The notes under the pieces: generated by a model | Database searches by the model: none | What the model was told of the DNA's origin: nothing | What the model saw: the letters and a program-made list of their open reading frames with translations, nothing else | Translations under genes and position numbers: made by a program | From: Methanobrevibacter sp. | GTDB lineage: Archaea; Methanobacteriota; Methanobacteria; Methanobacteriales; Methanobacteriaceae | Assembly: GCF_015062935.1 (NCBI RefSeq) | Contig: NZ_SUTM01000009.1 | Span: forward strand, 1 to 64,000 | Reading direction: 5' to 3' | Length of the DNA: 64,000 nt | Part shown: one piece after another, positions 1 to 64,000 of the stretch | Position numbering within the stretch: the first letter of the stretch is position 1 | Layout of the letters: each line of letters begins with the position of its first letter

Positions 1-94
1 CGGCTCGAAAGTATTAACATTCCACTCAACAAAGAGTATGTTAAAAAATCGAGAATCCCCAACTTCTTAAAAGTTGGCGGAAGTTCAATTTTAA
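1..94 (+). mobile_element. Right end of an IS200/IS605-type element with omegaRNA-like hairpin
   Basis: The first 94 bases look like the 3' end of a tnpB-type transposon. A stem CCAACTT (59-65) pairs with AAGTTGG (71-77) around a 5-base loop and is followed by GGAAGTTCAA, a layout known from the right ends (omegaRNA 3' region) of IS200/IS605 elements. A short frame ending at 68-70 runs into the hairpin, as tnpB genes usually do. Most of the element lies outside the window, so this is inferred from layout only. Confidence 0.45.
2..70 (+). CDS. C-terminal fragment of a probable TnpB-like protein (partial)
   Basis: Frame 2 is open from the window edge to TAA at 68-70 and ends in the residues NRESPTS. 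The Arg-Glu-Ser-Pro ending is encoded by the bases leading into the hairpin, as is typical of RNA-guided TnpB proteins whose stop lies in the omegaRNA scaffold. Only 22 residues are visible and none of the RuvC motifs, so the call rests on position. Frame 1 is also open, to 123, but it crosses the presumed transposon end and the tail of the next gene. Confidence 0.3.
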   Translation, partial: GSKVLTFHSTKSMLKNRESPTS

Positions 95-454
95 CTAACT
101 TAGTTCATTTAATCTCTTTTTAAACTCATCATTTCTTGAACAGTTACTTATAGCCTTTTTTAATAAGTCTTTTTCACTTTCAACATCACCTTGTTTTTGA
201 TAAATGCCTGCAAGAGCTTCATAAGCCTTTTGAGAATCAGGCAATGTGAAAATTACCTGTTTATACAATTCAATGGCTTTGTCCAAATTCCCCTTGTTTT
301 CTTCATATTTGGCTTCGCTCATGAAATCTGTTATCTTTTTAAATTTACCGTCCTTTTTGGGTTTGGTTTTTCCTTCAACATTTTTTAACTTGTCAAAGAT
401 ATCTGCTGCTGTTTTTTCGTCAAAATTTTCTCCGATTTTTCTTTCGTCTGCCAT
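95..454 (-). CDS. Small TPR-repeat protein
   Basis: This 119-residue soluble protein has a charged Lys/Glu-rich N-terminus (about 1-45) and two tetratricopeptide-like helical hairpins (about 47-80 and 81-114; note NKGNLDKAIELYKQV and then AYEALAGIYQKQGDVE). TPRs mediate protein-protein contacts; the partner is unknown. The start ATG follows GGTGAT at a good distance. It begins 9 bases after the stop of the TauE-family exporter gene on the same strand, so the two are probably cotranscribed. Confidence 0.75.
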   Translation of the reverse strand: MADERKIGENFDEKTAADIFDKLKNVEGKTKPKKDGKFKKITDFMSEAKYEENKGNLDKAIELYKQVIFTLPDSQKAYEALAGIYQKQGDVESEKDLLKKAISNCSRNDEFKKRLNELS

Positions 455-463
455 ATAATCACC

Positions 464-1273
464 TTAAGGTAAAACTCCAAGCATCTTTAATGCCATGTAT
501 AATACCAATATTGAAAATACAATTTTCAGTTTCTTTTGAGGCACCTTATGAGCATATTTTGCACCAATTGACGCTAATGGGACTGAAAAACATGCTATTA
601 ATGCAAAGTTAATAATGCTCACATACCCTATCGAATATGGAAATGTGGAAACTCCCCATCCTGAAACGATGTAGGACAAGAATCCTCCGATTGCTGTTAA
701 GCTTATGAATATGGAAGATGTTCCAATAGCTTCTATCATTGAAAAACCTAGAAGTGCGGTTAAAATGGCTATTAAGAATACGCCTCCACCAACGCCCAAA
801 AGTCCTGATGAAAATCCCACTACCAGACCAATTATGCCTATTGAAATCATGTTGAAGGGAATTTTTGCATCTTCCCTTTCTTTATTGATATTGACTATAT
901 TGTTAACTGTTATAAACAGCAATAGGCATCCGAATATTATTTCCAAAATTCTTGACGGCAGCATTGATGCAACAAATCCTCCTAAAGCACTTCCAATTAT
1001 TCCAAAAACTCCTAAACGAATTCCGGGTTGTATAATGTTATCCAATTTACGGGTGTGCCTGTAGGCTCCGCTAAGGGATGTTGGAATGATAATGGCCAAA
1101 CTGGTACCCAATGAAATTAACATTGCCAAATCCGGTTCAACACCTATGTACTTTAATAAAAAGTATTGAAGTGGAACTATTAAAAATCCGCCTCCAACGC
1201 CTAAAAGTCCTGATGCGAACCCTGCACATATACCAATTAAGATTAATCCTATGAAATATTCTATTGGAAACAT
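464..1273 (-). CDS. TauE/SafE-family membrane exporter (DUF81)
   Basis: This 269-residue integral membrane protein has about eight predicted transmembrane segments. It shows the internal duplication of the TauE/SafE family: SGLLGVGGG occurs near residue 21 and again near 156. Family members move anions such as sulfite, sulfoacetate or other organosulfur compounds; the substrate here cannot be read from the sequence. The ATG is preceded by AAGTGATGTC. The TPR gene follows 9 bases downstream. The length is normal for the family. Confidence 0.88.
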   Translation of the reverse strand: MFPIEYFIGLILIGICAGFASGLLGVGGGFLIVPLQYFLLKYIGVEPDLAMLISLGTSLAIIIPTSLSGAYRHTRKLDNIIQPGIRLGVFGIIGSALGGFVASMLPSRILEIIFGCLLLFITVNNIVNINKEREDAKIPFNMISIGIIGLVVGFSSGLLGVGGGVFLIAILTALLGFSMIEAIGTSSIFISLTAIGGFLSYIVSGWGVSTFPYSIGYVSIINFALIACFSVPLASIGAKYAHKVPQKKLKIVFSILVLYMALKMLGVLP

Positions 1274-1313
1274 GACATCACTTATTTAAAGTATTAATAT
1301 TAAAATATTGTTT

Positions 1314-2402
1314 ATGAAAGTTAATAAAACTATCATAGTTGGATTAATATTTATTTTATTTGGAGGAATAATATTCCTAACCGATATTTTTAATCCAATT
1401 ATTAGACCTTTAACATACACATTTTTAATGGGATCATCCAAAGGAAAAGACATCATGTTTTTTGGCCTTTTAGGATTGTTTTTAATACTTTCCCAATTAT
1501 TTAAAAAGGATATCGATACCACAAAATACTTGAAAATATCAGTAGGTGTGGGTTCAGTTTTATTAATTTTGGGGATAGCTCTGGAAGTGATTTTTAGATT
1601 GCAAATGGGCATAAAGCTCAACACTGTTTTTTGCTCTATGACTAGCACAATGAGTTCCACAAGCATTTTACATACGCACCTGTTAAAGTCCATTTTAGGC
1701 GAAGCTTTAACTCAAATTATAGGACCTTTTATTCAAAGTGACATTAACACAGGTGTTGGCCTATATGCTTATGTTCCAAGTTTTGCATTTCTAATAATTT
1801 TGCTGATTCCGATATTGTTTATAACCATTGTTCTAGCTTCACAAAAACGCCCATGGCCAACAAACTTTTTGCTTGCATTCTTTTCAAGCTGTTTGATTAT
1901 CGGAGCCATTGACGGAGGATTGTTTGGAACTCCTGCCATAGTTGGAATCCTGGGACTTTATTTGATTTACAGAGACGGTTATTATATTAACAATATAATC
2001 GGGAAACTCCTAAACGATGAAAATCTTTTAAAAGAAAATGAGCTAATACAACCTGTTTACAGAAACCGAGGATTTTCACAAAAAAGATTCCTATTCAATA
2101 GAGTTCTTATTGGGATTTTAATTTTTGCAGTAATATTTTTACGTCTCACCATAGCGTTTGCCGGTGCAGAACCTGATTATTACACAGTCAATGTCGCAAA
2201 TCCTTCACAGGAAATTGATTTAGGAAACATCAACTCAGAAATAATCAAAATTGAAAACAGCACAGACAAGATTACTTATCACATTAACACTAGCTATAAC
2301 GAAATGCAACTCATAAATGACTTGAAGGGTCCTCTGAATAACTCCTGCAAATATTACACAGTTTCATGGAATATTTACTCATATTTAGGGTTGTTTAAAT
2401 GA
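1314..2402 (+). CDS. Multi-pass membrane protein of unknown function
   Basis: I do not recognise a family. The protein has about 362 residues and many hydrophobic segments. A basic patch lies near residue 250 (NRGFSQKRFLF), then comes a last membrane helix (about 265-285), and then a soluble C-terminal tail of about 75 residues rich in Asn and Ser that probably faces outside. An upstream TTG at 1308 is in frame, but ATG 1314 starts a natural signal-anchor-like segment (MKVNKTIIVGLIFIL). No clear Shine-Dalgarno is present, so the mRNA may be leaderless. Its stop overlaps the start of the following transporter by 4 bases, so the two are translationally coupled. Confidence 0.7.
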   Translation: MKVNKTIIVGLIFILFGGIIFLTDIFNPIIRPLTYTFLMGSSKGKDIMFFGLLGLFLILSQLFKKDIDTTKYLKISVGVGSVLLILGIALEVIFRLQMGIKLNTVFCSMTSTMSSTSILHTHLLKSILGEALTQIIGPFIQSDINTGVGLYAYVPSFAFLIILLIPILFITIVLASQKRPWPTNFLLAFFSSCLIIGAIDGGLFGTPAIVGILGLYLIYRDGYYINNIIGKLLNDENLLKENELIQPVYRNRGFSQKRFLFNRVLIGILIFAVIFLRLTIAFAGAEPDYYTVNVANPSQEIDLGNINSEIIKIENSTDKITYHINTSYNEMQLINDLKGPLNNSCKYYTVSWNIYSYLGLFK

Positions 2403-3274
2403 AAAAGATATATCTAATTTTACCAATTCTTGCAGGACTGATGTTTGGATCAGGAGGAGTCTTTGTCAGAACATTGACACAAAACGGAATAGATTCATCC
2501 ACACTTCTGTTTTTAAGATTTTCCATTGCAATCATTCCGCTTCTTCTGGCAATAATATTTACCGACAAGAAACTGTTTAAAATCCAATTAAAAGATATTC
2601 CATTGATTCTGGTATGTGCCATGTGTATTGTGGGACTTAACCTATGTTACAATGAATCAATGAATACAATTTCACTTTCACTTGCTGCAGTTCTACTATC
2701 CCTTGCACCGATTTATGTTTTGATTTTTGCATATGTTCTGTTTAGGGAAAAAATTACATCAAAAAAGATAATCTGCATTATATTTGCAATATTCGGATGT
2801 TTATTAATGACAGGAGTTCTGGAAAATGACATATCAAATATTCCTATACACGGCATTCTTTACGGTATTGGAGCCGGATTATTCTGGGCGGTTTATTTAA
2901 TGGCCTCTAAAAAATCAATAGAACAAGGAAATCATACTTTCACAATACTGTTATACGCAATCATATTTATTTCAATAGCTTTAATACCATTCACACATTT
3001 TAACCAGATTTCAGGTTTCATATCCATTAATCCTACATTAACAATCATATTTTTAATTGTACATTCAACATTTTCATTTGCACTCCCATACATACTCTCA
3101 ACAGTTAGCCTGAACTATTTGGATTCAGGAACATCCTCCATATTCATGTCAGGCTCAGAACCACTTGCGGCACTGATTTTTGGATTATTGATTTACAGTG
3201 AAATTCCAACAGTAATGATGTTATGCGGATTTGTTTTAACATTAATTGCAATGACCATCCTAAGCAAAAATTAA
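2399..3274 (+). CDS. EamA/DMT-family transporter
   Basis: This 291-residue protein has ten hydrophobic helices arranged as two EamA repeats (about 6-137 and 150-289), the standard architecture of drug/metabolite transporters that export amino acids, nucleotides or other metabolites. The first repeat begins with GLMFGSGGVFVRTL and the fourth helix region carries GLNLCYNES, both typical of the family. It overlaps the preceding membrane-protein gene by 4 bases (ATGA-type coupling). The substrate cannot be assigned. Confidence 0.9.
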   Translation: MKKIYLILPILAGLMFGSGGVFVRTLTQNGIDSSTLLFLRFSIAIIPLLLAIIFTDKKLFKIQLKDIPLILVCAMCIVGLNLCYNESMNTISLSLAAVLLSLAPIYVLIFAYVLFREKITSKKIICIIFAIFGCLLMTGVLENDISNIPIHGILYGIGAGLFWAVYLMASKKSIEQGNHTFTILLYAIIFISIALIPFTHFNQISGFISINPTLTIIFLIVHSTFSFALPYILSTVSLNYLDSGTSSIFMSGSEPLAALIFGLLIYSEIPTVMMLCGFVLTLIAMTILSKN

Positions 3275-3277
3275 ATC

Positions 3278-3481
3278 ATGAAGTTGAAAGAGAGGTGCAT
3301 TTCAACTGTAAACGGTTGTAAAATCAATATATTTGAAATAACCCCCAATAATAACTATTTATATGATTTAAAAATCCATACTTCTTCAATTAAAAAAATA
3401 AAAATTATAATGCAAATACTCAAAAAAACTGATAAAAATATTGAGTTACTCGGAAATACTTTTCATACAATAAATAACTAA
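3278..3481 (+). CDS. Small hypothetical protein, 67 residues
   Basis: The frame starts 3 bases after the transporter stop and encodes 67 residues with a basic C-terminal half (IKKIKIIMQILKKTDK) and two Cys near the N-terminus. There is no domain I recognise and no strong ribosome binding site. It could be a real coupled small gene or a chance frame in AT-rich DNA. Confidence 0.35.
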   Translation: MKLKERCISTVNGCKINIFEITPNNNYLYDLKIHTSSIKKIKIIMQILKKTDKNIELLGNTFHTINN

Positions 3482-3639
3482 TATTGCTTAAAAATATAAA
3501 ATGTAACTGATTATCAACATTTTATGAATAAACAATACATGATAATGCAAATATATGAAAATTATCAAAAATCCATTTGTCAAATAATTAAAAAAACATT
3601 TTTTAAAAAATCCAAAATTATATGAAAAATTTATTATTC

Positions 3640-3659
3640 TAGAAAAAAATTTTTTTCTA
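3640..3659. repeat. Perfect 20-bp A/T palindrome
   Basis: The sequence TAGAAAAAAATTTTTTTCTA is a perfect inverted repeat in the 259-base gap between the small 67-codon frame and the glycosyltransferase gene. On the plus-strand transcript the T run could act as a terminator for the upstream transporter operon. It lies about 80 bases upstream of the glycosyltransferase start, so a regulatory role is also possible. Confidence 0.4.
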
Positions 3660-3740
3660 AACACTACCCCATTGAACTTAAAATTGAAAAAATAGCTTTT
3701 TTTACAAAAATTTATTACTTTAAAAAATAAATTTTAAAAT

Positions 3741-5642
3741 ATGATTATAAGCATTATCATACCTACCTACAATGAAGAGGAATACCTCCCTGTTTTATTG
3801 AACAGTATTGAAAAGCAAGATTTCACAGACTATGAAGTAATTGTAGCTGATGCCAACTCAACAGACAGAACCCGGGAGATTGCAAAAGAACACGGGTGCG
3901 TAGTCGTGGATGGAGGCCTTCCGGCAGTGGGTAGGAATAATGGTGCAAAGGTTGCAAAAGGGGACTATCTAATCTTCCTGGATTCCGATTTGGAACTCAC
4001 TGAGGATTATTTAAGAGATGTTCTCTATGAATTCCGGATGGAAAGGCTTGGAATAGCAATTACACAGATGATTCCAATGTCAAATAAGATACAAGACAAA
4101 ATATTTCACGATTTTGCCAATTATTTCATGATTAGCGTTGAAAAAATAAAACCTCATGGTGCAGGATGTTATGGAATCATTGCAAGAAAAGAATTACATG
4201 ACAAATGCGGAGGTTTTGATGAATCTTTAACATTCGGTGAAGATACCGATTATATCGAAAGACTGGCCAAAGAGGAAAGGTTTAAAGTTTTAAGGAATGC
4301 TAAAATTGGAGTTTCAACCAGAAGACTTGAAGAAGAAGGAATCATGACATTAGCCAAACAATATGGAAAAAGTACTGTCAATGACTTTTTGGGAAAGAGA
4401 ACTGATGCGGAAGATTTGAATTATAATTTCGGCCACAACCAGGAACAACTCACCACAACAGGATTCGAGAACCTTGAAAAACGTATGGATCAAGTAAATC
4501 AAATCAAAACAAGTTATGATAACTCCGTTGCAGCGTACAATAATACTAAAACCCGAATTAAATCAATGCATCGCAGAAGAACTAAAAAAGTTGTGTTTTA
4601 CTGTGTCTGCGGTGAAGGAATGGGGCATGCAATAAGAACCGGAGTCATTGTTGACAGAATTAAAGACAAATATGACGTTTATCTATTTTCAAGTGACAGG
4701 GCTTATGAATATTTGAAATCAAAATTTGACAATGTTTATGAAATAGGCGGATTCAATACAGTTTACAGAAACAATAAGGTCAATAACCTTAAAACACTTT
4801 CAAATGCTTTGAAAAGAAACCCGACAAACATAAAAGTCGGATATGAAACTTTATATAAAAAAGCGGCACAGCTAAAACCTGATGTTATTGTAACTGATTT
4901 TGAAATATACGCAACAATGGTTTCAAAACTGAGAAACATTCCATTAATCAGCCTGGACAACATTCATATGATTACTCAAACCCAAATCGACTATCCCAAA
5001 CATAAACTTGGTGAAATGCTTAAGGCAAAAGGAGTTATTAAAACTTATGTTGTTCGCCCAAAAATTCATATCCTGACCAGTTTCTTTTATCCAAAAGTAA
5101 GACCCGGAAAGAACGCCGTGATTTATCCTCCAATCATACGTGAAGATATCTTAAAATTAGAACCTAAAAACGGCGACCACATTATTGTATATCAAACAAG
5201 CAGAGAAAGTGAAAAATTGGTTAAACGACTTAAAAAGCTTAAAGATGAAAAATTTATTGTTTACGGATTTAACAGAAATGAAACTGATGGAAATTTAACT
5301 TTCAAACAGTTCAATGAAGATGAGTTCTATGATGATTTAGCATCTTCAAAAGCGGTTATATGTAACGGAGGATTTACTTTCATTTCCGAAGCAATACATC
5401 TTAAAAAACCTATTTATTCCGTTCCTGCAATTGGAAACTTTGAACAGATATTGAACGGATTTTATGTTCAAAAATTAGGTTATGGAGAATATCATGAAGT
5501 TATGAATGCTAAAAGAGTAGCTAACTTCTTAAAAAGACTTCCAGAATATGAAAAAAGGCTTGCAAAAGTTAAAAAGACAAACAATGATGGAATTGTTAAT
5601 GAATTGATTTATAGAATTGAAAAATACTCAAAATTAAATTAA
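3741..5642 (+). CDS. Two-domain glycosyltransferase: GT2 fused to GT-B (MurG/MJ1255-like)
   Basis: The protein has 633 residues. Residues 1 to about 220 form a GT2-type (GT-A fold) transferase with VADANSTDRT near 34, the metal-binding DSD in FLDSDLEL near 75, and FGEDTDYIERL near 170. A linker of about 60 residues follows. From about 281 a GT-B domain begins with the nucleotide-fold glycine stretch CGEGMGHA and ends with the donor-site region NGGFTFISEA. It probably builds a surface glycan, pseudomurein precursor or glycolipid in the cytoplasm; acceptor and sugars are unknown. No Shine-Dalgarno is visible, so the mRNA is probably leaderless. The fusion suggests two consecutive sugar transfers by one polypeptide. 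Confidence 0.85.
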   Translation: MIISIIIPTYNEEEYLPVLLNSIEKQDFTDYEVIVADANSTDRTREIAKEHGCVVVDGGLPAVGRNNGAKVAKGDYLIFLDSDLELTEDYLRDVLYEFRMERLGIAITQMIPMSNKIQDKIFHDFANYFMISVEKIKPHGAGCYGIIARKELHDKCGGFDESLTFGEDTDYIERLAKEERFKVLRNAKIGVSTRRLEEEGIMTLAKQYGKSTVNDFLGKRTDAEDLNYNFGHNQEQLTTTGFENLEKRMDQVNQIKTSYDNSVAAYNNTKTRIKSMHRRRTKKVVFYCVCGEGMGHAIRTGVIVDRIKDKYDVYLFSSDRAYEYLKSKFDNVYEIGGFNTVYRNNKVNNLKTLSNALKRNPTNIKVGYETLYKKAAQLKPDVIVTDFEIYATMVSKLRNIPLISLDNIHMITQTQIDYPKHKLGEMLKAKGVIKTYVVRPKIHILTSFFYPKVRPGKNAVIYPPIIREDILKLEPKNGDHIIVYQTSRESEKLVKRLKKLKDEKFIVYGFNRNETDGNLTFKQFNEDEFYDDLASSKAVICNGGFTFISEAIHLKKPIYSVPAIGNFEQILNGFYVQKLGYGEYHEVMNAKRVANFLKRLPEYEKRLAKVKKTNNDGIVNELIYRIEKYSKLN

Positions 5643-5664
5643 AAAAAGAAAATAAAAAGAGTGT

Positions 5665-6657
5665 TTATAAAGTTACACCCATTTCTAATTGTTCAGTTAA
5701 TTCTTTGTATCTGTTACGAATAGTTACTTCAGTTACACCTGCAATATCTGCAACATCTCTTTGTGTTTTTCTCTCACCGAGTAAAACTGATGCAATGTAT
5801 AATGCCGCTGCAGCAACACCAGTAGGACCTCTACCTGAAGTCAATCCTTTTTCCATTGCTTTTTCAATGATTTCAATAGCTTTAGATTGAGCTTCACCTG
5901 AAAGACCTAGTTCAGAAGCAAATCTTGGAACATAATCCACTGGTGAAGTTGGAGGTAATTTAATATTCAATTCACGAGTTAAGAATCTGTAAGTACGACC
6001 TACCTCTTTTTTAGTAACTCTTGACACTTCAGCGATTTCATCTAAAGTACGTGGCACATTACAACGTCTACATGCTGCATACAGTGATGCTGCAACTACT
6101 CCTTCAATACTTCTTCCTCTGATTAATTTATTATCAACTGCACTTCTGTAAACTACAGATGCAGCTTCCCTAACACTTCTTGGAAGACCTAATCTTGAGG
6201 AGTCACGGTCAAGTTCACTTAATGCAAACGCTAAGTTTCTTTCAGTTGCGCCGGAAATCCTGATTTTTCTTTGCCATTTCCTTAATCTGTACCATTGAGC
6301 CCTGTTTCTTGCAGGAATATCACGACCATAGATATCTTTATTTCTCCAATCAATCATTGTGGATAAACCTTTATCGTGAATGGTGTATGTAATTGGAGCT
6401 CCTACCCTTGTACGTTTATCTCTTTGTTCATGGTCAAATGCTCTCCATTCAGGACCCATATCAACAAGATTTTCATCAATAACTAATCCGCATCTTGCAC
6501 ATACTACTTCTGCCCTTTCATAGTCACCAATTAATTCAGTAGAACCACATTCAGGACATACGGTTTGTTTGTCTTGAGCATATTTATCATCTTGTGCATC
6601 AGCTGTTCTTGTTCTTCTGCGTCCTCTTTTTGGTATTTCATCTACTTTTTGTGTCGT
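5665..6657 (-). CDS. tfb: Transcription initiation factor TFB (TFIIB homologue), start codon unusual
   Basis: TFB bridges TBP-bound promoter DNA and archaeal RNA polymerase. The N-terminal zinc ribbon (CPECGS, then CARCG) lies upstream of the first in-frame ATG (6459), followed by the B-reader/linker and two cyclin-like repeats ([18 protein letters not shown] and the second after [10 protein letters not shown]). The recognition helix near the C-terminus includes [15 protein letters not shown]. The frame is open up to a TAG at 6676-6678, but it contains no ATG, GTG or TTG between there and 6459. The end given here (ACG 6657-6655) is 7 bases from the strong AAGGAGG at 6665-6671 and is only a best guess. 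The upstream gene is gar1, whose last codons overlap this region. Confidence 0.88.
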
Positions 6658-6929
6658 GGTCTCATCCTCCTTTTTCTAGATTTTTTGGATTTTGGTTTCG
6701 ATACAAATAGCTTTTCGCCACTATTCTTATTCAGTTCATTTCTATTTACTGATTTAAATAAGCGAATAGAAATATAGGGCTTTTTTGTTGGCCCGAATAC
6801 ATAGCCGACCTTACCAATTTTATTCTTTTTACTATCATAAACAATGGCACCTGGTGAAGGTGTTTTATCAGATCGTGCTATTAATTTTCCAGAGTTTGCC
6901 ACGTGCAAACTATTTCCTAAAAATTTCAT
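6642..6929 (-). CDS. gar1: H/ACA RNA-protein component Gar1
   Basis: This 95-residue protein has the small Gar1 beta-barrel: a start like [17 protein letters not shown], then the conserved [20 protein letters not shown] and PYISIRL, ending in a highly basic tail ([16 protein letters not shown]). Gar1 works with Cbf5, Nop10 and L7Ae in guide-RNA-directed pseudouridylation of rRNA. A gar1-tfb order is common in Euryarchaeota. The stop (TAG 6644-6642) overlaps the presumed 5' part of tfb, so both come from one transcript. Confidence 0.92.
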
Positions 6930-6978
6930 AAAATCAAACTTAAATTCAAATCTGTATCATTTATATAATTAGAAATAG

Positions 6979-6991
6979 GTTATATATAAAC
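6979..6991 (-). promoter_or_regulatory. TATA box of the gar1-tfb operon with flanking inverted repeat
   Basis: On the minus strand TTTATATATAACC is a good archaeal TATA element about 50-60 bases upstream of the gar1 ATG. It is embedded in an inverted repeat with arms ATAGGTT (6975-6981) and AACCTAT (6989-6995) separated by 7 bases, so a dimeric repressor bound there would cover the TATA box. Confidence 0.6.
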
Positions 6992-7039
6992 CTATCGATA
7001 TATTTATATATAAATTTTAATATCTATATAAAGCTTTTT

Positions 7040-7777
7040 CTATTTGAGTCCAACGATTTCGGCTAATGTTTTACCACGATTTATATCCTCGATAATACCA
7101 GTTTCCTTAATTTTAACAAGCAGTACCTGAGCCATGACCTTTGAAAATAGTTCCTTTGGAATAATCACAATACCTGACTCATCACCGAAGAAAAAATCTC
7201 CGGGATTGATTTTTACGCCTTCAACATCAATTGGTTCATTTAAAGACCCCAAACCTAAAGCTGACCCTGCATTAGGACAGAAATTACTTGCAAAAATCGG
7301 ATAATCCATATATAATAGAGCATCCAAATCCCTAGCAGATCCATAAATGACTGTAGCTTTAATTCCATTATCCCTAGCACAGCTGGATGCCAATTCTCCC
7401 CAAATAGCTTTTTCTTCACTATCTACTTTAAAAAATAAGATATCTCCATCTTGAGCGGAATCAATAGCTAATGCTGAAGTTCCCCAATCATCACATGCAG
7501 TCTCTGCAGTGAATATTTTTCCCCAAACCTTCTGATTGTTTATCGGTTTGATTTTTTGAATGGTACCTGGCCTTCTGTAGATGGCATTATATGCATCAGA
7601 AATCTGGCATGCAGATATATTTTCAAGTAATGACTGTAAATTTATAAATTCATCATAATTTTTTCCATTAAATTTTAAATCATCAATAGTCACATTTTCC
7701 AAGTTAATTTTTTCTACTTCAACACGTTTGTTTAAATTTTTATTTTTATTCAATATATCTTTTGGACTTATTGACAT
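7040..7777 (-). CDS. RraA-like family protein
   Basis: This 245-residue soluble protein has an RraA/aldolase-like fold from about residue 55 on (ISACQISDAYNAI, GKIFTAETACDDWG). The family glycine-Arg-Asp segment IYGSARDLDALLYMDYP is present and the C-terminal part has VKINPGDFFFGDESGIVIIP. Family members include 4-hydroxy-4-methyl-2-oxoglutarate aldolases and the bacterial RNase E inhibitor RraA. In methanogens such proteins are often attached to formaldehyde-fixation enzymes, but the N-terminal 50 residues here are not a hexulose-phosphate synthase. The substrate is unknown. The start follows TTGGTGAG. Confidence 0.8.
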   Translation of the reverse strand: MSISPKDILNKNKNLNKRVEVEKINLENVTIDDLKFNGKNYDEFINLQSLLENISACQISDAYNAIYRRPGTIQKIKPINNQKVWGKIFTAETACDDWGTSALAIDSAQDGDILFFKVDSEEKAIWGELASSCARDNGIKATVIYGSARDLDALLYMDYPIFASNFCPNAGSALGLGSLNEPIDVEGVKINPGDFFFGDESGIVIIPKELFSKVMAQVLLVKIKETGIIEDINRGKTLAEIVGLK

Positions 7778-8231
7778 GAACTCACCAAATTTTTTCTAAA
7801 TTGTATACTATTTTTAAACCTATAAATCATAGATAGATTTTCAATACAACATATTTTATATATTAGTTTATTCTAATTATTAATTGTAGTATTGAAAAAT
7901 ATACTTAAATTATTATATACTCATAGAGTTTATTACATACATCATTATTATAATTATCTATTAATTTAATCAAAAGACAGGAGAAAATCAATTATTAAGG
8001 CAAAATCAAGTTAAAAAATTTATAAATAAATATATAATACAATTAAATCGAAAAATTAGAAACCTTAATAGTAACACTCTCTTATGTATGAACTCTTTTT
8101 TAGTGTATAAAAGGTCTTAGACCAGTTGAACAAATTTATCGTATAATTTATGCAATTTTATTGCTAAAAATCATATTAATTTTTAGAAATACATAAATTA
8201 TCCCGATTGAATTAAGCTTGGAGGCTTAAAA
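7778..8231. other. 454-base gene-free region with divergent promoters and possible small RNA
   Basis: This AT-rich gap separates the divergent RraA-like and dnaG genes. Several TATA-like elements face dnaG, for example around 8014-8040, GTGTATAAAA near 8103 and ATTTATCGTATAA near 8142. Two hairpins are visible: GGTC-TTA-GACC (8113-8123) and CTAAAAAT...ATTTTTAG (8164-8186, 7-base loop). No protein frame of note is present. The region could carry a long dnaG leader or an independent small RNA from about 8060 to 8190. Confidence 0.4.
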
Positions 8232-9461
8232 ATGGGAAAAGGTGAAGAATTAACAACAACAAAATATTTAATCCATGCTCAAATTACAGCTAATGGAATT
8301 GTTGAAAAACCTGATGTTGTTGGTGCAGTATTCGGACAAACTGAAGGTTTGCTCAGCAATGATTTAGATTTAAGAGAGCTTCAACGTACTGGAAGAATTG
8401 GTAGAATTCAAGTTAATATCCATTCCAATAGTGGAAGAGCAAAAGGTGAAATTGTAATTCCATCCAGTTTAGATAGAGTTGAAACCGCCATTCTCGCAGC
8501 ATCTTTAGAAACCATCAATCGTGTTGGACCTTGTGAAGCTGAAATCCAAACCTTAAAGGTTGAGGATGTAAGAGCTGTCAAAAGAGAACAAGTTGTCAAC
8601 CGTGCAAAAGAAATTTACAAAAATATGGTTGAAAGCGTTGGTCCTGCAAGTATGAAAATGATTGAGGAAGTAAGAGAAGCAATGCGCGTTCATGAAATTT
8701 CTGAATATGGAGATGATCGCTTACCAGCAGGCCCTAGCATCCACACATCAGATGCAATCATTGTAGTAGAAGGCCGTAGCGATGTATTAAACTTACTCAA
8801 ATACGGAATTAAAAATACTGTAGCTGTTGAAGGAGTTAGTGTGCCTCAATCCATTGGAGAACTAAGTAAAAAAAGAACAACCACCGCATTTGTTGACGGA
8901 GACAGAGGTGGAGAACTCATCTTAAAAGAACTTTTACAGATTGGAGAAGTTGATTACATCACAAGAGCTCCAAAAGGAAAAGAAGTTGAAGACCTGGAAA
9001 AAGATGAAGTTTTAGTTGCTCTAAGAGATAAAGTTCCAACAGCACAATTTTTAGCAAATCACAATATCCTTAACGAAAACAACAAAAGAGATAACAGAAG
9101 ACAAGACAGACGCAACAAAAAACATCAGAAATATTCCCGCCAACAGCCACCTGTCGAAGAGCCTGTCATTGAAGATGATGAAATCACATTAATGAAAGAC
9201 ATGCTAAAAGAATTCGAAGGTACAGGAAGCGGAGCAATATTAGATGAAGCATTGAATATGACTAAAGAAGTTGAAGTAGAAGAAATCTATGAAGAAATCA
9301 AAAACATAGAAGGAAATGCTGATACTGTAATTTTTGATGGTGTAATCAGCCAAAGATTAGTGGACGTTGCATCACAAAAAGGAATTAAAAAATTAGTCGC
9401 ATTTAACTCTGTCAACATTGTTAAAAAACCACAAAACATTCAACTAATTACTATTGATTAA
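8232..9461 (+). CDS. dnaG: Archaeal DnaG-like primase
   Basis: This 409-residue protein has the archaeal DnaG architecture: a conserved N-terminal domain (1-160) and a Toprim domain (about 170-260) with the catalytic Glu in VVEGRSD and the acidic pair in FVDGDRGG. A charged linker and a C-terminal domain follow. In archaea DnaG is mainly a stable component of the RNA exosome that helps bind poly(A) tails, and it has some primase activity. The start has a perfect GGAGG 7 bases upstream. The length is normal for the family. Confidence 0.96.
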   Translation: MGKGEELTTTKYLIHAQITANGIVEKPDVVGAVFGQTEGLLSNDLDLRELQRTGRIGRIQVNIHSNSGRAKGEIVIPSSLDRVETAILAASLETINRVGPCEAEIQTLKVEDVRAVKREQVVNRAKEIYKNMVESVGPASMKMIEEVREAMRVHEISEYGDDRLPAGPSIHTSDAIIVVEGRSDVLNLLKYGIKNTVAVEGVSVPQSIGELSKKRTTTAFVDGDRGGELILKELLQIGEVDYITRAPKGKEVEDLEKDEVLVALRDKVPTAQFLANHNILNENNKRDNRRQDRRNKKHQKYSRQQPPVEEPVIEDDEITLMKDMLKEFEGTGSGAILDEALNMTKEVEVEEIYEEIKNIEGNADTVIFDGVISQRLVDVASQKGIKKLVAFNSVNIVKKPQNIQLITID

Positions 9462-9541
9462 CTGAACTGTTTAGGTATAACAAAAAACTAAATAGTATTA
9501 CGAACAAAGGAAAAATAGGATTCGGAAATTGGAGGTAGAAA

Positions 9542-10150
9542 ATGAATATCAATATGGAAAATTATTACAGTACTAGAAAAAATGTATTTGAAAGAATACA
9601 GGATGCAAGTACTGCAACTAAATTACTCATGTCATTGATGATGGCATGTTTCACAGGTTTAATGGCTCAAATCATTATACCGCTCCCATGGACTCCAGTT
9701 CCTATAACTGCTCAAACATTTGCAGTATTATGTTCTGGTTTATTCTTAGGTAAAAAATACGGATGTTTAAGTCAAATCTTATATGTCGTTTTAGGTATTG
9801 CATTTGTTCCTTGGTTTGGAGGAATGACCGGAGGACTTGAAGTATTCTTAGGATCCACCGGAGGATTCCTTATAGGATTCATAATTGCATCATACTTTAT
9901 AGGATATATAACTGAAAGATATGCAAAAGCACGTAACTTTACAAGAATGGCTGTTGTTATTGGAATTGCAAACTTTGCTCTCATCTACATACCAGGATTA
10001 GCTGGTCTCGCATTATGGATGAGCTACCAAGGCATGGCATTTAGTGTATTTGACCTATTGATGATGGGTCTTGTTCCATTCATTGTAGGGGACATTGTAA
10101 AAATATTAGGTGCTGCATCAGTATCTAAAGTATTTTTACCAAAAGACTAA
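9542..10150 (+). CDS. bioY: BioY-family biotin transporter substrate-binding subunit
   Basis: This 202-residue membrane protein has about six helices. The BioY features are the LPWTPVPITAQTFAVL segment near 48-63 and GGMTGGLEVFLGSTGGFLIGF near 91-111. BioY is the S-component that captures biotin and works with a shared ECF transport module; no EcfA or EcfT gene is in this window. Biotin is needed for pyruvate carboxylase in methanogens. The ATG follows GGAGGTAGAAA, and a hairpin terminator follows the stop. Confidence 0.93.
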   Translation: MNINMENYYSTRKNVFERIQDASTATKLLMSLMMACFTGLMAQIIIPLPWTPVPITAQTFAVLCSGLFLGKKYGCLSQILYVVLGIAFVPWFGGMTGGLEVFLGSTGGFLIGFIIASYFIGYITERYAKARNFTRMAVVIGIANFALIYIPGLAGLALWMSYQGMAFSVFDLLMMGLVPFIVGDIVKILGAASVSKVFLPKD

Positions 10151-10151
10151 A

Positions 10152-10187
10152 AAAAGGTTTTTTTAACCTTTTCTTTTTTTTATTTTT
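10152..10187 (+). terminator. Hairpin plus T-run terminator after bioY
   Basis: AAAAGGTT (10152-10159) pairs with AACCTTTT (10165-10172) around a T5 loop, followed by a long T-rich run. It lies immediately downstream of the bioY stop and ends 9 bases before the next start. Confidence 0.75.
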
Positions 10188-10195
10188 AGATTTTT

Positions 10196-10582
10196 ATGAA
10201 ACTTGTTTTAAGAGGACATCACCTGTTATGCCTCAAGGGCTTTCAAGGATACGGATACAGTGAAGATTTTGTTAAAAACATGATTGAAGTCAATGCTAAA
10301 AGAAAATCTGAAAACACAATTATATCCCTTACAGATTCACCTGATGACATCTGCAAAGCCTGTCCTAATTTGAATAACGATCTTTGCGAAAACCAAACCC
10401 AAAATAAACGAATTGTTGAAATGGACAGAAAAGTGTTAAAAAAATTAAACTCATCAGAAGATTTTAATGCTCTGGAATTATTTGAAAAAATTGACACTAT
10501 TTTTAATACGAAAGAAAGCGTTTCTAAAATCTGTTTTAATTGTTCATGGCATGATAAATGCTTATTTTATCAAAATTTATGA
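10196..10582 (+). CDS. DUF1284 family cysteine-rich protein
   Basis: This 128-residue protein begins with the DUF1284 signature RGHHLLCLKGFQGYGYS (residues 5-21). It carries two cysteine groups, CKACPNLNNDLC (about 60-71) and CFNCSWHDKC (about 114-123), which suggest a metal or Fe-S site. The function of the family is unknown. No Shine-Dalgarno is present; it starts just after the bioY terminator. A tRNA gene follows on the same strand with its own promoter. Confidence 0.85.
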   Translation: MKLVLRGHHLLCLKGFQGYGYSEDFVKNMIEVNAKRKSENTIISLTDSPDDICKACPNLNNDLCENQTQNKRIVEMDRKVLKKLNSSEDFNALELFEKIDTIFNTKESVSKICFNCSWHDKCLFYQNL

Positions 10583-10601
10583 TTTAACCGATAGCTTTAA
10601 A

Positions 10602-10612
10602 TACTATATAAT
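10602..10612 (+). promoter_or_regulatory. TATA box of the tRNA-Gln gene
   Basis: TACTATATAAT lies about 40 bases before the mature 5' end of the tRNA, which fits an archaeal box A with a short 5' leader. A second AT-rich candidate, ATTATATTG, lies at 10620-10628. Confidence 0.5.
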
Positions 10613-10649
10613 TAATACATTATATTGTTGTATATCTACAACAAAATAT

Positions 10650-10721
10650 AGTCCCGTAGGGTAGTGGTAATCCTTCTAGGCTTTGGACCCGGAGACGGCG
10701 GTTCGACTCCGCTCGGGACTA
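10650..10721 (+). tRNA. tRNA-Gln (anticodon TTG)
   Basis: This is a 72-base cloverleaf. The acceptor stem AGTCCCG pairs with CGGGACT, the anticodon loop CTTTGGA gives anticodon UUG, and the T stem GGCGG pairs with CCGCT around TTCGACT. The discriminator is A and the CCA end is not encoded. The anticodon stem CTAGG/CCCGG has one A-C mismatch. There is no intron. Methanogens charge this tRNA with Glu and amidate it with GatDE. Confidence 0.93.
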
Positions 10722-10752
10722 TTTTTAAATTAACTATTTTTACTGATTTTTT

Positions 10753-11934
10753 ATGGAAAAGCTTTTACTTATTGGTATTGATACAAGAAGTATGCTTAAC
10801 AGTGCATTACAATTAAATTATGATGTTTATTCAAGCAGCTATTTTTCAACTTCAGACACACCACAAATCAAAAATCAAAAGATTATTCTTAATGAAAGTG
10901 AAAATGAAAGTTGTGGAAATTTCGATGATCAGTTTGACGGAAAAACATTAATTGACATCTCAAGAGATTTTATTGATGAAGTGGATTATATCATACCTAT
11001 ATCAGGAGTTTCACCCAGTGATTTCAAAAAGTCAGATTCCAGAAAGATTTTAGGAAACCGTGATGTTAAAGACATCGAAAACAAGTTCCGGTTTTATGAA
11101 AAAATTAAAGATGATTTTTTAACTCCTAAGACTTTTAGTATAAATGATATAGATGAAGCTATTGAAATAAGTAAAAATTATGATGAAAGTCGATTTATTT
11201 TAAAACCCGCACAAGGAAGTGGAGGGTATGACATAAATCTTTTAAATAATAATACTGATATTCAAATAAACAAAGGCGAATTTATTTTACAGGAATACGT
11301 TGAAGGAATAAGTCTAAGTTCATCAGTACTTTCAACAAATATGAACGTGAAAACAGCAGTCAACACAAGATTACTGACTGAAAACGATTTTGGAATAAAA
11401 AACAGTTTCATATATATTGGAAACATCCTGCCATTGACTTGCAAGTCCATAATGGCTGACGTTAATGACGTGGACAGTATAAACAATACAATGAACAAAA
11501 CTTCCGAAAATCTGATACGTAAATTCAATTTAATAGGATCCAATGGTGTTGACTATATTCATAATGAAAACGGGTTATATGTAATTGAAATCAACCCAAG
11601 ACTGCAGGGCACTTTTGAATGTGTTGAAATGTCACTTGGAATAAACATGCTATATGCACACATCAGGGCATGTCAGGGCGAACTTATTGAAATTCCAGAG
11701 CCTAAATTATATTCATATAAAAAAATTATTTATTCCCCAACACGAATGAAATATCAAAAAATAGATTTGGACAACATATATGACCTTCCCCACATAGGAT
11801 CAATTACCGAAAAATCAGAACCATTGCTTACAATAATTGACTGTGATGAAGATTTTGAAAAATTATATGAAAAAGTAGAATCATCCAGTAAAAAAGTAAA
11901 TAGAGAGTCTATAAGATACCAACTAGATGCATAA
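10753..11934 (+). CDS. ATP-grasp carboligase-like enzyme (COG2232 type)
   Basis: This 393-residue protein has an N-terminal Rossmann-like part (LLLIGIDTRSML), then an ATP-grasp domain from about 110. The P-loop-like FILKPAQGSGGYD is near 148, QEYVEGISLSSS near 180, and the metal-binding EINPRLQGTFE near 279. ATP-grasp enzymes join a carboxylate to an amine or thiol through an acyl phosphate; both substrates are unknown here. No ribosome binding site is visible. It is convergent with a 49-codon gene whose 3' end overlaps its own by 26 bases. Confidence 0.8.
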   Translation: MEKLLLIGIDTRSMLNSALQLNYDVYSSSYFSTSDTPQIKNQKIILNESENESCGNFDDQFDGKTLIDISRDFIDEVDYIIPISGVSPSDFKKSDSRKILGNRDVKDIENKFRFYEKIKDDFLTPKTFSINDIDEAIEISKNYDESRFILKPAQGSGGYDINLLNNNTDIQINKGEFILQEYVEGISLSSSVLSTNMNVKTAVNTRLLTENDFGIKNSFIYIGNILPLTCKSIMADVNDVDSINNTMNKTSENLIRKFNLIGSNGVDYIHNENGLYVIEINPRLQGTFECVEMSLGINMLYAHIRACQGELIEIPEPKLYSYKKIIYSPTRMKYQKIDLDNIYDLPHIGSITEKSEPLLTIIDCDEDFEKLYEKVESSSKKVNRESIRYQLDA

Positions 11935-12058
11935 TAAACAATATTACTCCAATTGTTATCATAATAGTAGTTAAAATCATTGCACGAGTAATCCAGATAA
12001 ATACTTTCGCCTTATTATCAGGGTCTTTCATATATTGGTCAATTGGATTTCTTTTCAT
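11909..12058 (-). CDS. Single-pass membrane peptide, 49 residues
   Basis: This short frame encodes 49 residues: a charged cytoplasmic head (MKRNPIDQYMKDPDNKAK) and one long hydrophobic helix (about 19-48). The ATG is preceded by GGTGTAAAA, a reasonable ribosome binding site. It lies downstream of atpD on the same strand, after T-rich stretches, so it may be the last gene of the ATP synthase transcript or separate. No family is recognised. Head plus helix with a real ribosome binding site favours a true gene. Confidence 0.6.
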   Translation of the reverse strand: MKRNPIDQYMKDPDNKAKVFIWITRAMILTTIMITIGVILFIMHLVGIL

Positions 12059-12205
12059 TTTTACACCATTTTCTGTAAATTTCTAGAAAATAAAATTTTT
12101 ACAGTAACTCAATATTAAAAACTTTTTTTAAAAATAAACACTTAAAAATTTCTTGATTAAAAAAATAATAAAAAATAGAAGAAAATGAGAAGAATTAAGA
12201 AAAAT

Positions 12206-12892
12206 TTAAGCTTCATCATTTTCAGCTGCAGCAGCAGCCGCAGCAGCTTTTTCATTTTTCTCAATAGTAGATCTAATCATTTTCAATCTAACGAAGTTTT
12301 CCCTTTCCATTTCTTGGAGTCTCATATCAATATACTTTTCAGTATTTTGGAATCTTGGAATCATAATATGTTCCAAAGCATTTACTCTACGTTTAGTAGC
12401 TTCGATTTCTTCAGCGAGGAGGAAAATAGTTTTTTCCACTTCACCCAGTTCGATTAAGTACTTAATAGATTCCTCATATTTCTTTGCAGCTTCGTCTAAT
12501 TGAATGGTAGTGTCAGCGAAACCGTAACCCCTATCAATAATGGATCTTTTTTCCATTTTGACATCAGTTACAGGTACTGCTACTCCCATAACACTTCTTG
12601 AAGTAATATCAACATCAATGGATTCTTTAACAGATAATGCTGCTTTTCTAACAGCCAAATCACCCATTGCGATTTGAGCTTCAATTAATGCATCGTTTGC
12701 TTCTTTTAGACTTTTTTCTGCGTTTTCACGAATACCTTTGACACGATCCAAGATATCAAAAAACTCTTTAATTAATGCATCCCTTTTTTCTTTGAGTAAA
12801 CCATGCCCTTTTACAGCAAGTTTAGTCCTGTTTTTAAGGGATAATAATTCCATACGAGTTGGATTAATTCCATCTATAATATCTTGTGCCAT
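12206..12892 (-). CDS. atpD: A-type ATP synthase subunit D
   Basis: Subunit D forms the central rotor shaft of the A1 domain, linking rotation of the membrane ring to catalysis. The 228-residue protein is mostly long coiled-coil helices at both ends, with the conserved start [22 protein letters not shown] and the C-terminal [13 protein letters not shown] segment. The tail is alanine rich ([11 protein letters not shown]). The ATG follows GTAGGTGATTAA. It is the last of the nine atp genes, 27 bases after atpB. Confidence 0.97.
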
Positions 12893-12919
12893 TTAATCAC
12901 CTACATTACTGTAATGAGA

Positions 12920-14311
<1,392 letters not shown>

Positions 14312-14313
14312 TT

Positions 14314-16056
14314 TTAAGCCTCACTGCATTGTTTAGTAATTGCTGCTTGAATATCTGCAATTTTTGCATCAAATTCTTCTTGTGGTATGTATTTCATTTT
14401 ACCGATTTCTTCTTTAACAGGTAATGCTACAATGTTTGCAATTGGAGCTCCTCTGTTAACAGCTGCAAGAGATTCTTTGTAGAATAATAAAATGGTTTTT
14501 AACATTTTGTACTGTTTATCAGGTGCACAGTATGTATCTACATCGTCAAATGCATTTTGTTGTAAGAAATCTTCTCTTAACATACGAGTAGTTTCTAAAG
14601 TAGCTTGGTCAGTTTCAGGTAATGCATCAGGACCAACTAATTGTACAATTTCTTGTAACTCAGATTCTTTTTGTAATAAACTCATAGCTTGGTCACGAGT
14701 TGCTCTCCAATCTGCTGCTACGTTTTCAGCCCACCAGCCTTCAATACTGTCTACGTATAAGGAATAACTTTGTAACCAGTCAATTGAAGGGAAGTGACGT
14801 TTATCCGCAAGGGATGCATCTAATGCCCAGAACACTTTACAGATACGTAATGTGTTTTGAGTAACAGGTTCGGACAAGTCCCCACCAGGAGGGGATACTG
14901 CACCAACTACAGAAATGGATGCAATGTGTGGTTCTGAACCAATAGTTTCTACTCTTCCTGCTCTTTCATAGAATTGAGCTAATCTGGATGCTAAGTATGC
15001 TGGGTAACCTTCTTCCCCAGGCATTTCTTCTAATCTTCCAGAAATTTCCCTCATAGCTTCAGCCCATCTTGAGGTTGAATCTGCCATAAGTGCAACGTCG
15101 TAACCTTGGTCACGGTAATATTCTGCAATAGTAATTCCAGTATATACACATGCTTCACGAGCCGCTACCGGCATGTTTGAGGTGTTTGCAATAAGAACTG
15201 TCCTGTCCATCAATGGGTTACCAGTTTTAGGGTCGTCAAGGAATGGGAATTCAGTAAGTACTTCAGTCATTTCGTTACCACGTTCTCCACATCCAATATA
15301 TACAACGATGTCTGCGTCTGCCCATTTAGCTAATTGTTGTTGTGTAACAGTTTTACCTGATCCGAATGGTCCAGGGATAGCTGCTGCCCCACCTTTAGCT
15401 ACAGAGAAGAAAGTATCTTGTGCTCTTTGACCAGTTACTAAAGGTACATCAGGGTCTAATTTTCTAACATAAGGACGGCTTCTTTTTACAGGCCATTTTT
15501 GGAGCATTTGAACTTTTTCGCCACCAACAGTAGCAATGTCTTCTAATACAGTGTAATCTCCTTCAGCTGCAATTTCGGTAACTTCACCTTCAAGAGCTGG
15601 AGGAACCATAATTTTGTGTAAAACTGCGGTAGTTTCTTGTACTTCACCAAGTACGTCTCCACCTTTTAAAACATCACCGACTTTAGCTACAGGTTTGAAA
15701 GTCCATTTTTTCTCTTTGTTAACTGAGTCTACATCAATACCTCTTGCAATGAAATCACCAGATTCTTCTCTGATGATTCTTAAAGGTCTTTGAATACCGT
15801 CAAAAATAGAACTCATTACACCAGGACCGAGTTCTACGGATAATGCTCCACCAGTACATTCAACTACTTCACCCGGTTGGATACCGGCTGTTTCTTCATA
15901 TACTTGGATAGTTGCGGTGTCACCTTCAAGCTCAATGATTTCCCCGATAAGCTTCTCGTCACCTACCCTAACCATCTCAAGCATCTGAGCCCCTCTCATA
16001 CCATCTGCGACAATAACAGGCCCAGCAATCTTAATAATATTTCCTTCAATAATCAT
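14314..16056 (-). CDS. atpA: A-type ATP synthase catalytic subunit A
   Basis: The catalytic subunit has 580 residues. Walker A GPFGSGKT is at about 229-236, the GCGERGNEM catalytic Glu region near 256, and the archaeal-type insertion (non-homologous region, about 115-185) is present. [20 protein letters not shown] is the conserved arm. No intein interrupts the P-loop region. The start overlaps atpF by 4 bases. It hydrolyses or makes ATP at the A/B interface on the cytoplasmic side of the membrane. Confidence 0.98.
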
Positions 16057-16370
16057 TTAACCATCTCTACCCCGATAACTCTTTTAATAAGGTCATTTAT
16101 TTGATCAGAGGATCCTTCAGAGGAGCCATCTTTATCAGGTATTTCAATTATCATAGGTAAAACATCAGAACCAATTTTTCTGTTCATATATTCCCTAATT
16201 TCATTTGCCATTACTTGAGTAATAATGATAATTGAAACTTCGTCTTGTAAAAATTTATCAAAAGCTGCAATAGCTTCTTCAGAAGTGTTAGCAACTTCTG
16301 CTTTTTTGACACCACCTAACCTAAATCCTGAAACAGTGTCAATATCACCAATAACTGCTACTGAACTCAT
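16053..16370 (-). CDS. atpF: A-type ATP synthase subunit F
   Basis: Subunit F is a small rotor component attached to subunit D that modulates ATP hydrolysis. The protein has 105 residues with the alternating alpha/beta CheY-like pattern: [19 protein letters not shown] at the start and [14 protein letters not shown] in the middle. It overlaps both neighbours, atpC and atpA, by 4 bases, so translation is coupled. Confidence 0.95.
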
Positions 16371-17521
16371 ATTAACATCTCCATGATTTTATCATTAGGG
16401 AAGTCAGCTTCTCTTTTAGCTCTTGCAATAATTTTTAAATTTTTAATTTCATTTTCTTTTTGACTTAAATAACCAATAATTGGACCAATTCCTAATGGTT
16501 TTTTAGATGCTAAAGATTTTGAATAATCTGAAGTGTACATGTCCAATGCTTTTTCAAATACAGCAACTGAACCAGTTTCATTGTAAACTGGCATTACTTC
16601 AGTTAATGCACCAGCATATTTTGTTCCTTCAAGTCCAGACACTACATTTGTAACATCAGGAGATTCCATTAAATCTTTAAGTTTCCATTCACGTAATTGG
16701 TATCCTTCTTCTAATATATAAGGAGAGATTGCGTCATAATCAAGGCCATCTTCTTTTGCCCTTATAATTAGTTTAAGATTAGCTACATCAACTTGAGTTC
16801 CAACATAAGAATATAAAATTTGTTTATTTTCATCAGAAGGAACATCTGTAGAACGTAATAATTTGCCCAAATAATATTTATCTAACGCAGATTCTAAAGG
16901 AAGAATCATGTTAGTAGATTCATACTGTGGAAGAGCATCTTCTAAAGCTGCAGCATATTCAGTGCCGTCTAAACTTGTGATTACATCAGTTACACTACCA
17001 GCATCAGCTAAAGATTCTAAATCTCCATATAATGATCCGCAAGGAATTAATAATTCTTTTGTTTCCTCTGCTGAGAGGCCAACTTCTTTAGCGGTTAAAA
17101 GACTTTTAATGTTGTCGATGTCTGCTTTTTTAGACATTACAACAAATGGATCTTTGATATCTTTAGGAGCTAATCTTGCAACGAAGTCATAAGTGTTAGC
17201 ACGTTCTACGTCTAATGCTTTATCAAGTGGATAGTCATCCAAAACATCAGCGTATTCAGGCATACCTTTAAGATAATTTTCAACTTCTTCAACATTGTTG
17301 GTTTCAACAAGTTCAGAAATTTGTTTATCATTAAATAATCTTCCTTTTCTAGCTCTTACTCTTGCACTTGGGTTAAGATAAGGATAAATGTCCAAAATTG
17401 GTCTGGATGTAATGATTACAACTACTGCACCAACAACAAGTATTGCGATTACACAGAATACCAAAAAGGTTTCTGTTGTAAGGCCTAATGAACTTATTAC
17501 GGTAGCAATTCCATCTGCCAT
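16367..17521 (-). CDS. atpC: A-type ATP synthase subunit C
   Basis: Subunit C is the funnel-shaped socket that joins the central stalk to the proteolipid ring (homologous to V-ATPase subunit d). This version has 384 residues with one N-terminal hydrophobic helix (about 18-38), which is slightly longer than in many archaea. Three repeated helical lobes contain the pattern NIKSLLTAKE, NLKLIIRAKEDG, NLKIIARAKREA. The ATG follows GGAGGATAAAT. It overlaps atpF by 4 bases. Confidence 0.95.
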   Translation of the reverse strand: MADGIATVISSLGLTTETFLVFCVIAILVVGAVVVIITSRPILDIYPYLNPSARVRARKGRLFNDKQISELVETNNVEEVENYLKGMPEYADVLDDYPLDKALDVERANTYDFVARLAPKDIKDPFVVMSKKADIDNIKSLLTAKEVGLSAEETKELLIPCGSLYGDLESLADAGSVTDVITSLDGTEYAAALEDALPQYESTNMILPLESALDKYYLGKLLRSTDVPSDENKQILYSYVGTQVDVANLKLIIRAKEDGLDYDAISPYILEEGYQLREWKLKDLMESPDVTNVVSGLEGTKYAGALTEVMPVYNETGSVAVFEKALDMYTSDYSKSLASKKPLGIGPIIGYLSQKENEIKNLKIIARAKREADFPNDKIMEMLI

Positions 17522-17537
17522 ATATTTATCCTCCTAA

Positions 17538-18149
17538 TTATTTAAATAAAACTTCAGCAACTTCACTACGTAAGATACTTTTAAATCTTTCTAATCTAGC
17601 TTCTATAGTATTGTTAACTTCGATATCTCCATTACTGGTTTTTAAAATTGCACCACCAATAGCTTTGATAGGTTCACCTAAAGTGAATTTTATACCATCT
17701 AATTCAAAACTATCAGATGAAGATAAATCTTGTTTAAACTTGTTTGTATCGGCTTCGTTTAAATGGATAATTAAATCATTTGTTCCAATTTCATCAGCAG
17801 CTTCTTTAATCATTTTTGATAATGCAATTTCATAATTGTCATCACCAGAAGCAGCAATAGCTTTTAATTCTCCAGTTGCTTGATTGAAAGCCGCATCAAT
17901 TACTTCTTCTTTAGCGCCTAATTTTGCTCTACGAGCATTCATCTTAGCTTCAGAGATAATTTGCTGATATCTCATATCAGATTGTTTTTTACCATTTTCT
18001 AAAATTTTAACTTTTTCTGCTTCAGCAGTTTTTGCAGCTTTTTCGCTAATAGCTGAAGCGTCAGCGTTTGCATCTTGAATGATTACATCAGCTTTCTCTT
18101 GGGCTTCAGACATAATGCTTGAAACAATTTTATCTGTGCCTGAGCTCAT
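17538..18149 (-). CDS. atpE: A-type ATP synthase subunit E
   Basis: Subunit E pairs with subunit H to make the peripheral stalks. The 203-residue protein has an N-terminal alanine- and charge-rich coiled coil (about 1-95) and a C-terminal globular head that docks on the A3B3 crown (GGAILKTSNGDIEVNNTIEARLE). The ATG follows GGAGGCAATTTAT. It lies between atpK and atpC with gaps of 13 and 16 bases. Confidence 0.95.
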   Translation of the reverse strand: MSSGTDKIVSSIMSEAQEKADVIIQDANADASAISEKAAKTAEAEKVKILENGKKQSDMRYQQIISEAKMNARRAKLGAKEEVIDAAFNQATGELKAIAASGDDNYEIALSKMIKEAADEIGTNDLIIHLNEADTNKFKQDLSSSDSFELDGIKFTLGEPIKAIGGAILKTSNGDIEVNNTIEARLERFKSILRSEVAEVLFK

Positions 18150-18162
18150 ATAAATTGCCTCC

Positions 18163-18651
18163 TTAACCTAAGATTCCACCGAATACCATAAGTAAAATAG
18201 CAATCAAGAAACCGTAAATAGCTTGTGTCTCTGGTAATGCAGAGAAAATAATACCACGTGCAAACATATCATTATCTTCTACAATTGCACCAACAGATGA
18301 TGCTGCAGCCATACCTTGACCCATACCGGAACCTAAACCAGCGAAACCAATGGATGCACCTACACCTATTGCAACAATACCTGCTTCAAGGGTTAATTTA
18401 GTTGCGTCTCCACCTAATAATCCTGAAAATACAAGTAATAAAATTGCAACCAAGAAACCGTAAATAGCCTGAGTTTCTGGTAATGCAGAGAAAATAATAC
18501 CTCTTGCAAACATGTCATTGTCTTCTGCAACTGCTCCTACAGAACCAGCAGCTGCCATACCTTGACCTAAACCGGAACCTAATCCAGCAAAACCGATTGC
18601 TACTCCAGCACCAATTGCGGCTAAAGCAGCTCCTAAACCCATTTCTACCAT
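18163..18651 (-). CDS. atpK: A-type ATP synthase proteolipid subunit K, duplicated hairpin
   Basis: The rotor-ring subunit has 162 residues made of two tandem c-type hairpins (four membrane helices). Each half contains GLGSG(L/M)GQGMAAA and SALPETQAIYG. The ion-binding Glu is kept in both halves (E59 and E141), as are the Gln residues (Q30 and Q112) and the Thr after each Glu. That set resembles the sodium-type binding sites known from Na+-coupled rings. The two halves are also similar at DNA level, so the gene arose by internal duplication. Confidence 0.96.
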   Translation of the reverse strand: MVEMGLGAALAAIGAGVAIGFAGLGSGLGQGMAAAGSVGAVAEDNDMFARGIIFSALPETQAIYGFLVAILLLVFSGLLGGDATKLTLEAGIVAIGVGASIGFAGLGSGMGQGMAAASSVGAIVEDNDMFARGIIFSALPETQAIYGFLIAILLMVFGGILG

Positions 18652-18714
18652 ATTTATTCACCTTTGAAATAATATTGATTTTTAAATTTAATTTAAGATA
18701 TAAATGAAAAATTT

Positions 18715-20718
18715 TTAATTTTTAATTTTAGTAAATGTTCTTTTTGCTTTGAAAGCCTCGAATTTACCTCTACCTTCCATGAAGAATTGAGAGAAGAATT
18801 CTACATAGTTAAGACGTAAAGCGTTAATAAATGCACCTAATACTTGGAAGAGGAAGTTTGCAATATGACCAAATATGAATATGAATATAGCAAGCACTAT
18901 ACCTACAAATGGAACCATTTGATCAATCATTTGAGCTAAAATGTTAACTGTCATAGCGATACCACCAGTAGCTAAACATAATGCTAAAAGACGAGCGTAG
19001 GATAAAACATCTCCCATGTAACCGAAAATATCCATTACACCGTATGCACCATTAGCCCATACTAACATTCCAATAGTAGCAATTATTAATATTCCACCTA
19101 AAACCATGCCTATCATACCGATTGCAGGCATGATAACTCCTAAAGCAAGTAAGATAATACCCGCTTCAAATACAAACCAACAAATTTGAGAACCTATAGC
19201 ATCTTTTTTATTTCCATATCTAAGGTTGTTAATAGCTCCTAATATGAATCCGATATTGGTGTAAACAAGACCAACTGCGATAGCTATAATCAAAATAGTG
19301 TCTGGATGTACAAATGCTTCAACTGAAGAAACTACAGTTGGAAGACGGAAACCAACAATCCTTTCCGGGAAGTCTCCCAGGAAACCATTGGTAATCAGAC
19401 CCAGTATAATGGCCCACAGACCAGACCAGATTAAAATCCAACCAAAGGAATGCATAGATTTTTTAACTTTACCCATTCCTTTTAATAATACTACACCAAT
19501 AAGAGATACAAATAAACCATAAACTGCATCGGTTAAACAGAAACCGAAGAAGAATGGAAATGTGATTGCAACAAAAATAGTTGGATCCATTGCATTGTAA
19601 CGTACTGGAGAGTACATATCAACAAGGTATTCGAAAGGTTTTGCATACCATCCATTTTGTTGTAGGATAGGAACATTTTCATCATCTGTACCTTCAACCT
19701 CTATTGTTTCAAAGGCACAATGTCCATCAGAACTTTTTTCAACCAATTGTTCTACTTTTTCAGTGTCTTTAACAGGCACCCATGCTTCAAGGATATAAGC
19801 ATCTTTAGTTTGAACAAATGAAGAAAGGATTTCGTTCTTTTCTTTTTCATTTTCTATTTGTTCTTTGAGAGATAATATCTCATCATCCCATTGTTCTGCA
19901 ACGGCCCTTAATTCTGATTTAACAGAAGCACGTTCAGATTCAATGGTTAATAATCTGGAATCAGCATTTGAAATAATATGTTGAGGAGTTCCTTCAACGT
20001 CACCTATTTCAATTCTCTCAAAGTCGAATTTACGAAGTGTTGAATAAACATCATCACTAAATTCTTTTAATGTTACTACAGTGATAATTTCTCCTTCTTT
20101 ATCATCCATAGGAACAGTAAATACTTCTAATTCGTCTGTCAATTTACTTAATTCATTTTTGATTTCTGAAGCAGACCCAGCATTAATCCTACCAACAGTA
20201 GTAGAAGTGTACTTTGAATCTTTTAAAAGAGCTAAATCCATGTCAAAATTAGATAAGCGATTAGCCATGCTTTTATTAGACTTTAGTTCACTTGTTTCAG
20301 CGTCGAGTGCGGACAGTTTCCCTTCAATAACACTGGTTTTTGACTCTACCTGAGCCAATGTTTCTTCCGCTTTTTTAATGAAAGCTTCAGTATCCAATTT
20401 TTCAACTTCTTTTTGAACTGGCATGTCTGGACTAATAAAAGACATTAAAGTGTCTTTTAACCCATGGCCTTCTGATAAAGAATTTCCTAATAGTTCAGAT
20501 ATACCATTTGTTTTCATAAGAAGAGAAGATAATTTACCAGTGTACGGAGTTACTTTTGCAGGAGTAACCAATTCCGCTAATTCAGGATCTTGCTGAATGC
20601 TTTCAGAAATATCACTGACTTGTACTAGCCCTGATTCGTGGAGAGCGTCCACTGTAGGAGCTACATACTTTTCCAGTGTAACAATTCTAATTTTTCGCAT
20701 TCTAGCTGTCTTGAACAT
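18715..20718 (-). CDS. atpI: A-type ATP synthase subunit I (a subunit)
   Basis: The stator membrane subunit has 667 residues: a cytoplasmic N-terminal half with coiled-coil segments (about 1-360) and a C-terminal membrane half with about eight helices. The essential arginine for ion transfer is in GDVLSYARLLALCLA (about 575-590), followed by the conserved helix ending in LNYVEFFSQFF. It forms the ion half-channels against the AtpK ring. It lies 11 bases after atpH. Confidence 0.96.
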   Translation of the reverse strand: MFKTARMRKIRIVTLEKYVAPTVDALHESGLVQVSDISESIQQDPELAELVTPAKVTPYTGKLSSLLMKTNGISELLGNSLSEGHGLKDTLMSFISPDMPVQKEVEKLDTEAFIKKAEETLAQVESKTSVIEGKLSALDAETSELKSNKSMANRLSNFDMDLALLKDSKYTSTTVGRINAGSASEIKNELSKLTDELEVFTVPMDDKEGEIITVVTLKEFSDDVYSTLRKFDFERIEIGDVEGTPQHIISNADSRLLTIESERASVKSELRAVAEQWDDEILSLKEQIENEKEKNEILSSFVQTKDAYILEAWVPVKDTEKVEQLVEKSSDGHCAFETIEVEGTDDENVPILQQNGWYAKPFEYLVDMYSPVRYNAMDPTIFVAITFPFFFGFCLTDAVYGLFVSLIGVVLLKGMGKVKKSMHSFGWILIWSGLWAIILGLITNGFLGDFPERIVGFRLPTVVSSVEAFVHPDTILIIAIAVGLVYTNIGFILGAINNLRYGNKKDAIGSQICWFVFEAGIILLALGVIMPAIGMIGMVLGGILIIATIGMLVWANGAYGVMDIFGYMGDVLSYARLLALCLATGGIAMTVNILAQMIDQMVPFVGIVLAIFIFIFGHIANFLFQVLGAFINALRLNYVEFFSQFFMEGRGKFEAFKAKRTFTKIKN

Positions 20719-20729
20719 ATAATCTCACA

Positions 20730-21044
20730 CTACAAAATATTTTTGACAATAATTGAAGCAGCTTCATCAACATTTGCCATAGCTTTGTCTTTTAAGGCTT
20801 TGACGTCCCCTGCGGACTGCTCAGCAATTGTTTGTGCTTCTTTTTTAGCCTTATCTTCTGCATCAAAAACAGTATTTTTCGCTTCTTCTTCTGCTGCAAT
20901 TTTAGCTTCTGAAATAATTTCTTCAGCTTTTAATCTTGATTCAGCAATCAAATCTTTTGATTGAGACTCTGAATCAACAATAAGTTGTTCAGCATCAGAT
21001 TCAGCTTTTTTTATCATTGCGATTGCGTCTGATATCTCTGCCAT
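20730..21044 (-). CDS. atpH: A-type ATP synthase subunit H
   Basis: The first gene of the operon encodes a 104-residue, almost entirely coiled-coil protein rich in Ala, Glu and Lys (AEEIISEAKIAAEEEAK). It forms the peripheral-stalk heterodimer with subunit E. The ATG follows GGTGATTAATT, and a TATA box lies upstream at about 21077-21093. The order H-I-K-E-C-F-A-B-D is the usual methanogen arrangement. Confidence 0.95.
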   Translation of the reverse strand: MAEISDAIAMIKKAESDAEQLIVDSESQSKDLIAESRLKAEEIISEAKIAAEEEAKNTVFDAEDKAKKEAQTIAEQSAGDVKALKDKAMANVDEAASIIVKNIL

Positions 21045-21076
21045 AATTAATCACCATGGTGTATTTATTTTTATTG

Positions 21077-21093
21077 TGCAATATATATATCTT
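21077..21093 (-). promoter_or_regulatory. TATA box of the A-ATP synthase operon
   Basis: On the minus strand AAAGATATATATATTG forms a purine-rich BRE followed by a long TATA element, about 35-45 bases upstream of the atpH ATG. The expected transcription start is near 21061, giving a short leader that contains the GGTGAT ribosome binding site. Confidence 0.6.
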
Positions 21094-21209
21094 TTACTAT
21101 TTAATATTGATAAGAATTCGTAAAATTTAAAATAAATTAAAAAAAAGTATTTAAAAAATAATTATTGCATGAAAAAAATCAGTAAAAAAAGAAATAAAAA
21201 ATAAATAAG

Positions 21210-21560
21210 TTATCTATAAAACCATTTCAATATACCCGGAGGTAATTTCCGTAAATAAGCTAAAATTGCTATAATTATAATAATTAAACCCACTACAGCG
21301 AATTCAATATTATACGGATAACCCAGTAACATGTAACCGCTTACACCAATGACAATACCTTCAAAAAAGAAAACTGCCTTTGTCCAACCAGGGTTAAACA
21401 GTATAATGAAATATGCAATAGCAATTAAAATCAGTATTATTGCAGTGGCCATGACATCATTTGTTATAGGCTGGTGTCTTATAAATGGAGCTACGGCCCA
21501 AACAATTAACATTACCGCCAACATTACCCCTAATAATTTAAACATTTTTACATTTGCCAT
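21210..21560 (-). CDS. Small membrane protein of unknown function, 116 residues
   Basis: There are four hydrophobic helices (about 7-25, 37-54, 62-80 and 84-104) and a basic C-terminus (LRKLPPGILKWFYR). I do not recognise a family. The ATG follows AAGTGTTATT. It is divergent from the 109-codon gene at 21624. Confidence 0.65.
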   Translation of the reverse strand: MANVKMFKLLGVMLAVMLIVWAVAPFIRHQPITNDVMATAIILILIAIAYFIILFNPGWTKAVFFFEGIVIGVSGYMLLGYPYNIEFAVVGLIIIIIAILAYLRKLPPGILKWFYR

Positions 21561-21623
21561 AATAACACTTACTTTTCTATTATAACTTTATAATATTTAT
21601 ATCATTATAGTTAATGAATATAT

Positions 21624-21953
21624 ATGGAAAGGGCAGTATGGATAATACTTAACAAGAATTTTTCAATAACATTGGACAGTGAAATAAAAGACAATAAAAT
21701 TACCGATAAAAAATTTTCACCGGGTCAAGACATCTGGACAAATGAACTTCCCCGTTTAGGATTTAGTGATGAAACAGTTCAGAGAGATTATGATGATTTT
21801 TTAACAGACATCATGACCTTATTTACAGAACCTAGTGTCGATGAAGTATTCATTGAAGCAAAATTAGGTGAAGAATCAGAATATCTGAATTGCAAAAACC
21901 CTTTGATAATTAGAAAAATAGAAGAATATAGTGTAGATGAAATTATAGAATAG
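21624..21953 (+). CDS. Acidic soluble hypothetical protein, 109 residues
   Basis: I do not recognise this protein. It is acidic, starts with MERAVWIILNKNFSITLD and has no membrane segments or cysteine clusters (one Cys near 93). Its last 11 bases overlap the 3' end of the convergent 112-codon gene. No clear ribosome binding site is visible. The compact composition and the neatly bounded frame favour a real gene. Confidence 0.6.
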   Translation: MERAVWIILNKNFSITLDSEIKDNKITDKKFSPGQDIWTNELPRLGFSDETVQRDYDDFLTDIMTLFTEPSVDEVFIEAKLGEESEYLNCKNPLIIRKIEEYSVDEIIE

Positions 21954-22281
21954 CATTAGCCTTGTTTAACACGTCATCCATACTATTAAATTCCAATGGC
22001 TCACCTTCATCCGAAACATTTTCCGTTGTTATCAAAACAGTGGGTGACGCCCATATATATGAATACATGAAATAAACCACATTAACAAAAATAAGTATTG
22101 AAAAAACAGACAATGCCAAAATTAAACATATTACATGTATCAATGGGTTACCGAATCTCTTTCGCCTCATCAAGATAAAGTTAGACTCTTTCTCAACAAG
22201 CTTGAATTTTTTTTGAGACAACTCTTCGGAAATTTTTTCCATTTCTTTTGAATCATCTGCCTTAAGTATTAATAACTTCAT
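21943..22281 (-). CDS. Membrane protein of unknown function, 112 residues
   Basis: A cytoplasmic N-terminal domain (about 1-45) starts MKLLILKADDSKEMEKI and contains a basic stretch LMRRKRFG. A hydrophobic region (about 48-80) could span the membrane once or twice and is followed by an acidic tail. No family is recognised. It begins 1 base after the nitroreductase stop, so it is probably the last gene of that operon. Confidence 0.6.
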   Translation of the reverse strand: MKLLILKADDSKEMEKISEELSQKKFKLVEKESNFILMRRKRFGNPLIHVICLILALSVFSILIFVNVVYFMYSYIWASPTVLITTENVSDEGEPLEFNSMDDVLNKANAIL

Positions 22282-22282
22282 T

Positions 22283-22792
22283 TTAATCTATATAAACTAC
22301 AAATTCATCTAATTCTTTTCTAGGAGTTTCACGAGGTTCTGCATTGCCGTATCCTAATGGAGTGAACAATACAGGTTCTTCATTTTCATCCAAGTTTAAG
22401 AATTTATGAGCTTCATATTTTTTAAATGCGCCAATGTAACATGTTCCGAGACCTACATCCTGTGCTGCCAGAATCATATGATCCATCACAATTGTCGCAT
22501 CAATATCTGCAATGTTTTTTTGATCCCATGGTCTGGTCCAAGCTTTATTCCTTATTGCCACAACGCACAGTACATAAGGTGCTTCAACGAACCATTTTGC
22601 GCCGTAAATCTTGGATAATGCTTCCTTATGTTTTTTGGTATCAATAACATAAACTTTAAAAGGCTGAGCATTAACACCTGTCGGAGCTATGGTGGCTGCC
22701 TTAAGAACATATTCAAGTTTTTCGTCTTCAACTTCTTTATCCAAGTATCCTCTTACACTATATCTTTGATTTATTACATCTATGAATTCCAT
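22283..22792 (-). CDS. Nitroreductase-family FMN oxidoreductase
   Basis: This 169-residue protein has the family start FIDVINQRYSVRGYL with the FMN phosphate-binding Arg-Tyr-Ser-Val-Arg, APTGVNAQPFKVYVI near 35-50, and the C-terminal GYGNAEPRETPRKELDEFV. Family members are homodimeric FMN enzymes that reduce quinones, nitro groups or enones with NAD(P)H. I chose ATG 22792, which follows GCAGGTAGATAAA, over ATG 22810 inside the upstream gene's end. It overlaps or abuts the citryl-CoA-lyase-like gene. Confidence 0.88.
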   Translation of the reverse strand: MEFIDVINQRYSVRGYLDKEVEDEKLEYVLKAATIAPTGVNAQPFKVYVIDTKKHKEALSKIYGAKWFVEAPYVLCVVAIRNKAWTRPWDQKNIADIDATIVMDHMILAAQDVGLGTCYIGAFKKYEAHKFLNLDENEEPVLFTPLGYGNAEPRETPRKELDEFVVYID

Positions 22793-22793
22793 T

Positions 22794-23600
22794 TTATCTA
22801 CCTGCCTCATATATTATATCATCAAGGTCACAAAAACGTCTAAATTCTTCCTCATCCATATTTTCCTCATGAATATGTGCTATAATGCCCGGAATTCTTC
22901 CAATAATGAAAACTCCAAGACCCAAGTCCGGAGTAAAACCCAAATCAGATAGAATTGCGGCATTTGCGCCGTCAACATTAAGTCTAATTTTCTTTTTTTC
23001 ATACACCAAATCTTCAAGTGCCAAAGCCAGTTTAATATGAGGTCCCACAAAACCCTGCTTAATGACAATATTCATCAGTTCATCGGCTCTTGGATCAATA
23101 TTATGATATCTGTGGCCAAAGCCAGGTATTTTTTTCCCTTTCAGGATATAGTCACTATATATTTCAATGGCAGAACTTGCAATTTGCTTATTGTCAATGC
23201 CTGAATCCCCGGTGGCATAGGTTGAACCTATTTTTGATTGATATAACTCCATTGTTTTTTCAATAGCTCCTGCGTGCTTATGTCCGAAAGACAATAATGC
23301 ACCTGCAACAGCTGAGTTTAACGGTGAACCTGATGAAGCTACAAGCCTGGCAGTTTGGGTACTTGGCGGAGTAGCTCCGTGGTCACAAAATGAAACCAGA
23401 ACATGATTGAAAATCTTTCCTTCCTGAAGGGAAGGCAATCTCCCCCTTAAAAGCAGGAAAACCATGTCACTATATCTAATTTTATCAATTAAATCTCTTT
23501 GATTATATCCCCGAGTTACAATCTTATCAGTTTCTACACGGGATATGGCGGTTTTTAATGAATGAGGATTAACCCTAAAATTATTTTCTTGCATTTTCAT
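22794..23600 (-). CDS. Short citrate synthase-superfamily protein (citryl-CoA lyase-like)
   Basis: The protein has 268 residues, shorter than citrate synthase (about 370-430) and close to stand-alone citryl-CoA lyases. The superfamily's active-site regions are visible: FCDHGATPPST, FGHKHAGA, and PGFGHRYHNIDPRADEL with its catalytic His, plus NVDGANAAIL with the Asp. It should cleave or form a citryl-CoA-like thioester. It sits in a cluster with MmgE/PrpD and a fumarase-like dehydratase, so the substrate may be a branched tricarboxylate. An alternative start is ATG 23594. Confidence 0.82.
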   Translation of the reverse strand: MKMQENNFRVNPHSLKTAISRVETDKIVTRGYNQRDLIDKIRYSDMVFLLLRGRLPSLQEGKIFNHVLVSFCDHGATPPSTQTARLVASSGSPLNSAVAGALLSFGHKHAGAIEKTMELYQSKIGSTYATGDSGIDNKQIASSAIEIYSDYILKGKKIPGFGHRYHNIDPRADELMNIVIKQGFVGPHIKLALALEDLVYEKKKIRLNVDGANAAILSDLGFTPDLGLGVFIIGRIPGIIAHIHEENMDEEEFRRFCDLDDIIYEAGR

Positions 23601-23636
23601 GTACCTTTAAATTTGTTAATATTAAGTTTATTTTAA

Positions 23637-24509
23637 TTATAATTTTAATGTTGCTACTCTCGGCTCAACAAAACAAGATGGTCGGACTGCAACAATTCTC
23701 ACACCACTCGCCCTTTGATTACCTATATTAACATATGAACCTAAAACAGTAGCATTTCCTCCAAAACCCATTGGACCAATGCCAGTTTTATTCAACTCGC
23801 AAGCAACATACTTTTCAACATCACTCTGGTTGTCCAAATTTCCATATGCAATTGACTTTAAAAGCAGTGCATTTGCTTCATAATGTGTTCTTCCAATACC
23901 AATTGAAGGAATGGAAGGTGTGCAACCAAGCATTTTCAACGATTCTTTTAACCATTCCACAGCAGTATCTATAACATTGGAAAATGATCTCTTGTGATAT
24001 ACCCTGTATGTCTTTGCCCGGATTTCAGGACCTCCCCCTTCAAGAATAAAATGAATATTTAATGTATCCGGGGAAACATCCCTTTTGTAAGTGGATTCAT
24101 CATTAACTGTATCAATTAAAATGGAAGATGGCTTTAACATTCCCGGTTGTTCATATAATCCTTTACTTTGTTCAATTCTTTCAATCTCACTGCCTTTAAC
24201 CGCCATAGGTCTGGCAGGAAGATTATTCAATCCCAAAGCAATTCCCTCATGTATCTGGTTCAGCAATTCACCGGAAATCTCTCTTTGAGATCCCACTTCG
24301 ATAATGACATGAGGAATTCCAGTATCGTCACACAAGGGAAACCTGGTTTTTTGTGCAACTTTATAGTTTTCTAAAATCTGTGATAACGCCCATTTGGCAT
24401 TTTTATTTTCTTCATTTTCAATTGCATTATTCAATGCTTTTAATTTATCATCGCTAAGTGTGGTTGATGCATCGATGATTGAATTTGAAATAGCTTCAAC
24501 TATATCCAT
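23637..24509 (-). CDS. Class I fumarase / tartrate dehydratase alpha-subunit-like protein
   Basis: This is an Fe-S hydro-lyase alpha domain of 290 residues. Three cysteines in the expected places could hold a [4Fe-4S] cluster: FPLCDDTGIPH, LGCTPSIPSIGIGRTHYEA and ACELNKTGIGPMGFGG. Class I enzymes remove water from malate, tartrate or similar hydroxyacids. The partner beta subunit is not in this neighbourhood, so it may pair with a beta encoded elsewhere or use another partner. I prefer ATG 24509 (after GTGATTTTC) to ATG 24518, which is inside the upstream stop. Confidence 0.83.
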   Translation of the reverse strand: MDIVEAISNSIIDASTTLSDDKLKALNNAIENEENKNAKWALSQILENYKVAQKTRFPLCDDTGIPHVIIEVGSQREISGELLNQIHEGIALGLNNLPARPMAVKGSEIERIEQSKGLYEQPGMLKPSSILIDTVNDESTYKRDVSPDTLNIHFILEGGGPEIRAKTYRVYHKRSFSNVIDTAVEWLKESLKMLGCTPSIPSIGIGRTHYEANALLLKSIAYGNLDNQSDVEKYVACELNKTGIGPMGFGGNATVLGSYVNIGNQRASGVRIVAVRPSCFVEPRVATLKL

Positions 24510-24514
24510 GAAAA

Positions 24515-25417
24515 TCACTCTGGAACTGACAGGTCATCTGATTTAGACGGAGAAACTATTGCTTGAGGACAATAATTATCAATAACTCTTTTAACCAGCA
24601 TTACCTGTTTTATGCGCGCAACAGCTTCTTTTTCAGTGGTATCCCAGTTATGGTTGGCTGCAACTGAACCTCCTGTTTTTAAATAGACTGGAGATGCAAC
24701 ATCAATGAATTTAGGAACTTCATAATGCCTAATAAAGCCTCCGGTGGATTTGGGATTTTCAGTGTGCAAATCAATCGCAATATCGCATGCGTTTCTAATT
24801 GCTGCAATCATTGGAATCTGTAAGTCACGAACCGGATTCAATGAATCAAGTCCATTTTCCTGAAGCAATTTTGCAGATGCGGGATTGGAGTGGCCTGCAT
24901 GTGCGGACAATTTAAAATGAACATTTTCAGGTATTTCACCTTCTTTTCTCATTTTGTTTAAAACCCAAAGAAGTCCTTCATCATATAACAATATACCTCT
25001 TACACCTAATTTGCAGGCTCTTTTTACATCTTCAATTGCATAAACCAGATTATCATAACCTCTGAGCCTGTAACCAATTCGGCTACCCTCTTTGGTGTGG
25101 ACAGTGGCTGAAGTATCATATGTTGCTCTAGGACCCACTGATAAAAACAGTTCACATCCATAATCTTTAGCCAAATCAACCATTTTTAAGATTTCATCAT
25201 CACTTAAAAGCATTATTCCTTTTGTTTGAGTAACCCTATGGATAAAAATATCCTTATTAAGGGATTCTTGTAGTAATGCCTCCATAGTATTTGGGGATTG
25301 AATGCCCGGAACTTCAAAACGATATTGTCCTCCATCATTAAACCTTTTGTATGATTTAAATTCATCAAAAGTTTCTTTAATACCTATTTTTTTTAAGAAT
25401 TCCTTTGTTTCATCCAT
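24515..25417 (-). CDS. Peptidase U32-like TIM-barrel protein
   Basis: The 300-residue protein resembles the U32 'peptidase' superfamily barrel: repeated beta-alpha units, DYGCELFLSVGPRA, GYDNLVYAIEDVKRACKLGVRGILLYDEGLL, and KLSAHAGHSNPASAKLLQENG. It lacks the C-terminal collagenase-type extension. Several U32 proteins turned out to be hydroxylases or tRNA/cofactor enzymes, so peptidase activity should not be assumed. Its position between PrpD and the fumarase-like gene, with 5-base spacing, suggests a metabolic role in that pathway. Confidence 0.65.
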   Translation of the reverse strand: MDETKEFLKKIGIKETFDEFKSYKRFNDGGQYRFEVPGIQSPNTMEALLQESLNKDIFIHRVTQTKGIMLLSDDEILKMVDLAKDYGCELFLSVGPRATYDTSATVHTKEGSRIGYRLRGYDNLVYAIEDVKRACKLGVRGILLYDEGLLWVLNKMRKEGEIPENVHFKLSAHAGHSNPASAKLLQENGLDSLNPVRDLQIPMIAAIRNACDIAIDLHTENPKSTGGFIRHYEVPKFIDVASPVYLKTGGSVAANHNWDTTEKEAVARIKQVMLVKRVIDNYCPQAIVSPSKSDDLSVPE

Positions 25418-25422
25418 ATTAT

Positions 25423-26829
25423 CTACTCATTTAATTTTTGAACAACATATTTCATAGAATATTCTTCGAGTGAGTCAATAACCGTGAGATTGCGTACATC
25501 ATAAAGTGGATTGTTAGCTTTGAATTTGTCAATCAGCTCAGTTAATTGATATGGATTTTCAAAATCCCCTTTTGGAAGTAAAGTAATATTTTGGAATACA
25601 CCATTCCTAAATGCCTTATCCAATTTGATAATTACATTTGACGGCCTCTTATCAGGGTATAGTTCATTAAGTTGGTCATCTGAAAGGATAATCATTCTGC
25701 TTACAAGATTTTTAATACTGTTTACAGTATCAACAGTAGAATAATTATCTAAAAGTCCATATTCAATTAATTGATCTATGTCGTCAACAGTTACCTCACC
25801 AACTACCAGAGATATTGCAACAGCATACGGAAGTGATTGTTTTAGCTCTTCCGCATTTTTAGGATTGAAATTATCATGTTCTGCAGCTACAGAATATGTT
25901 TTAACTGCAACATTTTGAATATGGTCATATTCATCACCAATACTTGCCTTTAACTTTAATGCAGTGTCAATTGATGAGTGGATATGTCTACAGAAAGGAT
26001 ATTTTTTAAAGTAGATATCCCTGATTCTCACCTTGCCTATATCTTTTAGAACACTTTCCAGTGAGAAATTTTCAGCGGAGTAATCATCACCATAAACCAT
26101 TGTTTTTAAAAATCCTTCATTACCTTCAAAAATAGTTCCACTACCTGTAAAACCATTCCTTGCAAGAATAGCAGATAAAATTCCGTTATAAACTGCCTTA
26201 CCTGCATGTAACGATTTACCCATTGACCCACCATGATCTGATTCCAAAAGTCCGGCAGCCTGAGTTCCACATAATCCAAGCGCATTCAAAATTTGTTCAT
26301 CATCAAGTTTAAGTAATTTTGAAGCAACAGCACCGGCAACAAAGGCACCTATTGTACCCGTAGTGTGAAATCCCTTATTCCGGTGGTCTGGATTGACCAT
26401 CTTTCCAAGCAATATTCCCACTTCATATCCGACCAGCACGCCCTCAATAAACTCTTTTCCACTTAAATCATAAGCTTCTGAAATTGCCAGGGCAGTTGGA
26501 AATATTACTGCACCTAAATGAATCTGAGCCCCTCTATGACCATCATCCAACTCCAATACATGAGCAGAAACACCATTTAAAAAAGCGGCACTTAAAACAT
26601 TGGTTTTTAGATTTCTTCCTATGACTGAAGCCTTTAAGTTAATATTAACATTTCCAGAAAATATTTCATCAACTGTATTAAAAGCTATTTTTGAAGCGTT
26701 TTCCATTGATCCCCTATAGGTTACTCCAAAAAAATCTAAAAAAGCAGCTTTTACAGTGGTGATGGATTCCACAGTTGCCTGTTCATAACGATAGTTTGAA
26801 ATAAATTTAGAAATATTTTTTAAAAACAT
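25423..26829 (-). CDS. MmgE/PrpD-family dehydratase or decarboxylase
   Basis: This 468-residue protein is of the 2-methylcitrate dehydratase / cis-aconitate decarboxylase superfamily. Visible features are the N-terminal helical domain, LNGVSAHVLELDDGHRGAQIH near 90, HTTGTIGAFVAGAVASKLL near 155, LLESDHGGSMGKSLHAG near 195 and YPFCRHIHSSID near 270. Family members dehydrate or decarboxylate tricarboxylates without a metal cluster. It follows two DUF3100 transporter pairs and precedes the U32-like gene by 5 bases. The start follows AGGTGTTTT. Confidence 0.9.
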   Translation of the reverse strand: MFLKNISKFISNYRYEQATVESITTVKAAFLDFFGVTYRGSMENASKIAFNTVDEIFSGNVNINLKASVIGRNLKTNVLSAAFLNGVSAHVLELDDGHRGAQIHLGAVIFPTALAISEAYDLSGKEFIEGVLVGYEVGILLGKMVNPDHRNKGFHTTGTIGAFVAGAVASKLLKLDDEQILNALGLCGTQAAGLLESDHGGSMGKSLHAGKAVYNGILSAILARNGFTGSGTIFEGNEGFLKTMVYGDDYSAENFSLESVLKDIGKVRIRDIYFKKYPFCRHIHSSIDTALKLKASIGDEYDHIQNVAVKTYSVAAEHDNFNPKNAEELKQSLPYAVAISLVVGEVTVDDIDQLIEYGLLDNYSTVDTVNSIKNLVSRMIILSDDQLNELYPDKRPSNVIIKLDKAFRNGVFQNITLLPKGDFENPYQLTELIDKFKANNPLYDVRNLTVIDSLEEYSMKYVVQKLNE

Positions 26830-26902
26830 AAAACACCTAAGACAATATATGTTTAAACTAGATTAAAAATTTAACTTTATATAAAAATAAATAAAAAAGA
26901 AT

Positions 26903-27394
26903 TTAAACTGCAGGAACGCCAGTTAAAACCAGTACAATATGTGCCACAATAGCTGCACCATAATAAGTTGCTGCAATGACTAAAACTGTAATAACAATAG
27001 CTCTCCAACCTAAAGCTTTAAATTCATCCCAACTTTTACCCATTCCGATACCTACATAAGCTAAAAATACAGTAACAATGGATAAAAGTTCCACTTTAGA
27101 TACATAATACAGGACAAAATCTGAAGTAGGCATGCCAGGAAATGCCAAAACAATACCGAATATACTGATGTACAAGATTGAAGAAATATTTAACGGCAAA
27201 TACCTTTCCAGCCAAACACCTGCAAGAGTGATTAAAGACAAAATGCCCATACCTATTAGAGAATCAGTCATAGGATGTTTATATCCAAGATAATTACCAA
27301 TAACTGTGATAATTGAAAATATTACCAGCAATAAAATCCAATTAAAAATTCCGTGGACAGTTACATTCTCAGATCCGTCAATTATATCAGGCAT
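26903..27394 (-). CDS. DUF3100 partner membrane protein, second copy
   Basis: This 163-residue protein has five or so helices and a conserved motif GYKHPMTDSLIGMGILSL and IGMGKSWDEFKALGWRA. It is about 85 percent identical by eye to the protein encoded at 28449-28940. It always follows a DUF3100 gene here (stop and start overlap as TAATG), so the two probably form one transporter. It is the downstream member of the tandem duplication. Confidence 0.8.
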   Translation of the reverse strand: MPDIIDGSENVTVHGIFNWILLLVIFSIITVIGNYLGYKHPMTDSLIGMGILSLITLAGVWLERYLPLNISSILYISIFGIVLAFPGMPTSDFVLYYVSKVELLSIVTVFLAYVGIGMGKSWDEFKALGWRAIVITVLVIAATYYGAAIVAHIVLVLTGVPAV

Positions 27395-28293
27395 TATTCA
27401 TCATCCTCCTTTTCAGGTATTATGGATTTCCTTCCAATTTTTGGTTCCAACCAGTTATAAATTTTTTCAGTTAAAGGAAGGGCTATAAATATTACTATGT
27501 ATATACCTACACAAAATGAAAGCAAGTTACTGAATCCCGCAAAGGCCTGAATTTGGGTTTCCATGCCCGGAAATGCTGCAAGAGTCGGTCCAATAGCAGC
27601 AGCGTTCATACTCGCACTGCCAACACCGCTGGCCATAGCAAACGCATAAGGATGCAGCGGCAGGAATGACAATGATAAAGTAACAAGGAAACTGATAAAT
27701 ATTGTTCCGATTACAGTTCCAATAATGAATATTGCAAATACTCCTCTTGATTCAGGAGAGTTAAAACCATATTTATCTACAACAACAGCCACGTTAGGTT
27801 CCCTACCAATTGAATTGGTCATACCAATTGATTCTTTTTTAAATCCTAAAATCAATGCAATTGGAAGCACCAATATTGTAGCCAAGTGTCCTAATTCCTG
27901 CAGTATTAAAGCAGGACCCATTTCAAAAATCAGATGAATGGATTGACCACTGGCAACAGCCAATTTTGCAATTAAAACCCCGATAAAAAGCATCATGGCC
28001 CCTTCGGCAATACGAGCTTGTTTCCTTTGAATCCATTTAATAGGTTTTGCAAGATAAAAGACCAGACCCAAGATAATTGTATAAATTAACGGCATTATAG
28101 TAATGGCAACATCTTTAGTGAGTGGAATTTTGATTGTGCCTATCAACTCAGCAATAACAACTAAAATAAGAACAGTAATGTGTAATCTGTAATCTCTCCA
28201 AGGATTTTTCTTTAAAATCCTTTTATCCGTTTTTTCACGGTATATATGCTCCACTTGCCCATCTTTATCTGGAATAAAAATCCACCCCAACAA
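27394..28293 (-). CDS. DUF3100 family membrane protein, second copy
   Basis: This 299-residue membrane protein has about eight helices. The conserved core is VAEGAMMLFIGVLIAKLA-like near 97-113, then FEMGPALILQELGHLATI, IGMTNSIGREPNVAVVVDKYG, and FAMASGVGSASMNAAAIG. The HEL-type zinc protease motif is not complete (QELGH only), so a protease role is unlikely. The start is uncertain: TTG 28293 is the first standard codon, but a G-rich stretch followed by ATT in frame (28275) is also possible. Confidence 0.8.
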   Translation of the reverse strand: MLGWIFIPDKDGQVEHIYREKTDKRILKKNPWRDYRLHITVLILVVIAELIGTIKIPLTKDVAITIMPLIYTIILGLVFYLAKPIKWIQRKQARIAEGAMMLFIGVLIAKLAVASGQSIHLIFEMGPALILQELGHLATILVLPIALILGFKKESIGMTNSIGREPNVAVVVDKYGFNSPESRGVFAIFIIGTVIGTIFISFLVTLSLSFLPLHPYAFAMASGVGSASMNAAAIGPTLAAFPGMETQIQAFAGFSNLLSFCVGIYIVIFIALPLTEKIYNWLEPKIGRKSIIPEKEDDE

Positions 28294-28380
28294 GAAAAAA
28301 TATTATAAAATTTACAATATTAAATCATATATAATTTACTTTTTTAAATCTGATATTTAAATTAATAAGATTCAAATTTT

Positions 28381-28442
28381 AAAATTTCACAAAATAAGAA
28401 TAAAAATATAAAAAAAATAATTAAAATTTCACAAAATAAGAA
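28381..28442. repeat. Two copies of a 20-bp direct repeat
   Basis: AAAATTTCACAAAATAAGAA occurs at 28381-28400 and again, unchanged, at 28423-28442. The 155-base gap between the two DUF3100 pairs is otherwise plain A/T. The repeats may be a remnant of the tandem duplication or a binding site for a regulator of the second pair. Confidence 0.6.
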
Positions 28443-28448
28443 AAAATA

Positions 28449-28940
28449 TTATGCTATTGGAACGCCAGTTAAAACCAGCACAATATGAGCCACAATAGCA
28501 GAACCGAAATAAGTGGAAGCGATAACCAGAACTGTAATAACAACAGCTTTCCATCCCAGAGCCTTGAATTCATTCCAGCTTTTACCCATTCCAATACCAA
28601 CATATGCCAAAAATACAGTAACAATAGATAAAAGTTCCACATTTGACACATAATAGAGAACAGTATCAGATGTAGGCATTCCAGGAAATGCCAGAATTAT
28701 TCCCATTAGGCTAATGTAAATAATTGATGATATGTTTAACGGAAGTTTCCTTTCCATCCACACTCCAATTAAAGTTATTAATGACAGTATACCCATTCCA
28801 ATTAGAGAATCAGCTATAGGATGTTTATAGCCAATGTAATTTCCAATTACAGTTATGATTGAAAAAATTACTAAAAGCAGAATCCAATTAAAAATTCCCT
28901 CAACAGAGACATTTTCAGATCCGTCAATTAATTCATGCAT
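28449..28940 (-). CDS. DUF3100 partner membrane protein, first copy
   Basis: This 163-residue membrane protein matches the one at 26903-27394 almost along its full length. The N-terminus MHELIDGSENVSVEGIFNW precedes the first helix. ATG 28940 follows GGAAGGTGGTAAATA and overlaps the stop of the DUF3100 gene. About five helices are visible and no cysteine motif. Confidence 0.8.
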   Translation of the reverse strand: MHELIDGSENVSVEGIFNWILLLVIFSIITVIGNYIGYKHPIADSLIGMGILSLITLIGVWMERKLPLNISSIIYISLMGIILAFPGMPTSDTVLYYVSNVELLSIVTVFLAYVGIGMGKSWNEFKALGWKAVVITVLVIASTYFGSAIVAHIVLVLTGVPIA

Positions 28941-29863
28941 TATTTACCACCTTCCTGATTAGCATCAGCAGATCCATCATTAGGAACATTCCTACCAATC
29001 TTAGGTTCTAAAAACTCATATAACTTTTCGGTCAATGGCAATGCAAGGAATATCACAATGTAAATTCCAATTGAGAATGAAAGCAAATTACTGAATCCTG
29101 CGAAAGCTTCAATCTGAGTTTCCAAAGCAGGAAATGCTGCAAGAGTAGGGCCTAGAGAAGCCGCATTCATACTTGCACTACCAACACCACTTGCCATAGC
29201 GAAAGCATATGGGTGGAGGGGTAAAACTGAAACACTTATACTTGTTAAAAAACTAATGAAAACAGTACCTATAATGGTTCCAACAATAAATAATGCGAAT
29301 ATTCCACGAGATTCAGCAGAATTAAAACCATATTTATCTACAACGACCGCAACTTCCGGTTCACGACCAATAGAATTAGTCATTCCAATAGCTTCACGTT
29401 TAAAACCTAAAAGCAATGCAACAGGAAGTGCTATAAGAATTGTTGCCAAATGCCCTAATTCCTGCAACATTAATGCTGGACCCATTTCAAAAATTAAATG
29501 AATTGAACTACCACTGGAAACAGCCAATTTTGCAATTAAAATGCCTATAAATAGCATCATTGCCCCTTCAGCAACCCTAGATTGTTTTCTTTGAATCCAT
29601 TTAATAGGTTTTGCCAAATAAAATACTAACCCCAGGACCATTGTATACAATAAAGGCATTATAGAAACTTCAATACCCTGAGAAATCCTTATTTCTCTCG
29701 GACCGATTAACATTGCTATTACCACTAAAAGCAATACTGTTAAATGCAGCCCATAATCTTTCCAAGGATTTTTCTTTAAAATACGTTTATCAGTCTTTTC
29801 ACGATATATGTGTTGAACTTCTGTCGTCTCTACATCATTTTTTGAAATAATACCCACTCCCAC
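28940..29863 (-). CDS. DUF3100 family membrane protein, first copy
   Basis: This 307-residue protein is the paralogue of the one at 27394-28293, with the same core motifs (FEMGPALMLQELGHLATI, IGREPEVAVVVDKYGFNSA, GVGSASMNAASLGP). The cytoplasmic N-terminus contains the conserved HIYREKTDKRILKKNPW. The first standard start is GTG 29863; a second GTG at 29857 and ATT at 29851 are close to the G-rich GGGTGGGAGTGGG. It is the first gene of the cluster and has its own promoter. Confidence 0.8.
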   Translation of the reverse strand: MGVGIISKNDVETTEVQHIYREKTDKRILKKNPWKDYGLHLTVLLLVVIAMLIGPREIRISQGIEVSIMPLLYTMVLGLVFYLAKPIKWIQRKQSRVAEGAMMLFIGILIAKLAVSSGSSIHLIFEMGPALMLQELGHLATILIALPVALLLGFKREAIGMTNSIGREPEVAVVVDKYGFNSAESRGIFALFIVGTIIGTVFISFLTSISVSVLPLHPYAFAMASGVGSASMNAASLGPTLAAFPALETQIEAFAGFSNLLSFSIGIYIVIFLALPLTEKLYEFLEPKIGRNVPNDGSADANQEGGK

Positions 29864-29865
29864 CC

Positions 29866-29883
29866 AACATGCAAAAACATGTT
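29866..29883. promoter_or_regulatory. Inverted repeat, possible operator of the DUF3100 cluster
   Basis: AACATG-CAAAAA-CATGTT lies between the TATA box and the first gene. Two 6-base arms separated by 6 bases suit a dimeric DNA-binding protein acting just downstream of the transcription start. Confidence 0.5.
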
Positions 29884-29908
29884 AATTAATTTATTTTTTC
29901 AAAAAAGG

Positions 29909-29920
29909 AGTATATAAATA
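29909..29920 (-). promoter_or_regulatory. TATA box of the DUF3100/PrpD cluster
   Basis: On the minus strand TATTTATATACT lies about 50 bases upstream of the first DUF3100 start. The AT-rich bases upstream (29931-29946) contain a direct repeat AGTTCT-CAAA-AGTTCT, which may bind an activator. Confidence 0.5.
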
Positions 29921-30065
29921 CATATGATTTAGTTCTCAAAAGTTCTAAAAAAAGGCATAAAAATAATGATAAAATATTAATTAATTCACTAAAAGTGAAC
30001 AATTAAAAATTGATAAAAATTAGTTATTATAAAAATAAAAAAATAAAAAAAGTGTTTTTATAAAA

Positions 30066-31316
30066 TCACATTCTACAAAGTGGTTTTGCCAGATGACGCC
30101 TAGCAGAAACAGGTGTTTCGTAAAACTGAGAATTTTTTAAATTACGAGTGATAATAATAGGAACTTTTTTATCAGAATCTAATTTTTTCCCACATCGTTT
30201 ACATTTAAATCCCTTGTTTTTACCTGCAGAAGTCATTCTTTTTCCACATTCGCAAATTGGATTTTTATATTCCACATCATTCAAACTTATGACCTGAAAC
30301 TTTTCGATGTTGAAAGTGTTCTGCTCACCGATTCCACCGAATACACGGATAACATCACCAGGACATAAATCTGAAACAACGTTTCTGAATGATTTTGTAG
30401 GTTCATAAGCGCCGCATTCTATTTCACCGGAATCGTCTTCAATAAAAAAGAACATGTGCCCACCATCAATTATTTTAGGTTTATTTTTTACTTCCCCAAT
30501 AACTTCATAACAACCGAATTGCTTCATATCAGATATCTTGTCTGCTTTTTGGATATGCATATCAGTGTGCTGATTAGTTTTAAATATGCACCAGTCAACA
30601 ATTGGTTCTGAAACTTTAACAATACCTTGAGCTTTTTTTAAGGCATCAACAGTGTTTGAACGTATCCCATATAAGACAGGACATGGAGTTTTAGGTTCGA
30701 TGGCAATGTAGTTTTCACCATAATCTATATTTTCAAAAGTATCCGGAAATGTTTGCTCATCCATTTCATAAACTGAATCATAATCTATTTGACGTTTTGT
30801 TCCATAATTCTCACTTGATCTGTAAGCAAGCAACTCATAAGTGTAATCGGACAGAGGCAGACTAATGGCTGCAATAGAACCTATTATCCCCCTTCCCTTT
30901 TTGAATTTATGAATTTCACATCCTATAGACTTTCCAAAGTTTTCAGCCTCATCAATGGTGATGAACTCATAAATTGCCCTAAATGCATATTCTTCCATCT
31001 GAGAAGTTATTTCACCCTCATAAAATATTACCCCCGGATTGGTATTGTCACAGTCAAACATGGAGAGTTTTTCAACTTCCTCCAATACAATCCTTCGAGC
31101 AAGATCTGCTTTGTCATCATTTTTGATTTTGAAACTGACACCGCCATTGCCTCTGGTTTTAAATCTGGCAAATGGATTTAATCTAATCAATCTAGGATGG
31201 TCAAGAAGTTCAATTCCATTGTCTTTGAGTTTGTTTATTATCTGACTAGCTAGAAAAGTAGTGCACATTCCATCCGGAGAGTCTGTGTCATCTATTCCAA
31301 TATGTAAAACATTAAT
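30066..31316 (-). CDS. tiaS: tRNA(Ile2) agmatinyl-cytidine synthetase TiaS, non-standard start
   Basis: TiaS adds agmatine to C34 of tRNA-Ile(CAU) so that it reads AUA. The N-terminal catalytic segment GIDDTDSPDGMCTTFL begins upstream of the first in-frame ATG (31268). The middle contains the family domains (RLNPFARFKTRGNGG, GRGIIGSIAAISLPL), then an OB-like region and a zinc ribbon near the C-terminus (CECGKRM...CKRCGKK). The frame is open only back to 31316, where it meets TAA; no ATG, GTG or TTG is available there. ATT 31316 is 4 bases after AAGGTGAT and is the most plausible start. Confidence 0.93.
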   Translation of the reverse strand: MNVLHIGIDDTDSPDGMCTTFLASQIINKLKDNGIELLDHPRLIRLNPFARFKTRGNGGVSFKIKNDDKADLARRIVLEEVEKLSMFDCDNTNPGVIFYEGEITSQMEEYAFRAIYEFITIDEAENFGKSIGCEIHKFKKGRGIIGSIAAISLPLSDYTYELLAYRSSENYGTKRQIDYDSVYEMDEQTFPDTFENIDYGENYIAIEPKTPCPVLYGIRSNTVDALKKAQGIVKVSEPIVDWCIFKTNQHTDMHIQKADKISDMKQFGCYEVIGEVKNKPKIIDGGHMFFFIEDDSGEIECGAYEPTKSFRNVVSDLCPGDVIRVFGGIGEQNTFNIEKFQVISLNDVEYKNPICECGKRMTSAGKNKGFKCKRCGKKLDSDKKVPIIITRNLKNSQFYETPVSARRHLAKPLCRM

Positions 31317-31386
31317 TTAAATCACCTTAAATATATAAAATATTATAGTTATAACAATATATAGTTTAATTTAAAGAGGCCATTCA

Positions 31387-32319
31387 ATGTTTACTCGTGG
31401 AAACTTGTTACAGCAGATAGAGCAATTACTAAAATCTCAGGGTTATAAAACCTCAGACACCTATGAACAGGGATCATTCGACATCGTAGCAAGAAAAAAT
31501 TTGTTGATATTACTTTTAAAAACTTTCATAAACATTGACAGCATTAATGAGCATAATGCCCATGAAATGAAGCAATTAGCCAATATTTTCTTAGCATCCC
31601 CAATAATAATAGGAGAAAAATCCAGAAACGGACTTCTTGAAGAGGGAGTCATATACGAAAGATACGATATTCCCACCATTACATTTGAGACTTTTAAAAA
31701 CATGATTGTTTATAATGAATATCCTGAAATTTTAGCTGACCGTGGAGGATATTTTGTAAAAATCGACGGCAATGTCATAAAACAATACCGTGAAGAATAT
31801 TCAATGTCTTTAAAGGATTTGGCGAATTTGGCTCATGTTTCACGTGCTACAATGTATAAATATGAAAACGGAATTGTCCGTGCAAATACGGAAACCGCAA
31901 TGATTCTGGAGGAAATCCTGAACACTAAAGTAACTCTCGACATTGATTTGCTGAAACAGCCTCAAAAAGATGATGTTGAATATACCAATGACGTTAATGA
32001 TCTGTCCAAATTGGGCTATGGAGTACTGTCCACCAATAAAAGCCCATTTGATGCGGTTGCAAAAATGAAAAGTTCAGATAAACAATCCCCATTATTAACA
32101 AATGTCGAGAAAAATAGAAGCGAAAAAACTTTAAAAAGAATGGCAATACCTCTAAAAGATTTATCAATGGTTACCACATCAGAGCCTGTTTTTATCATAA
32201 ATAACGAAAAGATTAAAGAATCAATTGGTACCATCCCCGTGATTAAATCATGGGAACTGAAAGAATTTGAAAACTCAAAAGAATTATTGAAAATGATTAG
32301 GGAGAGAAAAGAAAACTAG
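31387..32319 (+). CDS. HTH-type transcriptional regulator (archaeal XRE-like family)
   Basis: The 310-residue protein has three parts: an N-terminal nuclease-fold-like domain (about 1-110; GYKTSDTYEQGSFDIVARK), an XRE-type helix-turn-helix (about 131-185; MSLKDLANLAHVSRATMYKYENG), and a C-terminal domain (about 220-310). This is the archaeal 'putative HTH-type transcriptional regulatory protein' family, and the target genes are unknown. The ATG follows AAAGAGGCCATTCA. It is divergent from tiaS. The adjacent Cys-rich gene follows 10 bases downstream. Confidence 0.85.
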   Translation: MFTRGNLLQQIEQLLKSQGYKTSDTYEQGSFDIVARKNLLILLLKTFINIDSINEHNAHEMKQLANIFLASPIIIGEKSRNGLLEEGVIYERYDIPTITFETFKNMIVYNEYPEILADRGGYFVKIDGNVIKQYREEYSMSLKDLANLAHVSRATMYKYENGIVRANTETAMILEEILNTKVTLDIDLLKQPQKDDVEYTNDVNDLSKLGYGVLSTNKSPFDAVAKMKSSDKQSPLLTNVEKNRSEKTLKRMAIPLKDLSMVTTSEPVFIINNEKIKESIGTIPVIKSWELKEFENSKELLKMIRERKEN

Positions 32320-32329
32320 AGTGATTAAT

Positions 32330-32716
32330 ATGGAAAATTTACAAATTACAGATATGGAAAATCATCCTATAAAATGGGTTTGCAATTATAAAGGACAAAG
32401 AGCAATTGGAATTTGTGGAAAAACACAAAAAATAGCTATGTTTGCATCAGATGAAAGAGTATCAAGAATTCTTGATGACATCGTAATAGGAACCGACGAA
32501 GCCCAAGAGGGATACGGCTGTGAAGAAAAAAACAGATGCTGCAATTTTGAATGCGAACTCTGTGAAATATCACCAAGGCAATATTTACAGATTACAGGTA
32601 AAAAACCGTCAAATAAAAATATAAAAGATTTAATAAATGGATTGGCGGATTTAAACAAAACCCTTAAAGAAGACGGATTCGTACCCTTTGAAGAATACGA
32701 AATCGTTAAACTTTAA
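32330..32716 (+). CDS. Cysteine-rich hypothetical protein, 128 residues
   Basis: I do not recognise a family. A cluster of cysteines in the middle (GCEEKNRCCNFECELC, about 63-78) suggests a metal or Fe-S site. The remaining parts look globular. ATG 32330 is preceded by AGTGATTA, a weak ribosome binding site; GTG 32321 is an alternative start. It is 10 bases after the HTH gene and probably cotranscribed. Its stop overlaps the convergent gene by 4 bases. Confidence 0.65.
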   Translation: MENLQITDMENHPIKWVCNYKGQRAIGICGKTQKIAMFASDERVSRILDDIVIGTDEAQEGYGCEEKNRCCNFECELCEISPRQYLQITGKKPSNKNIKDLINGLADLNKTLKEDGFVPFEEYEIVKL

Positions 32717-33510
32717 TATTTTTTCAAAAGACTAAAATCATCACTAGCTTCTTCTATTTTTGCAACACCCAATGTAATTAAATCTACGTAATCTATATTT
32801 TTTAAAAATTCAAATGCTTCTTTAGGCTGCAGCACTCCTGCGGCCAATATTCTGGAAGCAATAACTTTCTTATTTAAACTTAACAGTCTCTGTTTAAAAT
32901 CTTCTCTTTGAGAAGCATTAAAAGCACTGATATCCATCATATAAGAAATTGAATTAAATGGAATCATGTAAAAGTCAAACAAATCCATATCTAAATTTTC
33001 AGGAATCAAATCAGTAGTCTTAGAAGGAAATGCTGTAATCAAACCTGATAGGGCACCTGTGCTGTTAATTTCAGACAGGATTTTTGCAGTTAATTTCCAG
33101 TCATAGCCGTCAACGATGAATTCATCAACCATCATTAACGGACAATCATAAGTTGAGAATAGCTCTATATCCTCATCCCAGTCCACTTCCTTAGCAACAT
33201 CATAATTCGGATTTAGATAATCAACATCAGACCTGCCGACAGTAGCAATGACATTCATTTTACAGTCCTGTTCAACTGCAAGATCATATGCTTCAAGCAG
33301 ATTGGCATCATTTACCAAATTAATAGCCCTTACTCCCTGATTATATGATTCGACAATGACATCTGCAATATTTTGAGGACTGTCATATAAATCCAGCTGA
33401 TAAAGTCTGGCTCTATGTCCAAAATAAGGCTCTGCCATGAACGGTCCGAAACCTAAAATTGTTTGCGGAATTGATTTGTCTTTATATTTTAAGTCCTCAA
33501 AATAAATAAT
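32713..33510 (-). CDS. TIM-barrel-like protein of unknown function, AUU start suspected
   Basis: The strand pattern (TILGFGPFMAEPYFGH, GVRAINLVNDANLLEAYDLA, MNVIATVGRSDVDYL, LPLSGLITAFP-like segments, KVIASRILAAGVL) suggests a TIM barrel of the aldolase or aldo-keto type, but I cannot assign an enzyme. The first in-frame ATG (33438) lies inside what looks like the first strand-loop unit. A strong GAGGTGAT at 33511-33518 sits just upstream, and the first codons after it are ATT ATT. The frame opens right after the stop of the upstream UPF0145 gene, so AUU 33510 or 33507 is the likely start. Confidence 0.6.
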   Translation of the reverse strand: MIYFEDLKYKDKSIPQTILGFGPFMAEPYFGHRARLYQLDLYDSPQNIADVIVESYNQGVRAINLVNDANLLEAYDLAVEQDCKMNVIATVGRSDVDYLNPNYDVAKEVDWDEDIELFSTYDCPLMMVDEFIVDGYDWKLTAKILSEINSTGALSGLITAFPSKTTDLIPENLDMDLFDFYMIPFNSISYMMDISAFNASQREDFKQRLLSLNKKVIASRILAAGVLQPKEAFEFLKNIDYVDLITLGVAKIEEASDDFSLLKKY

Positions 33511-33516
33511 ATCACC

Positions 33517-33855
33517 TCATTCTTTTTCAACTACAACGGCAGTTCCATAAACTAAAATCTCCTGCATTACATCAGAGATTTCATTTGAATCAAATCTTAT
33601 GGCTACAATACCGTTTGCACCTAATTCTTTTGCATGGTCGATTGCTCTTTTTAAAGCTTCGTCCCTTGATTCTTCCATCATGGTTACATATTGGCCGATT
33701 TCTCCACCAAAAATGGATTTTATACCTGCACCAATTTGTCCTCCGACACCTCTACTTCTTACAGTTAAACCGTAAATAAATCCTTTTGTTTCCAATATTT
33801 TAAATCCAGGAATATCATTTGCAGTTGATATTGCAAATTCGTCTACTGATACCAT
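33517..33855 (-). CDS. UPF0145 / YbjQ-family protein
   Basis: This 112-residue protein has the YbjQ pattern: GLTVRSRGVGGQIGAGIKSIFGGEIG near 30-55, ESRDEALKRAIDHAKELGANGIVAIRFD near 62-90 and a C-terminal VYGTAVVVE. The family forms a pentameric barrel-like protein of unknown function. The ATG follows AGGAGAAACTATT. It is divergent from serA and directly upstream of the barrel-like protein. Confidence 0.9.
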   Translation of the reverse strand: MVSVDEFAISTANDIPGFKILETKGFIYGLTVRSRGVGGQIGAGIKSIFGGEIGQYVTMMEESRDEALKRAIDHAKELGANGIVAIRFDSNEISDVMQEILVYGTAVVVEKE

Positions 33856-34050
33856 AATAGTTTCTCCTTAATTTTTTAAGTATAGATACCGAAAGATATC
33901 CTACTCGCTACTTAAATATTTAAAATTATTATATAAAAATATGTTATTTTTTGCAAATAATTTTAAATTATAAATATAATAAAAAACAAATTTTTAAGTA
34001 ATATTTATTATTAAATATTCAATTTAAATTTACAATATTATGGTGAAAAT

Positions 34051-35622
34051 ATGAAAGTACTCGTAGCTGATTCAATTAATGAAAAGGGTATTGAAAATCT
34101 AAAGGAAGTGGCTGAAGTCGTTGTAGACACCAGCATCACTCCTGAAGAGTTAGCAAATACCATTCATGAATACAATGGAATTATCGTAAGAAGTCGGACA
34201 AAACTTACTGCAGACATTATTAAAAAAGCAGACAACATGAAAATTATTGCTAGAGCCGGTGTAGGTGTAGATAACATCGATTTAGATGCTGCAACCGAAA
34301 AAGGTATTATGGTTGTAAATTCACCTGAATCCACTTCCGTTACTGTAGCTGAACACACCATGGGATTGATCTTAAGCATGGCCCGTAAAATTTCCATTGC
34401 AGACAAATCCGTTAAAGAGGGCAAATGGGAAAAGAAAAACTTTATGGGTGTTGAACTTAGAAACAAGACTTTAGGTGTAATCGGTATGGGAAGAATCGGT
34501 TCACAAGTAGTAAACAGATGTAAAGCATTTGGTATGGATGCAATGGCATACGACCCATATTTACCTGAAGAAGTTGCAAAACAAATGGGTGTAGATTTAA
34601 CTGATTTGGATACTGTGCTTAAAAATTCTGACTTTATTACAATCCACGTACCACTTACCCCTGAAACCAAACATTCCATCTCAACGGAACAATTTGAAAT
34701 CATGAAAGATGGAGCATACATCGTAAACTGTGCACGTGGAGGAATCATTGACGAAGAAGCATTATACGATGCTTTAGTAAACAACAAAATCGGCGGAGCC
34801 GCTTTAGACGTTTACGAAGAAGAACCACCAAAAGATTCAAAATTATTCGAACTTGACAATATCGTATTAACTCCTCACATTGCAGCATCAACCAAAGAAG
34901 CTCAAAGAGATGCCGCAATCATTGTTGCTGATGAAATTATCGACTTGGCTAACGGCAAAAACCCAAGAAATGTCTTGAACATGCCTCGTATCGATAACAA
35001 TACTTACCAAGAAGTAGCTCCATACATAGAATTATGTGAAAAATTAGGTAGTTTCATCTCCCAAGGAGTAAACGGTAAAATTAAAGAAATTGAAATTATT
35101 TACAGTGGAGAATTAGCTGAAATCGATAACCTTGAAATCTTAACAAGAACAGTTATCCAAGGAGCAGTTAATCCGTTCTTAAGTTCTCCTGTAAATGCAG
35201 TTAATGCAGCCCTCGTTGCAAAAGACAGAGGAATCAGCATTACTGAAGGTAGAAAAAATAAAGCAAAAGGCTATGAATCATTAATTAAAGTTATTGCTAA
35301 AAGTGCAGATGATGTATTCTCCGCTGAAGGAACACACTTACACGAAGCAAGAATCTTAAAAGTAAATGATTACTGGGTCGATGTTATTCCGGAAGGACAT
35401 ATGTTCATTGCAAAATACGAAGATGTTCCTGGAAGTATCGGTAAAATCGGTACAAAATTAGGAGAACATAACGTTAACATTGGAATTATGCAAGTTGGAA
35501 GAGATGAAAAAGGCGGAAGAGCCATCATGGTTCTAACTTTAGATAAAGAAATTCCAAAAGATGTTATAAAAGAAATCCAAGCTTTAGACAATGTATATGA
35601 AGCTAACGGATTAGAATTATAA
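34051..35622 (+). CDS. serA: D-3-phosphoglycerate dehydrogenase
   Basis: SerA oxidises 3-phosphoglycerate to 3-phosphohydroxypyruvate, the first step of serine synthesis. The 523-residue long form has a catalytic domain with the NAD motif [12 protein letters not shown] (about 145-156) and the catalytic Arg/Glu/His region ([32 protein letters not shown]). It also has an intervening domain and a C-terminal ACT domain ([19 protein letters not shown]) for serine feedback. The start follows GGTGAAAAT, and a strong terminator follows the stop. Confidence 0.97.
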
Positions 35623-35668
35623 AAAACAATTTTCACCAATATTGTTTTTTATTTTTTTATTTTTTTTC
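35621..35668 (+). terminator. Hairpin plus T-run terminator after serA
   Basis: AAAAAACAAT (35621-35630) pairs with ATTGTTTTTT (35641-35650) around a 10-base loop and continues into T-rich sequence. The stop codon of serA overlaps the first arm. Confidence 0.75.
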
Positions 35669-35680
35669 AACCATTAAAAA

Positions 35681-36379
35681 CTAGTCTTTAAAATCCCTAG
35701 TTACTCTTTTTACAGAACCGTCAGGGTTAAGTTCTATTCTTATCATATTACCCGGTAATTGAGTATTGGAAACAATGTTTATTTGGTTTCTTTTTTCAAA
35801 TTCTTCATAATTATTAACTGGTTCCTCTTCATCATCAATATGTTTAAAGAATTCGTCATCATCCTCATCAAAAAATCCCGGTTTAAACACATCATCATCA
35901 GTTACAACATCACTTTCATCAAAAAAGTCCTCAAGATCATTATTATTTAGATAACTGTAATCACCGATAGTGTATTCTGCAGGCTGACCATATCTGTCAT
36001 AAGCCTTAAATGTCTCCAATGAGTATGGAAGACATACAATCATGTGAAAATATCCGTGTTTTGAAAATGTTTTTAAATCGGCACCTGAGGGTCTTGCGCT
36101 TGGCCCCGGATGAGAGTGAACGGAACCAAAATATTTGGTATTCATTGGAATCAATTCAGTGTGAATCACAGCACCGGTTTCGCAGGTTTCTCCAGGCATG
36201 AATATTAAACTGGTGATATAAAGTATCTTATCTTTTATTTCACCGTCAAAAAAAGCTAAAAATTCATTTGGATATGATTTTTTGGCATAGTAAATTACAG
36301 ACTCTAAAACTTCCCTGTCCACTCTAACTTCATTGAATTCCTCATCATTGCTTCCAAATAATTTTGACATGAAACCCAT
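35681..36379 (-). CDS. JAMM/MPN metalloprotease-domain protein with acidic tail
   Basis: The JAB1/MPN+ zinc site is complete: HSHPGPSARPSGAD puts H88, H90 and D101 in place, with a Glu near 39 (PNEF). Residues after about 145 form a very acidic extension with clusters of Asp and Glu. JAMM proteins remove isopeptide-linked modifiers; in archaea they act on SAMP-type ubiquitin-like proteins or in sulfur transfer. It is 232 residues long and is the last gene of the nadX-thg1-JAMM run, joined to thg1 without a gap. Confidence 0.85.
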   Translation of the reverse strand: MGFMSKLFGSNDEEFNEVRVDREVLESVIYYAKKSYPNEFLAFFDGEIKDKILYITSLIFMPGETCETGAVIHTELIPMNTKYFGSVHSHPGPSARPSGADLKTFSKHGYFHMIVCLPYSLETFKAYDRYGQPAEYTIGDYSYLNNNDLEDFFDESDVVTDDDVFKPGFFDEDDDEFFKHIDDEEEPVNNYEEFEKRNQINIVSNTQLPGNMIRIELNPDGSVKRVTRDFKD

Positions 36380-37096
36380 TTAATCACCGAACCCATTGAA
36401 GAATTTTTCGCTAAATATTGGAAGTTCCCAATCCTGATAAATATAACTTCTATAAGATGTTTGGTTTTTATTTTCTTTTTTGTTGAAACCAACTATTTTT
36501 TTATTTTTCCTGTATATTCCAATTCCTCTTTTTTTATAAGTTTCAATATCATTCAAGTTAATGCCATTTTTAAACAATAATTCGTTAATGTCACTAAGGT
36601 TCATGCCATTTATTATATCGTTTGCTTCAGTATTTGAATACTTGGATTTGAGGTATGAAATTCCATGTGAGTTTACACAGTTTCTCCAGCATTCATCCTG
36701 CCTCCACCTGAAATATTTAAGAACATCACTGCCATTGATTGGAATGATTCTTGAATCAAAAGCAGGAGGCTTTTTAAATTGAACATTATAATGCATGACA
36801 AAAGAACTTGCAGTGAAACTGGCAATGACTGAGTTAAGTTTTTCAATTCTGCCGTCAAATGGCATTTTATCAAAAAGCAAGCTTATTTCATCAGAAAAAG
36901 TGTAGATAAAAACTGGTGAAAATTCTTCAAACAAATCCCTGCAAACTTCAGAGATTACCCTATAAAAATTTTCATCATACGGCTTTACCAGCTCCAAGTC
37001 ACGGGCTAGTGAATGGAAACTTCTGCCATCCAGTCTCATGATAATTTTAGAGTTTTTGGGAACTCTTAAAGATGAATAAACTTCAAATTCTTTCAT
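36380..37096 (-). CDS. thg1: tRNA(His) guanylyltransferase (Thg1-like)
   Basis: This 238-residue protein has the Thg1 palm motifs: RLDGRSFHSLARDL (about 21-34) and the metal-binding YTFSDEISLLFDK (about 65-77). HINGS-like SYLKSKYSNTEANDIINGM and KKRGIGIYRKNKKIVG follow. Thg1 adds G-1 to tRNA-His by 3'-to-5' polymerisation, and archaeal Thg1-like proteins also repair 5' ends of tRNAs. It lies directly between nadX (2-base gap) and the JAMM gene. Confidence 0.9.
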   Translation of the reverse strand: MKEFEVYSSLRVPKNSKIIMRLDGRSFHSLARDLELVKPYDENFYRVISEVCRDLFEEFSPVFIYTFSDEISLLFDKMPFDGRIEKLNSVIASFTASSFVMHYNVQFKKPPAFDSRIIPINGSDVLKYFRWRQDECWRNCVNSHGISYLKSKYSNTEANDIINGMNLSDINELLFKNGINLNDIETYKKRGIGIYRKNKKIVGFNKKENKNQTSYRSYIYQDWELPIFSEKFFNGFGD

Positions 37097-37098
37097 TT

Positions 37099-37863
37099 TT
37101 ACATTCCAACACTGATTGTTTCATTGAAACTTTTAAGTAATCTTATTGCTGAAAGGGCAGCCAACATACTTGTTTTTGGATTGGCGGCACAAGGATAATT
37201 CATAGTTGTTGTCTTGAATTCACCGAAATCACCTTTTGCAGTAATCTCATGAACATTACGGTCAACTTTCGGATCGACAATTATCTTAACGTCAATGTCC
37301 CTGTTACATGCCATACTAATTGTTGCAGCAACGTTAATGTTTAACGGGAACTCTTTTACAGCTTCAGATGCTTTTCCTTCAAACAACACTTCCTCTTTAT
37401 CAATATCTTTTCCAAGGGATTTTGGAGATTTACGGGTAACCAGATTAACTTCCTTAAGACCGAATTTGGCCACTGCTTTAATTCCATCCAAACCTACAAC
37501 AGCCCCGGACGGCAAATGAATTTTAGCATTATTTTCCTTAGCAATGCTTAAGACATTATTATAAAATTCAGTATCCATAAATGCACCAATACTCATTACA
37601 ATCATGTCTTTACCTTTTTCCAATACCTTAGGAGCCAATTCCTTAACTGAAGCAGGTGAAGCACATTCCAAAACTAAATCAACATTGTCAAGCAGGTCAT
37701 TAAAATCAAGTGCCGCAACACCTCCTGCAAGACTTGCTAAATTTTCAGCTCTCTCAATATCCTTATCATAAAAATATGCTATTTCTATTCCATTATTTTC
37801 GGGAACTATGCTTGTTGTTATAATATTAGCAATAGCACCGCATCCTATAATACCTACTTTCAT
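37099..37863 (-). CDS. nadX: L-aspartate dehydrogenase
   Basis: The 254-residue protein has an N-terminal NAD fold (VGIIGCGAIANIITTSI) and the DUF108 catalytic domain with HLPSGAVVGLDGIKA, VTRKSPKSLG and FPLNINVAATISMA, plus the C-terminal NYPCAANPKTSMLAALSAIR. It makes iminoaspartate from aspartate for NAD synthesis with NadA. The ATG follows AAGTGATACT. It is the first gene of a three-gene run with thg1 and the JAMM gene. Confidence 0.93.
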   Translation of the reverse strand: MKVGIIGCGAIANIITTSIVPENNGIEIAYFYDKDIERAENLASLAGGVAALDFNDLLDNVDLVLECASPASVKELAPKVLEKGKDMIVMSIGAFMDTEFYNNVLSIAKENNAKIHLPSGAVVGLDGIKAVAKFGLKEVNLVTRKSPKSLGKDIDKEEVLFEGKASEAVKEFPLNINVAATISMACNRDIDVKIIVDPKVDRNVHEITAKGDFGEFKTTTMNYPCAANPKTSMLAALSAIRLLKSFNETISVGM

Positions 37864-37937
37864 AGTATCACTTAAAATAAGCTTTTTAAATAAAATAAAA
37901 ATTAAAAAAAAGAATTTAAAAGATTTATATAAATCTT

Positions 37938-38330
37938 TTAGTCGAATTGAACTTGAGTTTCATTTTGTGGTTGAGTTTCAGGTTGTCTTTGAACCGGAGG
38001 TTCAGGGATTTGTGGCTCAGGATTTATTTTTTTCATATCCCTTGGGTTAATTAACATAATGTCCCCAATAGCTTGAACTTTATCAAAATCAACTGTTAAT
38101 AAATCATTTTGGAAAGATCTCATATCATTATCTTCCGGAGACTCACCACGAATACTTCCTAAGAATTGATTAACAAAACCGGTAGGTCTTCTTTCTTGTT
38201 CAATAGCTCTAACTTGTAATTTTGAAATAGTTCCTAATCTAATGTTAAGAATAACGTCTTCTACACGACCAACATAATGTCCAGTGTTGGTATAAATATC
38301 TAAACTGCGTAATTTTGAAACTTCTACCAT
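37938..38330 (-). CDS. PRC-barrel domain protein
   Basis: This 130-residue protein begins with a PRC barrel (about 3-85): SLDIYTNTGHYVGRVEDVILNI and LRLGTISKLQV-type strands, then VDFDKVQAIGDIMLI. The C-terminal 30 residues are Pro/Gln-rich and probably disordered. Stand-alone PRC barrels are common in methanogens and are linked to RNA binding or cell division, but this one's role is unknown. The ATG follows GGTGTAAAA. Confidence 0.88.
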   Translation of the reverse strand: MVEVSKLRSLDIYTNTGHYVGRVEDVILNIRLGTISKLQVRAIEQERRPTGFVNQFLGSIRGESPEDNDMRSFQNDLLTVDFDKVQAIGDIMLINPRDMKKINPEPQIPEPPVQRQPETQPQNETQVQFD

Positions 38331-38487
38331 TTTTACACCACAAATAAAATAATAAATTTAATAAATATGTATTATTTTATTTAATTGTTAATATAAATAC
38401 TTTATGTTTTTTTAAAAAGCTTCATATTACAAAAAATTTATTAAATTATAAAAATAAAATATAATTAGATTAAAAGGAGACTTTAAA

Positions 38488-39210
38488 TTGTGGGATACAA
38501 CAAAAGATTATAGAATTTTAGTAGCAAGTAAGGCAAGAGAAAATTACCTGAATCTTATTCCAACAGCATCATTTAGAGGAAGCTGGAACAAAAAACAAGC
38601 GGTTGATTTAGGAAAACAAATGAACAGTGATTTTCAGTCATTGACCTATTCTTATCTTGAAGGAGATGAATTGGTAAATTCGCCAGATGTTGCTGCATTA
38701 AAAGAAAAAGCATTGAAAATTATTGAATATTTGGGCGGAGAAGACTGGAATAAAAAGTTTTTAAATAACGCTCCAAAAGAAGACAGAGAAAAAACCCAAG
38801 AAAACATTGCCAAAGTAAGATTTTTCCTAGACACAATTATCGGCCTTAAAGACCGCCTTGCATTAGGACCAATTAATGATCCAATAATGGGCGTGGACAT
38901 TAAAGTTGGAGAAGTCATGAGCGTTACAAAACATCCTAAAAATGAAAACCTGATGTTGTGCAATGTTAATTTAGGAAAACGTGCTATTACTGTTGTTACC
39001 AACGATTTAAATGTTAAAGACGACAATAAGGTTGGAGTCTCCTTACTTCCTCCACAAGCATTCAGCGATATTGTCAGCGAAGGAATGTTTTTAGGAATGA
39101 ACGGAAGCATTCTAAAAGATGTTGAAGGCGAACTTGGACAAATGCCTAAAGGAATTCCAATGGAATCCCTTAACGAAACACGTAACCTTGTTGAAAATTA
39201 TTTAAAATAA
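38488..39210 (+). CDS. tRNA-binding (EMAPII/Trbp111-type) domain protein
   Basis: This 240-residue protein has a helical N-terminal half and a C-terminal OB-fold tRNA-binding domain (about 127-235) with GVDIKVGEVMSVTKHPKNENLMLCNVNLG. VSLLPPQAFSDIVSEGMFLGM also matches the family's S-x-G-M region. The start is TTG (38488), 8 bases after GGAGA, and no ATG is nearby. A terminator hairpin follows. It may assist an aminoacyl-tRNA synthetase or bind tRNA directly. Confidence 0.85.
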   Translation: MWDTTKDYRILVASKARENYLNLIPTASFRGSWNKKQAVDLGKQMNSDFQSLTYSYLEGDELVNSPDVAALKEKALKIIEYLGGEDWNKKFLNNAPKEDREKTQENIAKVRFFLDTIIGLKDRLALGPINDPIMGVDIKVGEVMSVTKHPKNENLMLCNVNLGKRAITVVTNDLNVKDDNKVGVSLLPPQAFSDIVSEGMFLGMNGSILKDVEGELGQMPKGIPMESLNETRNLVENYLK

Positions 39211-39237
39211 GTTTTTTAAACTTATTTACTTTTTTTA
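39205..39237 (+). terminator. Hairpin terminator after the tRNA-binding protein
   Basis: AAATAAGTTT (39205-39214) pairs with AAACTTATTT (39218-39227) around TTT, followed by a T-run to about 39237. The first arm includes the gene's stop codon. Confidence 0.75.
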
Positions 39238-39277
39238 TATCGGACACCCCAATAAATATTGTGAAGAAATTAATTCA

Positions 39278-40690
39278 CTACCGTAAATTCAATCCTATTA
39301 ATTTTGTTTTTGTCATTTCTTCTACAGCATATTTAATACCTTCTTTTCCAACACCACTATTTTTAAATCCTCCAAATGGCATGTTATCTGTTCTAAATGT
39401 GGATTGCTTATTTACAAAAACAGTACCCGCTTCAATTTCCTGAGCACATCTCATTGCATTAAAGTAATCATTTGTAAATACTCCTGCTTGAAGACCATAA
39501 TCTGTATCATTTGCCACTTTGATTGCTTCATCAACAGAATTTACATGAATAATCGGTGCTACGGGACCGAATGTTTCATTGACAACCAAATCCATGTCTG
39601 TTGTCACATCATCAATAACTGTCGCTTCATAAAATGCACCGTCCCGATGTCCTCCGGATAAAATTTTAGCTCCTTTTTGAACAGCATTATTGACTGTTTC
39701 CTCAACTTGTATTGCTGCTTTTTCAGATATCAAGGTTCCTAAAGTTGTGGATTTGTCCAAAGGATTGCCCATAATAATTTTTTCAGTTTCCTCAACTAGC
39801 TTTTCAGCAAATTCCTTTGAAATATCATCTTCGACAATTATCCTTTTGACACCCATGCAGACCTGACCAGCATTTAAAAATGCTCCGTTAATTACTCCTC
39901 GAACCGCTTTTTCAATGTCTGCATCTTTTAAAACAACCATAGGATCATTTCCGCCAAGTTCCAATGTGACTTTTTTCATGCCTGCTTTTTGAGAAATCAT
40001 CAAACCGGTGGTAACGCTGCCAGTAAATGAAATCTTATTGACATCTGCAGAGGTTACAAGATAATCACCAACTTCGGAGCCGTAACCTGTTACAGTATTT
40101 ACTATCCCATCCGGAAACTCTTCATTTAAAAGTTCTGCAAATTTCATTACAGTTAACGGAGCCTGTGTAGGTGGCTTTATGATGACTGCATTTTTGCATG
40201 CAATAGCAGGGGCTATTTTATGAATTGTTAAATTTAAAGGGTAGTTGAATGGAGTTATTGCTGCAACAACACCTAAAGGCAAGCGTTGAGTAAATGCAAA
40301 AAATCCTTTGCCGTTCAAACCGGCATCCAAAGGTACACTTTCACCATAAATCCTTTTTGATTCTTCTGCTGCAAGCTTTAATGTTTCAATTGATCTGTCA
40401 AGTTCCACCAAAGATTCATTTATAGGCTTTCCAACTTCCAGAGTCAGCAATCTTGCAAAATCTTCACGATTTTCCTTTAATTTTTCAACAACATTGAATA
40501 ACTTGTTTGATACCTTAAATGCAGACATTTCAAATAAATCATATTTTGCATTATTAGCTTCCTGAATCGCCAAATCTGCAGTCTGTCTGTGAGCAATAGG
40601 TACGGCATCTATCACTGTACCATCATACGGATTTGTCACATCTTCCAAATCATCACTTGAAATGTGCTTTCCACCAATCAGCATGTCCAT
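39278..40690 (-). CDS. NAD(P)-dependent aldehyde dehydrogenase, lactaldehyde dehydrogenase-like
   Basis: This is a full-length 470-residue ALDH. Active-site residues are visible: TLELGGNDPMVVL carries the catalytic Glu and FLNAGQVCMGVKR the nucleophilic Cys. VAAITPFNYPLN and ISFTGSVTTG form the cofactor site. It resembles methanogen lactaldehyde dehydrogenase (CofA type), which feeds lactate into coenzyme F420 synthesis, but the substrate cannot be fixed from sequence. The ATG follows a GGTGATAA-like site. Confidence 0.85.
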   Translation of the reverse strand: MDMLIGGKHISSDDLEDVTNPYDGTVIDAVPIAHRQTADLAIQEANNAKYDLFEMSAFKVSNKLFNVVEKLKENREDFARLLTLEVGKPINESLVELDRSIETLKLAAEESKRIYGESVPLDAGLNGKGFFAFTQRLPLGVVAAITPFNYPLNLTIHKIAPAIACKNAVIIKPPTQAPLTVMKFAELLNEEFPDGIVNTVTGYGSEVGDYLVTSADVNKISFTGSVTTGLMISQKAGMKKVTLELGGNDPMVVLKDADIEKAVRGVINGAFLNAGQVCMGVKRIIVEDDISKEFAEKLVEETEKIIMGNPLDKSTTLGTLISEKAAIQVEETVNNAVQKGAKILSGGHRDGAFYEATVIDDVTTDMDLVVNETFGPVAPIIHVNSVDEAIKVANDTDYGLQAGVFTNDYFNAMRCAQEIEAGTVFVNKQSTFRTDNMPFGGFKNSGVGKEGIKYAVEEMTKTKLIGLNLR

Positions 40691-40739
40691 CTTATCACCT
40701 GTTAAATATTTTTATAACTTAAAATTAAAATAGTATACT

Positions 40740-41321
40740 ATGCAGACTAATAGATTTGAAACATTTATCGATGCAATTATTGCGATTATCATAACTGTTT
40801 TAGTATTGAAAATTCCTCAACCGGCAACACCAACATTAGCCGGAGTTATGGAACTAAATTACATCTATATTGCATATTTAATCAGTTTTTTAATATTATT
40901 CAATATCTGGTATGCAAACCACAACCTGTTTCAGGCAGTGGACAACATCAGCAATAGAGCAGTTTGGATTTATGGAATAATGACATTCATCATTTCCCTG
41001 CTCCCTTACTTTACAATATGGCTTGCAAATCACATTTATTCAATTCCGGCTGAGACAATGTTCGGACTGATTTTCATTGCAACACACATATTGAATACAT
41101 TCGCTACACGGGAAATATATGCCAGCAACCCTTATAATGAAGAGTTAAAAGCCATGAATAACGACAGTCATTATCTGAGTCTGCCGATGATTGTCCTGAT
41201 TATAGGATTCATATTAACCTACACAGTCTATGTTCCGGGAATATACATTTCATGTCTGATTTCAATCATCATGTGGATTGTACTAGGCAGAATTGTTAGG
41301 AGTGATAATAATGGAAACTGA
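40740..41321 (+). CDS. TMEM175-family (DUF1211) potassium channel protein
   Basis: This 193-residue protein has about six helices. The first helix carries RFETFIDAIIAIIITVLVL, the prokaryotic TMEM175 signature in which the usual FSD is FID here. Prokaryotic TMEM175 proteins form tetrameric potassium channels. A start without a Shine-Dalgarno suggests a leaderless mRNA. It overlaps the next TMEM175-like gene by 11 bases. Confidence 0.85.
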   Translation: MQTNRFETFIDAIIAIIITVLVLKIPQPATPTLAGVMELNYIYIAYLISFLILFNIWYANHNLFQAVDNISNRAVWIYGIMTFIISLLPYFTIWLANHIYSIPAETMFGLIFIATHILNTFATREIYASNPYNEELKAMNNDSHYLSLPMIVLIIGFILTYTVYVPGIYISCLISIIMWIVLGRIVRSDNNGN

Positions 41322-41874
41322 ACGATTTGAAGCTTTAATTGATGCAATTCTAGCAATTATCATTACAATTATTGTTTTGGAAATTCCATTGGCATCTACC
41401 GGAAGTTGGGAATCATTATTTGAGCTTAAATATGAATTTGCAATTTATGCAATTAGTTTTATAGTATGCTTTAACTTCTGGAACTTTAACAACAACATAT
41501 ACAGTATCGTCAATAGAATCGACTATAAAGTCATTTGGACAACAGGAATTTCATTATTTGTATTTTCATTATTGCCTTACCTGACAACTTTTGTTGCTGA
41601 AAATTTCTATTTATTTTTCCCGCAATTTTTATACGGCCTGGATTTCATTGTTACAGCAATATTGTCCTTGTTAATAGGAAAATTCCTCATACAAGCAGAT
41701 CCTGGAAATATTGCACTGCAAATTGCAATGAAACCTCAGCCAATGTACGGTACAATAATTATCGTCATAATAGGTATGATAATTGGTTATTTTGCATATC
41801 CACCAGCAATAATTATCTGTTGTCTTCTCTCAATTATTGGAGTTTGGACAATTCCAAAATTAATTAATGTTTAA
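41311..41874 (+). CDS. Second TMEM175-family (DUF1211) channel protein
   Basis: This 187-residue protein has the same architecture as its upstream neighbour: RFEALIDAILAIIITIIVLEI starts the first helix (LID in place of FSD). I chose ATG 41311, preceded by GGAGTGATAATA, over ATG 41293. The pair may form a heteromeric channel. A terminator hairpin follows the stop. Confidence 0.85.
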   Translation: METERFEALIDAILAIIITIIVLEIPLASTGSWESLFELKYEFAIYAISFIVCFNFWNFNNNIYSIVNRIDYKVIWTTGISLFVFSLLPYLTTFVAENFYLFFPQFLYGLDFIVTAILSLLIGKFLIQADPGNIALQIAMKPQPMYGTIIIVIIGMIIGYFAYPPAIIICCLLSIIGVWTIPKLINV

Positions 41875-41912
41875 TTAGGGCATTGACAACCCTAATACCA
41901 TTTATTTTTTTA
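41875..41912 (+). terminator. Hairpin terminator after the TMEM175 pair
   Basis: TTAGGG (41875-41880) and CCCTAA (41890-41895) form a 6-bp stem with a 9-base loop, followed by a T-rich run to about 41912. Confidence 0.65.
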
Positions 41913-41964
41913 AATTTAATAAACTGGATGCTATTGAGACAAATACAAAAAAACCTGAATCAAA

Positions 41965-42144
41965 TCAAAAATATTTTTCCAAAATTTCAAGTTCCCTGTT
42001 AAATTCTTTAACCTCCTTTGATGCAATTTCATCACTTAAATCACTGACATAATTATTGTACATATAGATTGCCAGCAATACTACAACAATTATGCCTCCG
42101 AAGAGCAAAATGAATTCTGCGGAAGCCTGACCTTTGTTATCCAT
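41965..42144 (-). CDS. Class III signal peptide (type IV pilin-like) protein, 59 residues
   Basis: The 59 residues begin MDNKGQASAEFILLFGGI. The short charged leader, the GQ-x-S-x-E-x-x-x-L pattern and the following hydrophobic helix (about 11-30) match archaeal class III signal peptides cut by an EppA-type peptidase. The mature protein would be a mini-pilin with a charged tail (about 30-59). It follows tadC with a 1-base overlap (TAATG), so pilus assembly and pilin are coupled. Confidence 0.8.
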   Translation of the reverse strand: MDNKGQASAEFILLFGGIIVVVLLAIYMYNNYVSDLSDEIASKEVKEFNRELEILEKYF

Positions 42145-43070
42145 TAAAATCCCCCCATAAGAATTTCTGCACCGAATGTGGAAATGATATAAAAAATTCC
42201 AAATGATGCTGCAAGCAATGGCAGAGAGAACTTGAATCCCTTTTTAATATCACCATACATTATAATACTGATTATGAAACCAACTAAAAGGGAATGAATA
42301 ATCAGATAAATTTCCCCCGCTATCGGAGCAGTTAGAATAATTTCCGAATCCATCCCATAGTTCTGCATGAAATCAGAATAGACACCAACCATACCAATCG
42401 CAAATGGAGTTGCAATAATTGCTGAGATAATCAGAAACATTACCGACATCATTACAGCAGACTTTCTCTCCCTTTTAAGTGCCATCAAATCCCTTAAGTC
42501 GTCAGAAACATCCAGCAATACTGTTGAAATACTTGATCCGCTTTTACGACCATCCAAAATAATTGCAAAAATTCTCTCCAATTCCTTGGATTTCAATCTT
42601 TTGCTCATTGCACGCCATGCCTCATCAAAATTGCGACCCATTCTAATTTCAATGATTGTTCTACGCATTTCATCGTACAATGGCCCACTTCCGTACTGCG
42701 ACATATCCTCCATTGCGTTTTCGAAACTCAATCCAACCTGGAGCATGCTTGAAAGCTGCCTTAAAAAGTCAGGTGCTGTTTTTTCAATTTCCTGCGCTCG
42801 TCTTTCCTGCTGGACAATAACATATGTTAAAAGTCCCGGAATAATGAAAAAGGGCAATATCAACACGGATAACGGCAAGTTGAAAATCATTATTGTTAAT
42901 GCCAAAGCAATTTCCAGTGTTAAAATGAAAATCATAATTATTGCCAAAACATTACTTGCTTCAGTAAAAATAGCCCCACTCAGCAAAAATTCCTGTAATT
43001 TTGATAAATATTTTTCTGGAACATTATTGTCTAAAAATACTGATAAATCATTGATTAATTTGAATTTCAT
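42144..43070 (-). CDS. tadC: TadC-like type II/IV secretion membrane protein (T2SSF domain)
   Basis: This 308-residue protein has an N-terminal cytoplasmic part and membrane helices near 50, 70, 205, 245 and 285. The T2SSF domain has the typical QLSSMLQVGLSFENAMEDMS (about 110-129) and IFAIILDGRKSGSSISTVL (about 168-186). It is the membrane platform of a type IV pilus/Tad-like system; no assembly ATPase gene is in this window. Its 5' part and upstream region are duplicated at 44856-45330. Confidence 0.88.
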   Translation of the reverse strand: MKFKLINDLSVFLDNNVPEKYLSKLQEFLLSGAIFTEASNVLAIIMIFILTLEIALALTIMIFNLPLSVLILPFFIIPGLLTYVIVQQERRAQEIEKTAPDFLRQLSSMLQVGLSFENAMEDMSQYGSGPLYDEMRRTIIEIRMGRNFDEAWRAMSKRLKSKELERIFAIILDGRKSGSSISTVLLDVSDDLRDLMALKRERKSAVMMSVMFLIISAIIATPFAIGMVGVYSDFMQNYGMDSEIILTAPIAGEIYLIIHSLLVGFIISIIMYGDIKKGFKFSLPLLAASFGIFYIISTFGAEILMGGF

Positions 43071-43207
43071 AGAATAATATTATTTTTTAATGAATATAAA
43101 GTATTGGTTATTTGTTAAATCAATTTTATGGAGTTAAAACAATGATTATATCAATCTAAAGCCAAATGTAATATCCGAAATATTGCTTTTAAATCAAAAT
43201 GCAAAAA

Positions 43208-44641
43208 TTATCTCTTAAATATTTCGAAAAATGCCCTCATTGTAATCAGTACTGGATAAATTTCAAGCCTTCCGATCCACATGTTAAAAATGCCTATGAC
43301 TTTAAGTGGAAGTTCCAGTGCCTGTGACATCTGCCCAATTTCCAAACCTACATTACCCTGCATGGAAATGGTGAAAAATAACGAATCAAAAGGGTCATGC
43401 CCATATAAACATAGCAATGCCCAGGTAATCAGTATGCACAGGAAATACAAAGTCATGAAGTTTCCGCTTTGTGCTGCCAAATCGTCAGTGAGTTTTTTAT
43501 TGGAAACTTTAACCGAAACGATACTACCCTCAGGAGACCATATCTCACGTGAATTTTTATAGATTCCCTTAAAAAATGTGATAACCCTCATCAATTTAAG
43601 TGCACCCACAGTAGATCCAGTAGAACCACCAATAAGCATCAGACTAATTATGATAAATATTGCAAATGGCGGCCAACCGCCCATAACAATTGAGCTTTCT
43701 ATACTTGCCCCAGTTGTCGTGATGGCAGATACTACAACAAACAAAATATCCATAGAGACAATCTGAGATGTGAAATATATTAATAATGTTGAAATTGCTA
43801 TTAAACTGATCATAACCTGAAATTGCCTATCATAAATTAATGACTTTCCACGAGTCTTGATAATATTATAATGAACTACAAAGCTTGTTGCACCCAATAT
43901 CATTAAAATAATTGTGATAAAATAAATTATTTCATCATTGTAAAATCCAATGTTTGCATTCTTTACGCTCATACCTCCTGTTGAGATGATACTAAATGTA
44001 TTGCAAACTGAATCAAAAATAGGCATTCCTGCCAGAGAATATAGAGTTATTCCAAAAACAGTGTAAATTACATAAATTTTAAGAAACTGCTTTATTGTAG
44101 CTTTTGTAGATGGCTTAATGTAATCGTCACGAGCTTCTGACCTGTATAATTTCGAGGACACCCTTCCAGGCTTGGTTAAAACAGATATTATCATGACAAT
44201 AATTCCTAACCCGCCAATCCACTGTTGAAATCCCCTAAAAAACAGTATACTGTGAGGCAGAGCCTCCACATCAGGATAAATTGTAATTCCACTGCCTGTT
44301 AAAGCGGACATACTTTCAAAAAGACCATCAACAATATTTAAACCGGTAACCAATTGAAATATTACTCCCCCAACGATTCCAGCCCATAACCATGAAAGAG
44401 AAGAAACAATCATCGCATGTTTCAGGCGCATTTCATTAATTGCATATTTATTTAACACATTTACGCAAATCAATCCCAGAAAAACAGATACTGATGAAGG
44501 CACTAAAAAACTTACTGCATTAAATTCAAGATATATCAAATCAACAATAATCGGAACCAAACACATAACGCCAATCCCAATCATTAAAAGACCCATATTC
44601 CTAGCGATAATCAACAAGTCATTCTTATTAATATATCTCAT
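43208..44641 (-). CDS. trkH: TrkH/KtrB-family potassium transporter
   Basis: This 477-residue protein shows four pore-loop repeats, the hallmark of Trk/Ktr channels: ALTGSGITI, SIISTGGMSV, AITTTGASI and SMQGNVGLEIG. It moves K+ into the cell with a TrkA/KtrA gating subunit, which is not in this window. The ATG follows GGTGAGGGTATTGT, with a TATA-like element about 50 bases upstream. The gene lies between full-length tadC and a truncated tadC, all on the minus strand. Confidence 0.92.
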   Translation of the reverse strand: MRYINKNDLLIIARNMGLLMIGIGVMCLVPIIVDLIYLEFNAVSFLVPSSVSVFLGLICVNVLNKYAINEMRLKHAMIVSSLSWLWAGIVGGVIFQLVTGLNIVDGLFESMSALTGSGITIYPDVEALPHSILFFRGFQQWIGGLGIIVMIISVLTKPGRVSSKLYRSEARDDYIKPSTKATIKQFLKIYVIYTVFGITLYSLAGMPIFDSVCNTFSIISTGGMSVKNANIGFYNDEIIYFITIILMILGATSFVVHYNIIKTRGKSLIYDRQFQVMISLIAISTLLIYFTSQIVSMDILFVVVSAITTTGASIESSIVMGGWPPFAIFIIISLMLIGGSTGSTVGALKLMRVITFFKGIYKNSREIWSPEGSIVSVKVSNKKLTDDLAAQSGNFMTLYFLCILITWALLCLYGHDPFDSLFFTISMQGNVGLEIGQMSQALELPLKVIGIFNMWIGRLEIYPVLITMRAFFEIFKR

Positions 44642-44782
44642 ACAATACCCTCACCAATTAACATATTATTATTGAAAAATATACTATATAAATATTAAAG
44701 TAATATACATTTTACAATAAAGTCTAAAAATATCTCACCATATAAAAAAAAGTTTTTAATTATAAGTTTACAATAATATAAT

Positions 44783-44803
44783 CTTATTTTTACTAAAAAT
44801 AAG
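44783..44803 (-). terminator. A/T hairpin downstream of the truncated tadC
   Basis: CTTATTTTT-ACT-AAAAATAAG is a perfect 9-bp stem with a 3-base loop. It lies 53 bases past the truncated tadC stop and upstream of the trkH promoter. Confidence 0.4.
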
Positions 44804-44855
44804 CCCATATTACTAAATAAAAATTAACAATATTTATTAAAATGAACACTGACCA

Positions 44856-45272
44856 TTAACTCATTACATCATACAATGGCCCACTTCCGTACTGCGACAT
44901 GTCCTCCATTGCGTTTTCGAAACTGAGTCCCACCTGCAGCATGCTTGACAATTGCCTTAAAAAGTCCGGAGCAGTTTTTTCAATTTCCTGCGCTCTTTTT
45001 TCCTGCTGAACAACAACATATGTGAAAAGACCCGGAATTATGAAAAAGGGCAATATTAATACAGATAATGGCAAGTTAAAAACAGTTATTGTTAATGTCA
45101 AAGCAATTTCGAATATTACAATAACAATTATGAGAATAGCTAAAACTTTACTTGCATCTGTAAAAATAGCTCCACTCAGCAAAAATTCCTGTAATTTAGA
45201 TAAATATTTTTCAGGAATATTATTGTCTAAAAATACTATTAAATTATCAAATAATTTGAATTTCATAAACAA
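44856..45272 (-). pseudogene. Truncated duplicate of tadC (N-terminal 138 residues)
   Basis: The first about 135 residues match the tadC product at 42144-43070 closely (over 80 percent identical by eye), up to QYGSGPLYD, and then it ends in VMS. Only the cytoplasmic entry helix, the first membrane region and the start of the T2SSF domain remain, so it cannot work as an intact platform. The region upstream of the start is similar too (TATAAAGT... and CAATTTTA), so the promoter was duplicated. The ORF is still in frame and could be expressed. Confidence 0.7.
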
Positions 45273-45375
45273 ATATTAGAAATTAAAGCATATAAAGTGT
45301 GGGTTGTATTCAAAATCAATTTTACAATATGAAAACAAGATTTATGTTCCTATTGATTGCAGGATATAATATAGA

Positions 45376-46779
45376 TTATATCGCTACAATTTTCAAATAA
45401 TTAGTTTTTTTAGATTCACCCAATGGCAATCCTCCAGTAATAACAATCAAATCCCCCTTATTTAAGTTGAACTCCTCCTGAGCAATCCTTCTGGCATTTT
45501 CAACCATTTCATCAGTATTTTCATAAATGTGTGTTTTTACTGGTTTGACTCCAAAATTTAAAATAACTTTATCAGCAATGCGATAAGACGGACAACAAGC
45601 CAATATTGTTGAGTTTGGCCTTAAATTACTGATTTTACGAGCAGTAAAACCTGTCAGAGTAGGAGTAACAATCAGTTTAATGTCTGAATATTCAACTGCT
45701 TCAACAACAAGTTTTGCAATTGTATCGCTTATGCCAATAGACCCCTTGTAGGCAGTATGCTCCGTATAGTCGATTGTGGATTCCACATATTCACAGATTC
45801 TGCTCATTATTTCAACTGACTGGACAGGATATTTACCGATAGTTGTTTCACCTGACAGCATGACACAGTCCGTTCCATCCAATACTGCATTTGCCACATC
45901 CGAAACCTCTGCTCTTGAAGGTCGTGGATTTTCATACATAGAAGCCAGCATTTCAGTAGCAACTATTGCAAACTTGCCTTTTTCACGGCATTTTTTAATG
46001 ATGCTCTTTTGAAGCATCGGTAATTTCTCCATCGCAACTTCAACACCCAAATCGCCACGGGCAACCATAATCCCATCGGATTCATCAATTATCTCATCAA
46101 TATTTTCAATACCCATACGGCTTTCAATTTTGGAAATAATTAGCGCATCTCCGCCAGAAGCATCAATAATTTTTCGAGCTGCAATGACATCTTCCCTTGT
46201 ATTTACAAAGGACAATGCGAGATAGTCGCACGCATGTTTTGCTGCAAAGGCAATGTCTGTCCTATCCACTTCACTGATGAAATCCAGTTTCAAATCAACA
46301 CCCGGAACATTAATGGTTTTGTGATTCTGAATTTTACCCTTGCCTAATGCCTCCAATACAACAAAATCATCGCCCCTGTCAATGACTTCAAGCTCAAGCA
46401 ATGCATTGTCCACAAGCACTTTGTCCCCCACATTTATGAAATCAATTGCATCACTGTGGTTAACTCCAAATTCATTTTCATTGCCTAAAATGCAAGTCTT
46501 GCTCATTCGAATAGTGTCCCCTTTTTGAAGGCTTACACCATCACCCTCAAATTCCAGAGTTCTGAACTCAGGTCCTTTGGTGTCATACATGATGGCAATA
46601 GGCACATCACATACCCTACGCACTTGACGGACAACATCTATTGTATTCAGTATGTCCTCTTGTGTGGCATGGCTAAGATTGATACGTGCACAGTCCATGC
46701 CATTATTAACCATTTCACTCATAACCTCAACGGAATTGCAAGCAGGACCCACACTGCAAATAATTTTTGTTTTTTTCAT
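45376..46779 (-). CDS. pyk: Pyruvate kinase
   Basis: This 467-residue protein has the pyruvate kinase barrel: KIICSVGPACNSVEVM at the start, RINLSHATQEDIL, MYDTKGPEFRTL, SKIESRMGIENIDEIID with the catalytic Lys/Glu site, ARGDLGVEVAMEKL and LSGETTIGKYPV. It makes ATP and pyruvate from PEP. The allosteric C-terminal domain is present. The ATG follows GGTGATTTCTGT. Confidence 0.97.
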   Translation of the reverse strand: MKKTKIICSVGPACNSVEVMSEMVNNGMDCARINLSHATQEDILNTIDVVRQVRRVCDVPIAIMYDTKGPEFRTLEFEGDGVSLQKGDTIRMSKTCILGNENEFGVNHSDAIDFINVGDKVLVDNALLELEVIDRGDDFVVLEALGKGKIQNHKTINVPGVDLKLDFISEVDRTDIAFAAKHACDYLALSFVNTREDVIAARKIIDASGGDALIISKIESRMGIENIDEIIDESDGIMVARGDLGVEVAMEKLPMLQKSIIKKCREKGKFAIVATEMLASMYENPRPSRAEVSDVANAVLDGTDCVMLSGETTIGKYPVQSVEIMSRICEYVESTIDYTEHTAYKGSIGISDTIAKLVVEAVEYSDIKLIVTPTLTGFTARKISNLRPNSTILACCPSYRIADKVILNFGVKPVKTHIYENTDEMVENARRIAQEEFNLNKGDLIVITGGLPLGESKKTNYLKIVAI

Positions 46780-47019
46780 ACAGAAATCACCAAATAGATT
46801 TTAATTAATTAAATATTAGAAAATTATTGAATTTAAAACTAATTATTTAGTTTTTTGTTAAAAATCTGCTTAAATCCATACCCCATAGAAATTCCAAATA
46901 GAAAATGATATATTAATGTAAGAATATTCTATGAGAATGCTTTGAAAAAGAAAAAAAGATGGTGAAATAATATTCACCTAATTATTTGTTATACGTCAGT
47001 ATCTCTTTAAAAAATAGGT

Positions 47020-47733
47020 TTAATTTACATCAGAGTATAATAAACCGGTTGCCCTACCGTTGAAGAAAACAAGATAAACACCTAAGATACCCATCAATAT
47101 TCCTCCAACAATATTATTCCATTGACCGATTAAACCTACAACGAATAATAAAATAAATGATATGACAACGACAAGGATTACGAATACAATTACTTTTAAA
47201 ATTCCTACTTTTGAAAGGTCTCCAACTGCTTCACCAATGGATAATGCATATCCTAAATCTTCGGTTTTAGCTAATCTGCATTGACCCATCATTAATGCAA
47301 ATGAGAAAATTATTGATAAAATAATAGAAATTAATCCAGATAACCAGTGCTGGAAGATTACTGCTAAAATTGCACCAATGATGATTGGGATAATCATATA
47401 AACAATATTTACAACAAAATATTTTACCCCATTGATAAATTGTCTCATGAAGTCAATGCCAGGAGCATCATTTCTTTTTTCAATACCGTATTTAATAATG
47501 TCCAATTCATAACCAGTGATAACGAATCCAATGATTAAAGCTATTATGATTCCTATAGTACCAGAACCGATAACTGCAAATACATTTTTAGCCATATTTC
47601 CAAACATGATACCGCTAACAGTACCTGCAATAGCTATTCCTAAAATAATACCTAAAATAATATATATTACCAATGCTTTAATGTTATGAAGTGGATAAAC
47701 TAAAGCATCGCTAATTATTTCACCTAATTCCAT
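47020..47733 (-). CDS. DUF4013 family membrane protein
   Basis: This 237-residue, strongly hydrophobic protein has about six helices. GYELDIIKYGIEKRNDAPGIDFMRQFINGVKYFVV (near 74-108, with the soluble charged loop in the middle) is typical of DUF4013 proteins, which are numerous in Methanobacteriales. The function is unknown. Upstream (47764-47778) lies the inverted repeat ATAACT-TTG-AGTTAT. Confidence 0.8.
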   Translation of the reverse strand: MELGEIISDALVYPLHNIKALVIYIILGIILGIAIAGTVSGIMFGNMAKNVFAVIGSGTIGIIIALIIGFVITGYELDIIKYGIEKRNDAPGIDFMRQFINGVKYFVVNIVYMIIPIIIGAILAVIFQHWLSGLISIILSIIFSFALMMGQCRLAKTEDLGYALSIGEAVGDLSKVGILKVIVFVILVVVISFILLFVVGLIGQWNNIVGGILMGILGVYLVFFNGRATGLLYSDVN

Positions 47734-48176
47734 TTTAATTCACCTTTTAATTTGATAAACTCCATAACTTTGAGTTATAATTAGTTATATTCAGAAGAAT
47801 ATTTAAATGTTTTTAAAAATAGAACTTTTATATCTCAAATTTATTTAAAATTAACAAAAATTAATGAAAAAACAAGGTTTTATTCAATGAATTTTAAAAA
47901 AAAATATATAATTTTTTATCATAAGCACATCCATAACTTTTAATTTGATGAACATACAAATAATGCTGATTGTTTGAATTCAAGTTTTTAATCACAAAAA
48001 CACCATTATACATATTATACTCCTATTTTCCAAATTAATCCCTTAAAAATGAAAAAGATTTTTAAGATAAGTTGAACAAAATAATAAAATAACAATAGAA
48101 GATAAATTTTAATCAAATAACATATAACAAAAATATTTAAAAAAATAAAAATACAATATAAAAATTAGTGATTCAA
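47734..48176. other. 443-base gene-free region before the STAS gene
   Basis: The region is AT-rich with no convincing frame. It contains the inverted repeat ATAACT-TTG-AGTTAT (47764-47778) with a further AGTTATA copy just downstream, close to the DUF4013 gene, and a TATA-like CAATATAAAAAT near 48154 facing the STAS gene. Confidence 0.5.
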
Positions 48177-48476
48177 ATGGACATTACAAAAAATTATAAT
48201 GGAAAAGAATTGACAATTAAAGTTGGAGATCGTATTGATACTGTAACCGCACCAGATTTTGAAAATGAAATACTTGACGAAATGGGTAAATTCGATTCAT
48301 TGATTATTGATTTTTCCAACCTAGAATACATTTCAAGTGCAGGATTGCGTGTTTTAATTGCAACACAAAAGAAATTAAAACCTGAAAACATTCCAATGAC
48401 TATCAAAAAGGTTAATGACACAATTAATGAAATATTTAAAATGTCCGGGTTTGATAAAATATTAGAGATAGAATGA
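48177..48476 (+). CDS. STAS-domain anti-sigma factor antagonist-like protein (RsbV/SpoIIAA type)
   Basis: This 99-residue single STAS domain has beta strands and helices in the usual order. The phosphorylation region is YISSAGLRVL (51-60), where Ser53 or Ser54 matches the Ser that the RsbW kinase modifies. ATG 48177 follows AGTGATTCAA; GTG 48168 is an alternative. Its stop overlaps the next start (ATGA), so it is coupled to the kinase gene. Confidence 0.88.
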   Translation: MDITKNYNGKELTIKVGDRIDTVTAPDFENEILDEMGKFDSLIIDFSNLEYISSAGLRVLIATQKKLKPENIPMTIKKVNDTINEIFKMSGFDKILEIE

Positions 48477-48847
48477 ACTCCATTTCATTAAAACCAGAAT
48501 TAAAAGAGTTATACACTTTAAATGAGTTTATTTCAAATGAACTCGAAGAAGAAAATTTTCAAGTCAGTCTAATTGTTGAAGAGATATTCGTCAATATTGT
48601 CAAATACTCAAAAACTGATTTCATCAAAGTTAATGTTGAATTTAAAAAACCAACATTAACAATGGAATTTATTGACAATGGAATTGAATTTAATCCTCTT
48701 TTAAAAGAAAATCCACAACTCCCCGAAAACATTGATGAAGCAGAAATTGGAGGGTTAGGGATTATGTTAACAAAAGAAATCTCAGATGAATTAAACTACA
48801 AATACGTGAATAACGAAAATCATTTGAAAATTGTTAAAAATGTATAA
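48473..48847 (+). CDS. RsbW/SpoIIAB-like serine kinase (GHKL ATPase)
   Basis: This 124-residue GHKL-fold ATPase has the N-box VEEIFVNIVKYSK (35-47; Glu36/37 and Asn41), the G1 box EFIDNGIEF (D68-G70) and the G2 box IGGLGIML (92-99). It should phosphorylate the STAS partner encoded just upstream, with which it shares a 4-base overlap. In bacteria it binds a sigma factor; archaea have none, so the target here must be different. Confidence 0.88.
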   Translation: MNSISLKPELKELYTLNEFISNELEEENFQVSLIVEEIFVNIVKYSKTDFIKVNVEFKKPTLTMEFIDNGIEFNPLLKENPQLPENIDEAEIGGLGIMLTKEISDELNYKYVNNENHLKIVKNV

Positions 48848-49147
48848 TAATTCATAAGATTCACAATTACATTTTAAATCCCCAAACAATACTCCAAATC
48901 ACTCAAACAAAGAGTACCTGCCCCCAAATATTAGGTATTGTATCGCCTAATACTAAAATCACCATTAAAAACAGATAACCATAATAATCTATTTTTTAAC
49001 TAAAATAACAGACATAAATAAAACAAACTAATTAAAATGAAATTCCAAACAATATTAAATTTATCTAATATCTGAATCAATACACCTTGTAAAAATTAGC
49101 TAAAAATGTTAAATTTAATATAACAATAAATTAAATAAATAACCATA
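48848..49147. other. 300-base gap between the kinase and phosphatase genes, with an inverted repeat
   Basis: No protein frame is evident. An inverted repeat TATTAGG (48929-48935) and CCTAATA (48946-48952) with a 10-base spacer stands out. It could end the STAS-kinase transcript or bind a regulator of the phosphatase genes. AT-rich TATA-like DNA lies just before the next start. Confidence 0.5.
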
Positions 49148-51088
49148 ATGTTCAAAGATAGAAATATTAAAAGATTGTTTACTAATAAAAAATTCATTTT
49201 TATATTCTCATTTTGCGTGGAACTTATATTCTTTTATTTTTTCGAACATCAAATGATAACAGGCGAATATTTATTAGGAGATTTATGGATTTCACCTATC
49301 TTTGGACTGATGTTCGGACCATATGGGGCATTAGGTCAGGCATTAGCCACATTGGTTGGAGAACTTTACCAGGGCCTGCCGCCTATAGAAAGTTTTATTG
49401 ATTTTTCAATAATGTTTTTCATTTCCATTTTTACATACAAACTATGGTACACTACATTTAAAAGACACAAAATAACTACACCTAGATTTGACTCCATTTA
49501 CAATGTCTTAAAATTCATAGCCATAATTGGAATAATGGCTATTGTATATTGGATTCTGATAAATATTTCATTATTGGCAACACCATATATGAAACTGGCG
49601 TATCCTCTATCCGGAAACATAACAAGAATCGCTTACATAGTCAATATATTTACATTCTCCATAATATTTGGACTTATACTCATCAGCAGTTTTAATATCC
49701 TTAAAATTCCATTACAGGCCCCGAAAAAATTTGATTCACCAATAAATATTCCATATAAATACTATGTAATAATCGCTTTAATTTCAGGAACCTATTTGCT
49801 TCTTGACAGATTATCAATTATACACAATACATATCTAAACAACATTTTTTTCATGATATGTATAATTTTTATAATATTATTCTGTTTAAACCGACGAGAT
49901 GAAACTATTGAGGTAGTAACCCTCAATTATTCAATTATTGAAGAAATAATATTAATATTTATGTTAATTTTGAGTATTACTCTGATTTTTAATTACAGTA
50001 ATTTTAAAAACATCATAAATTTTATTTTCCCATATGTAAATTCTGACTTTTTGCTAATGATTATCCTTGCAATCTCAAGCATTGTCGTCATATTACTTTC
50101 AATTCTCCATATTTACTATGTTGACCGAAGCATTACACACCCTATTTATCAATTGATTGATTCAACAAAAGAATATCAGGAACATGAAAAAGAAAATAAG
50201 AAGGATTTTAAACTCGACAAATATATAAAACCTGACGATGACATTGGAATGCTTGTTAAATCATTCATGAAATTGAAAACACTTATAAACGAAAATCTGA
50301 ATGATCTTGAAACCACAACCGCAGAAAAAGAGAGAATTGAAACCGAACTGAATATTGCAAGCAATATTCAAACCAGCATGCTTCCAAAAGATTTTAATGA
50401 ATTTTCCAATAACAAGCCATTTGAAATACATGGATTCATGAGCGCCGCAAAAGAAGTTGGCGGAGACTTCTATGACTTTTTTAATACTGATAAAAATTGC
50501 ATCAATTTTGTTATCGGAGACGTAAGCGGTAAAGGAATGCCCGCAACATTATTTATGGTAAAAACTATGCATTTAATCAGAAACAAATCTGAATTTAGGG
50601 ACAAACTCTCACAAGTATATGAAGACGTTAATAATGCTGCATGTGAAAGAAATGAAGAAAACCTATTCATCACATCATGGATTGGAAAATTAGATCTAGA
50701 TAAAGGGAAACTAACCTATGTCAATGCAGGACATAACCCTCCATTAATAAAACAGAACAATGAAGAATTTGAATATCTGAATTCCTCTGCAAATTTAGTT
50801 CTTGGATTGATGGAAGGAATGCCCTATGAAGAATATGAATTGAATTTAAATTATGGCGACATGATATTCTTATATACTGATGGATTGACTGAAGCTAATG
50901 ACAATTATAAAGAATTTTATGGAGAAGAACGTTTAAAAGCAATACTTAATAAACATAAAGATGAAAAGTTAAGTGAAATCATTAATGAAATAATTAAGGA
51001 TTTAAGTAAGTTCTGTAATAACCAAGAGCAGTTTGATGATATTACAATGCTTCTTTTAAGGTATACCGGAGGTGAAGGTGATGATTAA
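49148..51088 (+). CDS. Membrane RsbU/SpoIIE-type PP2C phosphatase with HAMP domain
   Basis: This is a 646-residue sensor phosphatase. The N-terminal part (1 to about 320) has eight or more helices, then comes a HAMP-like linker (about 325-385) ending in coiled coil. A PP2C/SpoIIE domain (about 405-646) follows with GGDFYDFF (near 437), FVIGDVSGKGMPATLF (near 454), YVNAGHNPPLI, FLYTDGLTEAND (near 574) and FDDITMLLLR (near 629). It would remove phosphate from the STAS protein in response to a membrane signal. No Shine-Dalgarno is visible. The next phosphatase gene overlaps its 3' end. Confidence 0.92.
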   Translation: MFKDRNIKRLFTNKKFIFIFSFCVELIFFYFFEHQMITGEYLLGDLWISPIFGLMFGPYGALGQALATLVGELYQGLPPIESFIDFSIMFFISIFTYKLWYTTFKRHKITTPRFDSIYNVLKFIAIIGIMAIVYWILINISLLATPYMKLAYPLSGNITRIAYIVNIFTFSIIFGLILISSFNILKIPLQAPKKFDSPINIPYKYYVIIALISGTYLLLDRLSIIHNTYLNNIFFMICIIFIILFCLNRRDETIEVVTLNYSIIEEIILIFMLILSITLIFNYSNFKNIINFIFPYVNSDFLLMIILAISSIVVILLSILHIYYVDRSITHPIYQLIDSTKEYQEHEKENKKDFKLDKYIKPDDDIGMLVKSFMKLKTLINENLNDLETTTAEKERIETELNIASNIQTSMLPKDFNEFSNNKPFEIHGFMSAAKEVGGDFYDFFNTDKNCINFVIGDVSGKGMPATLFMVKTMHLIRNKSEFRDKLSQVYEDVNNAACERNEENLFITSWIGKLDLDKGKLTYVNAGHNPPLIKQNNEEFEYLNSSANLVLGLMEGMPYEEYELNLNYGDMIFLYTDGLTEANDNYKEFYGEERLKAILNKHKDEKLSEIINEIIKDLSKFCNNQEQFDDITMLLLRYTGGEGDD

Positions 51089-52943
51089 TAGGATTTTCAA
51101 ATCCCGAAAAGGAATCTTTTTATTTTCCATGGTTCTGACCATTATTGGGATATCAATCGTGAATGCATTTAATTATCCCATTCCCATAGAATATACTTTT
51201 ATTCCAGTGTTAAGCATATTCCTTGGCCCATATGCTGTTTTAGGATTTACATTAACAGAAATCGCATTTGAGATTATTTATTTCCAAACAACAGACATCC
51301 CAATTATACTATTCAATGCGGCAATGACATTTATTTTTGGAATACTGCCTTGGAAACTTTGGTATTCCATCCTAAATAATAATGGGCATGATGTCCCTAA
51401 CATAAATCGAGCAATTAATTTTATCAAGTTATTAATTATAACTGTTATAGTCTATTTATTTTCATTTGGAGTTTTATACAATGAATTGACAATCAATGAG
51501 AGCATAATTTCAGTCTATTTCACAATTATTCTTTCATTCATATTAACAATCTTTGCAATACCTCTTCTCCACTACGCCAAAATACCTTGTTATTCACCAA
51601 AAAAACAAATTAAAAGATTAATGCCCGATAAAGCATATTACATATTTTTATTGGTCCCAGTGATTATCTTCGCATATTCATATATATTCTATGAACCCAT
51701 TAATTTGACTTTAACAATACTATCCACATTATTTTTAGCCATATTTTTAATTAAACCTTATGACGAAGAGGTTTTTGCAATATCCAATACTGTAAAACCA
51801 AACACATTTTATAAGATATGCGTTTCAATATTCATAGTCATTTTAATTTTAACCCTACTTATCACAACTTCACTGAATCATATTACTTATATTGAAAGCA
51901 ACGTGGAAATCGACCCTTTTATAAGTTACCTATTCGATTTAGGAAATATACTCCTCCCATTTTTAATTCCAATGATTATTTATATATTATTTTTAGAAAA
52001 AAGAGTATTAAATCCTATTAAAAAATTTTCAGAATTTTTATCTGCAGATATAGAAGATTATGATGATATTGAGAAGTTAAAAAAGAATTTGAATACAATA
52101 ACCGTTAATAATGAAATAAAAATATTATCAGATTCATTGATAAAAATGGAAGGAGATTTGATTAGCTACAGTGAAAATTTAGTCAAAGTCACAAGTGAAA
52201 AAGAAAAATATGAAACAGAACTCAAATTAGCCAGGGAAATTCAATATTCAATGATTCCAACTGATTTTGAAGAATTCTGTGAAAATGAGAATTTTTCCGT
52301 TTGGGGGATGATGAAAGCCGCCCGTGAAGTGGGAGGAGATTTCTATGATTACTTTAAAATCGATGATGAAAACATCGGATTTGTCATTGGAGACGTGAGC
52401 GGAAAAGGAATAACTGCAGCATTGATTATGGCTAAAGCCATGACTCTGATTCAGGATTATGTAACCCATTACAAAGATCTCTCAAAAGCAGTTTATGATG
52501 TAAATAATAAACTTTGCGAAGGTAATGAAGAGTATCTTTTTGTCACAAGCTGGCTTGGAAAACTCAATATCAAAACAGGAAAACTGACATTTATCAATGC
52601 AGGACATAACCCTCCATTAATTAAACAAAATAATGGAAACTTCGAGTATTTGAAAACAGAACCTGAATTGGTTCTAGCATGCATGGAAGAAATGCCCTAT
52701 AAAACTGAAACAATACAAATAAATCCCGGAGATGCACTATTCTTATACACAGACGGAGTGACAGAAGCTAATGATGACTATAATGGATTTTATGGTGATG
52801 AAAGACTCCAAAATATATTGAATAAACATAAAGATGACGATTTAAAAACCATTATAGAATCAATTGATGATGATATTGGCGAATTCTGCAGTCATCATGC
52901 TCAATTCGACGATACCACCATGTTCATTATTAAAAGAAAATGA
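51081..52943 (+). CDS. Second membrane RsbU/SpoIIE-type PP2C phosphatase
   Basis: This 620-residue protein is a paralogue of its upstream neighbour: N-terminal membrane domain, linker and PP2C domain with GGDFYDYF (near 418), FVIGDVSGKGITAALI, FINAGHNPPLI, FLYTDGVTEAND (near 553) and FDDTTMFII (near 609). The membrane parts differ much more than the catalytic parts, so the two probably sense different cues but act on the same STAS protein. ATG 51081 sits in GGAGGTGAAGGTGATG and overlaps the upstream stop by 8 bases. Confidence 0.92.
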   Translation: MINRIFKSRKGIFLFSMVLTIIGISIVNAFNYPIPIEYTFIPVLSIFLGPYAVLGFTLTEIAFEIIYFQTTDIPIILFNAAMTFIFGILPWKLWYSILNNNGHDVPNINRAINFIKLLIITVIVYLFSFGVLYNELTINESIISVYFTIILSFILTIFAIPLLHYAKIPCYSPKKQIKRLMPDKAYYIFLLVPVIIFAYSYIFYEPINLTLTILSTLFLAIFLIKPYDEEVFAISNTVKPNTFYKICVSIFIVILILTLLITTSLNHITYIESNVEIDPFISYLFDLGNILLPFLIPMIIYILFLEKRVLNPIKKFSEFLSADIEDYDDIEKLKKNLNTITVNNEIKILSDSLIKMEGDLISYSENLVKVTSEKEKYETELKLAREIQYSMIPTDFEEFCENENFSVWGMMKAAREVGGDFYDYFKIDDENIGFVIGDVSGKGITAALIMAKAMTLIQDYVTHYKDLSKAVYDVNNKLCEGNEEYLFVTSWLGKLNIKTGKLTFINAGHNPPLIKQNNGNFEYLKTEPELVLACMEEMPYKTETIQINPGDALFLYTDGVTEANDDYNGFYGDERLQNILNKHKDDDLKTIIESIDDDIGEFCSHHAQFDDTTMFIIKRK

Positions 52944-53960
52944 TTAATCAATTACCAATGGTAAATCACCAATCACATTACCTTTTCTTGATATCTCAAT
53001 GGTATCTTCCAGACGCACTCCAAATTCACCTTCCAAATAGATTCCTGGCTCTACTGTAATAACCATCCCTTCTTCTATTACTGTATCATCACGAAGAGAG
53101 AATCCTGGAGTTTCATGAATATCAAGTCCCAAACTATGGCCTGTGGAATGTATGAATTTATCACCATAACCATATTCTGAAATAACATCACGTGCAACTT
53201 TATCTATTTCACAACATTTAAGACCCGGTTTTATTGCTTTTATTGCCTTGTCATGTGCTTCGGCAACAATATCCCATATTTCCTGCTGGCGTTCAGTATA
53301 AACCATTGTACGGGTATTGTCAGAACAGTACCCTTCAAAAATAGCTCCCCAATCAATCAATATCGGTTGGTCCAGTTTTTTAGCTTCAGGAATTGCATGA
53401 GGCAAACTTGAGGAAGCGCCACTTGTAACTATTGTGTCAAATGATTCCTTTGAAGCTCCATTTTCAATCATATACCTGACCAAATCAAAAGCAACTTCCT
53501 TTTCGGTGTTAGGGTTGTTCAAGATATCCAACTGCAAGAATGATTTTTGAGCAATTTCAGTTGCTTTAGCAATCTTTTCAATTTCATCGGGAGTTTTAAT
53601 CATACGCTGCTTGTCAATGTATGTTTTAGCATCTATTTTAAAGTCATCTCTGAAACGAACAAAAGTACTGAAAGGAAGTGTCGGCTCGATAGCTAAACTT
53701 TTTATTCCATCCTCTTTCAGCTCTTTAATCATAATGTCATATGATTCATACTCTTTTACTTCAATTGAAGATGTGTTTTTGGCCAATTCCATATCCATTC
53801 CTGAAGCATAGATAATTGGATTGTCCTTAATCACGCAAAATGCAAAACTGGTTGGTTTATATCCTGATATATATTCCACATTTGTAAATCCGGTCAATAA
53901 ATAAGCTTGAAAATCATCTTTTTTTAAATCTTTTAAAATGTTATCAATATGTAAGTCCAT
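52944..53960 (-). CDS. M24-family Xaa-Pro aminopeptidase (PepQ-like)
   Basis: This 338-residue protein has a creatinase-like N-terminal domain (1-120) and a pita-bread catalytic domain. The metal-binding residues are in DWGAIFEGYCSDNTR, STGHSLGLDIHE, TVEPGIY and GVRLEDT. It removes N-terminal residues ahead of proline, or splits Xaa-Pro dipeptides, in the cytoplasm. It is convergent with the phosphatase pair and ends on the base after it. Confidence 0.92.
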   Translation of the reverse strand: MDLHIDNILKDLKKDDFQAYLLTGFTNVEYISGYKPTSFAFCVIKDNPIIYASGMDMELAKNTSSIEVKEYESYDIMIKELKEDGIKSLAIEPTLPFSTFVRFRDDFKIDAKTYIDKQRMIKTPDEIEKIAKATEIAQKSFLQLDILNNPNTEKEVAFDLVRYMIENGASKESFDTIVTSGASSSLPHAIPEAKKLDQPILIDWGAIFEGYCSDNTRTMVYTERQQEIWDIVAEAHDKAIKAIKPGLKCCEIDKVARDVISEYGYGDKFIHSTGHSLGLDIHETPGFSLRDDTVIEEGMVITVEPGIYLEGEFGVRLEDTIEISRKGNVIGDLPLVID

Positions 53961-54222
53961 GTTAAATAATTTAGAAAAAGCATTATAAAAAAATTAGTAT
54001 GAAAAAGAAAAAGACAAATAACTTCACGGATTACATTAACAGTTGTTTTTATAGTATCTTTAATATACGTCACTTTAAAATAGGATTTAAGTTTATTAAT
54101 GATTTTTTAGCTAAATCAAATATTTATTTAACCTGACTTAATGGAAATTAAAACTATTGATTTTTAATTTATACCCCTTAAAAAGATAATTATATTAAAC
54201 TCAAAATAGATATTTTAACATT

Positions 54223-54864
54223 ATGTTTAAATTTACAAGTAGTGAAATACGAGATTTGATAATTGCATTTATCATCATTTCCCTTTGTTTTTCAATTGCT
54301 AACGCTGGAAGAGATGCAAATGCAGTCTTATCCATATTGCCAATAGTCATGGTAGGTGTAGGTGCCGGTTTCATTCTACACGAACTTGGACATAAATTCG
54401 TGTCCATGAAATATGGATACTGGGCAGAATTCAAATTATGGCCACAGGGATTAATATTTGCACTTATCACATCATTTTTCGGATTTGTATTTGCTGCACC
54501 TGGTGCAGTTTACACATATGCAAATTATATGACTGATGAAATCAACGGTAAAATATCAATTGCAGGACCTATTGTCAACATTATACTAGCATTGGTCTTT
54601 TTAGGAATATCTACAGCTATTTATCCTTCTGCATTTTATTCCGGAACTTCAGCATTAATATTTATTATCTGCTCCGTAGGATATTCAATCAACAGTTTCC
54701 TTGCTGTTTTCAATTTATTGCCTATCGGAAACCTGGACGGATCAAAAGTATTGGCCTGGAATTTTGGAATCTGGATTGTTACAATCGCAATTGCGGCAAT
54801 ATTAACATTTATGTCAATGACAATGGGTGTTGAAAATATAGTTAGAATGATTTTAGGATTTTAA
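54223..54864 (+). CDS. M50 family site-2-type membrane metalloprotease
   Basis: This 213-residue protein has about six helices. The zinc site HELGH is at residues 53-57 inside the second helix, and the third ligand region is LPIGNLDGSKVLAW (near 166-179). It lacks PDZ or CBS domains. The gene ends 2 bases before ycaO, so it belongs to the same operon as the McrA-thioamidation genes. The substrate is unknown. The start has no Shine-Dalgarno. Confidence 0.88.
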   Translation: MFKFTSSEIRDLIIAFIIISLCFSIANAGRDANAVLSILPIVMVGVGAGFILHELGHKFVSMKYGYWAEFKLWPQGLIFALITSFFGFVFAAPGAVYTYANYMTDEINGKISIAGPIVNIILALVFLGISTAIYPSAFYSGTSALIFIICSVGYSINSFLAVFNLLPIGNLDGSKVLAWNFGIWIVTIAIAAILTFMSMTMGVENIVRMILGF

Positions 54865-54866
54865 AA

Positions 54867-56060
54867 ATGAGCGAAAAAATAACATACTTCAAGGGAACTC
54901 ACAGAGTAATAGCTCCAAAAAGGACTATTGAGATTAACGAAGACAAACTTAAAACAGCAGGAATAACCCGTATTGCGGACATTACCGATTTGGATAGAAT
55001 TGGCCTTCCTATTTATACTGCCATCAGACCTACCGCTGAAGAGAGTGGAGTCAGTATTTATGGTGGAAAAGGAATAACAAAAGACCATGCAAAGGCATCT
55101 GCAATGATGGAAGGTTTTGAAAGGTATTCTGCTGAAAGGCAAAGCAGTGATGAAAGCATCATCTCAAATCTAAATGATATTGACAACAATATCGACCCAA
55201 AATCTCTGAATTTACCGAAAGACCTTGAAAGAGTTGACATTAACGATTGGGATTTGGAGTGGAGCATTGCACGTGACATTATTTCCGAAAAAGATTATTA
55301 TATTCCAACAAATGCCGTTTATCATCCATACAATCCCAAAGATAATGCAAAAACCCTATTCAAATCAAATACCAATGGACTTGCTTCCGGAAACATTTTG
55401 GAAGAAGCTATATTGCACGGAATGTTTGAAGTTATAGAAAGGGATGCATGGAGCATTTTTGAGTTAACCCATAAAAATTACTCACAAATCGATTTGGATT
55501 CCATTGAAAGTGATGTTATTAATGAAATTATAGAGAAATTTGAAAGTGAAGGAATCAAAATAAAATTAATGGATTTTACAGCAGACATTAACATTCCAAC
55601 AATAGCTGCTTCCGCAGACGATACAGTTACAAAGGATGCTGGATTGCTGACATTAGGTATGGGAACACACCTGGACCCTGAAGTTGCAATCCTAAGAGCA
55701 CTGACTGAAGTGGCTCAGAGCAGAGCAACACAAATAAACGGTGCCCGGGAAGATACTGTCAGAGCAGATTTCGCCCGTGAAGCCGGTTACGAACGTATGA
55801 AAAGAATCAATAAATACTACTTTAAACAGGAAGATGAGCAAATTTCACTTTCAGACATTGAAAACAAAAGTACCCATTCCATTACAGAGGATATTGAAAT
55901 CGTTAAGAATGAATTAATGGCCAATGACATTGAAAAAATATTATATGTGGACTTAACAAGACCTGAAATTGATGTTAGTGTTGTTCGTGTAATTATCCCT
56001 GAAATGGAAATGTATGCAATTGATCAAAGCCGTGCAGGCTATAGATTCTTAAAAGTCTGA
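54867..56060 (+). CDS. ycaO: YcaO-related McrA-glycine thioamidation protein
   Basis: YcaO uses ATP to activate the peptide backbone; in methanogens it converts a glycine of McrA to thioglycine with TfuA as partner. The 397-residue protein has [14 protein letters not shown] (about 72-85) and [12 protein letters not shown] (about 188-199) with the ATP/Mg-binding Glu residues. [20 protein letters not shown] (about 273-292) is also conserved. The start follows TTTTAAAA, 2 bases after the M50 stop. Confidence 0.93.
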
Positions 56061-56065
56061 TTAAT

Positions 56066-56719
56066 ATGGTTAAAATTATAATATATACTGGATTATCACT
56101 CCCATTTGATGAAGCAAAAGAAATTTTGGACAGTGCAGATGGCATTGAAGTAATTTATAAAAGGCCAATCAAAAGAGGAGATTTGTCCATAGCTCTAAAA
56201 GAAAATCCAGATATTATCGGAATAATTGATGGAGTATTCCACCAAAACTCTGCAGTAGGACATAAAGAAATTCTCAATGTCATCAAGAATGGAGTTAAAG
56301 TCTACGGGGCTTCAAGCATGGGTGCACTTAGGGCATCTGAGCTCGACACATTAGGAATGACTGGAATAGGATATGTTTACAATCAGTATGCAAGCGGTGA
56401 AGTTGATTCTGATGATGACGTTGCAGTGATGCTTGACTCAGAAACCCTGGAAGCACTTTCCGAGCCTTTAATTAACATGAAATATGTTTTTACAAATGCT
56501 GTTAAAGAGAATATAATAACCAACGATGAAAAAGACGAGCTTCTAAGCATTGCTAAAAAAACATTCTATCCTAAAAGAAATTATGCTCAGACATTAGCAC
56601 AATCAAGTTTAGACAATGATACAAAAGGAATTTTGATTAATTTTATTCGTGAATCAGTTGATATTAAAAAGGAAGATGCAAAAGAGCTTCTTAAAACCAT
56701 AAAACAAGATTTGCAATAA
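56066..56719 (+). CDS. tfuA: TfuA-related McrA-glycine thioamidation protein
   Basis: This 217-residue TfuA-like protein starts 5 bases after ycaO. The conserved core is IGIIDGVFHQNSAVGHKEIL (about 51-70) and VKVYGASSMGALRASEL (about 78-94). TfuA is thought to supply sulfide to, or stimulate, the YcaO reaction. The pair is the signature of methanogens that carry thioglycine in McrA. Confidence 0.93.
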   Translation: MVKIIIYTGLSLPFDEAKEILDSADGIEVIYKRPIKRGDLSIALKENPDIIGIIDGVFHQNSAVGHKEILNVIKNGVKVYGASSMGALRASELDTLGMTGIGYVYNQYASGEVDSDDDVAVMLDSETLEALSEPLINMKYVFTNAVKENIITNDEKDELLSIAKKTFYPKRNYAQTLAQSSLDNDTKGILINFIRESVDIKKEDAKELLKTIKQDLQ

Positions 56720-57038
56720 TCAACCACACCCCAACCCATTCTATGAAGATACATCACCACATTACCATCGACACAAAATAATTGAAATTATAAATTCTGA
56801 AGAAATTGAGATACCGTAAATCAGATAAACTTGATAAAATTTATACCATCAATAAATTTAAACAAAATAATGATGAATTAAAATAGATGAATTTTAAAAA
56901 AACCCTCTTTAAATTTATCGTCCAACGAATATGAGGGTATGAAAATTTTTAACCGGAATCTCAACAATTATGAAAAGACAAAATAATCAAAAATCAGAAA
57001 GATGCATTAAAAAAAAGAATAAAAAAATCTATCAAAAC
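56720..57038. other. 319-base intergenic region with a possible coding remnant
   Basis: The region separates tfuA from the convergent gene at 57039. In one plus-strand frame, 56721-56819 is free of stops and reads like protein (HPNPFYEDTSPHYHRHK), but there is no start codon and no ribosome binding site. It may be a leftover 3' end of a lost gene. The rest is plain A/T with a weak inverted repeat (ACCCTC...GAGGGT, around 56909-56938). Confidence 0.35.
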
Positions 57039-57497
57039 TCATTTTTTCATTTCATGATATTTCTTTAAGACAATATCAGGAGTTTCAATAGTTTTTTCGA
57101 TAGTTTTTACAAATTCATTAGATTCATGATCCCCGCTAGATTTTGCCAAACCATTAAGAACCAATTGTTTGCCGTCAATTTTAAAACCGGTTTCATCCGC
57201 TTCTATTTCAATAAGATTGATTTCAATAGAAGATGCTTTTTCCAGCTCATCATCTGCCTTAATGTTATATTTGATTTTTAAATCTTTATGAGGTATCAAC
57301 TCGTTGATAGTTCTTTTAATAACTGATTCAAAAAGTTCCAAGAATTTTACAACTGGAGGTAAATTATTAGCCCACCAATAAGCAAGAACAGAGTTGAGAA
57401 CTATTTCATGTTCGGAAAAATCATCATATAATCTTGCCCGAACACCAACAGCACTATCATCAACGACTTTAATTACTAAAACTGGACTAACTGCCAT
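57039..57497 (-). CDS. Hypothetical protein, 152 residues
   Basis: I do not recognise this protein. It is soluble, starts MAVSPVLVIKVVDDSAVGVRARLYDDFSEHE and contains WWANNLPPVVKF near 41-52. The C-terminal third is Lys/Glu-rich. It lies 10 bases downstream of the CBS-domain gene on the same strand, suggesting an operon. The start ATG follows CTGTGGTATA, a weak ribosome binding site. Confidence 0.65.
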   Translation of the reverse strand: MAVSPVLVIKVVDDSAVGVRARLYDDFSEHEIVLNSVLAYWWANNLPPVVKFLELFESVIKRTINELIPHKDLKIKYNIKADDELEKASSIEINLIEIEADETGFKIDGKQLVLNGLAKSSGDHESNEFVKTIEKTIETPDIVLKKYHEMKK

Positions 57498-57507
57498 TAT
57501 ACCACAG

Positions 57508-58347
57508 TTATTCCACTAATGCTTTAATTAAATCACTAGCTCTTACAAGACCAACTAAATCTCCTTCAACACCAATGACAGGAATTTGTTCAATGTTTAA
57601 GGATTTCATTTTTTTAGCACAGTCGGATACTTTAGTTTTAGAGTTAGCTACTTCAACATTACCTACTGCAACATCACTTACTACTTTATCAGTGAATTTT
57701 AAATGGTTTTTCTCAATGTACAATACGGAAGTACTGTCCCAAGACCATTTATCTCCTTCAGTACCTACTGTGGAACTGTGTTCACTTCTTTCAGAAATGA
57801 TTTCAATTTCAGAAATAAAATCGGTTTCAGTTAAAATTCCAGATAATTTTGCATCATCATCTAATGCTAAAACAGATTTTAAACCAAACTGATTCATAGT
57901 TTCAAAAGCAACATTTAATGGAGCTTTTTCCCAGGTAGTTGGAACTGTAGTAATCATATAATTTTCAACAGCATCATTTATTTCGATTTTAGTTAAAGCT
58001 TTAGACACTAAATCAAAAGAGGTGATGATTCCTACTAATTCACCATCATCATTAACAACAGGAACTCTTCTAACATCATTCTCCATCATTTTACGAGCAG
58101 CGTCAATTACATCATCACCAGGTTTAACTGTGACTAAGTCTCTGCTCATTAACATTGCAATTTGTTCTTCATCAGGATTATTAATTAAATCAGAACGAGT
58201 TACTAGTCCTACTAAAATATCAGTATCTTCTTTAACTACAGGAAGTACTGCTTTGTTTTCTTTTCTCATTAAGTCTAAAACTTTTTCACGGTTCCCAGGT
58301 ACGGAAACACTTACAACATTTTTAGACATTGTTCTTTTAACTAACAT
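57508..58347 (-). CDS. Protein with four CBS domains
   Basis: This 279-residue protein is four CBS motifs in two Bateman pairs: MSKNVVSVSVPGNREKVLDLM, MSRDLVTVKPGDDVIDAARKMMENDVRRVPVV, YMITTVPTTWEKAPLNVAF and VVSDVAVGNVEVANSKTKV. CBS pairs bind adenosine ligands such as AMP, ATP or SAM; no catalytic domain is attached. I chose ATG 58347, preceded by AGGTGTTTAT, over an earlier frame start at 58407. A universal stress protein gene lies just upstream. Confidence 0.88.
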   Translation of the reverse strand: MLVKRTMSKNVVSVSVPGNREKVLDLMRKENKAVLPVVKEDTDILVGLVTRSDLINNPDEEQIAMLMSRDLVTVKPGDDVIDAARKMMENDVRRVPVVNDDGELVGIITSFDLVSKALTKIEINDAVENYMITTVPTTWEKAPLNVAFETMNQFGLKSVLALDDDAKLSGILTETDFISEIEIISERSEHSSTVGTEGDKWSWDSTSVLYIEKNHLKFTDKVVSDVAVGNVEVANSKTKVSDCAKKMKSLNIEQIPVIGVEGDLVGLVRASDLIKALVE

Positions 58348-58393
58348 ATAAACACCTATAATTAACAAATATATAAAAATTAAATGATAATAT

Positions 58394-58819
58394 TTAATGA
58401 ACCACAAGTACTGCGCATTTAGCTGAATTTACAACCTTGTCTGCTACACTACCCATTATAAATCTATCGAATCCGGATTTCCCAGAACTACCCATCACGA
58501 TTAAATCAACATCTTCATCGGCTGCCACTTCCAAAATACACTTGGCCGGAGAACCTTCTTTTATTACATGAGTTATCTTTAAATCATCATCATTTAATTT
58601 ATCAAACTCTGCAAGATTCTCTTCTGATCTTTCTTTTAAGATTTGATTTAACTGGTATACTTCATCATCCAATGGAAGTCCGTTAACAAAATTATTTTCT
58701 GTGACACTCACAGCGATTAATTCAGCACCAGAAACACTAGCTAAGAATAATGCATGTTTTTGAGCTTTTTTAGCAAATTCTGACCCATCTGTAGGGACCA
58801 ATATTTTTTTATACATCAT
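58394..58819 (-). CDS. Universal stress protein (UspA family)
   Basis: This 141-residue protein has the Usp alpha/beta fold. KKILVPTDGSEFAKKAQKHA is at the start, DVDLIVMGSSGKSGFDRFIMGS near 105-126 holds the ATP-binding G-x2-G-x9-G pattern, and VADKVVNSAKCAVLVVH ends the protein. ATG 58819 is 6 bases after GGAG; an in-frame ATG at 58825 is too close. It is upstream of the CBS-domain gene and probably part of the same stress-related group. Confidence 0.9.
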   Translation of the reverse strand: MMYKKILVPTDGSEFAKKAQKHALFLASVSGAELIAVSVTENNFVNGLPLDDEVYQLNQILKERSEENLAEFDKLNDDDLKITHVIKEGSPAKCILEVAADEDVDLIVMGSSGKSGFDRFIMGSVADKVVNSAKCAVLVVH

Positions 58820-58857
58820 TAACATCTCCCATAATATATAGATTTATATCCATGATA

Positions 58858-60012
58858 TTATACAATACATTTTTTATTAATGATATATAATATATTTTTC
58901 GTTTCTACACGATTACATATATTAAGGTAAGGATTTTTAGAAAAAGATTTGAAAATAACAAATTCAGCCAGATTACCCTCATTCATGACCGCTTTTTGTA
59001 TAACATTATTTACATCATGTCTGCAAACGTTAGTTGTAGCCATCTGCAATAACTTTGACGGTTCAATATAACCATTATAATATACAGACATTAATTTTAA
59101 AGTGAATTCCAACTCCCTTAACATATTTGGGGAGTTTAACATTACATTATCTGTTCCAAGAAGTGGAGTCATACCCATATCCAACATTTCATTCAGCCTG
59201 CAGACCCCAACATTAAGTGTGGCGTTTGCCCTCGGACATACCACCGTATTGGTATTGGCTTTTAAAACAAGCTCCAAATCATTGTTTTTGGGGTTTGTTA
59301 AATGAACCAGCTGGTCAAAGTTACTGTCAACACCTTTTTCTATTTCAGTTTTTCCAAATTTATCCAATGATTCAATCTGGTTTGAATCTGATTCCGCCAC
59401 ATGAATTGAGGATATTTTATTTTGCCTTTTACATTCACTGGCAATTATTCGAGCAACATCGTCAGTTATTTCACCAAAACCGCTTGGAGCAATGCCGTCA
59501 CAAACCTTCAATAGCTTTCTGATTGCATTTTTCACTTTACTTAAATCAGGATCTTCACCATAGAAACTATCGTCACGGCCCAGAATTATCGGTTTGATTG
59601 GAATATCCTCACTGGCTTTTCTTAAAAGTTTAGCTCCCTTAAGTCCACCTTCACGGTAATCTATAAAATGAGTTGTGCCTGAGTTGACCATGTCCCACAT
59701 TGACTGTTTCATTGCTTCAATCAATTCATCATCACTGGCATTGGCCAAGGCTTTATGCTTGACGCCATTCGGTGGCTTTACCATTTCACTTAAGGATAAT
59801 CCATATCCTTCATCTTTAATAATTGAATCCCCAATATGAATATGGCCATTGATAAATGAAGGACATACAATTGCCCCTTCGACATCAATAATTTTACCTT
59901 CGTTTAGGTCTTTTCCAATATTAATGATTTTACCATCATCAACGACGATATTTTCTTTGGCTGGAATTAAATTTTGACCTTTTAAAATAATTCCGTTAGC
60001 TATTGTAAACAT
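58858..60012 (-). CDS. Amidohydrolase-superfamily metallohydrolase
   Basis: This 384-residue protein has the superfamily metal site: NGHIHIGD (near 55-62), HVAESD (near 202-207) and LGTDNVMLNS (near 273-282). The barrel is flanked by the N-terminal beta-sandwich IVVDDGKIINIGKD. It resembles deaminases of the cytosine/adenosine/SAH group, but the substrate is not evident. The 3' end reads NKKCIV. It is divergent from the zinc-ribbon gene at 60153. Confidence 0.85.
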   Translation of the reverse strand: MFTIANGIILKGQNLIPAKENIVVDDGKIINIGKDLNEGKIIDVEGAIVCPSFINGHIHIGDSIIKDEGYGLSLSEMVKPPNGVKHKALANASDDELIEAMKQSMWDMVNSGTTHFIDYREGGLKGAKLLRKASEDIPIKPIILGRDDSFYGEDPDLSKVKNAIRKLLKVCDGIAPSGFGEITDDVARIIASECKRQNKISSIHVAESDSNQIESLDKFGKTEIEKGVDSNFDQLVHLTNPKNNDLELVLKANTNTVVCPRANATLNVGVCRLNEMLDMGMTPLLGTDNVMLNSPNMLRELEFTLKLMSVYYNGYIEPSKLLQMATTNVCRHDVNNVIQKAVMNEGNLAEFVIFKSFSKNPYLNICNRVETKNILYIINKKCIV

Positions 60013-60152
60013 TAAAGTAGAATCTAATTTTTTTTATTAAAATAATTTTTCATTCATTACATTTATTTAATTGAAATTAATAATAATATACTATAACGGT
60101 TGAAAAACCACAGATACTTAAAACCTCACTAAATCCCTTTTAGCAAACGGAG

Positions 60153-60746
60153 ATGATTTCTATTAACTCTCAGGAAATAAGATACTTCTACAGAAATATT
60201 GTAAAAACTGGCGATGTATACAGAGTTAAACATAACAATAAAGATTATGGAGAGTTCAGGAAATTATCCGATGCACTGTATGAACGTGACGCGCTGTTTT
60301 TTTGTAATTTCGACTATGATTTGCTTGTTGAATGCGACCTCGAAAACAAATATGAACATATGGAACTGCCACCATTTCCTGAAAAAAGACCTAAAGGCCG
60401 TATAAGAGGTACAAAATTCAACAAAAAGGAAAGGGAAGGTGAAATTCTTTTTGACCACAAGGTGAAAGGATTCTATATTAAAAGAATGGACGATATTATC
60501 GGTTATTATGATACCATGACCGAAGCATTTTATTACAAAAAGCTATTGATGGACAATGACTGGGACATGAGCGTTTTAAAAAGCAACATTACCGAAAGAA
60601 TTGAAGTCAATAAGGTTATCGACCAAACCAAAGAGTATAAAGTTCAATTAAATTATTGTCCTAAATGTAAAAGCAAGTTAAAAATCGATGCGAAAGAGTG
60701 TCCTTCCTGCGGTATCAATATTGAAGAATATCTGTATAATAATTAA
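60153..60746 (+). CDS. Zinc-ribbon protein with basic central region
   Basis: The 197-residue protein has repeated short units (YRVKHNNKDYGEFRKLSDALYE and, after a basic stretch, GFYIKRMDDIIGYYDTMTEAFYYKK) that resemble AP2/integrase-type DNA-binding units. It ends in a zinc ribbon CPKCKSKL...CPSCGINI. The function is unknown; nucleic acid binding is plausible. ATG 60153 has GGAG directly against it, so the start is not certain; ATT 60162 has better spacing. Confidence 0.7.
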   Translation: MISINSQEIRYFYRNIVKTGDVYRVKHNNKDYGEFRKLSDALYERDALFFCNFDYDLLVECDLENKYEHMELPPFPEKRPKGRIRGTKFNKKEREGEILFDHKVKGFYIKRMDDIIGYYDTMTEAFYYKKLLMDNDWDMSVLKSNITERIEVNKVIDQTKEYKVQLNYCPKCKSKLKIDAKECPSCGINIEEYLYNN

Positions 60747-60766
60747 AAAAAAGAGATGGAAAATGA

Positions 60767-63700
60767 TTATTCCCCATCTGCATAGTCATTTAAAGATTTA
60801 ACATTGAGTTCATTATCCTGTACTGCTGCAATTGCATTTAATACTGCTCTTGCACCTGACAATGTGGTAACATATGGAATACCCAGTTCAATTGCTAATC
60901 TTCTGATAATATAACCGTCTTTAGCAGACTGTTTACCTTCAGATGTGTTAATAATCAAATCAATTTCCTTGTTTAAAATTGCATCACGGATGTTTGGAGA
61001 TCCTTGAGATACTTTTTTAATGAATTCAACATTATCCAAACCTGTTGCAATTCCAGTACCTTCAGTGGCTACAATTTCAAATCCTAAATTAGAAGCTTTT
61101 TCAGCGATAGGTCTGATTTTCTTTTTATCGGCTTCTTTAACACTCATAAATATTTTACCTTCTTTAGGCAATTCCATACCTGCGGAAAGTTGGGATTTAT
61201 AAAATGCCATTCCAAATGATTCATCAATACCTATACTTTCACCGGTAGATTTCATTTCAGGACCTAAAACAGTATCTGATTCAGGTAATTTCAAGAATGG
61301 GAATACGGATTCTTTTACAGCCACATGATCAATTTTAATTTCTTTTGTTAAATTGAAGTCTTTTAATTTAGCACCATGCATAATCCATGTCGCAACTTTG
61401 GCTAATGGTACGCCAATAGCTTTACTTACAAATGGAACAGTCCTACTTGCACGAGGGTTCGCTTCAATGATGTAAACCATTTCTTCATCAAGTTTGACTG
61501 CATATTGGATGTTCATTAAACCTTTAACATCTAATTCCAATGCTAATTTTCTTGAATTTTCACGGATAGTGTCTAGAATATGTACTGGAATAGTTTGAGG
61601 TGGTATTACACAAGCGGAATCACCTGAGTGAACACCTGCTTCTTCAATGTGTTCCATAATTCCTGCGATGAATACATCCTCACCATCACATAAAAGGTCA
61701 ACATCAAGTTCAATAGCATCTTCCAGGAACTTGTCTACAAGAATAGGGTGGTCTGGTGAAACTTTCACAGCCTCTTTCATATATTCTTCAAGTTCATTAA
61801 CATCATAAACAATTTCCATAGCTCTTCCACCAATAACATATGATGGACGTACTAAAACAGGATATGTGATTCTTTCAGCAATTTCTTTTGCTTCATCAAA
61901 GGAATTAGCTGTTCCATATGGTGCTTGATGAATGTGTAATTTTTCTAAAACTTCTGCAAACAATTCTCTGTCTTCAACTCTGTCAATACTTTCATAAGGA
62001 GTTCCCAGGATTTTTACACCAGCGTTTGCCAGAGGAACTGCCAGGTTAATGGAAGTCTGACCACCGAACTGTACAATGACACCGTCAGGTTTTTCCTGTT
62101 CAATTACTCCCATTACATCTTCAAAGGTTAATGGTTCAAAGAACAGCTTATCTGAAATGTCATAGTCAGTACTTACTGTTTCAGGGTTGTTGTTGATTAA
62201 GATTGTTTCAATTCCATCTTCTTTTAAAGCTAAAGATGAATGTACACAACAGTAATCGAATTCAATACCCTGACCAATTCTGATTGGTCCCGCACCAAGA
62301 ATTACAACTTTCTTTTTATTGGTGGAAACTAATTCATTACCTTTATCGTAACTGCTGTAGTAGTAAGGAGTTTTTGCTTCAAACTCTGCCGCACAGGTAT
62401 CCACCATTTTATAAGATTGTTTGATGTTGTATCTTGAAAGCAAGTTTCTGACATACTCTTCAGTCTGACCGGCCAATGTAGCCAATCTTTTATTTGAAAA
62501 TCCGAGTTGTTTTGCTTTTCTTAAGTAATCTTCATCATTTAATTTATCTGCAGTAACATCATTTTCAAAGTTGACGATGTTTCTGATTTTGTATAGGAAG
62601 AAATTATCAATTTTTGTAAGTTCTCTGATTTTGTCAATGTCCATTCCATCTTTAATAGCTGAATAGATTTGGAAATAAATCAAATCAGTAGGATGGGATA
62701 AATCTTCTTCAGACCATTCAACATATTCAAACCCATCAAAGCCCATATCAAGTGATCTTAATGCTTTTTGGAATGCTTCTTCAAATGTTCTTCCGATAGC
62801 CATTACTTCTCCGGTTGCTTTCATTTGAACACCAACTTCACGGCTGATTCCTTTAAATTTATCAAACGGCCATCTTGGTATTTTAATTACAACATAATCG
62901 ATTGCCGGTTCAAATGAAGCAGGGGTTTCTTTGGTAATGTCGTTTTTGATTTCATCCAGGGTCATTCCTAAAGCCACTTTTGATGAAATTTTTGCAATAG
63001 GATAACCGGTTGCTTTTGAAGCAAGTGCACTACTTCTTGATACACGAGGGTTTACTTCAATAACTTTATATTCATCGGTTTCAGGGTTTAAAGCGAACTG
63101 AATATTACATCCGCCTCTGATTCCTAATGCTCTGATAATTTTTATGGATGCATCACGCATTTTCTGAATAGTTTCATCACAGAGGTTTTGAATCGGAGCG
63201 ACTACAACACTGTCCCCGGTGTGAATTCCCATAGGATCAATGTTTTCCATGGTACATACGATGATACAGGTATCTTCCTTATCCCTCATAACCTCAAATT
63301 CTATTTCTTTCCAACCAAGAACTGATTCGTCAATGAGAACCTGATTAATGAAACTCATGTCCAAACCATGATTTGCAATTTCGATTAATTCCTCTTCATT
63401 GTGGGCGATTCCCCCACCGGTTCCACCTAATGTGAATGCAGGTCTGACAATGACCGGATAACCAATTTCCTTTACAGCTTCCAGTGCTGCATCTACGCTT
63501 TCTACCGCTTCACATTTTGGAATTTCCTCACCGATTTCTTCCATTAAGTTTGCGAATAAATCACGGTCTTCCACATCTTTAATTGTTTGAACATCAGAAC
63601 CAATAACTTTGATTCCTTCGAGTAAACCTAAATCTCCAAGTCCTGTTGCAATATTCAATCCAGTTTGTCCACCCATGGTTGGTAAAATAGCATCAATGTC

Positions 63701-63943
63701 CTCTTCTTCAATAATTTTTGCAACAACTTCAGGAGTCAATGGTTCTGTATAAACAGTATCGGCCATATCAATATCAGTTTGAATAGTAGCAGGATTACTG
63801 TTAACTAAAACAGTTTCAATTCCTTCCTCTCTTAATGATTTACATGCTTGTGAACCTGAATAATCGAACTCGGCAGCCTGTCCAATTTGAATAGGTCCAG
63901 AACCAATAATTAATACTTTTTTAATATCTTTATCTACTGGCAT
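60767..63943 (-). CDS. carB: Carbamoyl-phosphate synthase large subunit
   Basis: This is a complete 1058-residue CarB. It contains two homologous ATP-grasp halves: [21 protein letters not shown] at the start and [20 protein letters not shown] near 550. The first half ends its active site with [20 protein letters not shown] and the second with [18 protein letters not shown]. The C-terminal MGS-like regulatory domain (after about 935) includes [19 protein letters not shown]. It makes carbamoyl phosphate from glutamine-derived ammonia, bicarbonate and 2 ATP for pyrimidine and arginine synthesis. ATG 63943 follows GTGAGGATTACAA. Confidence 0.98.
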
Positions 63944-63964
63944 TTGTAATCCTCACTAAATATT

Positions 63965-64000
63965 TTAATAATCATCCATCATTTGACTGAACTCATCAAA
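63965..64000 (-). CDS. carA: C-terminal end of carbamoyl-phosphate synthase small subunit (partial)
   Basis: The last 36 bases of the window encode FDEFSQMMDDY and a TAA stop on the minus strand. This ends 21 bases before carB. CarA proteins commonly end in a similar FDEF-type acidic tail, and carA-carB is the usual order, so this is very likely carA. The rest is outside the window. Confidence 0.75.
   Translation of the reverse strand, partial: FDEFSQMMDDY

Follow-up and report, generated by a model that had tools for sequence, protein, structure and literature searches.

What does a methanogen make or break down with a run of genes that sets putative transporters beside enzymes of polycarboxylate chemistry? 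The question arises from a 64,000-nt stretch of Methanobrevibacter sp. DNA (NZ_SUTM01000009.1), here called the window, whose ORF list places ten minus-strand ORFs between positions 29863 and 21943. An earlier reading, made from the sequence alone, had described ten same-strand genes with short gaps, assigned them to domain families, and proposed that they take up and degrade an organic acid. Profile searches bore out the domain assignments, and the layout is as described, with spacings that range from overlaps to about 75 bp and one exception: the two DUF3100 pairs stand 155 bp apart. Its remark that no pathway is known for this gene set also stands. From the highest coordinate downwards, the genes are:

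28940..29863, minus strand: putative DUF3100 transporter half A, copy 1 (PF11299, 284 bits); accessory
28449..28940, minus strand: putative DUF3100 transporter half B, copy 1 (1-bp overlap with A; equivalent to the C-terminal portion of A-B fusions); accessory
27394..28293, minus strand: putative DUF3100 transporter half A, copy 2 (PF11299, 284 bits); accessory
26903..27394, minus strand: putative DUF3100 transporter half B, copy 2 (1-bp overlap with A); accessory
25423..26829, minus strand: core 1, MmgE/PrpD-family dehydratase (PrpD), 468 aa (PF03972, 228 bits; PF19305, 91 bits)
24515..25417, minus strand: core 2, U32-like TIM-barrel protein, 300 aa (PF01136, 19 bits, under the cut-off of 22.4)
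23637..24518, minus strand: core 3, class-I fumarase-type alpha subunit, a divergent paralogue (FumA'; PF05681, 182 bits)
22794..23600, minus strand: core 4, short citrate-synthase-type / citryl-CoA-lyase-family protein (CCL), 268 aa (NF004866, 405 bits)
22283..22810, minus strand: nitroreductase-family flavoprotein (PF00881); accessory
21943..22281, minus strand: small membrane protein, 112 aa, on the same strand as the rest of the cluster

The ten-gene cluster is real, but the conserved unit within it is a four-gene core. PrpD, the U32-like protein, FumA' and CCL keep identical order and strand in 55 of the 56 homologous loci with enough flanking sequence, an arrangement that is far beyond chance. 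The remaining genes come and go. DUF3100 pairs number from zero to three per locus in relatives and are missing from 12 of 41 core-bearing loci with room for them. The flavoprotein is present in 45 of 56 loci and was not seen in thermophilic lineages, and the small membrane protein is linked in many Methanobrevibacter loci and diverged or undetected elsewhere. The match of the latter to Fijivirus P9-2 was below cut-off and was taken as chance. The flavoprotein, whose closest solved relative is 3h4o, is possibly a C=C or flavin reductase. The DUF3100 partner B proteins gave no Pfam hit, and some relatives encode A and B as a single fused ORF. A structural model of A+B (pLDDT 74.8, medium confidence) resembles CitS and SbtA (Z 14.1 for each; Foldseek E above 0.001), making a CitS/NhaA/SbtA-type elevator transporter plausible.

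PrpD, the lyase and the fumarase-like protein all retain their catalytic residues. The earlier reading had named two outcomes that would count against it, scattered homologues without conserved linkage in relatives and loss of key catalytic residues from PrpD and the lyase; both were looked for and neither was seen. PrpD, encoded by a single gene copy in the genome, has both Pfam domains (PF03972 and PF19305) and the active-site His/Lys, and D95, D96, H104, H155, K205, H282 and H284 are invariant in the archaeal set. It does not pass the 2-methylcitrate dehydratase equivalog TIGR02330 (41.4 bits against a cut-off of 458). CCL can be placed in the citryl-CoA lyase family by profile and catalytic triad: it exceeds the NF004866 cut-off of 245 bits, its best solved relative is the citryl-CoA lyase 6hxp (E 9e-73), and its catalytic His/His/Asp (H109, H163, D210) are invariant.

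The U32-like protein is probably a polycarboxylate lyase/aldolase or isomerase. The folds most like that of its predicted model (pLDDT 91.8) are those of TIM-barrel aldolases, CutC, RuBisCO-like proteins and the U32 protein Mk0906. All of the top matches are generic TIM barrels, so we rejected the fold as a guide to function and assigned no reaction from it; no sequence relative was found among solved structures. Identity as a U32 peptidase was also rejected, on the sub-threshold PF01136 score and the missing conserved Cys: alignment sets A1 and A3 contain no invariant or nearly invariant Cys, and the invariant residues are Arg, Asp/Glu and Lys.

FumA' has a partner elsewhere in the genome. 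It passes the class-I fumarase/TtdA alpha profile TIGR00722 (117.9 against 100.65) but fails canonical fumarate hydratase NF004885 (123 against 276), it falls in a clade separate from canonical fumarases, and its three Fe-S cysteines (C63, C199 and C282) are invariant in archaea. Every cluster-bearing genome tested carries a second fumarase alpha copy, and the Methanosphaera-like genus discussed below (g12) has one copy. Sharing of the canonical beta subunit was rejected because every cluster-bearing genome tested also has a second, divergent beta subunit, FumB', which is missing in g12. FumB' lies outside the window (G000 contig C11, 84114-84578), and its gain and loss follow those of the core in 12 of 12 genomes tested. 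FumA' and FumB' are dedicated paralogues.

The position of FumB' provides a link to cofactor synthesis. In six lineages (f2, f3, f4, g8, g9 and g15) FumB' adjoins the methanofuran-synthesis gene mfnA and is co-directional with it, by a 4-bp overlap in loci L234 and L236; the identity of the neighbour was confirmed by TIGR03812 (555-572 bits where scanned). In Methanobrevibacter, FumB' is instead divergent from korDABC-sucC (2-oxoglutarate synthase), and mfnA is not its neighbour. Linkage to mfnA and 2-oxoglutarate synthase suggests a role in making a coenzyme. None of the core genes adjoins an mfn gene, so that this linkage runs via FumB' only. MfnA is also able to supply beta-alanine for CoA, and the adjacency of FumB' and mfnA could be old synteny.

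The core extends from Methanobrevibacter to a Methanothermus-like autotroph with a 1.24-Mb genome, and its bearers include strict CO2 autotrophs whose genomes are very small. A phylum-wide search found the U32-like protein in 128 of 151 genomes (78 of the 91 of high quality), PrpD in 127 (78 of 91) and CCL in 121 (76 of 91). Among the matchless genomes listed, every high-quality one belongs to g12, and no listed genome of that genus has U32, PrpD or CCL. MoaC is missing in 20 of 20 g12 genomes and present in 18 of 18 others tested. This loss matches Methanosphaera, whose hallmark is that molybdopterin synthesis is missing, leaving it without a functional formyl-methanofuran dehydrogenase and unable to make formyl-methanofuran from CO2 (PMC6120340, PMC13135261). 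The core profile tracks formyl-methanofuran use, not habitat. Because g12 retains mfnB and mfnA, the four-gene module is dispensable for the core of the coenzyme. The co-loss is a correlation, given that more than 300 core genes differ between Methanosphaera and Methanobrevibacter (PMC6120340).

CO2 enters methane formation bound to methanofuran, a coenzyme whose terminal acid differs among methanogens. The methanofurans of M. jannaschii and M. acetivorans end in glutamates, and PrpD was not found in these two control genomes. The comparison of distribution with methanofuran type was read from genes and covers the phylum plus the two controls. The methanofuran of Methanothermobacter wolfeii carries a 4,5,7-tricarboxyheptanoyl group (PMC13397495). 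In 2011, about seven genes of the methanofuran pathway had yet to be found in Methanothermobacter (PMC3087415), and in 2021 the enzymes for the terminal moieties of MFR-a/c were said to "remain to be identified" (PMC8141765).

On balance, we think it probable that the core and the unlinked FumB' make 1,3,4,6-hexanetetracarboxylic acid (HTCA) or its hydroxylated form, the terminal acid of methanofuran a/c. HTCA corresponds to the 4,5,7-tricarboxyheptanoyl group of methanofuran a, and the hydroxylated form occurs in methanofuran c. The chemistry that we propose is that of a methylcitrate-cycle-like set (condensing enzyme, PrpD, hydro-lyase and TIM-barrel lyase) run for synthesis, with the order of reactions inferred. 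In this scheme the C10 skeleton would arise when CCL condenses a C5 acyl-CoA with 2-oxoglutarate at its keto group. The resulting tertiary alcohol would lose water through PrpD, FumA'B' would hydrate or dehydrate the neighbouring or terminal position, and the U32-like barrel would carry out a second aldol/lyase step or an isomerization. A reductase, possibly the flavoprotein where it is present, would saturate the double bond, and in gut species DUF3100 would transport the acid, or a precursor of it, through the membrane. The proposal is supported by the conservation of the core, the dedicated paralogues, the co-loss in g12, the linkage of FumB' and the intact catalytic residues.

The same universal-minus-Methanosphaera profile would result if an anabolic, methylcitrate-type carbon-skeleton pathway made some other acid or cofactor part specific to Methanobacteria, and we regard this as possible though rather doubtful. 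Related Clostridial sets lie in surface-polysaccharide loci, beside genes for a sugar dehydratase, an aminotransferase and an ATP-grasp protein, indicating that the core can serve other products. Indeed, a core chemistry specific to methanofuran is contradicted by bacteria that lack methanofuran and carry U32, PrpD and FumA'B'-type sets in such loci. However, methanofuran a/c is favoured by the linkage of FumB' to mfnA and 2-oxoglutarate synthase and by the missing PrpD in two methanogens of the glutamate type. Pseudomurein is an unlikely product, since Methanosphaera makes it too.

We consider it unlikely that the gene products take up a di- or tricarboxylate, dehydrate it and cleave it in a CoA-dependent manner as a source of carbon or energy, as the sequence-only reading proposed. 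Its guess of a transporter is plausible, and in gut species DUF3100 pairs, with a predicted CitS-like fold, do adjoin the core; the direction that it gave the pathway found no support. A degradation pathway is expected to be patchy and transporter-linked, whereas the core is near-universal, occurring in 78 of 91 high-quality genomes and throughout strict autotrophs without DUF3100, and follows formyl-methanofuran use rather than habitat. U32 homologues with 50-55% identity do occur in bacterial operons, together with canonical-type fumarase, malic enzyme and TRAP/TTT transporters, but these fumarase subunits group with the canonical clade and not with that of the cluster.

A non-homologous oxidative citrate branch (CCL to citrate, PrpD to cis-aconitate, FumA'B' to isocitrate, and the barrel, acting like isocitrate lyase, to succinate and glyoxylate or similar) matches the reaction types step by step and fits the closeness of CCL to citryl-CoA lyase and the appearance of methylisocitrate lyase among many TIM-barrel fold matches, but it is very improbable: that match is unspecific, the branch would be redundant because Methanobacteria obtain 2-oxoglutarate by the reductive route through kor (L232), and it leaves the loss with formyl-methanofuran use and the mfnA linkage unexplained.

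The analysis thus yields five candidate genes for the terminal-acid step (prpD, u32-like, fumA', ccl and fumB'), finds them specific and co-inherited, and offers a reason for their loss in Methanosphaera. It also corrects annotations under which these proteins would be labelled a fumarase, a citrate synthase, a methylcitrate dehydratase and a peptidase. Should the main gut methanogens have a pathway of their own here, it would offer a way to act on the methane they produce.

For comparison, the methylcitrate cycle (PrpC, PrpD, AcnB, PrpB) likewise combines, in one operon, a citrate-synthase-type C-C enzyme, a PrpD dehydratase, an Fe-S hydro-lyase and a TIM-barrel enzyme. The cluster differs in having a short citryl-CoA-lyase-type enzyme in place of full-length PrpC, a class-I fumarase fold in place of aconitase and a U32-like barrel in place of PrpB; its PrpD is far below the equivalog cut-off, and its hosts are CO2 autotrophs. 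In profile searches for the full prpC, prpD, acnB and prpB set, the cluster yielded only PrpD-family and CCL-type proteins. Citryl-CoA lyase of the Hydrogenobacter type (6hxp) matches CCL over its whole length and shares the catalytic His/His/Asp, but the cluster has no citryl-CoA synthetase, and CCL is always paired with PrpD, the U32-like protein and FumA'. The U32 family (UbiU/V, RlhA, TrhP, Mk0906) shares the barrel fold and weak PF01136 similarity with the cluster protein, which lies below cut-off, lacks the conserved cysteines and has other invariant residues. MfnA-F make the methanofuran core with one glutamate, whereas the four-gene set would make the terminal acid; that core pathway persists in the Methanosphaera-like genus and the set is missing there.

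Bacterial malic-enzyme operons were rejected as a direct model because their fumarase alpha is canonical, which leaves the Clostridial polysaccharide-locus set (L123-L131, L175) as the only close analogue. It carries a U32 that is 63-65% identical, FumA' (about 43%), FumB' (41-55%) and a PrpD-family protein, but has a PF15617 C-C lyase in place of CCL, and an extra TPP decarboxylase and aldo/keto reductase. We tentatively suggest that a hydro-lyase/TIM-barrel/PrpD core might build branched polycarboxylates in both domains: HTCA in Methanobacteria, with a citryl-CoA-lyase-type enzyme, and a related acid on Clostridial surface polysaccharides, with the PF15617 lyase, the decarboxylase and the aldo/keto reductase.

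All ten same-strand genes claimed in the sequence-only reading were found, all of them minus-strand genes within 21943-29863. They encode:

25423-26829, minus strand: MmgE/PrpD family protein (PrpD)
24515-25417, minus strand: weakly peptidase-U32-like protein
23637-24518, minus strand: class-I fumarase alpha-type protein (FumA')
22794-23600, minus strand: citryl-CoA-lyase-type protein (CCL)
within 21943-29863, minus strand: two DUF3100 proteins, with a 163-aa partner after each (family search)
within 21943-29863, minus strand: a nitroreductase-type flavoprotein and a small membrane protein

The upstream neighbor (30066-31268) is, we presume from its sequence, TiaS-like; downstream lies the A-type ATP synthase.

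The U32-like gene is present in 128 of the phylum's 151 genomes (78 of the 91 of high quality), PrpD in 127 (78 of 91) and CCL in 121 (76 of 91). Among the genomes listed as lacking PrpD or the U32-like gene, a listing that omits a few misses, every high-quality one is from a single Methanosphaera-like genus (g12), and the rest are incomplete assemblies. The order PrpD, U32-like, fumarase, CCL on a single strand is kept in 55 of the 56 loci with enough flank, among them loci from a 1,243,342-bp single-contig genome and from families f2 and f3, so that the linkage proposed earlier as a check is indeed conserved in relatives. In the termite-gut lineage Ca. Methanovirga and in genome G005 the genes lie apart or on separate contigs, with most still kept. 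Of 41 loci, 12 have no DUF3100 copy upstream, 5 have one, 23 have two and 1 has three; the flavoprotein is present in 45 of 56. Because these components vary while the core order is nearly constant, the unit that needs explanation is the four-gene core; of the ten genes, only this core is conserved as a unit. The core is a real module, conserved and functionally coherent.

DUF3100 A and B are fused as one 451-469-aa ORF in five cases, including:

L038 2898-5997: fused DUF3100 A+B ORF
L088 1705-3099: fused DUF3100 A+B ORF
L109 98-1498: fused DUF3100 A+B ORF
L037 15054-16406: fused DUF3100 A+B ORF

The "pair" is therefore one transporter, split. A model of the fused protein (pLDDT 74.8) resembles the elevator carriers CitS, SbtA and NhaP (Z about 13-14), a predicted fold that would fit a carboxylate carrier in general. 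The cluster had been read as organic-acid uptake, dehydration and CoA-dependent cleavage; with the core kept across most of the phylum and DUF3100 in zero to three copies, we judge such degradation unlikely.

Catalytic residues, also named earlier as a check, are kept in both PrpD and the lyase. CCL matches citryl-CoA lyase 6hxp over its length, with the His/His/Asp triad intact. PrpD most resembles B. subtilis IRG1 and IDS epimerase, and its active-site His and Lys are retained. FumA' retains three cysteines. The U32-like protein is predicted with confidence to fold as a TIM barrel (pLDDT 91.8); in its alignments Arg, Asp/Glu and Lys are invariant and no conserved Cys was found. Its fold matches are generic only, and it may be a polycarboxylate lyase or isomerase.

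Cluster-bearing genomes carry two fumarase alpha subunits: the canonical protein scores about 335 bits and the cluster's own about 180. In a maximum-likelihood tree the cluster alphas fall together with their Clostridial-module counterparts and separate from canonical fumarases (100/100 support, with long branches). Two beta subunits are likewise present, scoring about 150 and about 80 bits, against a single one in g12. The second, FumB', encoded outside the window, is 41-55% identical to the Clostridial-module beta versus 31-37% to the canonical archaeal beta. It adjoins mfnA, the methanofuran tyrosine decarboxylase gene, in the lineages f2, f3, f4, g8, g9 and g15, and the adjacent MfnA scores 555-572 bits to TIGR03812 where scanned. 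In L234 and L236 the two genes share 4 bp; in L238 they are widely spaced, and MfnA was identified there through homology clustering and position. In Methanobrevibacter, FumB' is divergent from genes for 2-oxoglutarate synthase and succinyl-CoA ligase. Of the positive evidence pointing to methanofuran and 2-oxoglutarate, this neighborhood is the strongest.

In several lineages an additional citryl-CoA-lyase-type gene lies 5-9 kb away from the gene for the canonical fumarase alpha subunit (genome:contig:positions):

G150:C1:259586-260371: additional citryl-CoA-lyase-type gene
G133:C9:27074-27865: additional citryl-CoA-lyase-type gene
G136:C7:91954-92736: additional citryl-CoA-lyase-type gene
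G140:C1:1480190-1480984: additional citryl-CoA-lyase-type gene

The best-supported explanation, which is directly testable and which we hold at slightly better than even, is that the core makes the terminal acid of methanofuran. This acid, 1,3,4,6-hexanetetracarboxylic acid, attached as a 4,5,7-tricarboxyheptanoyl group, is formally two C5 units linked at their alpha carbons; in Methanobrevibacter smithii it carries a hydroxyl group beside the amide carboxyl, and the methanofurans of Methanosarcina and Methanocaldococcus bear glutamates in its place. PrpD is missing in both controls, M. jannaschii and M. acetivorans. Methanothermobacter methanofuran bears a 4,5,7-tricarboxyheptanoyl group (PMC13397495), and by 2021 no enzymes had yet been assigned to the terminal moieties of methanofurans a and c (PMC8141765). 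In the scheme that we infer, which specifies neither the acyl-CoA nor the step order, a citrate-synthase-type condensation would join a C5 acyl-CoA to 2-oxoglutarate, PrpD would dehydrate the product, FumA'B' would carry out a hydro-lyase step and the U32-like barrel enzyme another step, and a reduction would complete the skeleton.

Searches over the genomes of the phylum found no U32-like gene, PrpD or CCL in g12, and neither FumA' (6 genomes) nor FumB' (4 genomes) was found there. MoaC is missing in 20 of 20 g12 genomes and was found in 18 of 18 other Methanobacteria. The hallmark of Methanosphaera is the absence of molybdopterin synthesis, because of which it cannot run formyl-methanofuran dehydrogenase (PMC6120340, PMC13135261); g12 thus appears to be Methanosphaera. 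It retains mfnB and mfnA, and therefore the methanofuran core is still made there.

The probability given to the methanofuran reading is held down mainly by bacteria, which show a broader chemistry. Clostridial polysaccharide loci carry U32 homologues 63-65% identical, alongside PrpD, FumA'B', a PF15617 lyase, a TPP decarboxylase and an aldo/keto reductase. On contigs L123-L131 and L175, these surface-polysaccharide loci have ATP-grasp and sugar genes near the core-like set. More distant homologues (about 50-55%) accompany a canonical-type fumarase in other bacterial operons, together with what we take, from reading the sequences, to be malic enzyme, an LDH2-type dehydrogenase and TRAP/TTT transporters. 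This second setting (L176-L179, L204, L205, L207), in which the operon holds fumarase and nitroreductase, probably serves dicarboxylate catabolism. Homologues at about 33-40% (L185, L188, L189, L193, L194, L200) neighbor a glutamate-dehydrogenase-like protein, a PanB-like protein and an IclR regulator, which suggests amino-acid-type substrates. A 33% identical protein on an Enterobacter chuandaensis plasmid (L242 7914-8852) lies among phosphotransferase, aminotransferase, oxidoreductase, M14 peptidase and nucleotidyltransferase genes, in what looks like a natural-product cluster. The bacterial relatives show that the chemistry of the core extends beyond methanofuran.

Follow-up and report, generated by a model that had tools for sequence, protein, structure and literature searches.

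We analysed a window of 64,000 nucleotides from Methanobrevibacter sp., whose genome (G000) is 2.5 Mb in size and 99.6% complete. Positions 48,177 to 52,943 of the window hold four genes, and the features of this region and its right flank are as follows.

48177..48476, plus strand: single-domain STAS protein of the anti-anti-sigma type, 99 aa from ATG 48177 (PF01740, 2e-14)
48473..48847, plus strand: RsbW-like GHKL serine kinase, 124 aa (PF13581, 2.7e-14)
48848..49147, no strand: AT-rich gap of about 300 bp between the STAS-kinase pair and the phosphatase pair, from reading the sequence
49148..51088, plus strand: membrane SpoIIE/RsbU-type phosphatase, pair A paralogue, 646 aa (PF07228, 2.8e-51)
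51072..52943, plus strand: membrane SpoIIE/RsbU-type phosphatase, pair B paralogue, 623 aa (PF07228, 3.2e-49)
52944..56719, no strand given: conserved right flank with M24 peptidase, M50 peptidase, YcaO and TfuA genes, in the same gene order in relatives

The mechanical open reading frame of the STAS protein begins at GTG 48168, and its coordinates are counted here from ATG 48177. The length of the pair B phosphatase is counted from GTG 51072; an in-frame ATG lies at 51081.

The STAS protein scored over the TIGR00377 cut-off (64.2 bits vs 53.45) and carries the phospho-acceptor motif SAGLR. An SxGLR motif was present in 69 of the 71 single-domain STAS proteins in the loci examined, and the PDB relatives of the window protein are SpoIIAA, RsfB and RsbV. 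The kinase has intact N, G1 and G2 boxes, which read EExxxN (E/N box), DNGIEF and GGLGI, respectively. It matched the RsbW structure 6m36 at 5e-4, and its closest named relatives are from Methanobrevibacter and Methanosphaera. All four phosphatase motifs (GGDFYD, GDVSGKG, YTDG and FDDxT) were found in both window phosphatases. In a Foldseek search, the pair A phosphatase fold matched the phosphatase domains of RssB, SiaA, SpoIIE and Rv1364c; the membrane half was predicted with low confidence, and the matches listed are to the phosphatase domain only. The preliminary description of this DNA had named a STAS protein, an RsbW-like kinase and two membrane phosphatases with intact motifs, and both the Pfam matches and the motif reading agreed. 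Judged by domains and motifs, the STAS protein, the GHKL kinase and a SpoIIE-type phosphatase make up an intact partner-switching module. The kinase would phosphorylate the STAS protein, a phosphatase would reverse this, and the STAS protein would exchange partners.

The STAS and kinase genes overlap by 4 bp and the two phosphatase genes by 17 bp. The gap of about 300 bp between them contains short, AT-rich inverted repeats. In the loci examined, the spacing between kinase and phosphatase was 10 bp or less in 48 of 61 adjoining cases. The four genes had been described as lying together; all are present, in frame and on the plus strand, but they are split into two pairs by the gap. The four-gene stretch thus looks like two gene pairs, STAS plus kinase and phosphatases A plus B.

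Neighbourhoods in relatives and the scattered cluster

A HATPase_c_2 profile search was performed on 139 genomes of the family, and 80 loci were taken, 78 of them with a free-standing kinase. The usual gene order was STAS-kinase-phosphatase, followed by a cluster of the 4'-phosphopantetheinyl transferase (PPTase) type (example PF01648, 7e-16), and a large non-ribosomal peptide synthetase (NRPS) gene typically lay divergent from STAS. Within stretches of at most about 8 kb on each side of the kinase, a PPTase was found in 44/78, an NRPS in 29/78 and either of the two in 56/78; these counts are lower bounds because many contigs stop within the stretch. The count rose to 62/78 when GH3 and MATE genes were added. 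The chance expectation for linkage to NRPS or PPTase genes was about 3%, a rough estimate from roughly four targets per 2.2-Mb genome. In the STAS and kinase trees, the window proteins grouped with members of NRPS- or PPTase-linked operons. Judged by these trees, the window STAS-kinase pair belongs to an operon of STAS, kinase, phosphatase and PPTase genes that in relatives mostly adjoins an NRPS or the transferase. At the window locus itself, neither an NRPS nor a PPTase gene was found next to the pair. The gene neighbourhood argues for a shared pathway, not for a direct target. A TetR-type regulator (L031:3767-4390) and a pair of acyltransferase and alpha/beta hydrolase genes (L030:5254-7149) also recur near STAS-kinase loci.

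We then compared the window phosphatases with those of the operon. A tree of 103 phosphatases contained an operon clade, a pair-A clade with the window gene at 49148 and a pair-B clade with the window gene at 51072. The operon clade included a phosphatase gene from another contig of the window's genome, C3. A and B stood in tandem in 21 loci with varied flanks, and in four of the pair loci (L103, L116, L119 and L121) the pair adjoins a MATE-HATPase/STAS/GH3-HATPase operon. The window phosphatases are, by this tree, an old tandem paralogue pair and not the operon's own. The same clades, with the C3 gene in the operon clade, refuted the idea of an operon phosphatase with a recent duplicate. The membrane halves of window A and B align with 27% identity across 197 aa (E 1e-6; z about 12 relative to shuffled sequences). 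Since they align, they appear to be diverged copies of one domain. Between phosphatase clades, identity was about 20% in the membrane halves vs 45% in the catalytic part. It had been suggested that different membrane sensors feed two inputs into one switch. Two inputs via A and B are plausible, but the sensors are diverged homologues.

The rest of the operon was found elsewhere in the window's genome. The window contig holds the STAS, kinase and phosphatase A/B genes, and contig C3 holds the operon-type phosphatase. Contig C7 holds a MATE-HATPase fusion (576 aa), an NRPS (2605 aa) and a divergent second STAS gene, with a PPTase about 6 kb on. The right-hand gene order of the window is common to L040, L045, L046, L048, L069 and other loci. 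Since the right flank is the same as in relatives that have the whole NRPS-linked operon, the cluster was presumably split apart in the window's lineage; it now lies on three contigs. The right flank (52944-56719) is, from this comparison, outside the switch and marks the site where relatives have the NRPS-linked operon. The module is thus not self-contained at 48177-52943 as had been thought: the operon phosphatase, transferase, NRPS, MATE fusion and second STAS gene are on other contigs. Within the flank, YcaO- and TfuA-like genes, named from sequence reading, are adjacent to each other on the plus strand (54867-56719). On the other side of the module, two closely similar genes for T2SSF-type membrane proteins lie on the minus strand (42144-43070 and 44856-45272); the second encodes only 138 aa and appears to be a shortened copy.

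The window kinase was the only HATPase_c_2 match over the cut-off in its genome and the only free-standing RsbW-like kinase detected there. Weak HATPase_c_2 hits were found in the MATE fusion and in three PAS/HisKA_2 histidine kinases. The latter three were rejected as RsbW-like kinases, two being under the HATPase_c_2 cut-off and the third having no HATPase_c_2 in Pfam. A further STAS domain (PF13466, 6e-8) lies at the C-terminus of a 423-aa protein on contig C10 (L011:478-1746, plus strand). Its carrier, considered as a SulP transporter, is a methyltransferase-like/STAS protein with a weak methyltransferase match. Contig C4 carries a second, very large NRPS (about 13800-35400), with a 7216-codon open frame and at least six condensation domains; no STAS gene was found on that contig.

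Co-occurrence with NRPS genes

The same 139 genomes were searched for Condensation (PF00668), PPTase (PF01648) and SpoIIE (PF07228) domains. The kinase set consisted of HATPase_c_2 matches over the cut-off in short frames, transcribed by hand from the matches listed. Among these matches, the kinase was present in all 47 NRPS-positive genomes of the genus (67 genomes in total) and in at least 4 of the 20 NRPS-negative ones (Fisher p 4e-12). SpoIIE domains were found in 47/47 and 5/20 genomes, respectively. The kinase was absent from 16 of the 67 genus genomes among the matches listed, and its presence tracked the NRPS genes. Because the genomes are related, an atpA DNA tree was built for 41 genus genomes. 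Of seven independent pairs on this tree, six to seven agreed with the NRPS-kinase association and none opposed it (p 0.016-0.031). These results show that the association survives phylogenetic pairing.

In the whole family, among the matches listed, 12 NRPS-positive genomes had no free-standing kinase and 9 kinase-positive genomes had no NRPS, so neither strictly requires the other. Most of the latter 9 genomes have a PPTase (G078, G090, G112 and G115) or a GH3 gene with an exporter (G060, G073 and G102). It is likely that the module is linked to NRPS or amide metabolism.

Candidate outputs of the switch

A profile search found no Sigma70_r2 domain in the window's genome (99.6% complete), and the controls were positive in 10 of 14 genomes. 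The gene content and this search together bear out the preliminary description, in which all parts of a partner switch are present although the organism lacks sigma factors. The window kinase fell below the NCBIfam equivalog cut-offs for RsbW (16.2 vs 145 bits) and SpoIIAB (16.0 vs 135). Likewise, the window proteins did not reach the equivalog models for RsbW, SpoIIAB, SpoIIAA and SpoIIE. In a genome without detectable sigma-70, an anti-sigma role of the RsbW/SpoIIAB kind, in which a cognate sigma factor is bound and inhibited, would not apply to this kinase.

We next examined proteins in which the kinase-like domain is joined to another. Pfam identified three kinds of fusion partner for the RsbW-like HATPase_c_2 domain: a MATE exporter, a GH3 amide synthetase and a SpoIIE phosphatase. 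When only the kinase domain was aligned, 78 of 80 free-standing kinases had the E/N residues together with a G2 box of the GGxG type. Of the two exceptions, one reads SGLGI and the other is a 79-aa fragment (L036) that resembles the MATE-fused domain. The kinase domain was also intact in four GH3 fusions and in the SpoIIE fusion. In the MATE-fused domains, the G2 box was found in 0 of 13, and the N-box Asn was also missing in three. The G2 count was restricted to the domain, the MATE part holding a look-alike stretch that misleads regular-expression counts on whole proteins. Since they have no G2 box, the MATE-fused domains look more suited to binding than to kinase activity. One such MATE-HATPase_c_2 fusion lies next to the NRPS in the window's genome (L025). 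A predicted structure of the MATE fusion was discarded (mean pLDDT 46). We found no report of MATE or GH3 fusions with an RsbW-like domain in the open-licence papers searched.

Gene content, motifs, linkage, co-occurrence, fusions and phylogeny are the observations on which we base a proposal for the output; from them we infer the phosphorylation reactions, which way the switch works and that the MATE domain receives STAS. The product of the cluster would be a non-ribosomal peptide, with GH3-type amide synthesis in some relatives. The kinase would phosphorylate both the window STAS protein and the STAS paralogue beside the NRPS. Upon a signal, the membrane phosphatases (the operon-type one on C3 and pair A/B in the window) would dephosphorylate STAS. 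Unphosphorylated STAS would then bind another partner, most likely the degenerate RsbW-like domain of the MATE exporter on C7. Peptide export, and perhaps synthesis, would in this way be switched post-translationally without a sigma factor. On balance, we favour this whole explanation, in which STAS and kinase are the regulatory core of a scattered specialised-metabolite cluster with the MATE domain as STAS partner. The single step in which the RsbW-like domain of the exporter receives STAS is put forward tentatively. A stronger form of the idea is possible but doubtful. Here the exporter would be the terminal partner, its dead RsbW-like domain would capture unphosphorylated STAS, and phosphorylation would gate export directly in archaea and in gut Clostridia. 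It is just as speculative that synthesis would also be gated, via the GH3-kinase fusions, without a transcription factor.

Of the outputs suggested previously, a transport protein comes close because the MATE exporter has a degenerate RsbW-like domain. For TFB, motility and chemoreceptor proteins, no linkage or co-occurrence was seen. TFB is expected in all archaea. The kinase could act on TFB or a similar general archaeal transcription factor as a global stress switch, in analogy with SigB/SigF control and in keeping with a genome that has no sigma factor, and the NRPS link would then be hitchhiking. We consider this very improbable: the kinase is missing from the 16 genus genomes noted above and follows the NRPS, and no recurrent TFB neighbour was seen among the clustered neighbours of kinase loci. 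The TFB-like gene of the window, so called from reading the sequence, is located at 5665-6459, some 42 kb from the module. A transcriptional route of another kind is unlikely but deserves more weight. The kinase or STAS would sequester a DNA-binding regulator, for example a TetR-type protein, and so control the NRPS cluster indirectly. A TetR_N protein (Pfam) recurs near about 10 of the 80 loci, so control could be transcriptional, and regulation of NRPS expression was proposed by Leahy et al. 2010 (PMC2812497). A bacterial example is a REC-RsbW protein of Vogesella that influences formation of the pigment indigoidine, possibly via transcription (PMC12826045). However, the TetR-type regulator stands at a minority of loci only, and in the sampled loci the kinase-like domain is fused to the exporter and the synthetase, not to DNA-binding proteins.

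The STAS-kinase pair and the phosphatases may also have become detached and drifted into a different function, for instance with the pair A/B signal, so that the NRPS on C7 is no longer served by them. PPTase and NRPS genes no longer stand beside the pair at the window locus, the A/B tandem occurs at many sites and usually forms a unit of its own, and C7 retains its own STAS protein. Against this, a free-standing kinase is missing from C7, which leaves the window kinase as the only RsbW-like kinase in the genome for the C7 STAS protein. Every piece is also still present and undamaged, and in the trees the window genes fall among those of NRPS operons. A drifted remnant is therefore improbable in our estimate.

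Known systems, bacterial relatives and meaning

A report on Methanomicrobiales (Anderson et al. 2009, PMC2686161) covered STAS, kinase and phosphatase genes, and noted that archaea have no sigma factors and that the target could not be read from the genome. These SpoIIAA/SpoIIAB/SpoIIE-like genes are the same three kinds together in methanogens, with the same remark on sigma factors. They belong to another order, however; that paper considered such proteins to be missing outside Methanomicrobiales and put forward no output. In M. ruminantium, Leahy et al. 2010 (PMC2812497) found that genes for serine phosphatases, an anti-sigma antagonist and an anti-sigma kinase adjoin those for NRPS, MatE and PPTase, and suggested that they are regulatory. 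The loci mru0066-0071 and mru0512-0516 of Methanobrevibacter ruminantium M1 thus have the same gene kinds as the operon studied here. The window STAS and kinase group with this type, whereas its adjoining NRPS or PPTase is missing from the window. A module of the mru0066-0071/mru0512-0516 type may control peptide synthesis or export. That report concerned individual loci in one genome; this study adds the genus-wide association on a tree, the RsbW-like fusions, the loss of the G2 box, the pair A/B phosphatases and the scattered version of the cluster. Given these two reports, neither the module nor the puzzle of its presence in organisms without sigma factors is new: archaeal modules were known in 2009, and beside NRPS genes in 2010.

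The Bacillus systems RsbU/RsbV/RsbW-SigB and SpoIIE/SpoIIAA/SpoIIAB-SigF have the same three protein kinds with the same catalytic and phospho-acceptor motifs. They differ from the window system in that its genome has no sigma factor and its proteins do not reach the equivalog models. Non-sigma outputs are also known from bacteria. In SypE/SypA and BtrU/V/W, as the sections of PMC8256260 on these systems describe them, and with the SiaA phosphatase, a kinase, a STAS protein and a phosphatase serve a non-sigma output, as is proposed here. The outputs in those sections are biofilm or secretion, and they mention no MATE/GH3-RsbW fusion. The statement that the archaeal output must be new was too strong in view of SypA and BtrV/BtrW as presented there.

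The closest non-archaeal kinases came from gut and rumen bacteria (Treponema, Ruminococcus and Lachnospiraceae), and some adjoin PPTase genes. In bacterial loci, classed by models built from archaeal proteins, NRPS-model matches were found near partner-switch genes in L162, L169 and L170, and a GH3 match in L187. By the same models, MATE-RsbW-like fusions occurred in gut Clostridia and relatives (L172, L192, L197 and L200), three of them close to STAS genes. Given this origin of the closest non-archaeal kinases, some of which have NRPS-like, PPTase or MATE-RsbW genes as neighbours, exchange of the module within the gut community is likely.

The presence of sigma-type regulators in organisms that lack sigma factors has been a puzzle since at least 2009. 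Linkage, co-occurrence and fusions narrow it to one question, whether the switch acts on peptide synthesis and export. As judged from the genomes, the best reading is a known kind of module with a new output variant, peptide synthesis and export, and with the MATE domain as the most likely receiver. If this is true, natural-product export could be gated directly by partner switching. The unknown peptides of gut methanogens, organisms of importance to rumen and human gut ecology and to methane output, would also gain a handle on their regulation.
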